DNA of 60,590 nucleotides from Clostridia bacterium (GTDB taxonomy: Bacteria > Bacillota > Clostridia > Oscillospirales > Acutalibacteraceae), in NCBI GenBank assembly GCA_017416345.1, contig JAFQCR010000005.1, forward strand, positions 1 to 60,590, read 5' to 3'. The position numbers were made by a program, and so were the translations under genes. Each line of letters starts with the position of its first letter. Positions within the stretch are counted from its first letter, which is position 1. Positions 1 to 60,590 of this stretch are shown here, one piece after another. The notes under the pieces are model-generated. The model saw only the letters and a list, made by a program, of their open reading frames with translations, was not told the origin of the DNA and did no database searches.

Positions 1-43
1 AACGGTAATCGGCGTCGGTTATAAAATGGAGGGCAAGAAATGA
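1..43 (+). CDS. OmpR/PhoB-family response regulator, C-terminal end (partial)
   Basis: Only the last 13 codons and the stop lie in the window. They read TVIGVGYKMEGKK, which matches the closing beta-hairpin of the OmpR/PhoB winged-helix DNA-binding domain (usually T-V-x-G-x-G-Y). The stop TGA overlaps the ATG of the following histidine kinase (ATGA), the normal arrangement for a two-component pair. The receiver domain is off the window. Confidence 0.8.
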   Translation, partial: TVIGVGYKMEGKK

Positions 44-1686
44 CCAAGAAAATCTTTCGCTCCATTATAACTGTTGCAATGGTTGTGCTAGTGTCTTGTA
101 TTTTTATCGCAAGCAGCTTTCTGTATGATTATTTTAATAAATCACAGGTAACACAGCTCAAAGAGGAACTTTCCCTTGTTGCTACCAACGTAGATAAAGT
201 AGGCTCAGAGTATTTTGATAACTTTGATTCTTCTGTGTTCCGCTTTACCTTAGTATCCGCTGACGGCTCGGTACTCTATGATTCACAGGCAAAAGCCGAG
301 GATATGGAAAATCACCTTGAGCGTGAAGAAATTGCCGAAGCTCTTGAAAACGGAAATGGCAGCAGTGCTCGTTACTCCTCTACATTAACAGAGAGAACTT
401 TTTATGAGGCAACCCGCCTTCAAAACGGCAATGTGCTTCGTATCTCGATAAGTCAGGTAACGGTAGGTGCATTGATCCTTGGTATGCTTCCTGCCATTGT
501 TGCTATCATCTTGATTTCTGCTGTTGTGGCTCTCGTGCTATCGCACAAAATGGCAAAGAGCATAGTCAAACCGCTGAATCAACTTGACCTTGAAAATCCT
601 GCAGAAAACGAAACCTATGAAGAACTTGCTCCTATTCTTACGAAACTCAACAAACAGCACAAGCAGATCACAAGGCAGATGCAAGAACTGCGACAGAAGT
701 CCGACGAGTTCGAGCAGATAACCGCTTCTATGAACGAGGGGCTTGTTCTGCTTGATAAAAAGGGCGTGGTGCTCAGTATCAATGCCGCCGCTAAAAAGCT
801 GTTTTCGGCAGACGAAACGGCAGTCGGTCGTGATTTTCTCACCCTTGACCGTAGTATCGATATGAGCCGTGCCATCGAAAAGGCACTTAACGGCAAGAGA
901 GCTGAGTTTCGTGAGGAAAGAAACGGAAGCGAGTATCAGTTCGTCATTAATCGCACCGAGTCGGACGGCAAGACGGTAGGCATTGTTATTCTTTGTTTTG
1001 ACGTAACCGAAACAGCGTTTGCAGAGCGTAACCGTAAGGAATTTACCGCCAACGTTTCACACGAACTGAAAACACCGCTTCAATCCATTATCGGTAGCGC
1101 CGAGCTTCTCGAAAATGGTCTTGTAAAGCCGGAGGATACAAAGCGTTTTGTCGGTAATATCAAAAACGAAGCCACAAGACTAGTTTCTCTTATTAACGAT
1201 ATTATTCGTCTTTCTCAGCTTGATGAGGACAGCGAGCCTGTCACCGAGTCGGTTGACCTCTACGATGTGGCAAACGAGGTTATCGAGGTGTTGACGGTTT
1301 CGGCGGCGAAAAAACAAGTTGAGATTCATCTTAACGGAGAGTCCTGCGTGATGAATGGTATCCGCAGATACCTTTATGAAATTATCTATAATCTTTGTGA
1401 CAACGCTATCCGCTATAATAAGGACGGCGGCAAGGTTACGATTGATCTCAAAAACGCAGGAGACAATATCATCCTTTCGGTCAGCGATACCGGTATTGGT
1501 ATTCCTGCCGAGCATCAGAGCCGTATCTTTGAACGCTTCTACCGTGTGGATAAGAGCCATTCCAAAGAAACCGGCGGCACGGGTCTTGGACTTTCCATCG
1601 TAAAGCACGCCGTGGCCTATCACGGCGGCAAGGTTACACTTGATAGCAAAGTTGGAGAAGGTACGACAATAACGGTTGAATTTTAG
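40..1686 (+). CDS. PhoR-like sensor histidine kinase
   Basis: This 548-residue membrane kinase should sense an envelope signal and phosphorylate the regulator whose end overlaps its start. A first membrane segment lies at about residues 7-27, followed by an extracellular region of about 120 residues and a second membrane segment near 145-168. A PAS-like domain covers about 225-325. The HisKA box FTANVSHELKTPLQ carries the phosphoacceptor His341. The HATPase domain shows an N box (NLCDNAIRYN), a G1 box (SDTGIGIP) and GTGLGLSIVK. Domain order is that of PhoR/WalK-type kinases, and the signal is unknown. The gene ends in a clear terminator, so the pair is a separate transcription unit from the AT-rich genes that follow. 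Confidence 0.93.
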   Translation: MTKKIFRSIITVAMVVLVSCIFIASSFLYDYFNKSQVTQLKEELSLVATNVDKVGSEYFDNFDSSVFRFTLVSADGSVLYDSQAKAEDMENHLEREEIAEALENGNGSSARYSSTLTERTFYEATRLQNGNVLRISISQVTVGALILGMLPAIVAIILISAVVALVLSHKMAKSIVKPLNQLDLENPAENETYEELAPILTKLNKQHKQITRQMQELRQKSDEFEQITASMNEGLVLLDKKGVVLSINAAAKKLFSADETAVGRDFLTLDRSIDMSRAIEKALNGKRAEFREERNGSEYQFVINRTESDGKTVGIVILCFDVTETAFAERNRKEFTANVSHELKTPLQSIIGSAELLENGLVKPEDTKRFVGNIKNEATRLVSLINDIIRLSQLDEDSEPVTESVDLYDVANEVIEVLTVSAAKKQVEIHLNGESCVMNGIRRYLYEIIYNLCDNAIRYNKDGGKVTIDLKNAGDNIILSVSDTGIGIPAEHQSRIFERFYRVDKSHSKETGGTGLGLSIVKHAVAYHGGKVTLDSKVGEGTTITVEF

Positions 1687-1690
1687 TTGC

Positions 1691-1718
1691 AAAGGCATCG
1701 CTTCGGCGGTGCCTTTTT
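1691..1718 (+). terminator. Rho-independent terminator after the histidine kinase
   Basis: A GC-rich hairpin (AAAGGCATCG, short loop, CGGTGCCTTT) followed by a T run lies just after the kinase stop. Confidence 0.8.
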
Positions 1719-1749
1719 GTTATGGTAAATCAAAACCCCTTATACTTTA

Positions 1750-1778
1750 TTGTTTTTGTATGGAAAATGTTGTATAAT
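1750..1778 (+). promoter_or_regulatory. Promoter of the Gabija operon
   Basis: TTGTTT, a 17-bp spacer and a perfect TATAAT (1773-1778) precede gajA by about 50 bases. This indicates the defence genes are transcribed independently of the kinase operon. Confidence 0.6.
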
Positions 1779-1827
1779 GATCTAAAGAACTTTGTGATAG
1801 AAAGAAAACGTAGGAGCGTTGATAAAT

Positions 1828-3555
1828 ATGAAGATAAAATCAATAAGCGTTGTGAACTATAGAAATATTGATGGAAACTCAATGGTTCTTCACCCTGAAA
1901 GCAATTATCTTATCGGAGAGAACAATCTTGGAAAAAGTAATTTTTTGTTTCTTTTAGATACGGTCTGCAATGGCAAAGCATTTGATGAAAAGGACTTTAA
2001 AAATCCTGATATGCCAATCGAAGTTGTTTTAGAACTTCAACTTTTACCTAATGAATTGGGATTTTTTGGCGATAACTTTTCTCCAGAGGATCCCACAACA
2101 ATCAAATTGCGCTATACACAAAAAATTGATGAAAGTTATGCAACGTGTGTTAGTTGTGATACGGGCGAAAGCATTCAAACCAAACAACTTAAAAAAATCC
2201 ATTATATAAAATATGACACCAACGCTTTGCCAAGCAAGGAATTGCGCATAGATACCCAAAAGGGTGCCGGATTATTAGTTGGAAATATCATTGATAGGTA
2301 TGTTGAAGAAAATGCAGAGGAGGAATCCTTTCTAAACTCTGAGAGAATAGAAAACTTGACAGAACATATTAATGAACGCTTAAATAAAATCAAAAGTTTT
2401 AAAGATTATTCAATCAAAGCTACGGTTGCCCCTACCCCTAATGAAATGCTTTCAAAGTTATTTTTCCTTTCGGATGGTGAACGCAAAATTGAATCCACCG
2501 GAAGTGGTGTGCAGTTTATTGCTATGGCCACAATAAATGTTTTGTGCCAAATAATGAACATATATAAAAGCAAATCTGTCAATTTCGAGGAACATCTATA
2601 TACCGATGATAATGGTAAAAAGATTTTACCTATTATTCTTTCTGTAGATGAGCCAGAAGTTCACCTTCACCCATTTCTACAAAGATCATTAATTAGATAT
2701 TACAAGCGAATTTTGCAGAATATAGATAATGATTTCATTGAACTACTAAGAATGTGCTTTGGTATAGATGGTCTTGACGGGCAATTGGTTATTGTTACAC
2801 ATTCTACAGATGCGTTAGTTGGTGATTATCGAAACCTTGTTCGTTTTTATCAAGATAACAATGCGACGAAAATAATCAGTGGAGTTTCTTTGAATATAAT
2901 AGACGAAAACGAAAAGCACCTACTTATGCATTTCCCAGAAATCAAAGAGGCTTTTTACGCAAAATGCGTAATTTTAATCGAGGGACAGACTGAATATGGT
3001 TGTATACCTTCGTTTTCAGAAACACTTGATATTTCTTTAGATGATTTAGGTATTAGTGTTATTAATGCTGGCGGCGAAGGCACAATTAAACCATTAAAAT
3101 ATCTACTTAATGCATTTTCAATTCCAAGTATTGCAATTTATGATGGAGATGTTAAAGCAGGTAAAACGCCTGCGCCGGACGAGTTCTTTACAAATGAATT
3201 ATGTTTTGAAATAGAAGTTGTTAAGCACCTTTATAATCTGGGACAAACTTCCGTTATAAAACAGATAGTTCAAGAATTAGATTCGGATGCTGAAAATGAT
3301 ATTTTAAGTAAAGACTATGTTAAAAAGCCTTTAACGAAAATGGGCATTGATATCTCAACATATACTCCCAAAAAATTATCAGATATATCAATTGACGATG
3401 CAAATGAATTTTGCAATATGTATTCTGCTTGGTATATGAAGAAAAAAGGTATTTTGTTGGGACGTTTAATAGGTGATACGTTGACGAAAGAGCAAATACC
3501 ACCTTGCTATGTCGATGCAATTAAAAAGGCCGAGGAGGTAGCGAAGAATGCCTAA
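1828..3555 (+). CDS. gajA: Gabija defence protein GajA (OLD-family ATPase/TOPRIM nuclease)
   Basis: A 575-residue class 2 OLD-type protein. The N-terminal ABC-type ATPase shows Walker A GENNLGKS (30-37), a signature-like segment LSDGERKIESTGSG, Walker B ILSVDEPEVHLHP and an H-loop VIVTHSTD. A C-terminal TOPRIM domain follows, with the acidic residue in LIEGQTEYG and an acidic pair in AIYDGDVKAG. In Gabija the TOPRIM nicks DNA and the ATPase controls it. Length agrees with described GajA proteins (about 580). The ATG at 1828 is preferred over the TTG at 1819, which sits only two bases from the TAGGAG ribosome site. The stop overlaps the next ATG by 8 bases, and the partner is a UvrD-like helicase, the pairing that defines Gabija. 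Base composition is clearly more AT-rich than the flanking housekeeping genes, suggesting transfer. Confidence 0.85.
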   Translation: MKIKSISVVNYRNIDGNSMVLHPESNYLIGENNLGKSNFLFLLDTVCNGKAFDEKDFKNPDMPIEVVLELQLLPNELGFFGDNFSPEDPTTIKLRYTQKIDESYATCVSCDTGESIQTKQLKKIHYIKYDTNALPSKELRIDTQKGAGLLVGNIIDRYVEENAEEESFLNSERIENLTEHINERLNKIKSFKDYSIKATVAPTPNEMLSKLFFLSDGERKIESTGSGVQFIAMATINVLCQIMNIYKSKSVNFEEHLYTDDNGKKILPIILSVDEPEVHLHPFLQRSLIRYYKRILQNIDNDFIELLRMCFGIDGLDGQLVIVTHSTDALVGDYRNLVRFYQDNNATKIISGVSLNIIDENEKHLLMHFPEIKEAFYAKCVILIEGQTEYGCIPSFSETLDISLDDLGISVINAGGEGTIKPLKYLLNAFSIPSIAIYDGDVKAGKTPAPDEFFTNELCFEIEVVKHLYNLGQTSVIKQIVQELDSDAENDILSKDYVKKPLTKMGIDISTYTPKKLSDISIDDANEFCNMYSAWYMKKKGILLGRLIGDTLTKEQIPPCYVDAIKKAEEVAKNA

Positions 3556-5359
3556 CATTGATGCCTTAAAGGAATTGCTTTCGCATCAACATGAAGGGGA
3601 TGAAAAACAACTAGAAGTTATATTTTCGGAAGCCCAAAGGGTAATAGTTGAAGCTCCTGCTGGATATGGAAAAACGACTACGATGATTAGTCGTATAGCA
3701 TATTTGTTTGCAGTCGGTAGCATCCCAAACCCTAAACAAATTTTAGGCTTGACATTTAGTGTTAACGCTGCATTAAAAGTTAAGCGAGAAATTTCCGAGA
3801 AACTACCAGCCTTAATAAATGCAAAAAACAATCCCACTATAATAAATGAGAAAGCAACAGTAACAAATTACCATGGTTTTTGCAAAATGGTTTTAAAGAA
3901 ATATGGCTATTTATTATTTGATGCCTTGCGAAAAGATATTAATACATTCAAAGCAATTGGTGATAACGAAATTTCGAAATATCCAGATATTGCTTGTTTG
4001 TTGACGCAAGAAGATTTTCAAGTAACGGTGCGAGTGGAACAACAGATTAAAGAAGGTCATTTCCCCACAAAAGAAGACTTGCACCTTTACAATCAAATTA
4101 TTTCTAAAAACTTGTTGCCAATGGGTTTTATTACCCATAATGCTGTTATACTTTTTACGATTGACTTATTTGCAAAGTTCCCCAAAATCAAAATATTTTA
4201 CCAACATTATTATCCGTTGATTATTGTTGACGAATTTCAGGATACGAATAGCATTGCTTGGGAATTACTTAAACAATTAATATCCGATGAGACCCAATTG
4301 TTGTTTTTGGGCGATCCGTTACAACGAATCTACGGGTTTATCGGCGCTCTACCCAATATTATGAGCGTTGCAGCAGAACAATATAATATGACTCCTATAA
4401 CGCTTAATCAAAATTATCGATTTCGTTATAATCAAGATATGCTTAAACTTGATGCAAACATCAGGGCGAACGCTCAAAGCGAATTTGCATATGTCGAAGA
4501 AGAAAACGTTGCTAACCTTTCTGCTTTTTGGGGACAAAACCAGGAAGACGAAGCAAATCAAATTGTAGATAAAATTGAATGTTTATTAAATTCGGAACCT
4601 ACTACAAAAATTGCAATTTTATGTAGGGGTAGAAATCCAAATTCCAGTGTTATCGAAACTGCTTTAAACGATAAGGGTATTAACTATTTTTACGGTATGT
4701 TTACCGATGAGGATCCTGACTACATTGATTTTCACATAAAATGTCAAGACTTGTTTATATCCAAATTTGGCAAAAGAAAAAGCATAAGTAAACAGTCGTT
4801 GATATCCTTCGCAGAAAGTGTTTCTAATGCATACGATACAAGTTCAGACAAAACAATAAATTCACTTATATGCCTGTTGAAAGCGTTAATCGAAAAAATG
4901 TCTATTGATTATGCTACGATTTCTCCAGAAGATAAATATGCCTTATTGATAGATATTTTTGAAAATAGACAGTTAAAACAAGCGATGGAGTACATTGATA
5001 CTAATATTATAATTACAACTATACACGGTGCCAAGGGATTAGAATGGCAGTATGTTTTTTTGCCAGACACAGAAAGGTGGATATTTCCAAGTTATCATAC
5101 GTGCAACAATTGTGTAAGTAAGTATTCTTCGTTGAAAGGTTGCAAATGTGTTTTATCAACACCTATCGACGCTAATACAAAAATGTTGCTTCTTGATGAA
5201 TTGTCCGTATTTTATGTTGGTGTTACGAGAGCAAGAAAACAAGTTTATGTTTCAGCGAGCGCGTATAGGTATAACGCTTCTAACGAATTGAAATCCAGTG
5301 GTTTTTCTTGTATGGTTGGCATGAGTGGTATAAAACTCATTAATGCTAAAGTTGATTAA
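3548..5359 (+). CDS. gajB: Gabija defence protein GajB (UvrD/Rep-like SF1 helicase)
   Basis: A 603-residue superfamily 1 helicase with the full motif set: motif I APAGYGKTTT (36-45), motif II IIVDEFQDTNS, motif III LLFLGDPLQRIYGF, motif IV LNQNYRF, motif V TTIHGAKGLEWQYVFLP and motif VI FYVGVTRARKQVYV. The UvrD Q-box is weak and replaced by GDEKQLEVIF. Near the C terminus, between motifs V and VI, is a cysteine cluster CNNCVSKYSSLKGCKC that could bind zinc. The start overlaps gajA by 8 bases, so translation is coupled. It is about 100 residues longer than the first described GajB. In the Gabija complex GajB is thought to sense DNA ends and activate GajA. Confidence 0.85.
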   Translation: MPNIDALKELLSHQHEGDEKQLEVIFSEAQRVIVEAPAGYGKTTTMISRIAYLFAVGSIPNPKQILGLTFSVNAALKVKREISEKLPALINAKNNPTIINEKATVTNYHGFCKMVLKKYGYLLFDALRKDINTFKAIGDNEISKYPDIACLLTQEDFQVTVRVEQQIKEGHFPTKEDLHLYNQIISKNLLPMGFITHNAVILFTIDLFAKFPKIKIFYQHYYPLIIVDEFQDTNSIAWELLKQLISDETQLLFLGDPLQRIYGFIGALPNIMSVAAEQYNMTPITLNQNYRFRYNQDMLKLDANIRANAQSEFAYVEEENVANLSAFWGQNQEDEANQIVDKIECLLNSEPTTKIAILCRGRNPNSSVIETALNDKGINYFYGMFTDEDPDYIDFHIKCQDLFISKFGKRKSISKQSLISFAESVSNAYDTSSDKTINSLICLLKALIEKMSIDYATISPEDKYALLIDIFENRQLKQAMEYIDTNIIITTIHGAKGLEWQYVFLPDTERWIFPSYHTCNNCVSKYSSLKGCKCVLSTPIDANTKMLLLDELSVFYVGVTRARKQVYVSASAYRYNASNELKSSGFSCMVGMSGIKLINAKVD

Positions 5360-5533
5360 TGTAGATCAAGTATTGAAATTGTTATGCTAATGATGTATAA
5401 TATCTTCGTTGAAGTGACAACACAGTGACAACAAAAATCTTGATAGTCCGTATTTTACGGATAATCTGAACACTCCCGATAATATGAGTAAAAATACCCA
5501 TACAAAATTGTTTAAGTTACGGTTTTCGGGAGC

Positions 5534-5547
5534 GAGTGGGAATAATA
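5534..5547 (+). repeat. GAGTGGGAATAATA direct repeat, copy 1 (possible attachment core)
   Basis: The 14 bases are identical to 7984-7997, and the first 12 recur at 12730-12741. GAGTGGGAATAA is also how the last codons of guaA (E-W-E-stop) are commonly written, and the guaA 3' end is a known integration hotspot. Its role as a crossover site here is inference. Confidence 0.6.
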
Positions 5548-5616
5548 ACACTCTCCCAAAACCGCATAAATAAAGGGTTTTGAGAAACCAAAAATATTGT
5601 GTGACTACACTTTTTC

Positions 5617-5646
5617 AATGCCCTGCTGTAATAAGCGGGGCATTTT
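5617..5646 (+). terminator. Terminator downstream of gajB
   Basis: AATGCCCTGCT, a six-base loop and AGCGGGGCATT followed by TTT form a hairpin. It separates the Gabija operon from the next pair. Confidence 0.7.
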
Positions 5647-5737
5647 GCTTAAATTTATTTTGCAAACACGTAGCTTAGATGTTTATAAAGAGTCAAATAA
5701 ATAATTTATTATACCACATAAACCGAGGAGGTAATAA

Positions 5738-6529
5738 ATGAAAGAAAACAAGATAATATTATCAACAAAAGCTTCTTATGATTCACCTAAAGAAATAACA
5801 AAAGAGCAATTAGACTCGATTAAGTCTGTGCTTAATTCATTAGCGATTGCTATGGCAAAATTGTATGACCCTCAAATACTAATTGAACGCATAGGCGATG
5901 CTCTTTCTAATATTGTTGAAGCATTAAAGGAAATATACGGAGATGGCATTAAAGGATATGAGAAGTGGGGGGAATACGGTTGGACTTTTTCTCCGTCGGT
6001 AGAGTATGACTTTTTTAAAAATGCACCAACATCTGTTGAAGAAGCAAATGGAATAATGGAAGAATATTTAAATAATGACGAGATAAAAAGCATAAAAAAT
6101 GCTTTACAAATCGCTGGTGTTGATACATATGAATTAGAAGAAGCGTTTAGTTGTTATAGTCAAGGAATGTATAAGTCGTGTTCTTTGATTTTGTTTGGAT
6201 TAATTGATAACAAAATATATAGTTATGGGCTACTCAATAATAAAAAGGACAGAGTGAAATTGGGCTCAAGTTTTGCAAAAGATTATGTTAATAAGAAAAA
6301 GTATGACGAACTCACTTTACAGGGCGCTTTTATAAATATTCTAAAAGGAATTGAAACGATTTTTGGTGATGGTGATAATTTCACAAAACCTATGACTGCT
6401 ATCAACAGGAATTATCTGACTCACGGAATGTCAAAACGAAATATTTCAATGTTAGAGTGTTTTCAAGTATGGTGCTTAGCATACAGTGTGTGGGTGATGC
6501 TTGATGTTATTGAAAAAATAGTTATGTAA
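5738..6529 (+). CDS. Unrecognised protein with a C-terminal HEPN RxxxxH motif
   Basis: A 263-residue, AT-rich gene with a strong ribosome site (GAGGAGGT, 6 bases before ATG). I do not recognise the family. The C-terminal half is helical and contains CYSQGMYKSCSLILFGLI followed about 70 residues later by NRNYLTHGM, where R224 and H229 form the R-x4-H signature of HEPN ribonucleases and HEPN toxins; a hydrophobic helix closes the protein. The N-terminal half is rich in Lys and Glu without a recognisable domain. It precedes a likely nuclease gene by 57 bases and follows Gabija, so a defence or abortive-infection role is likely but is inferred from motif and context only. No signal peptide or membrane segment is seen. 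Confidence 0.6.
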   Translation: MKENKIILSTKASYDSPKEITKEQLDSIKSVLNSLAIAMAKLYDPQILIERIGDALSNIVEALKEIYGDGIKGYEKWGEYGWTFSPSVEYDFFKNAPTSVEEANGIMEEYLNNDEIKSIKNALQIAGVDTYELEEAFSCYSQGMYKSCSLILFGLIDNKIYSYGLLNNKKDRVKLGSSFAKDYVNKKKYDELTLQGAFINILKGIETIFGDGDNFTKPMTAINRNYLTHGMSKRNISMLECFQVWCLAYSVWVMLDVIEKIVM

Positions 6530-6586
6530 AACCTTTTGTACTCAAGGGGTTTTTACGCATAAAAAGTTGTATAGGAGTATTGTGAT

Positions 6587-7873
6587 ATGGAAGTAATAAA
6601 AAAAGAAATTCAAGACTTATACAACAAAGTGGTATTCGAATATGAAAAACACTTGATTGGATTTAACTATGAGATATTCAAAATGAATGATTTTGAAAGA
6701 GTGTATCTGGTTGAAGATGATTTTGCCATATATCTTGGTATAATGAATTTTTCACCAAGCAAAAAATATATATGGGATACTATTGTTTTTGAAGAATTAT
6801 TGGAAAATTCAATTTTCAAGTTTAACTATACTGCATTTTGTAAAAAGTTTTCAAAAAGTGGCACAGATATACGATGGATGTATTATAAGAGATTTCATGG
6901 AATATGGAATGAGCCAATACGGCGTGAAGATGAATCTCGTGTGCAAATGGAAAAGTATAGTACAGGCGAAGATATAAGTTATTTTGTCGAGAGTAAAGCT
7001 AATTATATCCTTAATGCTTTGCCAAAACTGAATTTAAAACAACGATTTGATAATTGGGAAGGATATTTATATCATTTTATAATCTACGAGTTAAGTGATG
7101 GAACAAGGACTGGACATTCAATATATTCAACTAAAAACCCAAACATTCACAAAACAGCATTGGAAAAAGCAAATGACATTGAGTTTTCTGCTATGTCATA
7201 TTTTTATCACAAATATATTGTTAAACTCGAATTTCTTGATAGTACTGAAGATTACCAAAAAACAACTGACATAATGATGGAACTGATGTGCGACAGGATA
7301 AAAGTGTATAAAGAGAACGGTTGGAAACATAAAAAAGAAAAAGGAAACACTTCAAAACATTGTATAGCCGAAAAAGACCTAAAATACTTCTGGATATCTA
7401 AATATGTAAAGAACACCAGTAGAGCAGGATTGATAGAAATAGAACGCAACATACTATCAGAAGTATATAATGGCAAATATAGTGAATTGCCTCGTTATGA
7501 GTATTTAATCCCTAAGAACAAATGGAAGTCCGAGCAATTAGTTTATGAATATGCTTGTAATTTATACAAAAAAAGCAATGTAATATATCAACATAGACCA
7601 TTTTTCTTACGAAGCGAACAAGGTCAAATGTCATACGATGTGTTTATCACGAAACTTAATGTAGCTATCGAATATCAGGGAAAACAACATTTTGAAGCTG
7701 TAGAGATTTTCGGCGGTCAAGAGCATTTTGAAAAACAAGTTGAACGAGATAAATTAAAAAAAGAGCTTAGCGAAAAGAACGGTGTTAAACTGGTATACAT
7801 AAACTACGATGAAGATATTTCAACGGATTTAATCAAAGAAAAAGTTGAAAGGGCATTACAAGAGAGGATATAA
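6587..7873 (+). CDS. Unrecognised protein with a C-terminal PD-(D/E)XK/Vsr-like nuclease domain
   Basis: A 428-residue gene with a TAGGAG ribosome site. The last 80 residues look like an endonuclease-fold domain: Asp351 in MSYDVFI, then Glu362-Tyr-Gln-Gly-Lys366 in NVAIEYQGKQH, a His/Phe-rich stretch (FGGQEHFEKQ) and a closing strand VKLVYINYDED. This D...E-x-x-x-K pattern with G-K-Q-H is typical of Vsr-like and restriction-like nucleases. The first 340 residues have many aromatic and charged positions and no family I can name, so they may supply specificity. It probably forms an operon with the HEPN gene 57 bases upstream; a weak hairpin (6528-6554) lies between. AT-richness matches the Gabija genes. 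Confidence 0.6.
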   Translation: MEVIKKEIQDLYNKVVFEYEKHLIGFNYEIFKMNDFERVYLVEDDFAIYLGIMNFSPSKKYIWDTIVFEELLENSIFKFNYTAFCKKFSKSGTDIRWMYYKRFHGIWNEPIRREDESRVQMEKYSTGEDISYFVESKANYILNALPKLNLKQRFDNWEGYLYHFIIYELSDGTRTGHSIYSTKNPNIHKTALEKANDIEFSAMSYFYHKYIVKLEFLDSTEDYQKTTDIMMELMCDRIKVYKENGWKHKKEKGNTSKHCIAEKDLKYFWISKYVKNTSRAGLIEIERNILSEVYNGKYSELPRYEYLIPKNKWKSEQLVYEYACNLYKKSNVIYQHRPFFLRSEQGQMSYDVFITKLNVAIEYQGKQHFEAVEIFGGQEHFEKQVERDKLKKELSEKNGVKLVYINYDEDISTDLIKEKVERALQERI

Positions 7874-7983
7874 TGACTGCACATTTCTTGTAGACTCTGT
7901 AGATGGCACAGATTTATGAGTCAAAAAGGCACAAAACAGTGCCGAAAATACCCAAAATCACGGTGTTTACACTACGGTCAAAA

Positions 7984-8134
7984 GAGTGGGAATAATATCG
8001 GCTGTCCGAGGACAATCTTGTGTATTCTCAAAAGAACAAAACCAAATTATCCTCTTTCATCTTTTTTCAAATACAACAAATGCCTTTCCGCATTTAGCGG
8101 AAGGGCATTATTTTTTCTATAATTCTTCCCACTC
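7984..8134. repeat. ~150-bp repeat element with inverted ends, copy A
   Basis: This copy starts with GAGTGGGAATAATA and ends with TTCCCACTC, so its ends are inverted. Inside are CGAGGACAATCTTGTGTA (identical in copy B at 12730-12878), CAAAAGAACA, a hairpin ATGCCTTTCCGC...GCGGAAGGGCAT and TTTTCTATAATTCT. The two copies align along their whole length in the same orientation and flank the 8.1-12.7 kb cassette. It could be a small non-autonomous element or part of an attachment site; no recombinase is in the window. Confidence 0.75.
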
Positions 8135-8216
8135 AATAGTGCCGACCGGCTTGGGGGTGAGAATACTTGTTTTACTTGATTCTACTAGGGCTTTCTTATG
8201 TTTTACCAATGCCTAA
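8117..8216 (-). pseudogene. Gene 3'-end remnant resembling the guaA C terminus
   Basis: Reading the minus strand, an open frame without a start ends PKPVGTIEWEEL-stop at 8117. GMP synthases usually end S-K-P-P-G/A-T-I-E-W-E, so nine residues match almost perfectly, while the residues before them do not resemble GuaA. The stop is followed by a hairpin that could be its terminator. The best reading is a leftover or donated guaA 3' end at an integration junction. It could instead be the tail of an unrelated gene. Confidence 0.45.
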
Positions 8217-8243
8217 TTTGTTGTATTGCTGATAGATTTATTA

Positions 8244-9422
8244 TTAAAGTTCTGCTTTTTGAAGGTCAATGCCGTTCTGATAGTCCAGTACAAACTGAAC
8301 CAAGGTCTTTGCGCCGATCTCCATAGCGTCCTCATCCATCATAAAGTCCCCGTAATGGACCTTGCTGACAATTCCCTTTTCTTTGTTGCCCACGCCCAGA
8401 CGGAATATAACCGCCGGGATTACCTGTCCGAACAGAGAAAAGTCCTCAGAGTCGTATCTGCGAGAGCCGATCTTCACATTTTCCGCACCAACCACTTTTT
8501 CTGCGGAGCGATGCATCAGCTCTGTTATGTATGGATTGTTATAAACGCAGGCAGATTTCAGCGGTCCGTGAACGGTAATGGTTGCGCCGGTCTCCTCTGC
8601 CAGACACTTGCCGATCTTCTCAATTCTTTCGATGAGAAAACGGCTCACATCCAGATCGAAGGTGCGGATCGTGCCCTTCATCACCGCCTGAGCTGCCACC
8701 ACATTATGGGTAGTGCCGGCTTCCAGCTTGTTGACGGAGCAAACGATATTATCCTTGGGATTTACTTCCCGCATTGCAACCAGCTGGATCGCGTTATACA
8801 TACGCATCGCAATTGCCAAAGCATCGATGCCTGTATGGGGTGCGGCTGCGTGGGCGCTCTTTCCGGTGATCTCAATGGTAAAATGCCGGCTGCAGGCGTT
8901 GACATAACCGTAAGTAACTTCTATTTTGCCAAGCTCCTGCCCCGGAGCTACGTGCTGGGCAATGATCACATCGATCTCGTCCGCAATCCCGTTGCTGACC
9001 ATCATTGCCGCACCGCTCTTCATTCCCTCCTCACTGGGCTGGAACACCAGCAGCACCCGGCAACCCAGGGTGCTCTCCATTTCCTTAAGTACCTTTGCCG
9101 CGCCCAAAAGCATTGCTGTGTGGGCATCGTGACCGCAGGCGTGCATTTTGCCTTCGATCCGGGATTTATAAGGAATGTCGTTGATCTCATCCATATTCAG
9201 GGCATCTGTATCTGCCCGGATGCCAATGGTAAAGTCCTTACGATCCGGGTTAATGTAGCCTACTACACTTCCCTGCCCGTACTGCTCGGTGTAGGGAATG
9301 TCCATTTTTTCCAGCTCCCGCTTAATAAGGGCGGTGGTTCTGGGCAGATCAAAATCCGTCTCCGGGTACATATGCAGCTCCCGGCGGATGCTTATAACAT
9401 ACTCACTGTCAATTTGAAACAT
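8244..9422 (-). CDS. M20D-family amidohydrolase (N-acyl amino acid/aminoacyl hydrolase)
   Basis: A 392-residue cytoplasmic metallo-amidohydrolase of the hippurate/N-acyl-amino acid hydrolase type. Metal-binding segments are visible: IGIRADTDALNM (66-77), MHACGHDAHTAM (93-104, with Cys96 and His98), QPSEEGMKSG with the catalytic Glu pair at 131-132, QHVAPG, and a final His in KVHYGDF. Substrates of the family are N-acylated amino acids or small peptides; the exact one is unknown. A GAGGAG ribosome site precedes the ATG. It lies 17 bases after a lipoprotein gene on the same strand and is probably cotranscribed with it. No signal peptide is present. Confidence 0.9.
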   Translation of the reverse strand: MFQIDSEYVISIRRELHMYPETDFDLPRTTALIKRELEKMDIPYTEQYGQGSVVGYINPDRKDFTIGIRADTDALNMDEINDIPYKSRIEGKMHACGHDAHTAMLLGAAKVLKEMESTLGCRVLLVFQPSEEGMKSGAAMMVSNGIADEIDVIIAQHVAPGQELGKIEVTYGYVNACSRHFTIEITGKSAHAAAPHTGIDALAIAMRMYNAIQLVAMREVNPKDNIVCSVNKLEAGTTHNVVAAQAVMKGTIRTFDLDVSRFLIERIEKIGKCLAEETGATITVHGPLKSACVYNNPYITELMHRSAEKVVGAENVKIGSRRYDSEDFSLFGQVIPAVIFRLGVGNKEKGIVSKVHYGDFMMDEDAMEIGAKTLVQFVLDYQNGIDLQKAEL

Positions 9423-9439
9423 TGTTCTCTCCTCAAAGT

Positions 9440-10726
9440 TTATACTGTAAAATCAAAATCCCGGGCGGTGACTTCCTGTCCGTTTGTTAACAGGCACACC
9501 ACAGTGCAGTGGTAATTACCTGCCTCAAGCGCATCCAAGTCCAGAGAGCCGATCATAGTAGAAGGCAGATCTGTGACAAAGCGCTCCATTACGAAGTCCT
9601 TCATAGAGTACCGATCGGTTCTTGCGGTGATCTTCTGAACCTCTGCGCCGGTCTCATCGGTAATGGTCAGGGTAATCCGATCGTACATCCAGTTGCAGGA
9701 AATGGTGCCTGCCAAAAGGGTATCCTTATTAAATTCTGTTTCTGTGTCTGTGATAGTGGGTTCCGCGGGTGTGTAGGATGCATCCTGCAGTTCCTTAATG
9801 GTAACCGGTATGTACCCTTGCGATACAGCCATACTGAATGTATATGCGGTATCTACTCGGTAAATGGGGTATACTTTATCATTGATCTCATCATCCAAAG
9901 CCTGTGCTCGCATTAGATTTCTTGTTTGCTCCAGCATATGAAAACGGCTTTTTGTCGGATTGACAGAGCCATCTTCATTATAGAAAACCTCAACATCCGT
10001 CACCAGACAGGAATGGTCGCCTTTGCTGACTCGAATAACGGCATCACCCTTTTGAAGCTGGGCGTAACTTTCATACATCTTTTCTTTGCCGTTTTTTGCA
10101 ATGACTTCCAAAGTATTGCTCAATTTTTCCCCTTCGACTTCCAGTTTATAGTCGCCTACAGGGAGTATACCGTATTGGGGGTACATTTGCGTATTGCCGG
10201 TAGCTGTAACCGTATCGCTGACCTGGCTCCAAGCCAGCATAACGGCACTACTGCAGGCGTTTCCGATCCGGGCATTTTTATATTCATTCCAAGCCAGCAC
10301 TTCTCCGCCGCCGCTAAGGGCATCAGCCTGCAAACCTGAAATCGTGTAAACACCATTTTCATCCGGCTCACCGGCAAATTCCAAAAAAGAATCTGTTGTG
10401 CTGGCAGCAAAGGAATAGGGCAAGCCCTGATAAATTCTGCCGGCTTTGATATGGAGAGTTCCGGAGCTAACCCGAAGCGTATAGGTAATATCCACATCGG
10501 ATTTCCAACGCACCGTTGCCATATCCCGCATATACTGCTCCACGGTGTCCCGGCGCTCAGCCAGGATCTTCTCCTCGGGGGTCAGTTCTTTTTCCGTAGG
10601 CTCGGTTGCCTGGGTGGTTTGCTGGGTCTGCTGGGTGGTTTCTGCAGGATTCTCTCCGCAGCCCATCAGCCCCAAAAGAAGCAACACAGCCAGCAGGAAA
10701 GAAAGAATACGGGTCATCTTTTTCAT
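9440..10726 (-). CDS. Lipoprotein with an NlpC/P60-like cysteine-peptidase domain
   Basis: A 428-residue secreted lipoprotein. The signal sequence ends in a lipobox LGLMGC with the lipidated Cys23, followed by a Gln/Thr-rich linker. From about residue 75 the pattern suggests a papain-like NlpC/P60 or amidase fold: GRIYQGLPYS, then Cys158 in GNACSSAVMLAW, then His238 in KGDHSCLVTDV, spaced as a Cys-His dyad. The C-terminal 120 residues (after PAEPTITD) look like a beta-sandwich. It may cleave cell-wall peptides, with the M20D hydrolase downstream acting on released products; that link is inferred. It is divergent from the AraC-type regulator at 10849. Confidence 0.7.
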   Translation of the reverse strand: MKKMTRILSFLLAVLLLLGLMGCGENPAETTQQTQQTTQATEPTEKELTPEEKILAERRDTVEQYMRDMATVRWKSDVDITYTLRVSSGTLHIKAGRIYQGLPYSFAASTTDSFLEFAGEPDENGVYTISGLQADALSGGGEVLAWNEYKNARIGNACSSAVMLAWSQVSDTVTATGNTQMYPQYGILPVGDYKLEVEGEKLSNTLEVIAKNGKEKMYESYAQLQKGDAVIRVSKGDHSCLVTDVEVFYNEDGSVNPTKSRFHMLEQTRNLMRAQALDDEINDKVYPIYRVDTAYTFSMAVSQGYIPVTIKELQDASYTPAEPTITDTETEFNKDTLLAGTISCNWMYDRITLTITDETGAEVQKITARTDRYSMKDFVMERFVTDLPSTMIGSLDLDALEAGNYHCTVVCLLTNGQEVTARDFDFTV

Positions 10727-10787
10727 TTGATAACACTCCCATCTATGTTTTCCTCACAATTATATCATACAGAAACCGAATTGCACA

Positions 10788-10816
10788 TTGACAATCCTTG
10801 GTTTTTTATGTATAAT
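10788..10816 (+). promoter_or_regulatory. Consensus sigma-A promoter of the AraC-type gene
   Basis: TTGACA (10788-10793), a 17-base spacer and TATAAT (10811-10816) match the consensus perfectly, 32 bases before the chosen ATG. Confidence 0.9.
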
Positions 10817-10848
10817 CCTGCTATAATTCATAAAGAGGTGTTGTGCCT

Positions 10849-11712
10849 ATGTATCCAACATACCAAAAACTTCGCTATACCACCGGCTATGGAGTGCGGC
10901 TCAATCACACAATGGGCAATTCCGCTGAAGCGTCCACATTGCGTTTTCCCCACTATTCTACGGAATTTATGCTTTATTATTTTATTCACGGGACCGGAAA
11001 TATCAAGATTGAGGGCAGAAACTATGATATCCAGGCAGGAGATATGGTCCTGCTGGGCCCTACCGAAATGTTTCACTGCACCATAGACAGCAGCATATAC
11101 CACGAGCGTTATGTGCTGCACATTGACAATTCGGTTATCCTGGGTTTTCCTGACAACTGCCAGAACTTGTTGAACGTCTTCTACTGCCGGCAAAAGGGCT
11201 ACGGAAACCACATTTGTGCGCAAACAGTTGCAGCAAACGGACTGGACACTCTGGTGCAAAGTATCCATACCCATATTCAGGGCAAGGAGCCTGTAAATAC
11301 GGCTATGGTGATTTGTAAAACAGTGGAGCTTTTGGTGCAGATCAACACATTGCTGGCAGACCCTTCTGCAATCACACAGTCACCGGCTTATGAAAATAAG
11401 CTCATCCACAATGTCCTTCTTTTTCTCAATGCCCATTATAAGGAGGACATCAGCATTTCCAGCATTGCAGAAGCTTTTCACGTGGACAAATCCTACCTGT
11501 CCCATCTGTTTAAGGACAATGTGGGCACATCTGTTTGGAATTATGTGATCTTCCTTCGCATTAACCATTTCAACAATCTGATTACCCAAAATCATCCCAT
11601 AGAGGAAGCCTGCCACCAGGCAGGGTTTCAGAATTACTCCAATTTCTACCGGCTGTATAAAAAGCATATGGCAATCACACCGCAGCAATTTAAGCAGCGG
11701 CACAAGCCATAA
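10849..11712 (+). CDS. AraC-family transcriptional regulator
   Basis: A 287-residue regulator with an N-terminal cupin-like ligand domain (YFIHGTGNIKIEGRNYDI, GDMVLLGPTEMFH) and a C-terminal double helix-turn-helix (SISSIAEAFHVDKSYLSHLF, then EEACHQAGFQNYSNFYRLYK) ending in the usual ITPQQFKQRH. The ATG at 10849 is chosen over a GTG at 10843 because the AGAGG ribosome site would be only two bases from the GTG. It faces the lipoprotein/M20D operon and probably controls it, which is a common arrangement but not demonstrated. Confidence 0.9.
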   Translation: MYPTYQKLRYTTGYGVRLNHTMGNSAEASTLRFPHYSTEFMLYYFIHGTGNIKIEGRNYDIQAGDMVLLGPTEMFHCTIDSSIYHERYVLHIDNSVILGFPDNCQNLLNVFYCRQKGYGNHICAQTVAANGLDTLVQSIHTHIQGKEPVNTAMVICKTVELLVQINTLLADPSAITQSPAYENKLIHNVLLFLNAHYKEDISISSIAEAFHVDKSYLSHLFKDNVGTSVWNYVIFLRINHFNNLITQNHPIEEACHQAGFQNYSNFYRLYKKHMAITPQQFKQRHKP

Positions 11713-11772
11713 GCCAATGTCATCGGCTTAAGTAAAGAAACGCATTTTTCCAAGATGTATGAAAGCAATTTT

Positions 11773-11810
11773 GGGAGGTGGCTCAAGCGCTGAGCCACCT
11801 CCCTCATTTT
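11773..11810 (+). terminator. Terminator after the AraC gene
   Basis: A perfect 13-bp stem (GGGAGGTGGCTCA / TGAGCCACCTCCC) with a five-base loop is followed by TCATTTT. Confidence 0.8.
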
Positions 11811-11828
11811 ATCAAATTTCTGTTTGAC

Positions 11829-11852
11829 ATGCCTTCCCCCAGGGGAAGGCAT
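11829..11852. repeat. Short perfect inverted repeat
   Basis: ATGCCTTCCCC and GGGGAAGGCAT are separated by two bases. Similar CT-rich/AG-rich hairpins occur in the intergenic repeats near 58.7 and 59.4 kb, so it is probably one of this genome's small intergenic repeats. Confidence 0.5.
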
Positions 11853-11950
11853 TTGCCCCATAAGCAGAAATTTGTCGGTTTGGTAAGAATGTTTGAACAG
11901 TATTAGCAATATTAAACACAGTTTTCGCAATAGACAGTGAAATTTAAGAT

Positions 11951-12166
11951 GTGTTACAACATAAAATAATGCACATAAGAAATTCCTGGAACCACATCTT
12001 TAATTACTATTGTTTTGCCAGAACCGGCGAGCTGTACTATATGAGCCGCAATTTCGACAGCTCCTACTGGAACGACCCCGGTTACGGAATTATGCTCCCA
12101 ATGGATAATAAAAAGCTGGCAGATTTCGTACCGGATCATTGGTATCGATTCGAACCGGTCTGTTAA
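11951..12166 (+). pseudogene. Probable 3' fragment of an unrecognised gene
   Basis: An open frame of about 71 codons has host-like codon use (GAACGACCCCGGTTACGG region) and aromatic-rich content (GELYYMSRNFDSSYWNDPG, DHWYRFEPVC), but no ribosome site and no promoter. It looks like the C-terminal part of a protein whose 5' end has been lost. I cannot name the family. It lies directly before a disrupted yitT, in a region full of remnants. Confidence 0.35.
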
Positions 12167-12201
12167 GATATGCACAAGTTTTTTACAGTGAGGTTTTTAT
12201 A

Positions 12202-12723
12202 ATGAAGGGGCTCAAAAAAATATTAAGCTATCTGGCAATCGGCGTGATCGCCTTTCTTGCTGCACTCAATTATGTGCTGTTTGTTTTTCCCAACCAATTT
12301 GCACCTGCGGGAATTGACGGAATTTGCACAATGATCCAGGAGTTGCTCCATATCAATATGGGCTACCTGTCACTTCTTATAAATTTACCGCTTATTGTTG
12401 TTGCATTTGTGGTTTTGAACCGTGAATTTGCCCTGAAAAGCACCATTTTTATCCTTGCATTTTCAGCATCAGTGGTCTGTCTGGAAGCATTAGACCTTTC
12501 GAAATTTTACTATTTAACAAGCACCGGAACAAGCATCGTTCTGGCACCGGTAGCAGCAGGTACATTAAGAGGACTTTTATATGTTGTCACCTTAAATCTG
12601 AACGGTTCAGCCGGAGGTATCGACATTATATCTGCACTCATCAAGCGCCCCATTTGGAGCTGATGAACATCATATTTATGATCAATATCCTAATTGCAAT
12701 CAGTTCTTACTTTGTCTGTTGGC
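12202..12723 (+). pseudogene. yitT: YitT-family membrane protein, frameshifted and truncated
   Basis: The frame from ATG 12202 encodes the first ~150 residues of a YitT/DUF161 membrane protein: several hydrophobic segments, the family motif FVFPNQFAPAGIDGI and GSAGGIDIISALI. Intact members have about 280 residues. The frame stops at 12663, but a +1 shift near 12650 continues it as PHLELMNIIFMINILIA, the expected next membrane segment, until the repeat element at 12730. Beyond that element, 12880-12925 again reads like membrane-protein sequence (IVFFCFSSF). The gene therefore carries a frameshift and probably an insertion. The ribosome site GTGAGG precedes ATG 12202. Confidence 0.7.
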
Positions 12724-12729
12724 ACCATC

Positions 12730-12878
12730 GAGTGGGAATAAGAAACGATGTTCGAGGACAATCTTGTGTACCCACAAAAGAACACACCAAACTATCTTCT
12801 CACAATCTATTTTTAAACAAACAAATGCCTTTTTGCGGTTAGCAAAAGGGCATTTGGTTTTCTATAATTCTCCCACTA
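12730..12878. repeat. ~150-bp repeat element with inverted ends, copy B
   Basis: Homologous over its full length to copy A at 7984-8134: GAGTGGGAATAA start, CGAGGACAATCTTGTGTA core, CAAAAGAACA, a hairpin ATGCCTTTTTGC...GCAAAAGGGCAT, then TTTTCTATAATTCT and an inverted end TCCCACTA. It interrupts the yitT remnant, which suggests the element itself moves or marks a recombination site. Confidence 0.75.
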
Positions 12879-13261
12879 GATGGATCGCATATAGTTTTCT
12901 TCTGCTTTTCAAGCTTTGTGCAATAACGGTTGCGGAGTGATTCTCGGTGTGTGGAACTTTGGTTGCGCACACTTTTTTATAAAATTTTTAAAAGTATCGT
13001 AATTTTCGCAAAAAAATCCGTCTTATATGTGGAATCCGAAAAAATGCGAAATCGGAGCAGCGCAAGGAACATTACTGTGTAAAGTTCCTTGTACACAGCA
13101 TCTACACAGTCCCAAAACATTCATATATAATAAAACTGCGATTGGCGAGTATGCCAATGATGGTCTGGCAACATTTTATTGAACACGCCAACAGTAAAGT
13201 TACGTAGATCAAAGCGATTGCAAGTAGTGCACACGCTTTTTTGTTTTTAGGAGGAATAAAA
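12879..13261. other. Upstream region of the collagen-like gene
   Basis: The first ~50 bases may be the continuation of yitT. The remainder is AT-rich non-coding sequence with a hairpin (AAGGAAC 13064-13070 / GTTCCTT 13084-13090) that competes with a second dyad (CTGTGT / ACACAG), and a TATAAT at 13126 that may be the -10 of the next gene, with only a weak -35. About 125 bases of leader would result. Confidence 0.4.
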
Positions 13262-16759
<3,498 letters not shown>

Positions 16760-16904
16760 GCGATAAGACAGGGGACGGTTCTCGGATTAAAAACGGAATG
16801 ACATATAGGTCGTTCCCTACAAAATAAAAAACGGCGGGGATTTGTACTGCCCCAATTTGTGCGGACAGTACAAAAAGAACCCTATGGTAGATGAAAATTA
16901 AATT

Positions 16905-17110
16905 TTAAGCAACATACTGACATCGCTTTTCAAGTGGTGTCAGTTTTGTTTTTAGTTGGATACGTTGATAGTTGTAGAAATGGATATACTCACCTATGAG
17001 GAGGCGCGCCTCCTCATAGGTCTGAAGTTTTACTCGGTAAATGCACTCTGTTTTGAGAATTGAAAAGAAATTTTCTGCTAAAGCATTGTCATAAGGATTA
17101 TTATTGTTAT
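16905..17110 (-). pseudogene. IS3-family transposase (OrfB) C-terminal remnant
   Basis: Minus-strand translation from about 17110 to the stop at 16905 gives NPYDNALAENFFSILKTE, ...YEEARLLIGEYIHFYNYQR and TKLTPLEKRCQYVA-stop. This is the end of the IS3/IS150-type integrase core, with the third acidic residue (Glu in AENFFSILKTE). The upstream part is missing: the frame is closed by a stop at about 17111. No inverted ends were identified. Confidence 0.85.
16992..17021. repeat. 30-bp perfect palindrome inside the IS3 remnant
   Basis: The 30 bases centred on GGCGCGCC at 17003-17010 read the same on both strands, with arms ACCTATGAGGAGGCG. It falls in the codons for QTYEEARLLIGEY. Confidence 0.85.
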
Positions 17111-17173
17111 TTCATGTACAATTATTATCCAATAGCAGAGCAGAGGCTTTTCGGCAATGTTAATTTTCATTGC

Positions 17174-17202
17174 TTGCAATTATGGGCGGTTTGGGGTATA
17201 AT
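17174..17202 (+). promoter_or_regulatory. Promoter of the XRE/DUF4097 operon
   Basis: TTGCAA (17174-17179), a 17-base spacer and TATAAT (17197-17202) lie 27 bases before the start codon. Confidence 0.75.
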
Positions 17203-17228
17203 TTTTTTGAAAGTGAGGTCGGTCGATT

Positions 17229-17855
17229 TTGTTGCCGTTGAACGAAAAACTGAAGGCTCTGAGGGAGGAAAAGGGACTCTCCCAAGAGGAGCTTGCCATA
17301 AAATTAAATGTGGTGCGGCAGACCGTTTCCAAGTGGGAAAAGGGTCTGTCCGTGCCCGATGCCGAAATGCTGGTGCAGTTAGCCGCCGTGTATGATACAA
17401 CGGCGGGAGCTTTGCTGGGCGAGGAGCCGCCGCAGGCCGATGGAGACAGCGGCGAAAAGCCGGCTGCGTCCAAGCAAGCCGACCGTGGGCTTACGGTGTT
17501 GAGCGCGGTTTTGCTGGTCATCGGCTCACCGATGTGGGTGCCGCTGGTTTTGGTGGCCGCCGCCGTGGTGCTGGTTGCTTACATTGTGATATGGGTGTGC
17601 GTTGTTTCCCTATGGGCGGTCTTCGTTTCGGTTGCCGCCTCGGCCGTTGCAGGTGTAGCGGCAGGAGCTGTGCTCATATTCGGCGGAAACGGACTTAAAG
17701 GTCTTGCACTCATTGGAGCAGGGCTTTTCTGCGCAGGTTTTTCCATTTTGCTGTTCTTCGGCTGTAAGGCCGTGACCGTGGGCATTTTGTGGCTGACCAA
17801 AAAGATATTCCTTTATATCAGATCCCGATTCACCAAAAAGGAGGCGGCAAAATGA
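17229..17855 (+). CDS. Membrane-anchored XRE-family regulator
   Basis: A 208-residue protein with an N-terminal Cro/C1-type helix-turn-helix (LKALREEKGLSQEELAIKLN, RQTVSKWEKGLSVPD) and a C-terminal half of four or so membrane segments (about 90-190). The start is TTG (17229 or the next codon), with GTGAGG about 10 bases upstream. Its stop overlaps the ATG of the DUF4097 gene (ATGA), so the pair is translationally coupled. In Clostridia such HTH-membrane proteins are often found next to DUF1700/DUF4097 genes and probably respond to envelope state; the target here is unknown. Confidence 0.8.
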   Translation: MLPLNEKLKALREEKGLSQEELAIKLNVVRQTVSKWEKGLSVPDAEMLVQLAAVYDTTAGALLGEEPPQADGDSGEKPAASKQADRGLTVLSAVLLVIGSPMWVPLVLVAAAVVLVAYIVIWVCVVSLWAVFVSVAASAVAGVAAGAVLIFGGNGLKGLALIGAGLFCAGFSILLFFGCKAVTVGILWLTKKIFLYIRSRFTKKEAAK

Positions 17856-18820
17856 GTAGAAGACTTAAAATTTGGCTCATTGCGACGGCCTCACTTATGG
17901 TTGTCGGAGCAATTATTTTTGCAGGGGTGATGACGGTGTTTAAGTGGGACTTCACCAAGCTTTCAACAAGAAAGCTTGTGACCAACACCCATACCGTGAC
18001 CGAGGCCTTTACCTCGATATCGGTCAATACCGATACCGCAGAGGTCGAGTTTGTCCCGTCCGACAGTAGCACCTGCACCGTTGTGTGCCGTGAGTACAAA
18101 AAGGAGCTTCACTCGGTCACCGTGACCGACGGCACGCTTAAAATTGAGCTTCGGGACACACGGAAATGGTACGATTACATCGGCATCAATTTTGGAACGT
18201 CCAAGATCACCGTGCAGATACCGCAGGGAGAATACGGTGCGCTGACCGTTAAAACGCAGACGGGAAGCACCACGGTGCCGCAGGATTTTAGGTTTGAGAG
18301 CATCAAGGTGACCCAAAGCACGGGGCACATCAAGTGCTATGCTTCGGCGAGCGGTGCCGTCAGCCTCAAGACCACTACGGGACACATCCGTGTCAGGGAC
18401 ATAACGGCAGGCTCTATGGACATTTCGGTCTCGACGGGCGAGATCAGAGTGCGCTCGGCCACCGTTGATGGCGATATAAAGCTGAAGGCAAGCACAGGCG
18501 ATGCCGAGCTGACCGACGTTACCTGCAAAAATATGGTGTCGAGCGGCAGTACGGGCGACCTTTCGCTGGAAAACGTCGTGCTTTCGGGATCGCTTCGTGA
18601 CAAGCGAAGCACGGGCGATGTTGAACTGGACGGCTTTGATGCCGCCGAGTTGGTTATCACCACCGATACGGGTGATGTTGAGGGTACCTTGCTTTCGGAA
18701 AAGGTGTTCATCGTCAAGACCGATACGGGTGAAATAAACGTCCCCAAGACCGTGACCGGCGGCCGTTGCGAGATAACCACCGACACGGGCGATATCGAGA
18801 TCAGAATTAAAGGGAAATAA
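17852..18820 (+). CDS. DUF4097-family beta-strand repeat membrane protein
   Basis: A 322-residue protein starting at ATG 17852 with ribosome site AGGAGG. One N-terminal membrane segment (about 8-30) anchors an extracellular beta-helix-like domain built of short repeats with S/T-T-G-D/E-I/V turns (STGEIRVRS, STGDAELTD, STGDLSLEN, TDTGDVEG, TDTGDIEIR). The family is found beside PadR or XRE regulators and is thought to sense or buffer envelope stress; a precise role is not established. Confidence 0.85.
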   Translation: MSRRLKIWLIATASLMVVGAIIFAGVMTVFKWDFTKLSTRKLVTNTHTVTEAFTSISVNTDTAEVEFVPSDSSTCTVVCREYKKELHSVTVTDGTLKIELRDTRKWYDYIGINFGTSKITVQIPQGEYGALTVKTQTGSTTVPQDFRFESIKVTQSTGHIKCYASASGAVSLKTTTGHIRVRDITAGSMDISVSTGEIRVRSATVDGDIKLKASTGDAELTDVTCKNMVSSGSTGDLSLENVVLSGSLRDKRSTGDVELDGFDAAELVITTDTGDVEGTLLSEKVFIVKTDTGEINVPKTVTGGRCEITTDTGDIEIRIKGK

Positions 18821-18842
18821 TCGGGTGATACCCAAACAAAAA

Positions 18843-18870
18843 CCACGGCAGGGAGGCTCACCTCCCTGCC
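18843..18870. terminator. GC-rich hairpin after DUF4097
   Basis: ACGGCAGGGAGG / CCTCCCTGCCGT with loop CTCA makes a perfect 12-bp stem. No T run follows on the plus strand, but GGTTTTTGTTT follows on the minus strand. Confidence 0.5.
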
Positions 18871-18985
18871 GTTGGTGCAGGTAAGGCTGTCTATATAAAG
18901 CGCAAGCGGATATTTTGACCGATAAGGTCGATGCTTTCAAACTGAGCATGAAACTGATGTAAAATTCCTCTTCAAAGAGCATGTA

Positions 18986-19030
18986 AAAAACAACCCGCCC
19001 GACAAAATTTGTGTTGGGCGGGTTGTTTTG
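18986..19030. terminator. Bidirectional terminator between DUF4097 and sdpI
   Basis: CAACCCGCCC / GGGCGGGTTG is flanked by an A run on the left and a T run on the right, so it can end transcription in both directions between convergent operons. Confidence 0.85.
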
Positions 19031-19045
19031 CTTTATACACCGAAA

Positions 19046-19702
19046 TCACGGCTCTGTTTTGTGCTTTCGGGAGTAAATATAGGAGTATAGCGCGGTGCCG
19101 ATAACAACGGCGGCCAGAATTATTCCGCTTGCAATAGAAGGATACGGAGTCGGCAAAAAGGCCGCAATCATCACCAAAACTCCGCCTGCAACAAAAATTT
19201 TGCCTGCAAAACGGTGGGTTGCGTTCCAATTTTCCTCGTTTTGGAGAGTCCATTTAATCTTTATACCAATGGTGCGGTTTTGGGTGACCTTGGGCATATA
19301 GTTGCCCATAACAACGAATAAAGCACCTATAAAAAACAGAACAAACACGGTGGTGTTAATATCCTTTTTGAATGCGGCAAGATAGGTGATTCCGTTTAAA
19401 AACAACGACAAAACAGGGCATATCCACAAAACAAGCGATTGTGCTTTTTCGTTTTTGCCTTTGTTTTTGCGGTCAAGCGAGGTTACAAGCACACACAGCC
19501 AATGGATGGCAAGAACGACCAGCGGCAACGCAAAAACCGCAACGGGTCGGCCAGCAAAGCCGTCGGCCTCGCCGCTTGTACCCCAGTGAATAGCAATTTT
19601 TTCGGGCAGCTTATCCCACACAATAACGCCGAAAGCAATGGGCAAAAGCATTAAAACGGTTGAAATTATAAGCTGCAATTTGTTCTTTTTAATCATTATC
19701 AT
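19046..19702 (-). CDS. sdpI: SdpI-family membrane protein (immunity/signalling)
   Basis: A 218-residue membrane protein with about six hydrophobic segments. The N-terminal DUF1648-type segment PEKIAIHWGTSGEADGFAGR and the SdpI-type segment NYMPKVTQNRTIGIKIKWTL are both recognisable. In Bacillus, SdpI protects against the SDP toxin and sequesters SdpR at the membrane. The start at 19702 overlaps the end of the ArsR-type gene by 14 bases, the classical sdpRI order. No SDP toxin genes are near, so in this strain it may be a resistance or housekeeping pair. Confidence 0.88.
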   Translation of the reverse strand: MIMIKKNKLQLIISTVLMLLPIAFGVIVWDKLPEKIAIHWGTSGEADGFAGRPVAVFALPLVVLAIHWLCVLVTSLDRKNKGKNEKAQSLVLWICPVLSLFLNGITYLAAFKKDINTTVFVLFFIGALFVVMGNYMPKVTQNRTIGIKIKWTLQNEENWNATHRFAGKIFVAGGVLVMIAAFLPTPYPSIASGIILAAVVIGTALYSYIYSRKHKTEP

Positions 19703-19964
19703 TTTCTCCTTTCAGGTTGGTGACCCACAGTAAAATTTCCTCCAGAACCGAAGCGTTCAGCTCATAATATATAAACTGACCTTCCCTCCGGTCACGCACA
19801 AGGTCGGCCTCCTTCAAGACCGACAAATGGCGCGAGACCGAAGCCCCGGTGACGGGGAAGTGGTCGCAAATTTCGCCTGCCGACATTCGTCCCGACTTCA
19901 AAAGATTAAGAATCTCACGGCGAATGGGGTCGGCAAGTGCTTTTAATGTCTGTTGCAATCCCAT
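19689..19964 (-). CDS. sdpR: SdpR-like ArsR-family autorepressor
   Basis: A 91-residue winged-helix repressor: LKALADPIRREILNLLKSG, recognition helix TGASVSRHLSVLKEADLV and wing DRREGQFIYYELN. No metal-binding cysteines of the ArsR type are present, which fits SdpR rather than metal sensors. It is the first gene of the sdpRI operon, with a consensus promoter and an inverted repeat positioned for autorepression. Confidence 0.88.
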   Translation of the reverse strand: MGLQQTLKALADPIRREILNLLKSGRMSAGEICDHFPVTGASVSRHLSVLKEADLVRDRREGQFIYYELNASVLEEILLWVTNLKGENDND

Positions 19965-19990
19965 TATATATCCATCCTTTTTGCAAACAG

Positions 19991-20047
19991 TTTAACATTT
20001 AACCTAATTGTTAAATATATTATATGAGATATCTTCTTGTTTGTCAA
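19991..20047 (-). promoter_or_regulatory. sdpRI promoter with probable SdpR operator
   Basis: On the minus strand TTGACA (20047-20042), a 17-base spacer and TATAAT (20024-20019) form a perfect promoter. Immediately downstream is an AT-rich dyad TTTAAC (19991-19996) ... GTTAAA (20010-20015), in the right place for an ArsR-type repressor to block initiation. Confidence 0.75.
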
Positions 20048-20130
20048 GAGTGATTTTAAAAAAATAAAGACATTTTATAAAAAGTGTGTTACAATAGATA
20101 AAACGCAAAGGCAAAAATGGGGGTGAAGCG

Positions 20131-20958
20131 GTGTACCGTAAGGTCTATGTTGAGATAACCAATATCTGCAATATGAATTGCTCGTTTTGCCACGGCACCA
20201 AGCGTCAACCACGGCGGATGAGCCTTGAGGAATTTCGGCTTATCTTAGAAAAACTCAAGCCGCATACCGAGTACGTTTATTACCATCTGATGGGTGAGCC
20301 GCTGACCCATCCCGAGCTTGGTTTGTTTTTAGAAACAGCCACCGAAAAGGGGTTTAAGTCAATAATCACCACCAACGGGACGTTGCTGAAGCAAAGAGGA
20401 CAGGTGCTGATAGACCGTAAGGTACATAAGGTCAGCATTTCTCTGCACAGCTTTGAGGGTGGAGACAAAGCGGCACACAAAAGGTATCTTAAAGAGGTTG
20501 CCGAGTTTGCCAAGGCCGCCAACAGTCAAGGAACAATCGTTGTGTTAAGGCTTTGGAACAATGGCTGTGACGGTGGCAAAAACGCCGAGGCTATTGAATT
20601 TCTTAAAGGTGAGATCGAGGGCGAATGGGTCGAAAACAGTAAAGGCTTGCGTATTCGGGAGCGTTTGTTTTTAGAATACGGCGACCGCTTTCAGTGGCCC
20701 GACAAGGATGCCGAAATTCAGGGTGACAGCGTGTTTTGCTATGGCCTCAGAGACCATTTCGGCATACTTTCCGACGGCACGGTGGTGCCTTGTTGCCTTG
20801 ACAGCGACGGTGGGATAAACCTTGGAAATATTTTTGAAAGGGATATTGAAGATATCCTTTTGAGTGACAGGGCAAAGGCTATCGTCAAGGGATTTGACGG
20901 CCGCAAGCCCTCGGAGGAGCTGTGCCGCCGATGCGGTTATGCCCAACGGTTTAAGTAG
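20131..20958 (+). CDS. Radical SAM protein with SPASM-like C terminus
   Basis: A 275-residue protein with a GTG start and GGGGTGA ribosome site. The radical SAM cluster motif CNMNCSFC is near residue 11, followed by YHLMGEPLTHPEL and TTNGTLL, the usual glycine-rich strand regions. Near the C terminus, CYGLRDHFGILSDGTVVPCC and CRRCGYA resemble a SPASM auxiliary-cluster domain, as in peptide-modifying and anaerobic sulfatase-maturating enzymes. No obvious precursor peptide gene is adjacent, so the substrate is unknown. It stands alone between sdpR (divergent) and the T-box leader. Confidence 0.85.
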   Translation: MYRKVYVEITNICNMNCSFCHGTKRQPRRMSLEEFRLILEKLKPHTEYVYYHLMGEPLTHPELGLFLETATEKGFKSIITTNGTLLKQRGQVLIDRKVHKVSISLHSFEGGDKAAHKRYLKEVAEFAKAANSQGTIVVLRLWNNGCDGGKNAEAIEFLKGEIEGEWVENSKGLRIRERLFLEYGDRFQWPDKDAEIQGDSVFCYGLRDHFGILSDGTVVPCCLDSDGGINLGNIFERDIEDILLSDRAKAIVKGFDGRKPSEELCRRCGYAQRFK

Positions 20959-20982
20959 CGACACAAAATTTTTCTCAAAATC

Positions 20983-21011
20983 TTGACATTTTAAAAAATT
21001 AGTGTTATAAT
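20983..21011 (+). promoter_or_regulatory. Consensus promoter of the aspS-gatCAB operon
   Basis: TTGACA (20983-20988), a 17-base spacer and TATAAT (21006-21011) give a perfect sigma-A promoter at the head of the T-box leader. Confidence 0.9.
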
Positions 21012-21017
21012 GCTACC

Positions 21018-21280
21018 GCAAATAAAATATTTGGGCTTTGACGGAACGAGTAGCGAAAACGGAACCTTACAGAGAGTCGGCGGTTGGTGTGAGCCGATAA
21101 GGTGCTTTTTGTGAAAAACACTCCCGAGCCTGCGGAAGAAAATCTTTTTGATGAGTAGACCCGCCGTTCATCACGTAACGATGTAATCGAGTGGATCAAA
21201 GCCCTGCTTTGGTCAATCTGGGTGGTATCGCGGAAGTCAGCCTTTCGTCCCAATGTTGGGACGAAAGGCTTTTTTGTTTT
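21018..21280 (+). ncRNA. T-box riboswitch, specifier AAC (Asn)
   Basis: The leader has the stem I AGAGAG motif (21071-21076), the AG-bulge/distal loop region, and the T-box sequence GGGTGGTATCGCGG (21220-21233) that pairs with the uncharged tRNA end. A strong terminator (AGCCTTTCGTCCCAA / TTGGGACGAAAGGCT plus T run, 21239-21280) follows. In the specifier loop, GTGAAAAACACTC places AAC at 21117-21119, followed by A and then CTC, which can pair with GAG on the 5' side (GAACGAGTAG). By comparison with glyQS leaders (GAAA-specifier-A) the specifier is an Asn codon, not Asp. It should induce the operon when tRNA-Asn is uncharged. Confidence 0.9.
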
Positions 21281-21342
21281 TTGTTCCTGATAAATTTAAC
21301 CAACCACAGCATAATAATTGATAGCTTTTGGAGGGCATTTTT

Positions 21343-23118
21343 ATGTTAAGAACACACAATTGTAACGAGCTTAATACAGAGCATATCGGTCAGAAGGTCA
21401 CTCTGACCGGTTGGCTGCAGACCGTCCGTGACCACGGCGGCGTACTTTTCGTTGACCTGCGTGACCACTACGGAGTGACCCAGATCGTTGTTCACGATGA
21501 CAGTATGATCCAGGGAATGTCCAAGGAGACCGTTATTTCGGTCGAGGGTACCGTCACCAAGCGTGATGAGGACACCGTCAACCCCAAATTGGCTACAGGT
21601 CTTGTTGAAGTTGAGGCCGAGAAAATTGAGGTCTTGGGCCCCTGCAACAACAATCTCCCCTTTGAGATCGAGGCTTCTCACGAAACAAGAGAGGACGTGC
21701 GCTTAAAGCACCGTTATCTTGATCTTCGAAATCCCAAGATCCACAATAATATCGTTCTCCGTTCCAAGATTTTGTCATATCTCCGCCGTCAGATGGAGGA
21801 CCTTGGATTTTTGGAGATCCAGACCCCTATTTTGACCGCTTCCTCTCCCGAGGGCGCACGTGACTATCTTGTTCCCAGCCGTAAGCACAAGGGCAAGTTC
21901 TATGCTCTGCCGCAGGCACCCCAGCAGTTCAAGCAGCTGCTTATGACCTCGGGCTTTGACCGCTATTTCCAGATCGCACCCTGCTTCAGAGATGAGGATG
22001 CACGTCAGGACCGTTCACCCGGTGAGTTCTATCAGCTCGACTTTGAGATGGCCTTTGCCACTCAGGAGGATGTTTTCTCGGTCGCCGAGACGGTTATTTC
22101 CAACACCTTTAAGGAGTTTTCCGACAAAAAGGTCTCCGAGGCACCCTTTAAGCGCATCACCTTCGCCGAGTCGATGCTCAAATACGGTACCGACAAGCCC
22201 GACCTTAGAAATCCGCTTATCATTCAGGATCTGACCGATTTCTTCGCAAAGAATGAGTTCTTGACCATCAACGGCCGAACCGTTCCGTTCAAGAACAAGC
22301 TGGTTCGCGGTATCGTTGCCAACTATCTTGTCAAGAAGGATGGCGACGGTGACGGCAAAAAGGCCTTTGAAAAGGCTATCGACGCTTATTCAAGAAGCAT
22401 CGGTATGAAGTTCGGTATCGGCTATATCACCCTTGAGGATGGCGAGTACAAGGGCCCCATTGCCAAGTTCCTCACCGAGGAGCAGAAGGCCGAGCTGACC
22501 GAGCTGGTTGGCATTAAAGAGGGCGAATCGCTGTTCTTTATCAGCGATTCCAAGTCGGTCATCGACAAGCTTTCGGGCGAGATGAGAACCTGGATCGCCA
22601 ACGAGCTTGGACTTATCAAGAACGATTCGTTTGAGTTCTGCTTTATCGTTGACTTCCCCATGTATGAACTCAACGAGGAGACCGGCAAGATCGACTTTAC
22701 CCACAACCCGTTCTCAATGCCGCAGGGCGGATTGGATGCATTGCTTAACAAGGACCCGCTTGAGATCTTTGCTTATCAGTATGACATCGTTTGCAACGGT
22801 GTTGAGCTGTCATCAGGCGCTGTCAGAAACCATAACCCCGAGATAATGAAGAAGGCATTTGAGATCGCAGGCTACGGCGAGGAGGATGTAAAGGCCAAAT
22901 TCGGCGCACTTTACACCGCATTCAACTACGGCGCACCTCCCCACGCAGGTATGGCTCCCGGTGTTGACCGTATGATAATGCTCATCGCCGAGGAGGAGAC
23001 CATCCGTGATGTTATCGCATTCCCGCTTAACGGTAATGCACAGGATCTTATGATGGGCGCACCCGGTGACGTTACCGAGATGCAGCTTCGTGAGGTTCAT
23101 ATTAAGGTTAGAGACTAA
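21343..23118 (+). CDS. aspS: Aspartyl-tRNA synthetase, probably non-discriminating
   Basis: A 591-residue bacterial-type class IIb synthetase. The N-terminal OB-fold anticodon domain carries His31 in VRDHGG, the residue found in non-discriminating AspRS that also charge tRNA-Asn (discriminating enzymes usually have Leu). Motif 2 (FRDEDARQDRSPGEFYQLD), a GAD insertion (about 290-400) and motif 3 (GVDRMIMLIAEEETIRDV) are present. The product would be Asp-tRNA-Asp plus Asp-tRNA-Asn, the latter then amidated by the GatCAB enzyme encoded downstream. ATG 21343 is chosen with ribosome site GGAGGG. The Asn-type T-box supports the tRNA-Asn role. Confidence 0.95.
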   Translation: MLRTHNCNELNTEHIGQKVTLTGWLQTVRDHGGVLFVDLRDHYGVTQIVVHDDSMIQGMSKETVISVEGTVTKRDEDTVNPKLATGLVEVEAEKIEVLGPCNNNLPFEIEASHETREDVRLKHRYLDLRNPKIHNNIVLRSKILSYLRRQMEDLGFLEIQTPILTASSPEGARDYLVPSRKHKGKFYALPQAPQQFKQLLMTSGFDRYFQIAPCFRDEDARQDRSPGEFYQLDFEMAFATQEDVFSVAETVISNTFKEFSDKKVSEAPFKRITFAESMLKYGTDKPDLRNPLIIQDLTDFFAKNEFLTINGRTVPFKNKLVRGIVANYLVKKDGDGDGKKAFEKAIDAYSRSIGMKFGIGYITLEDGEYKGPIAKFLTEEQKAELTELVGIKEGESLFFISDSKSVIDKLSGEMRTWIANELGLIKNDSFEFCFIVDFPMYELNEETGKIDFTHNPFSMPQGGLDALLNKDPLEIFAYQYDIVCNGVELSSGAVRNHNPEIMKKAFEIAGYGEEDVKAKFGALYTAFNYGAPPHAGMAPGVDRMIMLIAEEETIRDVIAFPLNGNAQDLMMGAPGDVTEMQLREVHIKVRD

Positions 23119-23147
23119 TTTTATCCGACAAAAAGGAGTCCTTTATA

Positions 23148-23429
23148 ATGGATAGAGAAATTTTACGCAGATTGGAGCTGCTAAACCAGCTCAAGCTGAC
23201 CGAGGCCGAAAAGGAGGACGTTTTGTCCTTCTTTGCCGCCCGTGAAGCCGAGCACAAGGTTTTGGAGGCTATCGATACTGCAAATACAGAGAGAATGGTT
23301 CACGTTATGCCGATCGACACCGTTGTCCGTGAGGATGTCGTTGTCAAAATGTTCGAGCGTGAGGACCTGCAGGCCCAGGCACCCGAGACCGATGAGGGCT
23401 ACTGGTGCGTACCCAAGGTAATGGAATAA
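23148..23429 (+). CDS. gatC: Asp-tRNA(Asn) amidotransferase subunit C
   Basis: A 93-residue GatC-type subunit: N-terminal helices (LRRLELLNQLKLTEAEKEDV) and a C-terminal tail ending EGYWCVPKVME, which corresponds to the usual ...F.VPkvle ending of GatC. GatC bridges GatA and GatB. It sits 29 bases after aspS with ribosome site AAGGAG and 13 bases before gatA. Confidence 0.85.
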   Translation: MDREILRRLELLNQLKLTEAEKEDVLSFFAAREAEHKVLEAIDTANTERMVHVMPIDTVVREDVVVKMFEREDLQAQAPETDEGYWCVPKVME

Positions 23430-23442
23430 GGAGGCGGAAGAT

Positions 23443-24624
23443 ATGTATAATGTAAAGATTGATTGCTCCGTCGCAAAAAAGGTCATTGCCGATGACATGA
23501 TACTGACCAAGGGCGTTGCCACCACCGCAGGCTCCAAGATGCTGGAAGGCTTTATGAGCCTTTTTACAAGCGAGGCTTTGGTTCGTTTGGAAGAAAAGGG
23601 CTACGGCCTTGTCGGTAAGGCCAAGGTCGGTGAGTTTGGTTTTGACCTGCTTGGCGAGACCGCTGTAAACGGCGCTTTGACTGCCGACGGCGTTCTGAAG
23701 CTTGCCGCCGCAGAGGCCGTTTTGGCCAATGAGGCCGACGTTGCACTTACAATGGATATTAACGGCTCGGTTCGCCGTGCCGCCGCACAAACGGGACTTG
23801 TCAGCGTAAAGCCGACCTACGGCACCGTTTCCCGTTACGGCACTATTCCCGTTGCCTGCTCGGGTGAGACCGTGAGCCTCATGGCAAAGAATGTTGCCGA
23901 CGTCAAGGACGCTTTGGCCGCAGTTGCGGGTCACGACCCGAAGGACGGCACAAGCCTGCCTGACAGTATGTATGTAACCGATGCCGCAACCCCCAAAAGA
24001 ATAGCTGTACTGACCGATATGTTGGCGAATGTCAACGCCGATGTAAAGGCCAAAGTTGATTCTGCAGTTGCCGCCTTGAAGGCCGACGGAATTGAGGTCG
24101 TTGAGGTGACTAACGACAAGATCGCCGCCGCAAAGGTTGCCTGGAACATTCTGATGTCAGCCGAGCTTTGCAACAACGTTTCACGTTATGACGGTGTAAA
24201 ATTCGGCTATCGCACGCCTAACTTCACAAACCTTGACGAGCTTTATATGAACAGCCGTACGGAAGGCTTCGGTGAGCTTTTGAAGACCGCCATTCTGTTC
24301 GGCTCGGAGACACTTTCGACCGATAATTATATGAAGGTCTATGATAAAGCCTTGCGCATCCGCCGTGTTGTCGTTGAGGAGTTCAAAAGGCTGTTTCAAG
24401 AGTTTGACGCCGTGCTGATGCCGGCCTGCTCGACTTTGGAATACACCGTTGATGCAGTAAACAATGATAAGTATATGGCTTTTAATGAGAATTTCTACAC
24501 CGCACCTGCAAGTATTTCGGGTCTGCCTGCCGTTGTTGCAGGCGGAGTTCAGCTTGTAGGCAAGGCATTCTCGGAAGATAAGCTGTTCACTCTTGCCGAA
24601 AAATTGGAAAAGGAGGGCAAATAA
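23443..24624 (+). CDS. gatA: Shortened GatA-like subunit lacking catalytic Lys and cis-Ser
   Basis: A 393-residue amidase-signature protein in the gatA position; canonical GatA has about 485. The family core is clear: VKPTYGTVSRYGTIPVA, HDPKDGTSL, SRYDGVKFGYR and TAPASISGLPAVV. Catalytic parts are altered. The K-D-N-I box with the catalytic Lys reads ADDMI (Asp17 at the Lys position). The GGSSGGSA loop carrying the cis-Ser is replaced by NGALTADGVLKL with no serine. The D-T-G-G-S-I-R box reads DINGSVR, keeping only the nucleophile Ser109. About 60 N-terminal residues are also missing. The subunit may be structural or depend on free ammonia; a canonical copy could exist elsewhere. Ribosome site GGAGGCGG precedes the ATG. 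Confidence 0.85.
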   Translation: MYNVKIDCSVAKKVIADDMILTKGVATTAGSKMLEGFMSLFTSEALVRLEEKGYGLVGKAKVGEFGFDLLGETAVNGALTADGVLKLAAAEAVLANEADVALTMDINGSVRRAAAQTGLVSVKPTYGTVSRYGTIPVACSGETVSLMAKNVADVKDALAAVAGHDPKDGTSLPDSMYVTDAATPKRIAVLTDMLANVNADVKAKVDSAVAALKADGIEVVEVTNDKIAAAKVAWNILMSAELCNNVSRYDGVKFGYRTPNFTNLDELYMNSRTEGFGELLKTAILFGSETLSTDNYMKVYDKALRIRRVVVEEFKRLFQEFDAVLMPACSTLEYTVDAVNNDKYMAFNENFYTAPASISGLPAVVAGGVQLVGKAFSEDKLFTLAEKLEKEGK

Positions 24625-24625
24625 T

Positions 24626-26065
24626 ATGAAGTACGAGACCGTCATCGGACTTGAGGTTCATGTTGAGCTTGCCACCAAGTCCAAAATTTTCTGTTCCTGC
24701 TCGGCTCATTCCTTCGGAGCCGACCCCAACGACCACGTTTGCCCTGCCTGCTGCGGTATGCCGGGTATGCTGCCGGTCGTCAACAAGCGTGTTGTTGATT
24801 TCGGTATGAAGGCCGGTATGATGCTTAATTGCGACATTAACCGTGTTACCACCTTTGATAAAAAGAGCTACTATTACCCCGACCTGCCTGCCGCTTATCA
24901 GACCACACAATGGTTTGCGCCCGTTGCGGTCAATGGCCTTGTTGAGATCGAGACCTCAAAAGGCAAAAAGGGTATCAGAATCAAGCAGATCCACATGGAG
25001 GAGGACGCAGGTAAGCTCGTACACGACATCCGTGAGGATACCACCCACGTTGACTTCAACCGTACCAGCGTTCCGCTGATCGAGATCGTCAGCCAACCCG
25101 ATCTGTCAAGCGCAGAGGAGGTCGAGGCTTATCTTGAACGTTTAAAATCCCTGCTTCGTTACGCCAAGGTTGCCGAGTGCGAAATGGCTCACGGCACCAT
25201 GCGCTGTGACGTAAACCTGTCCGTAAGACCCGAGGGAAGCGACAAGCTGGGCGTCCGTGCCGAGATGAAGAATATGAACTCTATCGAGGCCATCAAGCGT
25301 GCTATTGATTACGAGGTCGCACGTCACATTGATGCGATCGAGAACGGCACCGAGGAGCTTCGTCAGGAGACCCGCCGTTGGGACGATATCAAGGGAAAAT
25401 CCTACGCAATGCGTACCAAGGAGACTGCCGGTGACTACCGCTATTTCCCCGACCCCAACGTAATGCCGGTCGTTATTGACGACGAGTGGTTCGATTCTAT
25501 AAAGGCTTCGTTGCCTGAGTTCCCCGAGGTCAAAAAGGCCAAGTATATGGAGCTTGGACTTTCCGAGTATGATGCCACCCGTTTGTCTGAAAGCATTGCC
25601 ATTGCCGAGTGCTTTGAGGATGCTTTGTCGGTCTGCGGCAATGCAAAAGAAGCCGCAAACTGGGTCATTTCGGAGGTCACCCGTGTGCTTAACGCAAAGG
25701 GTATGAGCTATGAGATGCTGACCCTTGACGGTAAGGTTCTGGGCAAGCTGATTAACCTTGTTCTCGAAAGCAAGGTCAGCCGTGCCAACGCCAAGAAGAT
25801 ACTTGACGCTATGTTTGAGGATCCGGAGCTTGACCCCATCAAGTATGCCGAGGAAAACGACCTTGTAATGTCCAACGACACAGGGTTAGTTGACAAGGTC
25901 ATTGCCGAGGTCATAGCAGGTGACGCAAAAGCCGTTGCCGACTTCAAGGGCGGCAAGGACAAAGCGTTGATGGCTCTGTTCGGTAAGTGCATGAAGCAAT
26001 TGAAGGGCAACGTTGACCCCGCAACACTTCGCACAATGCTTATCGACGCAATAAACAAGCTGTAA
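24626..26065 (+). CDS. gatB: Asp/Glu-tRNA amidotransferase subunit B
   Basis: A 479-residue GatB, which phosphorylates the side chain of mischarged Asp-tRNA-Asn and accepts ammonia. IGLEVHVELATKSKIFC, a zinc site (CSC ... CPACCGMPG), YYYPDLPAAYQTTQ and the kinase motif IKQIHMEEDAGK are in order, followed by the helical cradle and a C-terminal YqeY-like tail (VIAEVIAGDAKAVADFKGGK). Length is normal (about 475-480). ATG 24626 follows GGAGGGC, one base after the gatA stop. Unlike GatA, its active-site motifs appear intact. Confidence 0.95.
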   Translation: MKYETVIGLEVHVELATKSKIFCSCSAHSFGADPNDHVCPACCGMPGMLPVVNKRVVDFGMKAGMMLNCDINRVTTFDKKSYYYPDLPAAYQTTQWFAPVAVNGLVEIETSKGKKGIRIKQIHMEEDAGKLVHDIREDTTHVDFNRTSVPLIEIVSQPDLSSAEEVEAYLERLKSLLRYAKVAECEMAHGTMRCDVNLSVRPEGSDKLGVRAEMKNMNSIEAIKRAIDYEVARHIDAIENGTEELRQETRRWDDIKGKSYAMRTKETAGDYRYFPDPNVMPVVIDDEWFDSIKASLPEFPEVKKAKYMELGLSEYDATRLSESIAIAECFEDALSVCGNAKEAANWVISEVTRVLNAKGMSYEMLTLDGKVLGKLINLVLESKVSRANAKKILDAMFEDPELDPIKYAEENDLVMSNDTGLVDKVIAEVIAGDAKAVADFKGGKDKALMALFGKCMKQLKGNVDPATLRTMLIDAINKL

Positions 26066-26070
26066 TACCC

Positions 26071-26104
26071 AGCGACCGCAGTTAAAACTGCGGTCGCTTT
26101 TTAT
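26071..26104 (+). terminator. Terminator of the aspS-gatCAB operon
   Basis: AGCGACCGCAG, loop TTAAAA, CTGCGGTCGCT, then TTTTTAT. Confidence 0.9.
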
Positions 26105-26219
26105 ATAGGTGATATTTTTTGAAAAATATGATAAAATGGGGTAGGAGAAACCGATTTTCGGTTGTATAAGTAATGAAAGGGTCAGACGTGACCCCTAAAA
26201 TCACGAAAGGCAGGACACT

Positions 26220-26765
26220 ATGGGTAACGGTGAAAGTAGCTACCGCCGTTTCCTTGAGGGTGACCAAGCCGCCTTTGACGAAATTGTAAAGGAGTTGTAT
26301 TATCCGTTAGTTTTCTTCATTGACCGCTACGTGCACGATATCCACACGGCCGAGGACATCGCCATTGATGCGTTGACCGACCTTGTGGTGCACAAAAGCC
26401 GTTATAACTTCAAGGTGACCTTAAAAACCTATCTTTTTATGATAGGTCGAAGCAGGGCGCTTAACGTCATAAAGCACCGTAAGGTGTTAGAAATGACCGA
26501 GCTGTCGGACGATATTTCGGACGACCGTAAAACCTTGGAGGAAACGGTTTTGCAGACCGAAATACAGCGTGCCGTAAACTGTGCCTTGGCACAGCTTGAC
26601 GATGACTGCCGACTGGCAATACATCTGGTGTATTTTGAGGGGCTTTCCTACAAGGAGGCCGCAACGGTTATGAAGAAGACCGAAAAACAGATAGACAACA
26701 CCCTGCAAAAGGCCAAAGCACGGCTTCGCACTCTTTTGGGAAAGGAAGGTGAGCAGTTGTTATGA
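26220..26765 (+). CDS. ECF-type RNA polymerase sigma factor
   Basis: A 181-residue sigma-70 family factor of the extracytoplasmic type: region 2 (YYPLVFFIDRYVHDIHTAEDIAIDAL) and region 4 (LDDDCRLAIHLVYFEGLSYKEAATVM) with a helix-turn-helix. Its stop overlaps the ATG of the next gene, a one-pass membrane protein that is the likely anti-sigma. Upstream (26110-26127) is an 18-bp palindrome ATATTTTT-TG-AAAAATAT next to a GATAAAAT box, possibly its promoter or operator. The operon ends with a serpin, so secreted protease control may be its regulon. Confidence 0.9.
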   Translation: MGNGESSYRRFLEGDQAAFDEIVKELYYPLVFFIDRYVHDIHTAEDIAIDALTDLVVHKSRYNFKVTLKTYLFMIGRSRALNVIKHRKVLEMTELSDDISDDRKTLEETVLQTEIQRAVNCALAQLDDDCRLAIHLVYFEGLSYKEAATVMKKTEKQIDNTLQKAKARLRTLLGKEGEQLL

Positions 26766-27346
26766 GGAATTTCCAAGAGGTGACCGCAGAGGTCTTTAAG
26801 CGTAGCGAGCAACGGTTGGTTGCCGCCAAGCGCCGCAAAAGAATGCTTTTAAGTTTCGGTTCAATGGCCGTTTGCGTGGTGCTTGTATTGAGCGTTTGGT
26901 TATTTTATCCTAACGTTGACAGGTCGATGGACAGCGTTGATGAGTCGGCCAAACCCGAGAATCTGGAGAGTACCGCATCGTTTGAGGATATGGCCGACGA
27001 CAGCGATCAACAGGTCAGATACTATTATACTGAACTTAAAATCGTGCCGATGACCGTAGCCGACGAGGCGCACACCGCCGTGACCGAGCCCGAAAAGGTC
27101 AACCGTATCGCCGAAACACTGCAGGACTTTTTTGCAAGGGAGAATGACGGGTTTAAAGGGGAATCCGGTATTTCTGACAGCGTGAAATTTCCGAGGTATA
27201 AGCTGATATTCACCACCTTTGACAATGCCGAAAACGGGTATCTGCTCGAGGGCAACCTACTGACCGAAAATGTCAGCGGGGCGACCCGCAGCGTGACCCT
27301 GACCGACACACAGCTTGAAGAACTCAAAGCGCTTTTGGGACTGTGA
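26762..27346 (+). CDS. Probable anti-sigma membrane protein
   Basis: A 194-residue protein with a short cytoplasmic basic region (LVAAKRRKRM), one membrane segment (about 29-47) and an extracellular domain ending LTDTQLEELKALLGL. It overlaps the sigma gene by four bases (ATGA). Position and topology suggest an anti-sigma factor, though no zinc-binding H-x3-C-x2-C motif is present. The extracellular domain has the same layout as the next gene product. Confidence 0.6.
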   Translation: MRNFQEVTAEVFKRSEQRLVAAKRRKRMLLSFGSMAVCVVLVLSVWLFYPNVDRSMDSVDESAKPENLESTASFEDMADDSDQQVRYYYTELKIVPMTVADEAHTAVTEPEKVNRIAETLQDFFARENDGFKGESGISDSVKFPRYKLIFTTFDNAENGYLLEGNLLTENVSGATRSVTLTDTQLEELKALLGL

Positions 27347-27361
27347 TATGGGAGACCGATC

Positions 27362-27844
27362 ATGAAATATTTTAAATACCTTTGCTTGATCTTTGCACTT
27401 TTGACAATTGTCAGCGGTTGCGGCAACGGGAATGTTGATTTGGAAAATTCAAAGCCCTCCCCCATACCGCCGAATGACGGTATACTGCTGAACGCAGGTG
27501 ACCACACCCACCAAAAGGCTGACGAGCCGCAGACCGTTTCCGACCCTTATGTCGGATATTGCGGCAACACCATGACCGCCGTTCGTTGCGGTGATAAGGA
27601 ATGCTCCTTTATGGGTGGAAACTCGGTTTATATAACCGACCTTTTGTTAAACCTTGATTACGACCCAAAAAAGGTCTGCAAATGCCTGCCGGAGTACACC
27701 GTTGACACCGAGTTTTATCAGGGGTACGGGGTGAATCTGTCGGGAGGCTATGCCCGATGCGACAAGGGTCAGGCCGAGCTGACCGGCGAGCAGGTTGACA
27801 AACTGCGTGAGATATTGTATTCTGTGTTTATAGTGAACGAGTAA
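27362..27844 (+). CDS. Small lipoprotein of the sigma/serpin operon
   Basis: A 160-residue lipoprotein with lipobox TIVSGC (Cys20). The mature part is Cys-rich (YCGNTMTAVRCGDKECSF, CKC) and ends LTGEQVDKLREILYSVF, resembling the C-terminal unit of the upstream anti-sigma protein. No named family recognised. It lies 15 bases after the anti-sigma gene and 17 before the serpin. Confidence 0.75.
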   Translation: MKYFKYLCLIFALLTIVSGCGNGNVDLENSKPSPIPPNDGILLNAGDHTHQKADEPQTVSDPYVGYCGNTMTAVRCGDKECSFMGGNSVYITDLLLNLDYDPKKVCKCLPEYTVDTEFYQGYGVNLSGGYARCDKGQAELTGEQVDKLREILYSVFIVNE

Positions 27845-27861
27845 GCCGAAAGGAGTACGCC

Positions 27862-29124
27862 ATGAAAAGAAGATTTTGGTTTTCAGTTTTTTGCCTTTTG
27901 ATGACCGCCGTGCTGTTGTTCAATTTCAGCGGATGCGGCACCACCGTCAAGGCCGCCGACCTTATGGAGGGTATTGCCGCCAATGAGGTTGAGGGCAAAA
28001 CGGCCGACGAAGCCTTTTTGAACGATCAGATGGAGCTTTATTTGAAGCTCTTTAAATCGTCCGCCTTGACCACCAAGGACAAAAACACCCTTGTGTCACC
28101 GCTGTCGATCCAGCTTGCGCTTGCTATGACGGCCAATGGTGCTGTGGGTGAGACCAAGGCACAGATGGAAAAGCTGTTGGGCGGCGACCTCACTATCGAG
28201 GAGCTTAACAATTATCTTTATGATTATGTGAAGAATCTCCCGTCGACCGAAAAGTCCAAGATGGAGATCGCCAACTCGATATGGTTCAGGGACGACGAAA
28301 ACCGCTTAAAGGTCGAAAAGGACTTTTTGCAGACCAACGCCGACTACTACGGTGCCGATGCCTACAAATCTCCGTTTGACGGCACAACATTGGACGACAT
28401 CAACAATTGGGTCAGCGACAATACCGACGGTATGATCGACAAGATCCTTGACGAGATCGACCCCAACGCCGTGATGTACCTCATAAACGCCATCACCTTT
28501 GACGCCGAGTGGCAGACCGTTTACAACAAAAACTCGGTTTATGACGGTGAGTTTACAAAAATCGACGGTAAGAAGCAGACCGTTACAATGATGCATTCCG
28601 AGGAGGGTCAGTTCATTTCCGACGGTAAGGCCAGAGGCTTTATAAAGCCGTACAAGGGCGCAAAGTACAGCTTTGCGGCACTGCTCCCGAATGAGGGTGT
28701 TGACCTTTACGATTATATCTCGGGTCTTTCGGCAAGCACCTTGCAAAGCACTCTTAAAAATGTCAACTATTGCGATGTCATAGCTACTATGCCAAAGTTC
28801 AGCTATGAGTATTCGCTCAAGATGAACAAGCCGCTCAATGACCACGGTATGGTCGATGCCTTTGATGTAAGGAAGGCCGATTTTTCAAAGCTCGGTCGCT
28901 CGTCGTATGGCAATATCTATGTTCACGATGTCATCCACAAGACCTTCATTTCGGTCGATGAACTCGGCACCAAGGCCGGTGCCGTGACCAAGGTCGAAAT
29001 GCGTGACGAGTGCACAATGTGGCCCATCGAGACCGTAACCTTAAACCGTCCGTTCCTGTATATGATACTCGACAATGCGACCAATCTCCCCATCTTTATG
29101 GGCGTTGTGACCGAGATCGACTAA
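27862..29124 (+). CDS. Serpin (secreted lipoprotein serine-protease inhibitor)
   Basis: A 420-residue serpin with a lipobox FSGC (Cys25). Family features include NTLVSPLSIQLALAMTANGA, NSIWFRD, LINAITFDAEWQ and PKFSYEYS. The hinge and reactive-centre loop start at HKTFISVDELGTKAGAVTKVEM (in two overlapping pieces: DELGTKAGAVT at 366-376), with small residues suited to loop insertion, and end before LNRPFLYMI. Inhibitory function is therefore likely. Gut Clostridia carry serpins (the siropins of Eubacterium siraeum) that inhibit host-type elastases. Last gene of the sigma-factor operon. Confidence 0.92.
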   Translation: MKRRFWFSVFCLLMTAVLLFNFSGCGTTVKAADLMEGIAANEVEGKTADEAFLNDQMELYLKLFKSSALTTKDKNTLVSPLSIQLALAMTANGAVGETKAQMEKLLGGDLTIEELNNYLYDYVKNLPSTEKSKMEIANSIWFRDDENRLKVEKDFLQTNADYYGADAYKSPFDGTTLDDINNWVSDNTDGMIDKILDEIDPNAVMYLINAITFDAEWQTVYNKNSVYDGEFTKIDGKKQTVTMMHSEEGQFISDGKARGFIKPYKGAKYSFAALLPNEGVDLYDYISGLSASTLQSTLKNVNYCDVIATMPKFSYEYSLKMNKPLNDHGMVDAFDVRKADFSKLGRSSYGNIYVHDVIHKTFISVDELGTKAGAVTKVEMRDECTMWPIETVTLNRPFLYMILDNATNLPIFMGVVTEID

Positions 29125-29137
29125 ACTTTAAAGCAAA

Positions 29138-29166
29138 AGCCATCGGCTGATAGTCGATGGCTTGTA
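29138..29166. terminator. Terminator after the serpin
   Basis: AGCCATCG / CGATGGCT with a nine-base loop, followed by TTGTATTT. It may also serve the convergent DUF1273 gene (A-rich on its left). Confidence 0.75.
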
Positions 29167-29167
29167 T

Positions 29168-29638
29168 TTATATTTCGATGATTTTTAAGCCCTTTTTTGC
29201 GGCATATTCAACTGTGTATGCCGTGCCGCCTGTCTGCTTACGCTTATAACAAATACATACCGCCGAATTGTCAACCATATATCGGTTTCTTGCATGCATA
29301 CAGCCTCTGTAGTACAACTCCGATGTATAGTGCACATTGTCAGCACTTTCTATAATATATTCATAGGCTTCTTTTTCTTTACTGCTCCAACCTTTTGATT
29401 GGTTCTTGCAGGGCAAGGCAAGAAATAACTGTATGTGCTGATATTTATTTTTTAATTTTAATACCGCTTCTGCGGCAAGCATGTCAAAACCCAAAGCACC
29501 TCCGCAAATGAAACAATTGATATTTTGCCCAACAAGCTCTACTATCAACAGCTCTAAGGATTTTTCAATAATTTGCACTTCCGATAAAGGTATTGTTCGA
29601 TGTCCCGTAAAACAGCAGGTCGATTCTCTTTTTATCAT
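29168..29638 (-). CDS. DUF1273/YpsA-type SLOG-fold protein
   Basis: A 156-residue Rossmann-like protein of the SLOG superfamily: TCCFTGHR at the start, FICGGALGFDMLAAE as nucleotide-binding loop, LFLALPCKNQSKGW, and ARNRYMVDNSAVCICY before GGTAYTVEYA. SLOG proteins bind nucleotides or nucleotide-derived signals, and several are linked to phage defence or NAD-type signalling. It faces a small Cro-like repressor across a 38-bp palindrome, which suggests joint regulation. Confidence 0.85.
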   Translation of the reverse strand: MIKRESTCCFTGHRTIPLSEVQIIEKSLELLIVELVGQNINCFICGGALGFDMLAAEAVLKLKNKYQHIQLFLALPCKNQSKGWSSKEKEAYEYIIESADNVHYTSELYYRGCMHARNRYMVDNSAVCICYKRKQTGGTAYTVEYAAKKGLKIIEI

Positions 29639-29651
29639 AATATCACCTCTA

Positions 29652-29689
29652 TATAGATTATAGCATTATATAATGCATTAGTCTATATG
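29652..29689. promoter_or_regulatory. 38-bp near-perfect palindrome, probable operator
   Basis: The sequence centred at 29670/29671 (core GCATTATATAATGC, outer arms ATATAGA / TCTATAT) is a dyad with only a few mismatches. It lies in the divergent control region of the DUF1273 gene and the small XRE gene and is the natural binding site for the latter. Confidence 0.7.
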
Positions 29690-29747
29690 TAAAAGTTAAT
29701 TATAAGTTATTATCTCATTAAAACGTTATGTAATGGAGAAATGACTT

Positions 29748-29957
29748 ATGATTAGATTGCGCGCAAAAGAGCTTCTGGAGAAAAACGGCAAAACAAAATA
29801 CTGGTTGTATAAGCAGTTGGGAATGAGCTATCAAAATTTCAGCAAAATGATAAATAATGAAACCAAGTCGATACGTTACGAAAATATAGAAACCCTTTGT
29901 CTGCTGTTCTCATGTACACCAAACGATTTGTTTGAAATAAACAATGAAAAATTGTAA
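29748..29957 (+). CDS. Small Cro/C1-type (XRE) regulator
   Basis: A 69-residue helix-turn-helix protein (LLEKNGKTKYWLYKQLGMSY, NFSKMINNETKSIRYENIET) similar to the YozG/Cro-like one-domain repressors. Ribosome site GGAG precedes the ATG by 8 bases. It is divergent from the DUF1273 gene and probably binds the palindrome at 29652-29689. Confidence 0.85.
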   Translation: MIRLRAKELLEKNGKTKYWLYKQLGMSYQNFSKMINNETKSIRYENIETLCLLFSCTPNDLFEINNEKL

Positions 29958-30094
29958 CGGGAAGTGCCTTTCAGGTGGGTTCGTGTGGTTTCTACCGACA
30001 GTAGAGTTGTGAAATGTAACCTCTACAGACCCTTAAAATCAAAGATACCTGCCTTTTACTACGGTAGGTTGATAAAAGTTATATTATCAAATAA

Positions 30095-30131
30095 AATGAT
30101 CCTGTCCATAAAACGGAAAGGATCATTTTTT
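30095..30131 (+). promoter_or_regulatory. Terminator-like leader hairpin directly before DegV
   Basis: AATGATCCT and AAGGATCATT form a stem followed by TTTTTT that ends at the ATG. The ribosome site (GGAAAGG) is inside the 3' arm, so the hairpin could act as an attenuator or hide the ribosome site. Confidence 0.5.
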
Positions 30132-30974
30132 ATGAATTTGGAAGAAATTTTGATAGTTGCCGATTCGTCGGCTGATTTGAGAGAGCTCGACGGTGTGGGC
30201 TTTGGCGTGGCACCCTTGAAGATCATTACCAAGGAAAAGGAATATGTCGATGACACCTCGCTCGACGTAGAGAAAATGGTCTCGGAGCTTGCAAAATACA
30301 AGGGCAAGTCGTCATCGTCCTGTCCCAATGCTTCGGATTGGTTGAGCGCCTTTGGCAATGCGAGATACATATTCTGCGTGACCATAACGGCAACGCTGTC
30401 GGGCAGCTACAATGCCGCAATGATGGCCAAGGCCGAGTATGAGGAGCAGCACCCCGACCGCAGGGTGTTTGTTCTGAACTCTCTGTCTGCAGGACCCGAG
30501 CTCAAGCTTATGATAGACAAAATAAAGGAGCTTTGTCTGGCAGGGCTTAACTTTGATGAGGTATGCGAAAAAGTGACCGAATATACCAAAAGCACGGGAC
30601 TGCTTTTTATGCTGGAAAGCCTTAAAAACTTCGCCAACAACGGACGTGTCAGCCCCATTGTCGCCAAGGCGGTGGGATTGCTCGGTATCCGTATGGTGGG
30701 AAAGGCGAGTGACAAGGGCGATCTTCAGCCCCTGGACAAATGCCGCGGTGAGCAAAAGGCCTTAAAGGCTATCGTCAACCGCCTTAAAAGCTCGGGACTT
30801 GAAAAGGGTAGGGTGCTGATCGACCATTGCTTCAACCTCACGGCGGCCGAGGCGCTTAAAGGACAGATCAGCCTTGAATTTCCGCACGTTGCGGTTGAGA
30901 TCGGCAAGTGCCACGGACTTTGCAGCTTTTACGCCGAAAAGGGCGGATTGCTTATAGGATTTGAAAAGTTTTAA
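30132..30974 (+). CDS. DegV-family fatty-acid-binding protein
   Basis: A 280-residue DegV protein starting at ATG 30132: ILIVADSSADL at the start, KSSSSCPNASDWLSAF, VTITATLSGSYNAAMMAK and LNSLSAGPELKL are the lipid-binding and EDD-fold signatures. DegV/FakB proteins bind fatty acids for the FakA kinase, but no fakA gene is near. The C terminus AEKGGLLIGFEK is also typical. Confidence 0.9.
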   Translation: MNLEEILIVADSSADLRELDGVGFGVAPLKIITKEKEYVDDTSLDVEKMVSELAKYKGKSSSSCPNASDWLSAFGNARYIFCVTITATLSGSYNAAMMAKAEYEEQHPDRRVFVLNSLSAGPELKLMIDKIKELCLAGLNFDEVCEKVTEYTKSTGLLFMLESLKNFANNGRVSPIVAKAVGLLGIRMVGKASDKGDLQPLDKCRGEQKALKAIVNRLKSSGLEKGRVLIDHCFNLTAAEALKGQISLEFPHVAVEIGKCHGLCSFYAEKGGLLIGFEKF

Positions 30975-30984
30975 AAGACAAAAA

Positions 30985-31018
30985 GTGACCCAAGCTTTTT
31001 ACGGCTTGGGTCATCGTC
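30985..31018. terminator. Terminator between DegV and the convergent SDR
   Basis: GACCCAAGC / GCTTGGGTC with a T-rich loop, flanked by AAAAG on the left and TCTTATTTT on the right. Confidence 0.7.
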
Positions 31019-31897
31019 TTATTTTAGGTCTTCGTATATCTTCTGTGCGGCTTGGCCGATGGAACTGCTTTCAGGTCTTGAGCAGGTCTTGAGCCTTTTC
31101 AGCTTTGGCAGACCCCATACGTTAAAGATGCGTGGACCTATCCATTGATGGTAGGCTGTGGAGCGGAAAGCGCCCTTCAGAATGCACAAGGCCGCCTTTT
31201 TGGGCTTCATAAAAATAACCTTCATCGGGTGCTTTATTACGGCAAATATCACCTTGGGGTAGTGCGCCGTTATGTTGGTGAAGGTGATACCGGGATGCAC
31301 CACCGAAAGGGTAACATCGGTCTCTCCTTTGAAAAGCTCATACAAGGAAAACATCAGGTAGCGCTTGGCGTTGCCGTAGACCTTGGAAGAGGCCGTGCGT
31401 GTAGAAAAATCGGTGTCGTCGGGGTCGGTTTTGGAGTAGTTGTGGGCAATGCTTCCCACCGCAACCACGTGTCCGCAACGCTCCTTGAGATGGGGCATAA
31501 GCTCACGTATCATATAGTAGGGCGACACAAAATTTATCTGAAAAACATTGTCAAACCCCGCAGAACTTTTGTGCCGTGGGATGCTGTAGGCACCTGCGTT
31601 GTGGATAAACATATCAAGCGGAAGATTTTTAAGCGTTCTCACGGCGATTTTGACCGAGTTTATATCCTCAAGGTCGACCTTAATGCGGGTAATTTTGCAA
31701 TCGGGGTAGAGAATCTGTAATTCCTTTTGGAAATTTGCCGACTTTTGAGAGTTGCGGTCAAGCAAAACGAGGTCAGCATTCAGCTCACACAGAAATTTGC
31801 AAAGCTCGGTTCCAAGCCCACCTGTTGTACCCGTTACGGCAATGGTTTTACCTGACAGGTCGCTCGTGTTCATTTTCAGCCATTTTTCAAAATTCAC
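31019..31897 (-). CDS. Short-chain dehydrogenase/reductase (retinol-dehydrogenase-like)
   Basis: A 292-residue SDR with a GTG start at 31897, chosen because AAGGAGGT lies six bases upstream; longer forms lack such a site. NAD(P)-binding TGTTGGLGTEL, NNAG-type HNAGAYS, catalytic Ser in VAVGSIAHN and the Tyr/Lys pair in VYGNAKRYL are all present. The C-terminal extension resembles the WWOX/RDH-type SDRs of Clostridia. The substrate is unknown. Confidence 0.85.
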   Translation of the reverse strand: MNFEKWLKMNTSDLSGKTIAVTGTTGGLGTELCKFLCELNADLVLLDRNSQKSANFQKELQILYPDCKITRIKVDLEDINSVKIAVRTLKNLPLDMFIHNAGAYSIPRHKSSAGFDNVFQINFVSPYYMIRELMPHLKERCGHVVAVGSIAHNYSKTDPDDTDFSTRTASSKVYGNAKRYLMFSLYELFKGETDVTLSVVHPGITFTNITAHYPKVIFAVIKHPMKVIFMKPKKAALCILKGAFRSTAYHQWIGPRIFNVWGLPKLKRLKTCSRPESSSIGQAAQKIYEDLK

Positions 31898-31971
31898 GCC
31901 CGTACCTCCTTTTTTTAACAATATAATTTTACCATACACACCCTTGATTGTAAAGGTGACTTTTATGATGC

Positions 31972-32835
31972 CTACAGCCTTCTTCGGCTTTGGCTGTATT
32001 TTAAGGGTGTTGTGCCGATGTGTTGCTTGAAGCATTTTATAAAGTAGGAGCAATCCGAAAAGCCGCTGTCAAAGCAGGCCTCGGTCACGGTGGCACCGTC
32101 GTCCAAAAGCCGTTTTGCAAAGGCTACTCGGCGTATACGGATATAAGAATTGATATTTACACCGATATGAGCCTTGAACATTGACGAAAGATAGGGAAGT
32201 GTCACGTGCAAACGGTCGGCAATATCGGCCACCGAGGGTATTTCGGTCAAGTTTCGGTCAATATACCCCAAAGCATCCTTGATAAGCAAGGGCAGTTGTC
32301 CGACGTTGCGGGTCTGTTCGTTTTTCGCGGTCTGACCGCAGGAGTCGACCGTGCACATAAGCTCGATTATCTTGCCGTATGCTTCAAGGTGTTCACGGTC
32401 ACCGCCGTCAAAGGCAAGTCGGTCAATGCTGTAAAGCAACGGCTTTATAATACTCCATTCTGACGCCGACAAGCTCACAACGGCCGAAGCATTTTCGGGA
32501 CGGTCGAGTATCTTCTGCAATGGGTCAAAGGTGAGGCCTAAAAAGGCGTCAACGGGAATAAGAATGTAAAACCGCTCATAAACTGCGGTCGATCTTACTA
32601 CCGCCTTGTGCACCTCATGCGGGTTTATCAGAATGATGTCGCCCTCTTTTAAGGTGTAGTACGACTCACCGACAATATAATCGACATCGCCCGAGATGTA
32701 GATAAACACCTCTACATAATTGTTGATGTGTAAGGAGTGCGAGTCGGGGCTCTCACAGCTTTTTTTGTAAACGAAGGTCAAAGGCTCCTGCGTTTTTAAA
32801 AGCTTCAATCGGTTTTCGTGCAGTATGCGTTCCAT
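31972..32835 (-). CDS. AraC-family regulator of the sugar locus
   Basis: A 287-residue protein with a cupin sensor domain (YVEVFIYISGDVDYIVGESY, GDIILINPHEVH) and a C-terminal AraC helix-turn-helix pair (VADIADRLHVTLPYLSSMFK, TEACFDSGFSDCSYFIKCFK). Ribosome site AAAGAGGATG. It is divergent from the isomerase/oxidoreductase fusion at 32947, with a 111-bp shared control region, and is the likely activator of that carbohydrate gene. Confidence 0.9.
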   Translation of the reverse strand: MERILHENRLKLLKTQEPLTFVYKKSCESPDSHSLHINNYVEVFIYISGDVDYIVGESYYTLKEGDIILINPHEVHKAVVRSTAVYERFYILIPVDAFLGLTFDPLQKILDRPENASAVVSLSASEWSIIKPLLYSIDRLAFDGGDREHLEAYGKIIELMCTVDSCGQTAKNEQTRNVGQLPLLIKDALGYIDRNLTEIPSVADIADRLHVTLPYLSSMFKAHIGVNINSYIRIRRVAFAKRLLDDGATVTEACFDSGFSDCSYFIKCFKQHIGTTPLKYSQSRRRL

Positions 32836-32946
32836 AACATCCTCTTTGATTAAAAAATTACTATTTTTCTATAAAACTATGCTATAAATAAAACGTATTT
32901 TATTTTATTATAATAGCAAATCTTAGTTTTTTCAAGGAGGAATATT

Positions 32947-34842
32947 ATGTATATTTCGGTTTTTTCGGATGAATTGAAGCAGGAGGTCACAAGTGTTCTG
33001 CCCAAATTTAAGGAATGGGGCTTGGAATACGTCGACTTCCGCGGACTTATCAACGGTCTGCCTATCGAAAAGCAATCGGTCGAGCAGTTGAAGGCCTTGA
33101 AGGCACAGATGGAGTCATTGGGACTTAAAACCGGTGTCATCCAGTCGTCACTCTGCAAGGTACATCTGCCGAGTGAGGACAGAATCAAGCTCGAAATGGA
33201 AAAGCTTGAGGGCATCATCCGTGCCTGCGACATTCTGGATACTCGTCTTGTGCGCTCGTTCAACTTCTGGCAGCATAAGCAGGACGACCCCGAGTGCGGC
33301 ATCCTTGCCACCCGTCCCGACGAGCTGTCAAAAGTGCTTGAAATGTTCTACCCCATTGCCAAAAGAGCACGTGAGGCAGGGCTTATTTTAGGTATCGAAA
33401 ACTGCGGTCAGACCCCCGAAGAGGTCATCACCGTGTTGGATGCGCTCAATGTACCGGAATGGGGTATGGCCTGGGATGTTTCCAATATGTTTGAACTGCT
33501 GCCTGAGGCTCAGGGCGATTGCATCGAGTATTTCACCCGTGCGCTCGGCTATGCCAATATGCTTCATGTCAAGGCCAGAGGAGTTTTGAATGAGGTCGAG
33601 GGCAAAAAGGTACCGTGGGAGCGAGTGCTCAAGGGTGCCGCTGTCACGGGTAAAAATATGCCGGTATCCATCGAGACCCACGTGCCCAACGGCAACGTGC
33701 TGACGGGCGAAGAGGCTACCAAAAAGTGCTACGACTACATAAAAAAGGTATGGCCTGCATCGGCACCCGGCGATATGGAGTCGGCATTGGCCGTCAAGCA
33801 AAAATTTGACCGCCCCTACCGTGATGACCCCGTCAATATGGTGGTCATCGGTCTCGGAATGGGCAAAAACCGTTGCGCCCAGATAAGAGATACCGTCGGC
33901 ATCAACCTTTACGGCGTTGTGGACACCAATTTGGAAAAGGCCAAGGCGGTGGGTGAACAGTTCAAGGTGCCGTATACCGATGACATCAACGTATTTTTGA
34001 ACGACCCCAAGGTCGAGGCTTGCTACGTTGTCACTCCTACGGGTCTGCATTGCGAGGTTGCCGCAAAGTGCCTCAACGCAGGCAAGCACGTGCTGGTCAC
34101 CAAGCCGATGGACATAAATCACGAGCGTTGCACCGACCTTATAAAATTGGCTGAAGAAAAGGGACTTGTTTTGGGCTGTGACTTTGACCTGCACTTCAGA
34201 GGCGCTTTGACCGAGCTTAAAAAGGCGGTCGACGACGGCTTTTTCGGCAAGCTCAAATCGGCCAATATGATACTCAATATCAAGCGCACTCCCGAGTATT
34301 TTAAAGAAAACGGCGGTTGGCGAGGCACCTGGGCTCTTGACGGCGGCGGTGCTTTGAGCAACCAGGGCATCCACGAGATCAACCGTATGGTGGCACTTTT
34401 CGGTATGCCCCAAGCGGTCAAATGCTCGGTCACCCGTCAGACCCACGATATCGAGGTCGAGGACTACGGTATTTCCGAGTGGAAATATGAAAACGGTATG
34501 GTGGCACGCATTTCGTCCACCACATCTTATCCTGCCTCGTCGTGGTACACCCGTTTTGAGGTCTACGGCGACAAGGGGGCATACCTGCAGACCTCGGGCG
34601 GTCCCGAGGGCAACCATACCTATTGGTTCAAAGGCGGCAAGTGGACCGAGGATTCACCGTATCCTACCAAGAAAGAGTGGAATCAGGCGGCCGATAATTT
34701 TGCCAACGCCATCCGCACGGGCGAGCCGCTTATCGTCACGGCTTCTGAGGGTCTGACCTCACGCTACGTGCTGGATAAAATGTACGAAAGCTCTCAAAAC
34801 GGTGAGGGCTGGGTCGAGATCGGCTTGAGGGATAAAAATTGA
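32947..34842 (+). CDS. Fusion of xylose-isomerase-like TIM barrel and Gfo/Idh/MocA oxidoreductase
   Basis: A 631-residue two-enzyme fusion. Residues 1-275 are an AP-endonuclease-2/IolE-type sugar isomerase barrel with a metal set in GIENCG, AWDVSN, LHVKARG and SIETHV. Residues about 293-630 are a Gfo/Idh/MocA NAD(P)-dependent dehydrogenase: nucleotide loop VVIGLGMGKNRC, VVTPTGLH, TKPMDIN (the E/T-K-P lysine) and GGGALSNQGIHEINR. These two activities often occur as neighbouring genes in inositol and unusual-sugar catabolism (keto-intermediate oxidation and isomerisation), so fusion would channel the intermediate. Start ATG with AAGGAGG. It overlaps the next gene by four bases. Confidence 0.88.
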   Translation: MYISVFSDELKQEVTSVLPKFKEWGLEYVDFRGLINGLPIEKQSVEQLKALKAQMESLGLKTGVIQSSLCKVHLPSEDRIKLEMEKLEGIIRACDILDTRLVRSFNFWQHKQDDPECGILATRPDELSKVLEMFYPIAKRAREAGLILGIENCGQTPEEVITVLDALNVPEWGMAWDVSNMFELLPEAQGDCIEYFTRALGYANMLHVKARGVLNEVEGKKVPWERVLKGAAVTGKNMPVSIETHVPNGNVLTGEEATKKCYDYIKKVWPASAPGDMESALAVKQKFDRPYRDDPVNMVVIGLGMGKNRCAQIRDTVGINLYGVVDTNLEKAKAVGEQFKVPYTDDINVFLNDPKVEACYVVTPTGLHCEVAAKCLNAGKHVLVTKPMDINHERCTDLIKLAEEKGLVLGCDFDLHFRGALTELKKAVDDGFFGKLKSANMILNIKRTPEYFKENGGWRGTWALDGGGALSNQGIHEINRMVALFGMPQAVKCSVTRQTHDIEVEDYGISEWKYENGMVARISSTTSYPASSWYTRFEVYGDKGAYLQTSGGPEGNHTYWFKGGKWTEDSPYPTKKEWNQAADNFANAIRTGEPLIVTASEGLTSRYVLDKMYESSQNGEGWVEIGLRDKN

Positions 34843-35363
34843 ACACGCTTTATTGGGTAGCACAGATATTCGGTGCGGCGGCCATTATTGATTCGTTCAT
34901 CATTTTTCAGCAGGCCGACCGTAGAAGGCTGCTTGCTTTAAAAATGCTGCAGGACATCTGTTGGCTAACGCATTATCTGCTGTTATCGGCATTTTCGGCG
35001 GCGGCCACAAGTGCGATATGCTTTTTCAGAGGCATTGTTTTTTATAACAATTCAAAAAAATGGGCCTCGTCAAAATGGTGGTTGTTCGGCTTTATCACGC
35101 TTTATGCCGTGTCGGCGGTGCTGACGTGGGAGGATATATTCTGCATTTTCCCTGCTTTAAGCTCAACCCTTTCGGCCATCGCCTTCTGGGTCAAGGACAC
35201 CCGAAGCACCAAGCTGATATCCATCGGTGCATCGTCAAGCACGCTGGTGTATAACATAACACACAGTCGGTCGATACCCGTTTATATCGGCATCGCAATG
35301 ACAATATCCTCGTCGGTGATCTCGCTCATCCGCACAGCCAAAAGCAAAAAACGACAATATTAA
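34839..35363 (+). CDS. YgjV-family membrane protein
   Basis: A 174-residue protein with five or six membrane segments, starting at TTG 34839 inside the stop of the previous gene (TTGA). The N-terminal QIFGAAAIIDSFIIFQQADRR (two parts) and CFFRGIVFY with SIPVYIGIAMTISSS are characteristic of the Imp-YgjV family. Function unknown. It is translationally coupled to the fusion enzyme, so transport or export of a related compound is possible. Confidence 0.75.
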   Translation: MNTLYWVAQIFGAAAIIDSFIIFQQADRRRLLALKMLQDICWLTHYLLLSAFSAAATSAICFFRGIVFYNNSKKWASSKWWLFGFITLYAVSAVLTWEDIFCIFPALSSTLSAIAFWVKDTRSTKLISIGASSSTLVYNITHSRSIPVYIGIAMTISSSVISLIRTAKSKKRQY

Positions 35364-35365
35364 AC

Positions 35366-35403
35366 CAAAGCGGAACTTCCAATGAAGGGAGTACCGCTTT
35401 TTG
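35366..35403 (+). terminator. Terminator after the ygjV-like gene
   Basis: AAAGCGG-ACTTCC / GGGAGT-CCGCTTT hairpin followed by TTTTTG. Confidence 0.75.
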
Positions 35404-35454
35404 TGGTGATTTTACAATTGATGGACTATTCTATTATAAAATGCCCAAGGCTAC

Positions 35455-35484
35455 TTTACTGTGCTGTGGGCGGTGTGCTATACT
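35455..35484 (+). promoter_or_regulatory. Possible promoter of the mannosidase operon
   Basis: TTTACT, an 18-base spacer and TATACT lie 41 bases before the GH38 start. The boxes are only moderate matches. Confidence 0.4.
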
Positions 35485-35525
35485 GAAGCAAACCAAGGTA
35501 AAATTATTACAAAGAGGTTTGAGGT

Positions 35526-38153
35526 ATGAAGCTGTTTTACATCAATTCGACCCATTGGGACCGTGAGTGGTATGTCCCGTTTCAGCATTTCAGATACAAC
35601 CTTGTCGAGACCTTAAACGGTCTTATCGACATTCTGGAGACCGACCCCGAGTATAAAATTTTCACGCTTGACGGTCAGACCATCGTTTTGGAGGACTACG
35701 CCGAGATAGAGCCCGAAAAGGCCGAAAAGCTCAAGAGCTTTATCCGTGAGGGACGCATTGTTGTCGGCCCTTGGTACGTTATGCCCGATGAGTTTCTTGT
35801 GTCGGGCGAGAGTCTTATCAAAAACCTTTCGGTCGGTCACAAATTGGCGGGGGAATGGGGCGGTAAGCCCTTGAAATATGGTTATGCCAACGATATTTTC
35901 GGCCACATTGCACAGCTTCCGCAGATCTTTAAGGGCTTTGGAATCGAGGGCGCTTACATTGGCCGCGGACTTGGCAATACCGAGTTCAACCACTTTGTAT
36001 GGTCTTCGCCCGACGGCACCGAATGCCTTACCTCTATCGGCTTTTACGGTGCGTTTATCGTCGGCAAAATGAAGCACTACGGCACCGAGGAATTTCCCCA
36101 AATCTTAAGGGAGTGGATCGAGCTTTCCATGAGCCGCAGTGAGGCTCCCGTTGTGTTTTTAAGCAACACCAACGACCACACACCGGTCGACCGTCGCACC
36201 CCTGAAATACTTAATATGATCCGTGAGCAATTCCCCGAAACAGAGGTCTGCGACGTTGACCTTTCCGAAATGGTTGAGGAATTGAAAAAGCATAAATCGG
36301 TACTGCCAAAGGTTTCGGGCGAGCTGTCCGAGCCTCGTGACACGGCGGAGCATCCTGCACGCAATCTGACACTTTTGTACCATTGCCTTTCGGCGCATTA
36401 CCCCTTAAAACAGCAGAACGACCGATGTCAGAATTTGTTGGAAACAAGGGCGGAGCCGATGCTTGCGTTGGCCGCATTGGACGGTAAGCCCTTGAACCGC
36501 AGGTTTCTCGACACCGCTTGGAAATGGCTTTTGCAGAACCATCCGCACGATTCTATCTGCGGTTGCTCTAGCGACCGTGTCCACGGACAGATGCCCTACC
36601 GCTTCGAGCAGGCGGAGGACATCGCCAACCGCCTTTATGAGGCGTTTTCGGACGGTCAGCGCACTGTATCCTTGGACGGCGACAAGACCGATTATATCGT
36701 AAAGGTCTACAACACACTTGCCCACCCTGTCAACAAGACCCACACCGTAAAGGTGGCTATGAAGGGCTTTTCAACGGCTCGGCGGGGCTATGCAATGAAG
36801 GAAAGTCACAACAATTTCCGCCTGCTTGACCAAAAAGGCAGGGACATTGAATATCAGCTCGACCGAATCGACCGTAGCCGCCTTTTGAGAACCTCGTCAG
36901 TTGCACAGAAGTTTGACACCTTTGACGTTTATACCGTAAGCTTCAAGGCAGCCATTCCTGCAATGGGCTGTGCTTCGTTCAGAATCGTGCCCGAGGAAAG
37001 CAGAGTTGCCTTCCCCGAGAAGATGCCATGCGGCGAAAATTGGGCAGAAAACGACCTTGTAAGGCTTGAAATCAGCCCTAACGGACGGCTTAATTTGACC
37101 GACAAGCGCAACGGTAGGACTTACAAAAACCTTTGCGGACTTGCCGACAACGGCGAGGTCGGTGACGGTTGGCGTCACGAAAGCCCGATGAACGACTTTA
37201 CCGTGACCGATATCGGCACACCTGCCGAGATAAGCCTTTTGAGCAACGGTGCGGTGAAAACGGTGTTCAAGGTCACCAAGGTCCTCAAGGTGCCGCAGTA
37301 TCTTGACTCAAAAACGCTTGACCGAAGCGATGGAAAGGCCGAGCTTGCAATAACAAATATCATTACAATTAACCGTGACAGCGCCTTCGTTACGGTCGAG
37401 ACCGAGATCGACAACACGGCACGTGACCACCGCTTGAAGCTGATGCTCCCCACCAACGTGGAGGGCAACACCTACTTTGCAGGTCAGGCATTCTGCAAGG
37501 TCACACGGCCTGTCGGAACCGATCCTAAAAAAGCCTCTTGGGACGAGCCCGAATGCGTTGAGCGCAATATGAACGGCATTGTCGGAAAGCAGTCGGCCAA
37601 CGGCGACGGACTTGCATTTGTTTCGGCCGAAGGGCTGCACGAGGCAGGCGTTTTGAATGATGCCGATTCAACCGTTGCGGTTACGCTCTATCGTTGCTTT
37701 GACCGTGTGTTTATGCAGACCGAGTCGCATTTGCCACAGCTTCAGCGCAGGCTGACCTTTAAATATTCTATCGTGCCAATGGTGGCCGACACGTCGTATG
37801 CAGAGCTTCTGAAGCTTCAGCACGGTCTCAAAAACACCGAAATGACGGTGGTCGATAAGGTCAGCGCCGACACTCCCACCGCCACCGCAAGATCCTATTT
37901 TGAAATCGAAAACCCCGACATCGCCTTGAGCCTTTTTAAAACGTCGGATGACGATGACGGGTATATTATCCGTGTGTTCAACGCTTCGGACAAAGCGACC
38001 GAAAGCAAGATCACCTTTGCGCTTGATATAGAGAAAGCCTACGAAACCGACCTTTTGGAATGCCCCGTTTCACAGCTTGCTGTATGTGAAAACTCGGTCA
38101 GCCTAACGTTCAAGCCGTGGGAAATCAAGACAGTTAAATTCTTTAAACCTTAA
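35526..38153 (+). CDS. GH38 alpha-mannosidase
   Basis: An 875-residue cytoplasmic glycoside hydrolase of family 38, similar to MngB-type enzymes. Zinc ligands His10 and Asp12 are in NSTHWDREWY, Asp123 in YANDIFGHIAQLP, and a His in LQNHPHDSICGC. The likely nucleophile Asp is in FLSNTNDHTP. The C-terminal beta-sandwich domains include RRLTFKYSIVPM. It should release mannose (or modified mannose) from alpha-mannosides or glycan pieces. No signal peptide is present, so substrates are imported. It is cotranscribed with mannose-6-phosphate isomerase 15 bases downstream. Confidence 0.93.
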   Translation: MKLFYINSTHWDREWYVPFQHFRYNLVETLNGLIDILETDPEYKIFTLDGQTIVLEDYAEIEPEKAEKLKSFIREGRIVVGPWYVMPDEFLVSGESLIKNLSVGHKLAGEWGGKPLKYGYANDIFGHIAQLPQIFKGFGIEGAYIGRGLGNTEFNHFVWSSPDGTECLTSIGFYGAFIVGKMKHYGTEEFPQILREWIELSMSRSEAPVVFLSNTNDHTPVDRRTPEILNMIREQFPETEVCDVDLSEMVEELKKHKSVLPKVSGELSEPRDTAEHPARNLTLLYHCLSAHYPLKQQNDRCQNLLETRAEPMLALAALDGKPLNRRFLDTAWKWLLQNHPHDSICGCSSDRVHGQMPYRFEQAEDIANRLYEAFSDGQRTVSLDGDKTDYIVKVYNTLAHPVNKTHTVKVAMKGFSTARRGYAMKESHNNFRLLDQKGRDIEYQLDRIDRSRLLRTSSVAQKFDTFDVYTVSFKAAIPAMGCASFRIVPEESRVAFPEKMPCGENWAENDLVRLEISPNGRLNLTDKRNGRTYKNLCGLADNGEVGDGWRHESPMNDFTVTDIGTPAEISLLSNGAVKTVFKVTKVLKVPQYLDSKTLDRSDGKAELAITNIITINRDSAFVTVETEIDNTARDHRLKLMLPTNVEGNTYFAGQAFCKVTRPVGTDPKKASWDEPECVERNMNGIVGKQSANGDGLAFVSAEGLHEAGVLNDADSTVAVTLYRCFDRVFMQTESHLPQLQRRLTFKYSIVPMVADTSYAELLKLQHGLKNTEMTVVDKVSADTPTATARSYFEIENPDIALSLFKTSDDDDGYIIRVFNASDKATESKITFALDIEKAYETDLLECPVSQLAVCENSVSLTFKPWEIKTVKFFKP

Positions 38154-38168
38154 ATTTGGAGGACGCTT

Positions 38169-39224
38169 ATGTTACCTATAAAGCTTTTGCCTGCCTCGGC
38201 CTGGAGGTCCTACCTTGGCGGCAAAATGATAGCCGAGCTGCACGGCAAGACTGCCGAGGACGACCATTTCCCCGAGGAATGGATAATCTCTACCGTAACG
38301 GCAAGAAACGTCGGCCGTGAGCATATTGTCGAGGGCTTGAGCATGACCCCCGACGGTGTATCATTAAAGGAACTTATCGAAAAAGACCCCGAAAAAATGC
38401 TTGGAAAAGCCCATTTTGAGCGTTACGGCAGTACCACGGGTGTGCTGTTAAAGCTGCTCGATGCGGCGGTGCGCCTTGCGGTGCAGGTGCATCCGTCAAA
38501 GGAAAAGGCCAAAGAGCTTTTCAGCTCCGAGTTCGGCAAGACCGAGTGCTGGCACATCATCGGCAAGCGTGAGATAAACGGCGAAAAGCCGTACATCTAT
38601 CTCGGCTTTAAAGAGGGTGTCACCCGTGAGCATTGGAAAAGGATGTTCGATGAGCAAAACATCAAAGGAATGCTCGATTGCCTGCATAAATTTGATGTCG
38701 AGATAGGCGACACCTTCCTTATCGAGGGCGGTCAGCCTCACGCCATCGGAACGGGTTGCTTCCTTGTGGAGATCCAGGAGCCGACCGATTACACCATCCG
38801 TACCGAGCGTCTGTCGGCCACGGGAGCAACGGTGCCCGATGTGGCCTGCCATCAGGGGATCGGCTTTGAAAAAATGTTTGATTGCTTTGATTACAACGGT
38901 CTTATAAAGGAAGAGACCTTTAAGCGTTGGCATATTGAACCTAAAACACAGACGGTCGACGGTGCTACCGTGATCGAACTTGTGGGATATGATGACACAC
39001 CTATGTTCAAAATGGAAATGCTTGAGGTCACAAAGAGCCTCAAGATCGAGAAAGGCTCCGTTTTCAGCGGTCTTTACGTGCTTAATGGCAACGGAACGCT
39101 GAACGGTGAGGCCGTGGCAAAGGGTGATCAGTTTTTCTTGCCTGCCGATCGTGACACGGTAGAGTTCTCGGCTGCCGACGGTGATACTTTAAGGTTGCTT
39201 CACGTTTTTGGTCCAAAAGCGTAA
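38169..39224 (+). CDS. manA: Class I mannose-6-phosphate isomerase
   Basis: A 351-residue zinc-dependent cupin isomerase converting mannose-6-phosphate to fructose-6-phosphate. Zinc ligands are visible in VQVHPSKEKA (Gln/His), FGKTECWH (Glu) and GGQPHAIGTG (His); VEIQEPTDYTIR is another conserved block. It follows the alpha-mannosidase, so together they take mannosides into glycolysis, provided a kinase or PTS elsewhere makes the phosphate. Confidence 0.92.
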   Translation: MLPIKLLPASAWRSYLGGKMIAELHGKTAEDDHFPEEWIISTVTARNVGREHIVEGLSMTPDGVSLKELIEKDPEKMLGKAHFERYGSTTGVLLKLLDAAVRLAVQVHPSKEKAKELFSSEFGKTECWHIIGKREINGEKPYIYLGFKEGVTREHWKRMFDEQNIKGMLDCLHKFDVEIGDTFLIEGGQPHAIGTGCFLVEIQEPTDYTIRTERLSATGATVPDVACHQGIGFEKMFDCFDYNGLIKEETFKRWHIEPKTQTVDGATVIELVGYDDTPMFKMEMLEVTKSLKIEKGSVFSGLYVLNGNGTLNGEAVAKGDQFFLPADRDTVEFSAADGDTLRLLHVFGPKA

Positions 39225-39234
39225 AACCAAAATA

Positions 39235-39278
39235 AAAACGGCACAAACGCCTTATCAGGGGCGCTTGTGCCGTTTTTT
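39235..39278. terminator. Bidirectional terminator after manA
   Basis: AAAACGGCACAAACGCC / GGGGCGCTTGTGCCGTTTTTT, with A run and T run on either side, between convergent manA and the XRE gene. Confidence 0.9.
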
Positions 39279-39287
39279 AGTGCGGAT

Positions 39288-39506
39288 TCACTTTTTCGGG
39301 TATCTTCCGATGCGGTCGGTCTCGCCCAAAAGATAGTCTATGCTCGTGCCGTAAAATCGGGCAAGCTTTATGAGTATAGCGGTGGGAATATCGTTCTCGC
39401 CGGTCTCGTATTTCGAGTACCCCGTCTGCGACATTCCAAGCATTTTTGCCACCTGCGTCTGGTTAAGGTCACGGTCGTTTCTTAAATCACGTAATCGCTG
39501 ATACAT
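39288..39506 (-). CDS. XRE-family helix-turn-helix regulator
   Basis: A 72-residue Cro/C1-type protein (LRDLRNDRDLNQTQVAKMLG, TGYSKYETGENDIP, LARFYGTSIDYLLG). The ATG at 39506 is chosen because CGGGAGA sits six bases upstream; a start nine codons earlier has no site. No partner gene is obvious; it is divergent from the candidate small RNA promoter. Confidence 0.85.
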   Translation of the reverse strand: MYQRLRDLRNDRDLNQTQVAKMLGMSQTGYSKYETGENDIPTAILIKLARFYGTSIDYLLGETDRIGRYPKK

Positions 39507-39564
39507 ACATTTCTCCCGAAGATTATTTTGCACTTTTTATTGTAAAATAATCTGTTTCAGAGTA

Positions 39565-39593
39565 TTGACATTTAACCTAAAATAGATTAGAAT
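39565..39593 (+). promoter_or_regulatory. Promoter of a candidate small RNA
   Basis: TTGACA (39565-39570), a 17-base spacer and TAGAAT (39588-39593). No open frame follows before the terminator at 39678. Confidence 0.7.
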
Positions 39594-39596
39594 GGT

Positions 39597-39722
39597 TGTG
39601 TTACGTGGCATAAACACAGAGAAGCGGCGGTTTTGATCACATACCGCCAAATTCTTTCAGTCTATACGATTCGGGCAGTTGCGCCCTTCGGAAACTTCCG
39701 AAGGGCGCAACATCTGTTTTTT
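39597..39722 (+). ncRNA. Candidate small structured RNA (~125 nt)
   Basis: Directly after a strong promoter come three hairpins and no gene: TGTGTT/AACACA (39597-39618), GGCGGT/ACCGCC (39626-39648), and a very strong terminator with a 16-bp stem GTTGCGCCCTTCGGAA/TTCCGAAGGGCGCAAC (39678-39711) followed by TTTTTT. The next gene has its own promoter after the terminator, so this is not an ordinary leader. I recognise no Rfam family in it. Confidence 0.6.
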
Positions 39723-39735
39723 AAGGGTCAAACGG

Positions 39736-39764
39736 TTGCCATTAAGCACGGTTTGTGGTACAAT
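39736..39764 (+). promoter_or_regulatory. Promoter of the WYL gene pair
   Basis: TTGCCA (39736-39741), a 17-base spacer and TACAAT (39759-39764), 30 bases before the ATG. Confidence 0.7.
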
Positions 39765-39794
39765 ATTAAAAACCGAACGAAAGGAGTGTGAGCG

Positions 39795-41048
39795 ATGTCG
39801 TCCTACAGCGAGCTTATCAAGAACTTTGAAAAAATGCGTGAGATAATGCGTGAATTTTATGTTTACGGCTTCAAAAGCCGTGAGGATTACGACAAGAAAA
39901 GCTCACGCTCTTACGACGATGAACGACGCAGGCTGGAAAGCTGGTTGGGTGAGCATATGCGCTTCGTGCGCAATCCGGACGGTAAAAATGTGTTCATTTC
40001 GATCGACAGCCGTGTGTCGCAGCATAACCCGTTTTACAAAACGCTCAAGGCCAAAAGCTTTACCGACGGCGATATAACCCTGCATTTTATTTTGTTTGAT
40101 ATCCTGCATTCGCCGGAGGTCACGCTGTCCCTGCCCGAGATTTTAGAGCAGATAGACGTGTATTTGTCCCACTTTCAAGAGCCTATGGTGTTTGACGAGT
40201 CCACCGTCAGAAAAAAGCTGAAGGAATATGTTGACTTAGGCATTGTTGAGTACGAAAGATCGGGCAAAAAAATGCTCTACCGCAGAGCCTCGACCCCTGA
40301 TCTGCCCGATATTACCGATATTTTGAATTTTTACTCCGAGGTAGCCCCTTGCGGCGTTATCGGGTCGTTTTTGCTGGACAAGCAGGACGAAAAGCGTGAT
40401 GATTTCGGCTTCAAGCACCATTATATCACCTCTGCGATGGACAGCGGCGTGCTGGCGCTGTTGTTTGAGGCCATGCAGAAGAAATGCGTCATTACGGCGA
40501 CCAACACAAGCCGCCGCTCGGACACCTCAAAAAAGCTTCGCATAGTGCCTTTAAGGGTGTTTATAAGCGTGCAGAACGGCCGTCAGCACCTGCTGGCCTA
40601 TCAGCCGGAGTACGACGCCATCAAGTCATTCAGAGTGGATTATCTGTCTGATATCCGTCTTGAAGAGCCCACGCCGAGATTCGACGAGCTTCGTGACAGA
40701 CTTACCGATATGCAGAGCAAGATGTGGGGTGTCACGGTCAAAAACGACCGCTTCAAAAACGCCCGTACCGAGCACGTTGAGTTTACCGTCAGGGTGGCCG
40801 ATAACGAGGAGTATATCGTCAACCGTCTTGAACGTGAAAAGAGGGTGGGTTATGTTGAAAAAATCGATGCCAACACCTACCGCTTTACGGCCGATGTCTA
40901 CGACGTCAGCGAGATGATACCCTGGATACGTACCTTTATCTGCCGCATAACCGACCTGCATTTTTCCAATTATGAGGTTGAAAAGCAGTTCAGACGTGAC
41001 ATTGAGGAAATGTATCGTATGTACGGCATAAAGGAGGCGGAGGCATGA
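39795..41048 (+). CDS. WYL-domain regulator 1
   Basis: A 417-residue protein with ribosome site AAGGAG. The N-terminal ~170 residues include a winged-helix-like segment (FDESTVRKKLKEYVDLGIVEYERSG). The central region (about 210-310) has the WYL pattern, with a beta-rich ligand/RNA-binding core: LRIVPLRVFISVQNGRQHLL followed by YQPEYDAIKSFRVDYLSDIR. WYL proteins are ligand- or nucleic-acid-responsive regulators found near defence and RNA or DNA repair genes. It overlaps the second WYL gene by four bases. Confidence 0.8.
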   Translation: MSSYSELIKNFEKMREIMREFYVYGFKSREDYDKKSSRSYDDERRRLESWLGEHMRFVRNPDGKNVFISIDSRVSQHNPFYKTLKAKSFTDGDITLHFILFDILHSPEVTLSLPEILEQIDVYLSHFQEPMVFDESTVRKKLKEYVDLGIVEYERSGKKMLYRRASTPDLPDITDILNFYSEVAPCGVIGSFLLDKQDEKRDDFGFKHHYITSAMDSGVLALLFEAMQKKCVITATNTSRRSDTSKKLRIVPLRVFISVQNGRQHLLAYQPEYDAIKSFRVDYLSDIRLEEPTPRFDELRDRLTDMQSKMWGVTVKNDRFKNARTEHVEFTVRVADNEEYIVNRLEREKRVGYVEKIDANTYRFTADVYDVSEMIPWIRTFICRITDLHFSNYEVEKQFRRDIEEMYRMYGIKEAEA

Positions 41049-41950
41049 TATTTAACGAGATATATTCGGCCTACTATAATGCCGTTGCCAAAATAATCAC
41101 CGCCGTTTTGAACGGTGATACCGACGAAAAGCACCTTAATAAAATAGTGTGTGACAACGCCTTCGGGGAAAGTATGCTGACGGTTCTACCGTCGCTTAAA
41201 AGCGGAAAATGGCAGCTTGTAAGACCCGATATGACCACGCCTTTGAAGCACACCCCCACAATGCCGCTGACGCTTTTGCAAAAGCGGTGGCTCAAGGCGG
41301 TGTCGCTTGACCCGAGAGTGAAGCTTTTTGATGTCGATCTTTCGGCGCTTGACGGTGTTGAGCCGTTGTTTACACCCGAGGATTATGTGATCTACGACAA
41401 GTATGCTGACGGTGACCCTTATGAGGATGAGGGCTATATCGAACGCTTTAAAACCGTGCTTACGGCCATGAAAACGGGGCAGAACATAAGGCTTGAAATG
41501 ACCAGCCGCAAGGGCAAAACGGTGTACGTAAGGTGTGTGCCCGAGCGCATAGAGTATTCCGAAAAGGACGATAAATTCCGACTTGTGACAAGCGGCTGCG
41601 GTTTTGTCCGCACCGTTAATATGGCACGCATCACAAAATGCAGGCTGTATAGCGGCGATACGGTCATCGAGTCCGAGCCGCCCGAGGCAGGGTATGAGGA
41701 CATCGTTTTGAAGGTCAGCGAGGAGCGCAACACGCTTGAAAGATGTATGCTTCACTTTGCGCATTTTGAAAAGCGTGCCGAAAAGGCCGACGGTCACTAC
41801 CGCCTGCACATAAGATTTCAAAAGGACGACGAGCCCGAAATGGTCATCCGGGTTCTGTCCTTCGGCCCGTTGGTAGAGGTCTTGGAGTCCGAAAACTTTA
41901 AAAATTTGATAACAGATAAGCTAAAAGCCCAAAAAAGCTGTGAACTTTAA
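41045..41950 (+). CDS. WYL-domain regulator 2
   Basis: A 301-residue partner, coupled to the previous gene by an ATGA overlap. It has a WYL-like central core (NIRLEMTSRKGKTVYVRCVP, FRLVTSGCGFVRTVNMARI, two pieces) and a C-terminal WCX-like tail (VIRVLSFGPLVEVLESENF). No clear DNA-binding domain is visible, so it may work as a complex with WYL protein 1. RtcB follows 129 bases downstream behind a terminator. Confidence 0.75.
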   Translation: MIFNEIYSAYYNAVAKIITAVLNGDTDEKHLNKIVCDNAFGESMLTVLPSLKSGKWQLVRPDMTTPLKHTPTMPLTLLQKRWLKAVSLDPRVKLFDVDLSALDGVEPLFTPEDYVIYDKYADGDPYEDEGYIERFKTVLTAMKTGQNIRLEMTSRKGKTVYVRCVPERIEYSEKDDKFRLVTSGCGFVRTVNMARITKCRLYSGDTVIESEPPEAGYEDIVLKVSEERNTLERCMLHFAHFEKRAEKADGHYRLHIRFQKDDEPEMVIRVLSFGPLVEVLESENFKNLITDKLKAQKSCEL

Positions 41951-41982
41951 CGTAAAAACTTAAAGTTCGCAGCTTTTTTTCC
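41933..41982 (+). terminator. Terminator after the WYL pair
   Basis: AAAAAGCTG-GAACTTTAA / TTAAAGTTC-CAGCTTTTT hairpin with a T run; the 5' arm lies in the last codons of the gene. Confidence 0.85.
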
Positions 41983-42079
41983 GTGTTATAACCTAACCCG
42001 ATTGGTAAAATATGCTTGCAAGGTGGTTCTCACGGCACATTACGGGAAAACATATAATACAATGCAAAGGAGAATTTTT

Positions 42080-43288
42080 ATGATAGAGATAGTGGGTAAG
42101 TACAATACTGCCCTTTGTTACACAAATCTGATCGGGACGGGGGCTTATTCGCAGATACTTTCGGTCTGCAACGAGGAGGCCTTCGCTAACTGCAAGATAC
42201 GCATTATGCCCGACGTCCACGAGGGCAAGGGCTGTACCATCGGCACCACAATGACCATTGTTGACAAGGTCGTGCCCAATATGGTCGGTGTGGACATCGG
42301 TTGCGGAATGTACACCGTTGACCTCGGCAAGGTCGACATCGACCTTGAAAGCTTTGATGAGGTGGCGCATACCATCCCCTCGGGACACGGTGTGTGGGAG
42401 GGCAGGTTAGAACGCTTCGACCTTAAGGAGCTTCGCTGCTTCCGCAACCTTAAGGACACCAAAAGGCTCGAAAGAAGCCTCGGTACCCTTGGCGGCGGCA
42501 ATCATTTTATCGAAATAGATGCCGCCGAGGACGGCACAAAGTACCTTGTTATCCACTCGGGAAGCCGAAATCTCGGCACCCAGGTGGCTATGATATACCA
42601 AGGTATTGCGTTAAACCTCAACCTTGGAAAAGAGGAGTTTTACAACCGCCGTGAGGAGGTCATCCGTACATACAAGGCCGACGGCCGCCGCGGTGAGATC
42701 GAGGAGACCCTGAAGCAGATGGAGCGTGAGTGGCGTGCCAAAAAGCCCACAATGCCCCGTGAGCTTTGCTACCTTTACGGCTCATTTATGGAGGATTACA
42801 TCCACGATATCGACGTTTGTCAGCGCTTTGCCACACGCAACCGTCAGAAAATGGCCGAGATACTGATTGACAAGGCAGGTCTTGAGGCGCACGGCTCGTT
42901 TGAGACCGTCCACAACTACATCGACGTCAACGAAATGATACTGCGCAAGGGTTCGGTCTCGGCCAAAAAGGGCGAAAAGCTGCTTATCCCTATCAATATG
43001 CGTGACGGAAGCCTTATCTGCATCGGCAAGGGCAACGAGGATTGGAACTTTTCTGCACCCCACGGAGCAGGACGCCTGCTTTCAAGGTCGGATGCGTACG
43101 TAAAGCTCACGATGGAGGAGTACCAAAAGCAGATGGAGGGCATCTACACCACCTGCGTCAACTCCCACACGCTGGACGAGTCACCCATGGCCTACAAGAC
43201 CATGGACGAGATAGTCGAAAATATCGGTCCTACCGCCGAGATCGTGGCACACATCAAGCCTATCTACAATTTTAAGGCATCGAATTAA
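42080..43288 (+). CDS. rtcB: RNA-splicing/repair ligase RtcB
   Basis: A 402-residue GTP-dependent RNA ligase that joins 2',3'-cyclic phosphate or 3'-phosphate ends to 5'-OH ends, as in tRNA and rRNA repair. Manganese-binding and guanylylation motifs are present: RIMPDVHEGKGCTIGTT, GVDIGCGM (metal Cys), GTLGGGNHFIE, VIHSGSRNLG and the His nucleophile region SAPHGAGR. ATG 42080 with AAAGGAG is chosen. A TATAAT lies at about 42055, so it has its own promoter, but its place after two WYL regulators suggests functional linkage. Confidence 0.93.
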   Translation: MIEIVGKYNTALCYTNLIGTGAYSQILSVCNEEAFANCKIRIMPDVHEGKGCTIGTTMTIVDKVVPNMVGVDIGCGMYTVDLGKVDIDLESFDEVAHTIPSGHGVWEGRLERFDLKELRCFRNLKDTKRLERSLGTLGGGNHFIEIDAAEDGTKYLVIHSGSRNLGTQVAMIYQGIALNLNLGKEEFYNRREEVIRTYKADGRRGEIEETLKQMEREWRAKKPTMPRELCYLYGSFMEDYIHDIDVCQRFATRNRQKMAEILIDKAGLEAHGSFETVHNYIDVNEMILRKGSVSAKKGEKLLIPINMRDGSLICIGKGNEDWNFSAPHGAGRLLSRSDAYVKLTMEEYQKQMEGIYTTCVNSHTLDESPMAYKTMDEIVENIGPTAEIVAHIKPIYNFKASN

Positions 43289-43289
43289 C

Positions 43290-43603
43290 AAAAATCTCTC
43301 TTTGCGTTATGCAAAGGGAGTTGCGGTTAGGGAGAAATCGGTTTTTCGGTGAAATTTGAGAAGCCGCTCGTTGAAAAGCCTTGAAATACGGCAGTATTAC
43401 TGCATTTTTCAACTTCGCAGCTACTTCAAATTTCATCCTGTAAAACTGCATAGCACCCAAAACAGATGAATTTTTGTTGGTATAAAAGGGAAAAGACCAC
43501 GGTAACGCTGGCGCGTACCGTGGCCTTTTGACGCATTAGGCCGCAAAAAGTCGCTGTTTTGGGCGAATTATCCCTAACCGCAACTCCCTAAGGGGAGATT
43601 TTT
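43290..43603. repeat. ~314-bp inverted-repeat element (MITE-like)
   Basis: The ends are inverted: left AAAAATCTCTC...GGGAGTTGCGGTTAGGGA (18-mer at 43316-43333) and right TCCCTAACCGCAACTCCC (43571-43588) followed by GGGGAGATTTTT. Inside is a nested cruciform: TGAAATTTGA/TCAAATTTCA (43350/43426), GTTGAAAA/TTTTCAAC (43370/43406) and GCAGTA/TACTGC (43391/43398). A hairpin CCACGGTA/TACCGTGG lies at 43497-43523. No coding frame is seen. This fills the gap between rtcB and spoVAD. Confidence 0.75.
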
Positions 43604-43644
43604 CGCTTTTTGGGGCAAGATAGTAAAAAAGAAGGGTGGTTTTT

Positions 43645-44667
43645 ATGGCTGAAAGGATTGGAAAACGCACCGTGAGTCTAAAAAACGGGGTTGCGTTAAG
43701 GAGTTTTGCGGCGGCGGTCGGACCAAAGGAGGCCGAAGGGCCGTTGGCAACGTGGTTCGATGTGCGGTCGGAGGATGAATTTTTAGGCGAGGACTCGTTT
43801 GAAAAGGCCGAAAGCCGACTGCAACAGCTTGCCGTCACGACGGCGCTCAAAAAAGCAGGGCTTGAAAGCGCCGACATCGACCTCATTTTTGCGGGTGACC
43901 TTTTGAATCAATGTATCGGAAGTGCCTACGGCCTTCGGGATTTTGAAATACCGTTTGTGGGGCTTTACGGTGCCTGCTCGACCATGGCCTTGAGCCTTAT
44001 TATGGCTTCAATGTCGGTCGAGTCGGGGGTGGCCGACCGTGCCGTGGCGGTCACGTCGTCACATTTTTGCAGCAGCGAGCGGCAGTTCCGCTTTCCGCTT
44101 GAATACGGCGGTCAGCGGCCGCCGACCGCCCAATGGACGGTTACGGGCTCGGGCGCTGTGGTGGTTGAGAGGTGTGATGATCGCTCCGATCCCATGATAT
44201 TGGTCAAGGCCTTCACAGTTGGAAAAATAGTCGACCTTAAGGTGACCGATATGAACAATATGGGTGCCGCAATGGCACCTGCGGCGGCCGATACCGTAGC
44301 GGCGTTTTTGACCGACACCGGGACAAGGCCGCAGGACTATGACCTTATCGTCACGGGTGACCTCGGCATGGTGGGATCAAAGCTTTTACTGAAGCTTTTG
44401 TCCGAGCAGGGGACAGATCTAAAAAACCACAACGACTGCGGATTGATGATATTTGATTGCGAGCGGCAGGACGTCCACGCAGGCGGCTCGGGCTGCGGAT
44501 GCTCGGCCTCGGTGCTGTGCTCGTATATCTTACAAAAAATGACCTTGGGCGAGCTAAAAAGCGTGCTTTTCTGCGCCACGGGAGCGCTGATGTCGCCTAC
44601 CTCATCCATGCAGGGTGAAAGCATCCCTGCCATTGCCCATTTGGTGCACTTGTCAAGCGAAAAGTAA
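43645..44667 (+). CDS. spoVAD: Stage V sporulation protein AD
   Basis: A 340-residue thiolase-fold protein. SpoVAD binds dipicolinic acid and is part of the SpoVA channel that loads it into the forespore. Family blocks include LFAGDLLNQCIGSAYGLR, GLYGACSTMALSL (the Cys-centred loop), SHFCSSERQFRFPLEYG, PPTAQWTVTGSGA and GGSGCGCSASVL. Start ATG 43645 with GGGTGG as a weak ribosome site. It normally sits in an operon with spoVAC and spoVAE; here neither is adjacent, which is unusual. Confidence 0.93.
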   Translation: MAERIGKRTVSLKNGVALRSFAAAVGPKEAEGPLATWFDVRSEDEFLGEDSFEKAESRLQQLAVTTALKKAGLESADIDLIFAGDLLNQCIGSAYGLRDFEIPFVGLYGACSTMALSLIMASMSVESGVADRAVAVTSSHFCSSERQFRFPLEYGGQRPPTAQWTVTGSGAVVVERCDDRSDPMILVKAFTVGKIVDLKVTDMNNMGAAMAPAAADTVAAFLTDTGTRPQDYDLIVTGDLGMVGSKLLLKLLSEQGTDLKNHNDCGLMIFDCERQDVHAGGSGCGCSASVLCSYILQKMTLGELKSVLFCATGALMSPTSSMQGESIPAIAHLVHLSSEK

Positions 44668-44710
44668 AGCCTCGAAAAACGTTGAGGGTGTGATCTTTGC
44701 CGTGAGCTTT

Positions 44711-44774
44711 AAAACCGCCTTTCTTTTCCGCCCGACCCTTTGGATGCAGGTGATCGGAGAGGCGGTTTTTGTGA
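44711..44774 (+). terminator. Possible terminator after spoVAD
   Basis: AAAACCGCCT and AGGCGGTTTTTGTG form a stem with a long loop, followed by T-rich sequence. Confidence 0.55.
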
Positions 44775-45023
44775 TTTTTGGACAATTGACAGGTAAATGT
44801 CCAAAATATCACTTAAAACGTAATTTTTCTCTTGAATTTTGCAATGCTATGTGTTATGCTATGTAGGCTTGAAGGGTGAAGAATCGTTAAAGCTTTTTTC
44901 TTTTTTCTTTTTGGTTAAGTAGTTAATCTTTATTTCGCTTTAACGGTTCTGTGGCTTTCGGTATTAACGGTTCATCACCGAAATACATAATTTTGCTTGT
45001 CAATATTCAAAGGAGGAACCAAA
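44771..45023 (+). promoter_or_regulatory. Promoter and structured leader of the surface protein gene
   Basis: An inverted repeat GTGATTTTTGGACA / TGTCCAAAATATCAC (44771-44812) is followed by TTGAAT (44832), a 17-base spacer and TATGCT (44855). The ~160-base leader contains CGTTAAAGC (44885) / GCTTTAACG (44937), two copies of TAACGGTTC, and TTTCGGT/ACCGAAA. It looks folded, but I do not recognise a riboswitch class. Confidence 0.45.
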
Positions 45024-47693
45024 ATGGCAAACAAACCCACTAAAAAAGCATTGCTTTTGAGCGCACTTTCCATGATTCTGTGCCTTGCAATGCTGGTCGG
45101 CACAACCTTCGCATGGTTTACCGACTCCGTAGCTTCCGGCAAAAACACCATCAAGGCCGGAAACCTTGACGTTGAGCTCAAGTACCTCAAGAACGGCGCT
45201 TGGACCGATGTTCAGGGCGCAACCGACCTGTTTGATCCCAATGCACTTTGGGAGCCCGGTCACGCAGAGGTAGTTTATCTGCAGATCAAAAACGCAGGCA
45301 CTCTTGACCTCAAGTATCAGTTCTCTATGAACATCATCAGCGAGACCGTTGCTACCAACGTTCTCGGCGACAGCTTCACTCTTTCACAGCATCTTATGTA
45401 CGGTGTGACCGATTACACCGCAGCATATGCTACCCGTGAGGAGGCTATCGCAGCCGTTAAGGCTAACGAATCCAAATTTGCCGACTACAGCATGGTCGGT
45501 CAGCTTTTGGACGGCGAGGCCAAGGAGATCGCTCTGGTCGTTTACATGCCCACCACCGTTGGCAATGAGGCCAACTACCGTGGCGATGTAGTTCCCAGCA
45601 TTGATTTCGGTCTGAACCTTGTTGCAACCCAGCTGGTATCCGAGGAGGACTTCTTCGACAATACCTATGATGAGGATGCATCCTTGCTTCCCACCTGGGA
45701 CGGCACAGCAACTGCTGCTGACGAGCTTACCAAGGATGCCAACGGCGTTTATCAGATCGGCAGCGCCGAGGATCTCGCAGGCTTTGCAGCGCTTGTCAAC
45801 GGCGGCACCGCTAACGTAAGCGCAGTGCTTACTGCCGATATCGACCTCGGCAACAAGCCCTGGACTCCCATCGGCGTCAGCGGCGCACCCTTCAACGGCA
45901 CCTTTGACGGTAACGGTTACACCATTTACAACCTTAACGTAAGCGGCACCGCTTCGGTCGGCTTCATCGGTAATGCAGGCAACAGCGCAAGCATCTACAA
46001 CGTTAAGATCGACGGCGCTACCGTTTCGGGTAACCACTACGTTGGTACCGTTCTCGGCTACGGCTATCTGTCGGCAAACAGCCTCGCAGGCTGTACCGTA
46101 CAGAACGCAACCGTTGTATGTACTCCCGATGCAAACAATGACAACGGCGACAAGGCCGGTGTTATTGCAGGTATGGCCATCAACGGCAACATCTACAACA
46201 ACAAGGCCATCAACTCCACCGTTTACGCTTACAGAGATTTCGGTGGTATCGTAGGCTGTGCACAGTCTGAAAACCGCAACATCAGCGTTTACGGCAACGT
46301 TGTTGAAAACGTAACCCTTACCTACATTACTTGTGAAAACTACGCCGACACCACCAAGACCAACTCAAACAGAAACAACCACGCAGGCCGTGTTTCCGAG
46401 CACGCTTCCTTCAAAGTGACTATCGGTGACAACAACGGCGAAGCAACCATGACCGAAAACAAGGCTGCTCATGCAGATACCAACAACAAGTTGAGTGAAG
46501 CACTGAAGAATGATGCAACCGTTGTTATTTCCGCAGGAGAGTACACCCTCCCCACTATGAACGGTAAGGAAGGCATCACCATTATCGGTGCCGCTGACGG
46601 CAGTACTGTTATCGGCGGCGAGAATGCTTACGCCGGTTTCAGCTCGAGCAACTTCGGCAAGGACACCACCGTTAAGAACATTGAGTTCAGCGGTACCACC
46701 AACGGTGTTCGCTATTCTTACGCCAACGGCGGAGACCTTGTGTTTGATAACTGTACCTTCAAGGGCGGTTCCACCTATGGCTTCCATATGGATCAGTCCA
46801 ACGGTGCAACCCTTACCTTCAACAACTGTACCTTCGTTGGCTTTAACGCCTTCGCAAGCGACCTTGTGAAGGTCACCTTCAACAACTGTACCTTCCTTTC
46901 AAACGGCAACTACGGCCATACCAACATCCACAGCGTTGGTGAGTTCAACAACTGCACCTGGGGCGACAGCACCTCTGTATCTACCACAAATGCAGCTGCC
47001 AAGCTCTTCTTCAACGGAGTTGAGGAGTCTTACCACCACGAGTACATCGGCTCGGCTGAAAGCCTTGTTGCTTTCCAGAAGTCGGTCAACGAGGGTGGCG
47101 ACAGCTGGAATGGTCAGAAGGTCATTCTTGTTGCTGATATAGACCTCAAGAACGCTGCTTGGACCCCCATCGGCCAGACCGGTGCAACCGAGTTCAGAGG
47201 AATCTTCGACGGTCAGAACTACACCATCAAGAACCTTTCGGTCGACAACACCGCTTATACAGATGAATACACCTCTACCGGCCTTTTCGGCTGGGCTGAA
47301 TCAGGTGTTACGATCCAGAATGTAAAGGTTGACGGTGCCACTATGAAGGGCAACCACAATGTAGCTGTTATCGTAGGTTATACCTACAGCGGCAAGGTCA
47401 TCAACTGTCACGTTACCAACGCAAGCGTAGTCTGCACCCACGCAAATGGCGATGCTTGCGGCGACAAGGCCGGAATTATTGCAGGCTATACTTCAGACAA
47501 AGCTTGCCTTAGCAACTGCTCGGCTTCCGATTCTACTGTTACCGCAGGTCGTGATGCAGGTCAGCTTTTCGGTCTTGCCTACACCAATTCCGTGTCCGAC
47601 TGCTCTGCCACCAATGTTACCGTTACCGCCACAGGTGATTGCAACAGAGAAGGCAATATTAACAACGCTATTATCGGCCGTGTAATGGGTTGA
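45024..47693 (+). CDS. Large surface protein with SipW-type signal peptide and GLUG-like repeats
   Basis: An 889-residue secreted protein. ATG 45024 follows AAAGGAGG. The signal region MANKPTKKALLLSALSMIL is followed by GTTFAWFTDSVASGKNTIKA, the TasA/CalY-type end cleaved by SipW. Residues about 40-230 resemble the TasA/camelysin beta-sandwich. After the linker come two copies of a module starting YQIGSAEDLAGF / YIGSAESLVAFQK, followed by ADIDL...WTPIG...F.G.FDG..YTI.NL (GLUG-like beta-helix repeats), with a right-handed beta-helix region (NNCTF repeats) between. No LPXTG motif; it ends NAIIGRVMG. It may be a matrix or fibre subunit. No sipW gene is in the window. Confidence 0.8.
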   Translation: MANKPTKKALLLSALSMILCLAMLVGTTFAWFTDSVASGKNTIKAGNLDVELKYLKNGAWTDVQGATDLFDPNALWEPGHAEVVYLQIKNAGTLDLKYQFSMNIISETVATNVLGDSFTLSQHLMYGVTDYTAAYATREEAIAAVKANESKFADYSMVGQLLDGEAKEIALVVYMPTTVGNEANYRGDVVPSIDFGLNLVATQLVSEEDFFDNTYDEDASLLPTWDGTATAADELTKDANGVYQIGSAEDLAGFAALVNGGTANVSAVLTADIDLGNKPWTPIGVSGAPFNGTFDGNGYTIYNLNVSGTASVGFIGNAGNSASIYNVKIDGATVSGNHYVGTVLGYGYLSANSLAGCTVQNATVVCTPDANNDNGDKAGVIAGMAINGNIYNNKAINSTVYAYRDFGGIVGCAQSENRNISVYGNVVENVTLTYITCENYADTTKTNSNRNNHAGRVSEHASFKVTIGDNNGEATMTENKAAHADTNNKLSEALKNDATVVISAGEYTLPTMNGKEGITIIGAADGSTVIGGENAYAGFSSSNFGKDTTVKNIEFSGTTNGVRYSYANGGDLVFDNCTFKGGSTYGFHMDQSNGATLTFNNCTFVGFNAFASDLVKVTFNNCTFLSNGNYGHTNIHSVGEFNNCTWGDSTSVSTTNAAAKLFFNGVEESYHHEYIGSAESLVAFQKSVNEGGDSWNGQKVILVADIDLKNAAWTPIGQTGATEFRGIFDGQNYTIKNLSVDNTAYTDEYTSTGLFGWAESGVTIQNVKVDGATMKGNHNVAVIVGYTYSGKVINCHVTNASVVCTHANGDACGDKAGIIAGYTSDKACLSNCSASDSTVTAGRDAGQLFGLAYTNSVSDCSATNVTVTATGDCNREGNINNAIIGRVMG

Positions 47694-47754
47694 TAACTAA
47701 ATTGTTACTTTAGCAGACGTACATCAAGATCTAAAAGGCGATCTTAAATTTATA

Positions 47755-47795
47755 AGGGCCCATTCGTGCTTTGCACGGATGGGCCTTGCTGTTTA
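47755..47795 (+). terminator. Terminator after the surface protein
   Basis: GGCCCAT-CGTGC, loop TTT, GCACG-ATGGGCC, then TTGCTGTTT. Confidence 0.85.
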
Positions 47796-47840
47796 ATATG
47801 CGGTTATTGTGGGAACAACTTGTTACAGCTGAAAATTTGA

Positions 47841-47869
47841 TTGACTGCGTGGGTGGGATGGTGTATTAT
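47841..47869 (+). promoter_or_regulatory. Promoter of the NSS transporter operon
   Basis: TTGACT (47841-47846), a 17-base spacer and TATTAT (47864-47869), 45 bases before the ATG. Confidence 0.7.
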
Positions 47870-47914
47870 AATACTGTATAAAAAGTCTGCTTTGCAGAGC
47901 TTTGGAGGGTAATT

Positions 47915-49288
47915 ATGGCAAGAGAAAAATTGGGAAGCCGGTTGGGCTTCATTCTGCTTAGTGCAGGATGCGCAATCGGTATCGGAAATGTCTGGAAATT
48001 TCCGTGGATGGTCGGACAGAACGGAGGAGGCATATTTGTTCTCATTTATCTGTTCTTCCTCATTGTTTTGGGTGTGCCGGTCATGACTATGGAGTTTTCC
48101 ATCGGTCGTGCCGCACAGAAAAGTCCTGCCGCAATGCACAGCGCATTGGCACCCAAGAGGGGTATATGGCAGGCACACGGTAAGGCTTCACTTATCGGCA
48201 GCTATCTGCTCATGATGTTCTATACCACCGTTACGGGTTGGATGATGAACTATTTTGTCAAGACGGCGTCCGGCGAGCTTAACGGTGTTGACCATGCCGC
48301 TTCAGCCGATGCCTTTGGACAAATGACCAACGACCCGTGGACTATGGTGATATTCATGGGGCTTGCAGTGCTTATAGGTGCCGTTGTATGCTCGTTCAGC
48401 CTGCAAAAGGGTCTTGAAAGAGTCACCAAATATATGATGCTGGCACTTATCGTTATAATGGTAGTGTTGGCCGTAAACAGCTGCTTTATCGACGGAGGTG
48501 CAGAGGGTCTTAAATTCTACCTGACTCCCAGCATTAAAAACCTCACCGAAGCAGGTGTGGGTAACGTTATCGTTGCCGCAATGAACCAGGCATTCTTCAC
48601 ATTAAGTCTTGGTATCGGTTCCATGGCTATTTTCGGAAGCTACCTTGGAAAAGAACGCTCTCTTATGGGCGAGTCGGTCAGAATTGCCGGACTTGACACC
48701 TTTGTTGCCATCACCTCGGGACTTATCATTTTCCCGGCTTGCATGGCTTATGACATACCTGTTGACGCAGGTCCTCCGCTTATCTTCATCACGCTGCCCG
48801 CCATGTTTGCCAAAATGCCGTTGGGTCAGCTTTGGGGAAGTCTGTTCTTCGTGTTTATGTCGTTTGCGGCCTTGTCCACTGTTTTGGCGGTGTTTGAAAA
48901 TATCGTCGCCTGTACTCAGGATCTCTTTAAGTGGGGACGCAAAAAGGCCTGCCTTATCAACGGTATCGTCTTGTTTGCGCTGTCGTTGCCCTGCGTATTC
49001 GGCTTCAACCTTTTGTCGGGCTTCACTCCTTTCGGAGCAGGCTCCAACGTGCTTGATCTTGAGGACTTTATCGTCTCTAATATTATGCTGCCTATCGGTG
49101 CTTTGCTGTACGTTGTTTTCTGTACTACACGCTACGGTTGGGGCTGGAAGAATTTTACCGACGAAGCCAACACGGGCAAAGGCCTGAAGGTCAAGAATTG
49201 GATGCGCATTTATATGACGATCGTCCTTCCCATCATCATCGCCATTCTTTTCGTCGTTGGAATAATTACAAAATTCTGGGGAGCGTAA
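47915..49288 (+). CDS. Sodium-dependent amino acid transporter (NSS family)
   Basis: A 457-residue transporter with about 11-12 membrane segments. The first segment LLSAGCAIGIGNVWKFPWMV and the following GQNGGGIFVLIY hold the conserved unwound sodium/substrate site of NSS (LeuT-type) symporters; FFTLSLGIGSMAIFGSYL is the segment 6 region. The substrate is an amino acid or derivative, unspecified. First gene of a run leading to two membrane proteins and an M20 peptidase. Confidence 0.93.
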   Translation: MAREKLGSRLGFILLSAGCAIGIGNVWKFPWMVGQNGGGIFVLIYLFFLIVLGVPVMTMEFSIGRAAQKSPAAMHSALAPKRGIWQAHGKASLIGSYLLMMFYTTVTGWMMNYFVKTASGELNGVDHAASADAFGQMTNDPWTMVIFMGLAVLIGAVVCSFSLQKGLERVTKYMMLALIVIMVVLAVNSCFIDGGAEGLKFYLTPSIKNLTEAGVGNVIVAAMNQAFFTLSLGIGSMAIFGSYLGKERSLMGESVRIAGLDTFVAITSGLIIFPACMAYDIPVDAGPPLIFITLPAMFAKMPLGQLWGSLFFVFMSFAALSTVLAVFENIVACTQDLFKWGRKKACLINGIVLFALSLPCVFGFNLLSGFTPFGAGSNVLDLEDFIVSNIMLPIGALLYVVFCTTRYGWGWKNFTDEANTGKGLKVKNWMRIYMTIVLPIIIAILFVVGIITKFWGA

Positions 49289-49291
49289 AAT

Positions 49292-50023
49292 ATGGATTTC
49301 AGTGTAAACAGTACATTTTTATACGGAATAGCCATTTGTGTTATCATATTTGTGCTTGCACAGTCGGTATTTTTCCTTGTGCGTGCCTATCGCAGAGGCA
49401 AACAGCTCGGAATGAGCACCCAAAAGCTGCGTAAGACCATCATTTCAACCTCGATATTTACCATTGCACCTGCAATCTCCATCCTTGTCGGACTCATCGC
49501 TCTTTCCAAGGCCTTGGGAATTCCGTTGCCTTGGATAAGAATGAGCGTTATCGGTGCAATCACCTATGAAATGCCTGCTGCCGAGGCGGCCGTAAAGGCC
49601 TTTGGCAACACATTGGCCGATATCATCACCGACCCCGAGGTATACGCCGCCATTGCGTGGGTAATGACGCTGGGTATCATGCCCAGTATCATCCTGCCGC
49701 CGATTCTGATGAAGCGTATCAACGGCGGTATGCTCAAGATACGCCAAAAGGACGAGCGCTGGGGCGATATATTTATGACCTCGCTGTTTTTGGGCATGAT
49801 CTCGGCATTTTTGGGCGTTGTCTTTGCCGATATCCGAGAGGGTATCGAGGGCTGGCTGCCGGTGTTCGTGCTTATGGTTTCGGCCATAACAATGGCCGTC
49901 TGCGGTATACTTATCAAAAAATTCAAATGGAAATGGCTTGAGACCTACGCAATGTCGTTCAGTATATTGGTAGCGTTGGTGTTTGCGGTGCTGATAGCAC
50001 CCATACTCGGCACCGTGCAGTAA
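49292..50023 (+). CDS. DUF5058-family membrane protein
   Basis: A 243-residue protein with six or so membrane segments (FLYGIAICVIIFVLAQSVFF, IISTSIFTIAPAISILVGL, ...). It contains ISTSIFTIAPAISI and ITYEMPAAEAA, which I associate with DUF5058. It starts three bases after the NSS gene and ends 14 before the next membrane gene. It may form a transporter together with that neighbour; function is not known to me. Confidence 0.7.
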   Translation: MDFSVNSTFLYGIAICVIIFVLAQSVFFLVRAYRRGKQLGMSTQKLRKTIISTSIFTIAPAISILVGLIALSKALGIPLPWIRMSVIGAITYEMPAAEAAVKAFGNTLADIITDPEVYAAIAWVMTLGIMPSIILPPILMKRINGGMLKIRQKDERWGDIFMTSLFLGMISAFLGVVFADIREGIEGWLPVFVLMVSAITMAVCGILIKKFKWKWLETYAMSFSILVALVFAVLIAPILGTVQ

Positions 50024-50037
50024 GGAGTGTGACCGTT

Positions 50038-50691
50038 ATGAGTGATTATTTGAAGAAAACCGACCGATACGGCAAGATATGGATATGGACTGCCGCATTC
50101 GTTGTTTTTATGGTTCCTGTTATCATTTGCGTCAAATATGATGCCTGGCCCAGTATCACCAAGGTGCTGGAGGGTCTTGTGGGCGTTGCCCCCATCTTCT
50201 GGACGGTCGGCATTATCGAGGTCATAACCTATACCCCGATGCTGGGTATAGGCGGAACCTATCTTGCCTTTGTCACGGGTAATCTCACCAGCCTTAAGGC
50301 TCCGAGCGCTCTCACCGCAATGGAAAACGCCGAGGTCAAATCGGGCACCGAGGAGGGCGAGGTCATCTCGACCATCGCCATTGCCACAAGCTCTATTGTC
50401 ACAACGCTTATCATCGTTATCGGTGTATGTGTGCTGACGCTTATTGCTCCCGTGCTTAATTCTCCTACTTTGGCACCTGCATTTGACAATATCCTGCCTG
50501 CACTTTTCGGCGGTCTGGGTGTAGTTTATATTTCTAAAAACTGGAAGCTCTCCATTGCTCCCATCGTGTTTATGGTTGCCTTGTTCCTCATCGTGCCCAG
50601 CCTTGCAGGCTCGGTCGGTGTGCTGGTTCCCGTCGGCGTTATCATCACGCTTATTGCCGGCAGGATCATGTATAAGAAAGGCTGGATCTGA
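50038..50691 (+). CDS. Membrane protein, partner of DUF5058
   Basis: A 217-residue protein with about six membrane segments and a small conserved-looking block [19 protein letters not shown] 50038 is chosen, since a GTG at 50029 lies one base from the AAGGAG site. I cannot name the family. Its stop shares one base with the start of the M20 peptidase gene, so the three genes are coupled. The DUF5058 and this gene are probably the two halves of a membrane permease or channel. Confidence 0.65.
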
Positions 50692-52133
50692 TGACGCTGT
50701 ATATCGTTTTGGGCGTTTGTGCCGTACTGCTTGCGTTTGTTGGTGTTATAGTTATAAGAACACTTCGCTTTAAGCCGCAGCCCGTAAAGCCTGCCGAGCC
50801 CGAGACCTTTGAGCTTGACGGCAAGAAAATTGTCGACGATATGGTCGAAATGATAAGGTGCAAAACGGTCTCCAACCGTGATGAAAGCCTTGTCGACCGT
50901 GCCGAGTTTCAGAAATTTGAACAGCTTTTGAAGGAGCGTTTTCCCAATATCCATAAGGCCTGCGAGTTTAAAAGAATCGGCAAAACGGGTCTTTTGTATA
51001 AGCTTAAGGGTGAGTCCGACCAAGAGCCCTCGGTGCTTATGGCACACTACGACGTTGTCCCCGTTGAGGAGGATGGCTGGGTCAAGCCTGCGTTTGACGG
51101 CATTATCGAGGACGGTGTTTTGTGGGGCAGGGGAACGCTTGACACCAAGGGTACCCTTTGCGGCATCGTTGAGGCGCTTGAAAAGCTGCTTTTGGACGGC
51201 TTCGTTCCTCAAAACGACCTCTACCTTTCCTTCTCGGGCGAGGAGGAGATCGACGGTGCTTCCTGCTCCGATATCGTAAGCTATCTTGAAGAGAACGGCA
51301 TCAAGCCTGCCTTTGTTCTGGATGAGGGCGGTGCCGTGGTTGAAAACGTTTTCCCCGGTGTAAAGCAGGAATGTGCGTTGATCGGTGTCAGCGAAAAGGG
51401 AAGCGTCAATATGAATTTTTCGCTTGCTTCCAAGGGCGGTCACGCTTCAACTCCTCCGACCCACACCATTTTGGGACGTTTGAGCTCCGCCGTCACACGC
51501 ATCGAGAATAAACCCTTCAAGCGGCATTTCACAAAGCCTGTAGAGGGTATGTTTGATACATTGGGCCGTCATTCAAGCTTTGTTTACCGAATGATCTTTG
51601 CCAACCTCTGGTGCTTTATGCCGTTGCTCGATATGATCTGCAAAAAGAGCGGCGGCGAGCTTAACGCTATGATGCGTACCACCGTTGCGGTCACCCGTTT
51701 TGAAGGCAGTAAGGCCTATAACGTTCTGCCGCCGAGCGCTTCTTTTGGCATCAATATGCGCCTTATGGGCGGTGATACCATCGAGTCGGCAACCGAGTAT
51801 CTCAAAAAGACGGTGGCCGATGGCGAGGTAGAGATAACCCTCGTCAACGGTATGAACCCGTCCATCTGCTCGGACACCAAGTGCGAGGCGTGGGATAAGT
51901 TAGGTGCCGCCATCCACGACACGTGGTGCGAGGCCATTGTTTCGCCCTACCTTATGATGGCCTGCAGCGATTCGAGGCATTATTGCCGCATCACCGACCG
52001 TGTCTACCGCTTTTCGGCCATGAAGCTGTCGAAAGAGGAGCGTGGAATGATCCACGGTCACAACGAGCGCATCCCCATCGATACTCTCATTAAAACAGTC
52101 GAATTCTACGTAAGACTGCTGAAATTGTTATAA
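50691..52133 (+). CDS. Membrane-anchored M20 peptidase (PM20D1/dipeptidase-like)
   Basis: A 480-residue M20-family metallopeptidase with an N-terminal membrane segment (about 3-22). Metal and catalytic motifs: [39 protein letters not shown] and DEGGAVV; the dimerisation domain includes [10 protein letters not shown], and the late His is in [11 protein letters not shown]. Similar proteins hydrolyse N-acyl amino acids or dipeptides. Placed after an amino-acid symporter and two membrane proteins, it probably processes what they transport. Confidence 0.9.
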
Positions 52134-52143
52134 ATTTTGCTTT

Positions 52144-52180
52144 ACGCTCCAAAACATGGTTTTTGGGGCGTATTATTCTT
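52144..52180 (+). terminator. Terminator after the M20 gene
   Basis: ACGCTCCAAAAC / GTTTTTGGGGCGT hairpin with one G-T pair, followed by ATTATTCTTT. Confidence 0.6.
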
Positions 52181-52300
52181 TGTAAATTTACAATATTGTA
52201 AAAATATACTGCTTGACGGGACGCATTTAATATAGTAAAATTACTATGTAGAATTGTGTGCTGTCCCAAAATGACGGCAGAGCATATTTTGAAAGGTGTT

Positions 52301-54085
52301 ATGGATTTGAACCGTTCTTTTTTACGTATTGTTTCCGTTTTTACGGCGGTGGTAATATTTGCGATGTCGATGGTCGGCTGCGGCGAGGAAAAGCAGGGCG
52401 ACAAGGTCGATATCAGCTATATTTCGGGCAACTATCAGATGATAATCGACTCGGTGGATGAGATCAACTGCGATTACCTTCTGGTCTACCGCAGCACCGC
52501 AAGCTTTAACGAGATAGATGCTTTTGTTGATCTGCTTGAAAAGCTGGCTTCGTCGTCGACCGCCACCTTCCAGATCTGCCCCGACACCCTCAATGTTACC
52601 GACGGTAACCAGAAGATAATCCTTTTGGGCAACACGCTGTACAACGAGTCGGAGGAGTCCAAGCTTTTGATGGAGCGTATCCGTTCCAACAACTATTACG
52701 ACTATCTCCTGCGCGGCTACAACAACACCTTGAGCGTCACCTGGATGTCCAAATTCGGACGAGAGGATGCCTTTAACTACATACTGAGCAACCTTTTGAA
52801 CAACGATTTTGCATCCAAGTTCACTCCCGATTACAGCTATATGTATTTGAGCGACCGCTCGGATACCCCCGTTGTAACCATTGACGATATCAACATCATT
52901 CAGTATTCGGTGGTTATGTCGGGCTCTCCCTCTTACATCGAGCGTACCGCCGCACAGCGCCTTGTCCGTGCCATCAAGGATGCCACGGGTGTTGAGGTGC
53001 CGCTGGTCACCGATGCCGTCGAGGAATCGAGATATGAGATCCTGATAGGCGATACCAACCGTGGCGAGACCTATGTTACAAAATTCTTTGCAACCAAGCG
53101 TTATGCCGTTGCACAGTACAGCTCCAAGCTCATCTTACGAGGCGGCCAGATCGAAGCCACCAGCGAGGCGGTCAACCGCTTTGCCGAGATGGTCGAAACG
53201 GCCTCTATCACCGCCGCACCGTTGCACGTAAAGGCAAATTTCTGCGAAACGGGCAGTATCTCCACCTACGGAGGAGATGATTTCGGCGGATATGAGCTGA
53301 CCTTCTCGGATGAGTTCAACGCCACCGAGATAGATACCAAGCGCTGGAGTGTTGAAAAGGGTGCAATGGTCGGCTACGGCGATGCCGCCGCCTTGATGTA
53401 CCTTGAGCCCCAAGCCGTCAAGTCCGACGGAAGCAACCTCATCATCAAGACCTATCTCTCAAATGAGGGCTATGTTTCGGGCCATCTCACCACCGAGGAT
53501 TCCTTCAGCTTTAAGTACGGATATGTTGAGCTTCGTGCCAAATTCCGTGCCACCCCCGGCTTCTGGGTCAAAATGATATTAAGCAATCAGAACGACGGCA
53601 AGGAAAACACCTCGCAGATCGATGTTTTCAACTCCATCGCCAGCAATGATACCATTTTTGCCAGCGCAGGCGTTCTGCCCTCGGACGATTATTATTCTAA
53701 CTATCTTAAACTCATCGAGCCCTCGTATGAGGCCTATCGCTCAGGTTCGTTTGAAAACGAAAAGGTGCTCAACGACGACGAATATCACACCTACGGAGTT
53801 GAATGGACACCCGAGTATCTGCGCTTCTTTATCGACGGTATCTCCTACGGTACGGTCGATATCACCGCTCCGAAATTCAAGGAGCTCAACACCGACCTGT
53901 ACCTTGATCTGATCGCAGGTGTCAATATGACCGATCAGGTGGCCGTTGACGAGGATGCAATGTGGCCTTTGGAGGTCTGTGTCGACTGGATAAGGGTCTA
54001 CCAGCGTGAGGACGGTTCGTTTGTTGACCGTACCGTCGTGCCCGAGGTCCCCGAGAGCGACAACAAGGCACCCGCAAAGAAATAA
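52301..54085 (+). CDS. GH16-like lipoprotein with both catalytic Glu replaced
   Basis: A 594-residue lipoprotein: ATG 52301 with GAAAGGTG, lipobox SMVGC (Cys26). Residues about 35-330 resemble the N-terminal domain seen in some gut glycosidases (YEILIGDTNRGET, RLVRAIKDATG). Residues about 350-575 are a GH16 beta-jellyroll: ELTFSDEFNATEIDTKRWSV, YVELRAKFRATPGFWVKMIL, YHTYGVEWTPEYLRFFIDG and VDWIRVYQ. The GH16 active site E-I-D-x-x-E reads Gln439-IDVF-Asn444, so both the nucleophile and acid/base Glu are missing. It may therefore be a beta-glucan-binding protein rather than an enzyme. Confidence 0.82.
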   Translation: MDLNRSFLRIVSVFTAVVIFAMSMVGCGEEKQGDKVDISYISGNYQMIIDSVDEINCDYLLVYRSTASFNEIDAFVDLLEKLASSSTATFQICPDTLNVTDGNQKIILLGNTLYNESEESKLLMERIRSNNYYDYLLRGYNNTLSVTWMSKFGREDAFNYILSNLLNNDFASKFTPDYSYMYLSDRSDTPVVTIDDINIIQYSVVMSGSPSYIERTAAQRLVRAIKDATGVEVPLVTDAVEESRYEILIGDTNRGETYVTKFFATKRYAVAQYSSKLILRGGQIEATSEAVNRFAEMVETASITAAPLHVKANFCETGSISTYGGDDFGGYELTFSDEFNATEIDTKRWSVEKGAMVGYGDAAALMYLEPQAVKSDGSNLIIKTYLSNEGYVSGHLTTEDSFSFKYGYVELRAKFRATPGFWVKMILSNQNDGKENTSQIDVFNSIASNDTIFASAGVLPSDDYYSNYLKLIEPSYEAYRSGSFENEKVLNDDEYHTYGVEWTPEYLRFFIDGISYGTVDITAPKFKELNTDLYLDLIAGVNMTDQVAVDEDAMWPLEVCVDWIRVYQREDGSFVDRTVVPEVPESDNKAPAKK

Positions 54086-54145
54086 TTGGTAAAAAAGGCT
54101 GTGTCGGAGCCTTTAAAATCCGACAAAAGTAAAGGAGTGTTGTTT

Positions 54146-54922
54146 ATGTTTGACAAAATCGGTATTCAGCTTTACTCGGTCAGAAACCATATGACCGACG
54201 AGGCAGGAGTTAAGTTCACCTTCGACCGCTTGGCCGAGATCGGCTTTAAAGAGGTCCAGACCGCAGGTGCCTTCCCCTGTGATGTTGAGAAGTTCGCAGA
54301 GCACATGAAGAACGCAGGTCTTACCTGCGTCGGTACTCACTGCGGCTTCCCCGCAGACATCAATGATCTTGATGAGTACATCAAGCTTCACAAGACCCTC
54401 GGTACCGATACCGCAGGTGTCGGCGGCGGTGCTTACGGCAAGACCAAGGCTGAAGTTATGGCTTACATCGACAAGGTAAATGCACTTGCCGAAAAGCTTG
54501 CAGCTCACGGTATGAAGTTCTCTTACCATCACCACAGCCACGAGTTCGGAAAGGTTCCCGGCGGCGACCGTGTTATCGATTACATGGTAGACGGCTTTGA
54601 TAAGAACAACGTTAAGTTTGTTCTTGATACCTGCTGGTTGGCAAACTCTTATGTAAGCGTAACCGGTTGGATCGAAAAGCTGGCAGGACGTTGCGATGTT
54701 CTTCATGTTAAGGACCGTGCGCTTAAGTTCGGCACCAACACCGAAGGCTTCATCACCGAGTGCGGTGACGGTAACGTTGATATCGAAGGCGCTATCAAGG
54801 CTGCAGACGCTTCGGGCGTCAAGCACATCTGCTACGAGCAGGATACCTGGCCCTTGGGCTTCGATTCGCTCGATTACAGCGCAAGAAAGAGCTTTGAGTA
54901 TATCCAGAGCCTTATCAAGTAA
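54146..54922 (+). CDS. Sugar phosphate isomerase/epimerase (TIM barrel)
   Basis: A 258-residue AP-endonuclease-2-type barrel starting at ATG 54146 with AAAGGAG. Characteristic strands: KIGIQLYSVRNHM, GLTCVGTHCGF, MKFSYHHHSHEF, VKFVLDTCWL, LHVKDRAL and HICYEQD, giving Glu/Asp/His metal ligands. Related to IolE/xylose-isomerase-like proteins that act on keto-sugars; substrate unknown. It is 60 bases after the GH16-like lipoprotein and probably cotranscribed. Confidence 0.88.
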   Translation: MFDKIGIQLYSVRNHMTDEAGVKFTFDRLAEIGFKEVQTAGAFPCDVEKFAEHMKNAGLTCVGTHCGFPADINDLDEYIKLHKTLGTDTAGVGGGAYGKTKAEVMAYIDKVNALAEKLAAHGMKFSYHHHSHEFGKVPGGDRVIDYMVDGFDKNNVKFVLDTCWLANSYVSVTGWIEKLAGRCDVLHVKDRALKFGTNTEGFITECGDGNVDIEGAIKAADASGVKHICYEQDTWPLGFDSLDYSARKSFEYIQSLIK

Positions 54923-54934
54923 TAGTAAAAATCA

Positions 54935-54968
54935 AGAGCCGTGTCGAAAGACACGGCTCTCTTTTTTT
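54935..54968 (+). terminator. Terminator with GAAA tetraloop
   Basis: AGAGCCGTGTC-GAAA-GACACGGCTCT followed by CTTTTTTT. Confidence 0.92.
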
Positions 54969-55243
54969 GGCCGAAGCCGACAGCAGGGGCAAAGGCCGCC
55001 TGCTGCAGGAAGTGTTACTTCCTTTGTATGGGCACGGCAGTTATTGCTTTTTTATTGCTAACGCTCAAACAAAGCCCGACCGCCGTGCTTAAAACCGAAA
55101 GCGGCGGTCGGATGTGCCGTTTGTGCATAAAGGCTTGGCCTTAAAATGTACAAAAGACTTAGCATAAAACGTTTGCTTTGTGCGTTCATCCGTCCAACGC
55201 TTCGGTAACAGTATTATGTGCAGTCGGGCGGAATATATCATTA
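54969..55243. other. Intergenic region
   Basis: About 275 bases without a convincing gene. It contains a hairpin CCGACCGCCG (55077-55086) / CGGCGGTCGG (55102-55111) with a loop of 15 bases. I see nothing else interpretable. Confidence 0.4.
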
Positions 55244-55276
55244 GAAAAAAATCCCAAAGCATTTTGCTTTGGGATC
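55244..55276 (-). terminator. Terminator of the 77-residue protein gene
   Basis: On the minus strand ATCCCAAAGCA / TGCTTTGGGAT followed by TTTTTTT. Confidence 0.85.
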
Positions 55277-55289
55277 TTTAGGTTTAAAA

Positions 55290-55523
55290 TTATTCGTGCT
55301 CTTTAAGCCATGCTTCGGCCTTTTCCTTGGAAATGCTCTTGATATTTTCCTTTTTGTACTGCGATTCCTCACCGCCGTTCACATAAAGGAACAGCTTGCC
55401 GTCGGGCATTTCGTAGAGCGATTCCTCATAGCCCTTGGGGTCGCCAAACTCGCCTACCGAATACTTTTTGATGAGTGAAGCGACATCGGTGTCGTACTCA
55501 CGCTTGCAAATGATCTTTTTCAT
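55290..55523 (-). CDS. Small conserved-looking hypothetical protein
   Basis: A 77-residue, charged, probably cytoplasmic protein with a good ribosome site (AAGGAG) and its own terminator. It begins MKKIICKREYDTDVASLIKK and ends with a lysine-rich helix (SISKEKAEAWLKEHE). No domain recognised. Confidence 0.7.
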   Translation of the reverse strand: MKKIICKREYDTDVASLIKKYSVGEFGDPKGYEESLYEMPDGKLFLYVNGGEESQYKKENIKSISKEKAEAWLKEHE

Positions 55524-55580
55524 AAAAATCTCCTTAAAAATATTTATACATACATATTTTGTACGTATTTTTAAAATTTA

Positions 55581-56015
55581 TTAAAACCCACCCGCAACGC
55601 CGTCATCCTTCGGGATATAGGCAAAGTTGCGGTAGTCACGGCAATCGTAATGGCCGTTGACATAGTTTACGGGTACGCCGTTGATGTAAACGGTGTTTTC
55701 CTCCTCCTCGGGCCAGTAAACCAGGCTCTCACGGGTGCCGATCTGCCAATAAACGGTGCGCTCACGACCCGTGCGGTCGTTACGTGCGGCAACACGTATG
55801 GCAGGAGGGTGCTTATCGCTGGCAGGGATCTCATAGATCTCCAAAAGGTATCCCGTGCTGAAAAGGATGTTCTGATTAACCTCTTTTCGGAGCAGTTTGC
55901 CCTCGGGCAGATCGTCCATACTGTAAAAAAATTCGTCTTTAACAAAAAACGCCACGTTTAAAACGGTTATTATCACCGCAAGCAGCGAAATTATCATACA
56001 CGCTTTGCGTTTCAT
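55581..56015 (-). CDS. DUF5412-like membrane-anchored protein
   Basis: A 144-residue protein starting at ATG 56015 with AAAGGAG. One N-terminal membrane segment (about 5-25) is followed by FFYSMDDLPEGKLLRKEVNQ and TVYWQIG, ESLVYWPEEEENTVYINGVP and YDCRDYRN; this order resembles the DUF5412 family. Function unknown. Confidence 0.6.
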   Translation of the reverse strand: MKRKACMIISLLAVIITVLNVAFFVKDEFFYSMDDLPEGKLLRKEVNQNILFSTGYLLEIYEIPASDKHPPAIRVAARNDRTGRERTVYWQIGTRESLVYWPEEEENTVYINGVPVNYVNGHYDCRDYRNFAYIPKDDGVAGGF

Positions 56016-56075
56016 TTGAAACTCCTTTACATTTCGGCACGAAACGGGGAACAATACCCGAAAGAGGTGCCAATA

Positions 56076-56222
56076 ATGAAGAAAATGCAGTCCGAAAACC
56101 TTAAGCTGACCGAATCGGGTCAAGATGCTGTATTGACAGCCGATATGTTGCCGTCCGAAAGGGTCGGTACGGTTGCCGAACCGTCACGGCTTGAAAGCTC
56201 GACCGCACAACAGCGAAGGTGA
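56076..56222 (+). CDS. Possible 48-residue small protein
   Basis: A short frame with AAAGAGGTG seven bases before its ATG and codon use like the host. It starts MKKMQSENLKLTESGQDAV and has no membrane segment. It lies alone on the plus strand between two minus-strand genes. I do not recognise it and it could be chance. Confidence 0.3.
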   Translation: MKKMQSENLKLTESGQDAVLTADMLPSERVGTVAEPSRLESSTAQQRR

Positions 56223-56244
56223 CGCCGACTTTACCGGCATTAGG

Positions 56245-57075
56245 TTATTTTGAAATTTTCAGCGAAATGTCAAAGGCCTTGACCGAATGGGTCAGTGCAC
56301 CGATGGAAATAATGTCAACACCGGTCTCGGCAACGGGGCGGATGGTCTCTGCGGTGATGTTGCCCGAAGCTTCAAGCAATGCACGGCCTGCGGTCATCTC
56401 AACCGCCTTTTTCATAGTCTCGCAATCCATATTGTCCAGCATGATTATCTCACAGCCCGTGGTAAGCGCCTCGGCTACCTCGTCCAAATTACGGGTCTCG
56501 ACCTCGATCTTGACGGTGTGGCCTATTTTTTCACGCAAGGTGGAGACTGCCTTGGTGATACTGCCGCAGGCGTCAATGTGGTTATCCTTAAGCATTGCGG
56601 CATCCGACAGATTGAAGCGGTGATTTTTACCGCCGCCGCAGGTCACGGCATATTTCTGCAAGGCACGAAGTCCCGGCAGAGTCTTTCTCGTGTCGGTAAC
56701 GGTGGCGTTGGTGCCCTTTATCAGCTCGGCGGCCTCGTTGGTCATTGTGGCGATGCCCGACATATGCTGAATAAGGTTCAAAGAGGTGCGTTCACCCTTC
56801 AGAAGCAGCTTGGTAGGACCCTCGATCTCGGCTATGATATCGCCTTTTTTGAGGTGTGCGCCGTCGTTCATAAGCTTTTTGATGTTGAAGCTACCAAGCA
56901 ACTCAAAAACTCTCAAAGCAACGTCAACACCGCAAAGCACACCGTCGGCTTTGGCCAAAAATTTAGCCTTGGAGATCTGGTCGTCCGGCAGAAGATTGTC
57001 GGCCGCCATATCGATATAGTTGATATCCTCTAAAAGGGCTTTTTTGATAAGATCGTCAATATAAAACTGCATCAT
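56245..57075 (-). CDS. nadC: Quinolinate phosphoribosyltransferase
   Basis: A 276-residue decarboxylating enzyme that makes nicotinate mononucleotide from quinolinate and PRPP in de novo NAD synthesis. Conserved blocks: LLKGERTSLNLIQHMSGIAT, DTRKTLPGLRALQKYAV, GGGKNHRFNLSDAAMLKDNH, EVETRNLDE, LLEASGNI and ISIGALTHS. It overlaps the nadB stop by four bases (ATGA). Confidence 0.96.
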   Translation of the reverse strand: MMQFYIDDLIKKALLEDINYIDMAADNLLPDDQISKAKFLAKADGVLCGVDVALRVFELLGSFNIKKLMNDGAHLKKGDIIAEIEGPTKLLLKGERTSLNLIQHMSGIATMTNEAAELIKGTNATVTDTRKTLPGLRALQKYAVTCGGGKNHRFNLSDAAMLKDNHIDACGSITKAVSTLREKIGHTVKIEVETRNLDEVAEALTTGCEIIMLDNMDCETMKKAVEMTAGRALLEASGNITAETIRPVAETGVDIISIGALTHSVKAFDISLKISK

Positions 57076-58520
57076 TTGTGGAGTACCTCCTTCAATACTA
57101 TCGAAGCTACCGTGGCAAGACTGCGTGCCTCAAGGTAGTCGTTGGTGATCTGAAAGCGCTTGCTGTTAAGTCGTACCGCAATGTCCTCGACCTCGGGACG
57201 GTATTTTCTTGCGGCCTCTAAGTTAGGCAGAACAAAGTGGCATTTCTGCATAATGTTGCGGATTGAAGTTCGGGTTCCCGTGGGCATGGGTGCACCGTCG
57301 ACCGGGTGGCTCGGTGCCTTGCCGAACACGGAGGTATCGTTGTAGCAACGGTTGATATCCTCGGCGGCACGGCGGCCGAAGACCAACGCCTCAAGCAGGC
57401 TGTTGGAGGCCAGACGGTTTTTACCGTGGACACCTGTGTGTGAGCATTCGCCAACGGCATACAAACGGTTGATACGTGTCCTCGAATTGAGGTCAACGTT
57501 GATGCCGCCCATAAGATAATGGTGGGTCGGGAATACCGGGATGGGATCCTTGGTTATGTCGATACCCTCTCTCAAACATCTTTCGTGTATCATCGGGAAA
57601 CGGTCACGGATAAACTCGGGGGTTCGATGGGTGATGTCAAGATAAAACTTGTCGCTACCCGTTCTGCGTGATTCAAGGATGATACCACGGGACACAACGT
57701 CTCTGGGAGCAAGCTCCAAACGCTCATCGTAGCGGTGCATAAAGCGCTCGTGGTGGCAGTTGACAAGGTAAGCGCCTTCACCTCGGACGGCCTCGCTTAT
57801 CAGAAAACGCTCACGGCAGTTATCCCCTGCAAAGCCGGTCGGGTGAAACTGAATATAGCTCAAATTTTCGATTCGGGCTCCAAGTCCTGCCGCAATGGCG
57901 ATGCCGTCACCCGTGGCGATGGACGAGTTGGTGGTGTACTTATAAACACGGCCGATACCGCCGGTTGCGATTATCACGTAGGATGCCGCAACGGTGTGCA
58001 GCTTGCCGTCTTTCAGCAAGGTTGCGTAGTAACCGTTGTTGGCCTCGTCGAGAAAAGCAAGCGAGGTGTTTTCCTCAATATCCACGTTGGGAAGCTCTTT
58101 GGTGGCGGCAATGATGGTTCGCATCAGCTCCTCACCCGTGGTGTCACGGTGGTGGACGATACGGCGGCGGCAATGTCCGCCCTCCAACGTTGCGTGGATG
58201 TGACCGTCGACCTTGTCAAACTCGGCTCCGAGGTCGATCATCTTGCGGACGTCATCGGGGCCTTCCTTGACCAGCACATCGACCGATTCGGGACGGTTTT
58301 CGTGTCCGCCTGCGATCATGGTATCCTCAATGTGCAGGTCAAAGCTGTCGTTTACGGTGTCAAGCACAGCGGCAACACCGCCCTGCGCAAGGTTACTGTT
58401 GCAAAGGCGAAGGTCACGCTTTGAGATCACAAGTGCGTTTATTCGGCTGTCGAGATTATAGGCGGCATAAAGCCCCGAAAGGCCTGCGCCGACTATCAGA
58501 ACATCATATTTATCACGCAT
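57072..58520 (-). CDS. nadB: L-aspartate oxidase
   Basis: A 482-residue FAD flavoprotein converting aspartate to iminoaspartate. FAD-binding VLIVGAGLSGLYAAYNL, active-site region NSNLAQGGVAAV, EGGHCRRRIVHHRDTTG, IATGGIGRVY, PTHHYLMGGI and ASNSLLEALVFGRRAA are all present. It is a little shorter than many NadB (500-540) at the C terminus. It heads a nadB-nadC operon; nadA is not in the window. Confidence 0.95.
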   Translation of the reverse strand: MRDKYDVLIVGAGLSGLYAAYNLDSRINALVISKRDLRLCNSNLAQGGVAAVLDTVNDSFDLHIEDTMIAGGHENRPESVDVLVKEGPDDVRKMIDLGAEFDKVDGHIHATLEGGHCRRRIVHHRDTTGEELMRTIIAATKELPNVDIEENTSLAFLDEANNGYYATLLKDGKLHTVAASYVIIATGGIGRVYKYTTNSSIATGDGIAIAAGLGARIENLSYIQFHPTGFAGDNCRERFLISEAVRGEGAYLVNCHHERFMHRYDERLELAPRDVVSRGIILESRRTGSDKFYLDITHRTPEFIRDRFPMIHERCLREGIDITKDPIPVFPTHHYLMGGINVDLNSRTRINRLYAVGECSHTGVHGKNRLASNSLLEALVFGRRAAEDINRCYNDTSVFGKAPSHPVDGAPMPTGTRTSIRNIMQKCHFVLPNLEAARKYRPEVEDIAVRLNSKRFQITNDYLEARSLATVASIVLKEVLHK

Positions 58521-58900
58521 AAAAAACGCCTCTTTGAATTTCTGATAAGAGTGGATGTATACTTACTGTTATATTGTAACACATTTTGGCTAAAAAGAAA
58601 AGAGGAAATATAAAAAAGAAAAACCCGGCGTTTAGCCTCCCGTAACGGCCCCCTTGCCTAAAGGGTAACTCCCCATAAAATGGGGAGATGTCACGAAGTG
58701 ACAGAGGGGACGGCCGCAGTAAGCGGCTGGCAAAACCGAAGGTTTTGACTGGGGGATTCCGAGGATGACTCCCCATAAAATGAGGCGATATCACAAAGTG
58801 ACAGAGGTGACCGCTACGGTAAGTGGTGGCACGGCAACGCCGTGACGGAGGGAGTCTTCCAATGGCTTTACTTTAATAAAAAAACAAAAAGTGCTAAAGC
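58521..58900. repeat. Intergenic region with two tandem hairpin repeats
   Basis: A ~65-bp unit occurs twice: ACTCCCCATAAAATGGGGAG plus TGTCACGAAGTGACAGAGG (58668-58712) and a diverged copy (58771-58815). Each contains two small palindromes (CTCCCC/GGGGAG and TGTCAC/GTGACA). Copies are followed by GCAGTAAGCGGCTGGC / CGGTAAGTGGTGGC. They resemble dispersed intergenic repeats of gut Clostridia. No gene is seen. Confidence 0.6.
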
Positions 58901-58931
58901 AAAAGAAAAACCCACCTGAAATCAGGTGGGC
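58901..58931 (-). terminator. Terminator of the 5S rRNA
   Basis: On the minus strand CCCACCTGA-TT-TCAGGTGGG followed by TTTTTCTTTT, six bases after the 5S 3' end. Confidence 0.9.
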
Positions 58932-58936
58932 TGTAT

Positions 58937-59051
<115 letters not shown>

Positions 59052-59078
59052 TGCATTCGTTTTTCGAGTGCAGGAGAT

Positions 59079-59107
59079 ATATTACCACACTTCTTTTCAA
59101 AATGCAA
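59079..59107 (-). promoter_or_regulatory. Promoter of the isolated 5S rRNA gene
   Basis: On the minus strand TTGCAT (59107-59102), a 17-base spacer and TAATAT (59084-59079), about 28 bases before the 5S start, with an AT-rich upstream tract typical of strong promoters. Confidence 0.7.
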
Positions 59108-59109
59108 GT

Positions 59110-59549
59110 CTTTTTTTCAAAAAAATTAAAAAAATTTTCAAAAGCTGTTTTTCGACCGCAAAAGCCATCCGATAACCCCTACAACGGTCACATCAAAACA
59201 TGGATTCTGTAGCCGGATCTACGGACAGTCGAGGACGCCTGTCCCTACAAAAGGTAAATTCGCTATTGTAGGGGCGGCCGTTGGCCGCCCGAATGCCCGT
59301 CCTGTTGATTTCAACCTTTCGGGCGCACACATAGGTGCGCCCCTACGAGAAATATCAAGGTCCGCCGTAGGGGCATTCCTGTTCGCCCACCGTAAGACGG
59401 CTTACGAGCCCTCTCACCCGACGTCCGTCGGGAGCTCTCCTTAAGGGAGAGCCTTTTATAGCCTCTCCCTTAAGGAAAGGTGGCACACGAAGTGTGACGG
59501 AGAGGGTGGTGGCAGGGGCTTTCCTGTTCGCTCGACAAAAGCATCGTTA
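59110..59549. repeat. Intergenic repeats
   Basis: About 440 bases without a gene. It holds GC-rich palindromic repeats: GGGCGGCCGTTGGCCGCCC near 59265, GGGCGCACACATAGGTGCGCCC near 59321 (two arms GGGCGCAC/GTGCGCCC), CTCTCCTTAAGGGAGAG near 59435 and a related copy near 59464, followed by GTGGCACACGAAGTGTGACGG. These look like decayed members of multicopy intergenic repeats. Confidence 0.55.
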
Positions 59550-59592
59550 TCCAACAACCCCACCGCCTAAACAAAATGTGGTGGGGTTGTGT
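59550..59592 (-). terminator. Terminator of the SDR gene
   Basis: CAACCCCACC / GGTGGGGTTG stem, on the minus strand followed by TTGG; weak T run. Confidence 0.55.
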
Positions 59593-59603
59593 TTAAGGTC
59601 AAA

Positions 59604-60341
59604 CTACATCTTTTTACGGCATCCGTCTATCTGTATGTTTTGTCCTGAAATGTAGCCTGCTTTATCGCTTGCCAGAAAACAGATCAGGTCGGCATTTTCT
59701 CTGTCCGTGCCGGTTCTGCCCGTAAACGAAAGATCGCTGGGCTTAGAAAAATCAATATCGGGATTGTCGGCCGGGCTTACACTTCCCGGGGAGACCGCAT
59801 TCACCGTAACGCCCTTGTCCGCAACCTCCTTCGCGAGCGCTTTTGTAAGGGCAATGACGGCTCCCTTTGTTGCAGAATAATGCGTCATCTTAGCATTGCC
59901 GTAAACACCTGCCACCGATGCAACATTGATGATCCTGCCGTAGCCGTTATCGGTCATTCGGTCTATTACCGCCTTTGTGCAGTAGACCGTACCCATTATA
60001 TTTACATCAAGATACCTTTTCCAAAGCGCAACATCTGCTTCGCTGAAGGACGCACGGTCTCGCCAAAGCGCCGCATTATTTACCAGTATATCTATACTGC
60101 CAAACTGCTTGGTTGCGGCTTCCACCACATCTGAAACAGCGGCGTAGTCCGTAACGTCACAGGTATACGCCAGCACATTTTCTGTAATTCCCTTCGTTTC
60201 TTCCTCTGTTTTTTGTAACGCCTCTGAATTTAGATCGATCAAGACTAAATTTGCGCCGCCTTTAGCAAGCTGCAAGGCCACAGCTCTGCCAATACCAACT
60301 GCAGCGCCCGTAATGAATGCGGTTTTTCCTTTGAATTCCAT
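59604..60341 (-). CDS. FabG-like short-chain dehydrogenase
   Basis: A 245-residue classical SDR: TGAAVGIGRAVA (NADP loop), NNAALW, catalytic Ser in NVASVAGVYG and Tyr/Lys in HYSATKGAV, and a C terminus SGQNIQIDG. Ribosome site AGGAGG precedes the ATG. It could be a 3-oxoacyl-ACP reductase or a sugar/alcohol dehydrogenase; no neighbouring fab genes are present, so a sugar-type role is as likely. Confidence 0.88.
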   Translation of the reverse strand: MEFKGKTAFITGAAVGIGRAVALQLAKGGANLVLIDLNSEALQKTEEETKGITENVLAYTCDVTDYAAVSDVVEAATKQFGSIDILVNNAALWRDRASFSEADVALWKRYLDVNIMGTVYCTKAVIDRMTDNGYGRIINVASVAGVYGNAKMTHYSATKGAVIALTKALAKEVADKGVTVNAVSPGSVSPADNPDIDFSKPSDLSFTGRTGTDRENADLICFLASDKAGYISGQNIQIDGCRKKM

Positions 60342-60398
60342 ATATATCCTCCTCGTTATTAAAGATTATCCCGAACTGTTTTCATAATGATTGTAGAA

Positions 60399-60576
60399 TG
60401 TGGAAACGCTTAGCGTTTCCACAAAAGCAGATAAATCAGCTTTTAAACGATCAAATTTCTTGAAATTTGATTGTTTTTCTACATCATTGCAATGGTCGTT
60501 GTCAAATTTTCTTTGAAAATTTGTTGCCAAATCGAAGATTTGGCGTGGAAATAACACTTTCAGAGTTATTTCCACG
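60399..60576. repeat. Array of seven consecutive inverted repeats
   Basis: In 178 bases: GTGGAAACGCT/AGCGTTTCCAC (60400-60422), AAAAGC/GCTTTT (60423-60444), ATCAAATTTC/GAAATTTGAT inside AAAC/GTTT (60445-60476), CATTGCAATG (60485-60494), CAAATTTTC/GAAAATTTG (60503-60523), GCCAAATC/GATTTGGC (60526-60544) and CGTGGAAATAAC/GTTATTTCCACG (60544-60576). They abut almost without spacers. An open frame on the minus strand through them looks accidental. The array may continue beyond the window. Confidence 0.8.
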
Positions 60577-60590
60577 TTCAACCACCATTA

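Follow-up and report, generated by a model that had tools for sequence, protein, structure and literature searches.

Two reports describe the 3' end of guaA as an integration site of IMEs and ICEs, together with the idea of the CIME (PMC5704250, PMC4701971). A third report describes S. suis IMEs in guaA as well as methylases carried on IMEs (PMC12479173). Bearing on the two proteins discussed below, a survey ties the HEPN superfamily to restriction-modification (R-M) systems and includes MTES_1575, a protein in which a HEPN and a Vsr domain are fused (PMC3710099).

The window, by which we mean the whole stretch of 60,590 nucleotides analyzed, contains near its left end an ordinary Gabija pair recognized by PADLOC, consisting of GajA (1828..3555, + strand, PDLC00085, E 9.5e-203, with a start at 1819 TTG or 1828 ATG) and the helicase GajB (3548..5359, + strand, PDLC00107, E 2.4e-207). 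The left neighbor of this pair is a sensor histidine kinase gene (40..1686, + strand), named by eye as PhoR type. Two further open reading frames follow on the + strand with a gap of 57 bases, encoding protein 1 (5738-6529, 263 aa) and protein 2 (6587-7873, 428 aa), neither of which matches a Gabija model; the island is all they share with GajAB. The first-pass annotation had described them as an AT-rich two-gene defense unit directly after a Gabija operon. The genes, their spacing, the Gabija operon and the residues named in that annotation (R224/H229 in protein 1, D351/E362/K366 in protein 2) are as described. Between 2001 and 8000 the G+C content of 500-base bins stays within 0.29-0.35; elsewhere it is mostly 0.45-0.55. 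Further along, at 13241-16759, lies a gene whose product of 1172 aa has long GDKGDKG repeats resembling collagen. We believe that the segment 5548-7997 is probably an integrase-less, CIME-like cassette, placed in tandem behind a Gabija cassette and carrying two independent accessory defense genes.

The 14-bp sequence GAGTGGGAATAATA is found in exact copies at 5534 and 7984. The boundary repeats reported earlier are thus real at both ends of the module, but they are not private to it: with up to 2 mismatches the window has 4 matches against 0.37 expected (0/100 shuffles reach 4), the extra copies being at 12730 (+ strand, 1 mismatch) and 8134-8121 (- strand, 2 mismatches). This core is the 3' end of guaA, as in guaA-directed CIMEs and IMEs. 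The guaA gene of the same genome, located near the edge of another contig, has its ..PKPVGTIEWE end at GAGTGGGAATAATA, and the guaA genes of relatives end in these bases too. One copy (5534..5547, + strand) lies at the junction of the two cassettes, and the exact repeat at 7984..7997 (+ strand) would be the right boundary of the second. Beyond it come a flank with a terminator-like hairpin (7998..8133, + strand) and an inverted guaA 3'-end remnant (..PKPVGTIEWE, 8122..8161, - strand), which has 90% identity across 40 bases with the guaA end of the same genome. The stretch 7984-8133, from the guaA core to the inverted core-like sequence, is duplicated at 12730-12877 as a 150-bp repeat of 80% identity. 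At another locus (L197), a core precedes a flank that resembles this repeat by eye, inverted core included. A second guaA 3' fragment, unlike the genome's own guaA end in sequence, was seen at the ends of two loci (L134 and L135) of genome G002 and is likely a trace of element exchange.

The sequence on either side of the cores was scored against 24 different 60-base pre-core stretches, not all arm-like, together with 8 post-core stretches chosen by a rough upstream guaA-tail test, with 300 mononucleotide shuffles of each stretch as the null. The 60 bases preceding 5534 gave z 26 and belong to a right arm of the guaA-element family (5389..5533, + strand) that ends the Gabija cassette. On the other side, the left arm of the second cassette (5548..5620, + strand) is like the post-guaA sequence of relatives; the 100 bases 5546-5645 gave z 5.7, with 0/300 shuffles as good, in a pool of 8 of which two (from L201) were misassigned. 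The right end of the second cassette (7945..7983, + strand) is divergent, and the 60 bases preceding 7984 (7924-7983) showed a weak similarity of only z 3.2, equaled by 4/300 shuffles. Because of these scores the left junction at 5534 is solid and the right junction at 7984 is probable. The remaining scores were z 1.6 for 7996-8095, z -0.8 for 12670-12729 and z -0.2 for 12742-12841; as the copy at 12730 has no preceding arm, a further segment from 7984 to 12730 is doubtful. The Gabija cassette showed no left core downstream of the phoR-like gene. The weak arm at 7984 and the repetition of 7984-8133 at 12730 would fit chance copies or a REP-like intergenic repeat that delimits no mobile segment. 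We find this explanation hardly credible, as the core is identical to the guaA 3' end and the 5534 arm recurs in relatives, where integrase-bearing elements end in the same arm.

A stretch of about 160 bases that terminates at the 5534 core has matches (E <= 1e-6) in 25 of 135 genera and in 32 genomes out of the 398 of the family, the genome itself included. The matches range from near full length at 87-95% identity down to pieces of 36-57 bases, and the best one in another genus has 99% identity over 122 bases. We compared 30 stretches taken from 29 genomes among the 31 others with the arm (G361 was left out), in addition to G003, with open reading frames labeled by phmmer with the proteins of a single element, L183. 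In L183 and L187 the order is guaA, Xre (reverse), integrase, MobC, RepA-like, Mob, cargo and arm; L191 has the same set minus the RepA-like label. Each of these three, the fullest elements, shows the exact 12-base core at a single end, which speaks against the proposed cassette: in L183 the core follows guaA, and in L187 and L191 it marks the right end. The L183 integrase contains Phage_integrase and Arm-DNA-bind_4 domains, and its mobilization protein a Mob_Pre domain. Other stretches hold cargo without these genes. Exact 12-base cores enclose 9 segments on both sides in the 30 stretches, in locus L133 and in the window's first 14 kb; 7 of the 9, including 5534-7984, have no relative of the L183 integrase, in a search with L183 proteins that an unrelated integrase would escape. 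By the same search, the genes for integration and transfer that sister elements keep are missing in 5534-7984.

In the congener locus L133, which has 92% identity to positions 1-1682 of the window, a different cassette comes next: behind the phoR-like gene the arm is found again (92%), and another gene, of 203 aa and without a Pfam match, stands where the window has Gabija. The locus of the window shares with guaA CIMEs and IMEs the core, the tandem accretion and the presence in sisters of integrase and mobilization genes that are absent here. It differs in that its segments lie behind a phoR-like gene and not behind an intact guaA, that defense genes are the cargo, and that mobility is predicted. 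A tandem guaA-core array was also noticed in L201 (genome G148, 2045-15057): a type II methylase and a Gabija of a different subtype come first, an integrase-bearing element second and a two-gene cassette third.

From the cargo of the element family, 10 proteins picked by eye as defense-like were scanned, a chosen sample and not a rate, and 9 of them have PADLOC matches. These are, in L201, a type II methylase as well as GajA and GajB of a different subtype, HsdM, HsdS and HsdR in L204, a type II methylase and a restriction enzyme in L191, and an AriA-like ATPase in L196; a SIR2-like protein (by eye) of L183 had no PADLOC match. Some guaA cassettes have no recognized defense gene, and their cargo appeared by eye to be BlaI/BlaR-like or VTC/CotH-like.

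Protein 1 contains the motif N223-R224-x4-H229-G230. The R-x4-H motif of the HEPN type claimed for it is present, but the fold was not confirmed. Against Pfam no family rose above the cut-off (AMP_deaminase, E 0.0051, stayed below it), PADLOC and NCBIfam gave no match and none of the profile searches listed a HEPN family, although distant families could be missed by such searches; PHROG returned one weak match to a family of unknown function (E 0.023). The structure model, built from a 4-row alignment, is helical with a pLDDT of 42.5 and failed, so we infer the HEPN fold from the motif. N223, R224, H229 and G230 are invariant in 10/10 aligned sequences, protein 1 included, a conservation that is partly circular because three of the ten (L206-L208) were found through the R-x4-H motif itself; searches with a profile or with the whole protein gave the others. 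The motif was also read in L212 and L213, with N replaced by S in L213. Relatives are rare: apart from protein 1 itself, 60 closely related genomes yielded 0, 398 family genomes 3, 398 phylum genomes 4, 117 order genomes 0 and 118 class genomes 2, in draws that overlap and with thresholds that differ. A further 3 are on viral contigs.

The neighborhoods of these relatives are varied. In L206 (5101-13738) a type I R-M operon is arranged as hsdM, hsdS, protein 1 relative, KAP-family NTPase and hsdR, the relative and the NTPase gene being additions between hsdS and hsdR. In L143 an MmeI-type enzyme lies 27 bases upstream of the relative, in L139 the relative adjoins a Macro gene and is 1.4 kb from SIR2, and in L141/L205 it has a guaA core on either side and follows an integrase-bearing element. 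In L145 (genome G728, 4821-9425) a tyrosine recombinase, integron-integrase-like by eye, is about 3 kb away from the relative, which may be a gene cassette. Protein 1 shares with the HEPN toxins of R-M and abortive-infection systems the R-x4-H motif near the C terminus, with a polar N or H following the R, and, in two relatives, a location in or beside R-M genes. Unlike those toxins it has no Pfam family above the cut-off and no PADLOC match, and the likeness is one of motif.

For protein 2, the structural model supports the assignment of the C-terminal region (about 310-428) to the Vsr/EDxHD-type nuclease domains. This predicted domain superposes on E. coli Vsr and I-Bth0305I, the latter among the top structural matches. 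The PD-(D/E)XK-like or Vsr-like nuclease proposed earlier is borne out in the Vsr-type fold of the model but not in the canonical D...(D/E)-x-K spacing, as E362-Y-Q364 occurs in 18/18 rows, K366 stands four residues after E362, and K366 itself is R in 1/18 rows. Invariant in 18/18 rows are E316, D351, E362, H368 and D388, of which we take E316, D351, H368 and D388 to be the conserved E, D, H, D catalytic set of the Vsr/EDxHD motif. Unlike Vsr/EDxHD nucleases, protein 2 has an extra N-terminal region of about 300 residues without a clear match, and a search against PDB sequences gave no meaningful match to the protein.

Protein 2 may be selfish, as its C-terminal domain is common in phages and some of its relatives are named homing endonucleases. 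In such a case it would be a homing-type endonuclease of the EDxHD family without a defense role, and protein 1 an unrelated passenger. The C-terminal domain matches phage families labeled HNH, homing or intron-encoded nuclease and 299 of the 50,697 phage records, none of them extending over 80% of the query, and I-Bth0305I is itself among the structural matches. Among the 50 BFVD matches listed, 3 are named homing endonuclease, but 13 are named restriction enzyme or endonuclease. A Pfam scan of protein 2 found no NUMOD domain, one relative adjoins an EcoRI-type methylase, and the element family of this gene often carries defense genes. Weighing both sides, we regard a selfish protein 2 as unlikely, and a cassette with two accessory defense genes is preferred.

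Whether these two genes act together is a separate question. The first-pass annotation had suggested a paired RNA/DNA-targeting unit, and a co-occurrence survey had been set beforehand as its test. The two genes do not travel together in the other genomes sampled, and the two families were never seen adjacent elsewhere in the loci examined. None of 66 loci other than our own with a protein 2 relative above 100 bits has a protein 1 relative; these loci are not all independent (a single gene is seen in L059, L123 and L142, and the prophages L014-L018 and L055 are almost the same), some match mainly in the C-terminal domain, and L037, L040, L041 and L062 end close to the gene. Conversely, a protein 2 relative above 100 bits was found in 0/12 distinct non-own protein 1 loci (G293, G123, G259, G449, G798, G728, G486, G908, G943, L206, L207 and L208); L207 has a weak match of 42 bits more than 5 kb from the protein 1 relative. 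Across two 398-genome draws from the family, with E limits of 1e-3 and 1e-10, each protein had relatives in 3 other genomes, with no genome in common.

A terminator-like hairpin with a U-rich 3' arm separates the genes (6526..6556, + strand, -11.6 kcal/mol, z -3.7, 0/200 shuffles), which a stricter terminator scan did not list, and another hairpin lies upstream of the protein 1 gene (5617..5644, + strand, fold of 5595-5660, z -4.2). A new two-protein defense system, recently assembled here, in which a HEPN RNase and a Vsr DNase act jointly, would agree with the co-directional genes, with their short gap, with a core-bounded segment that holds only two genes of at least 80 aa, and with the described fusion MTES_1575 (PMC3710099). 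That protein, compared by description only, is a large fusion with transglutaminase and wHTH, whereas here there are two separate short proteins. Given the absence of the partner from the 66 and the 12 loci and the hairpin between the genes, a joint system is improbable. The two genes are most likely independent passengers and not one two-part system.

For the preferred cassette, we propose that the segment 5548-7997, in tandem behind the Gabija cassette, belongs to a family of guaA-directed integrative mobilizable elements; its movement would need an integrase in trans. Protein 1 would be a metal-independent HEPN-type RNase that cuts RNA on sensing infection, after which the cell stalls or dies; with two relatives in or beside R-M genes, an RNase of this type might be a back-up where restriction fails. 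Protein 2 would be a DNA endonuclease of the Vsr/EDxHD fold whose N-terminal 300 or so residues select the target. A far-reaching version, which we consider quite improbable, is that, in this bacterial family, guaA-directed elements line up integrase-less defense cassettes in tandem as a site-specific "defense rack", that the proteins represent a new R-M-coupled HEPN RNase family and a new stand-alone Vsr-like restriction nuclease with its own recognition domain, and that they are joined here as a pair attacking RNA and DNA.

The cassette type itself is already known, and both protein families are without a curated name in the libraries searched. What had been a vague defense unit bounded by repeats can now be tested as a mobile cassette whose attachment core has a name, and its two putative nuclease families are worth testing individually. 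The arm of about 160 bases preceding the guaA core is usable as a probe for mobile cargo, defense genes included, across a bacterial family.
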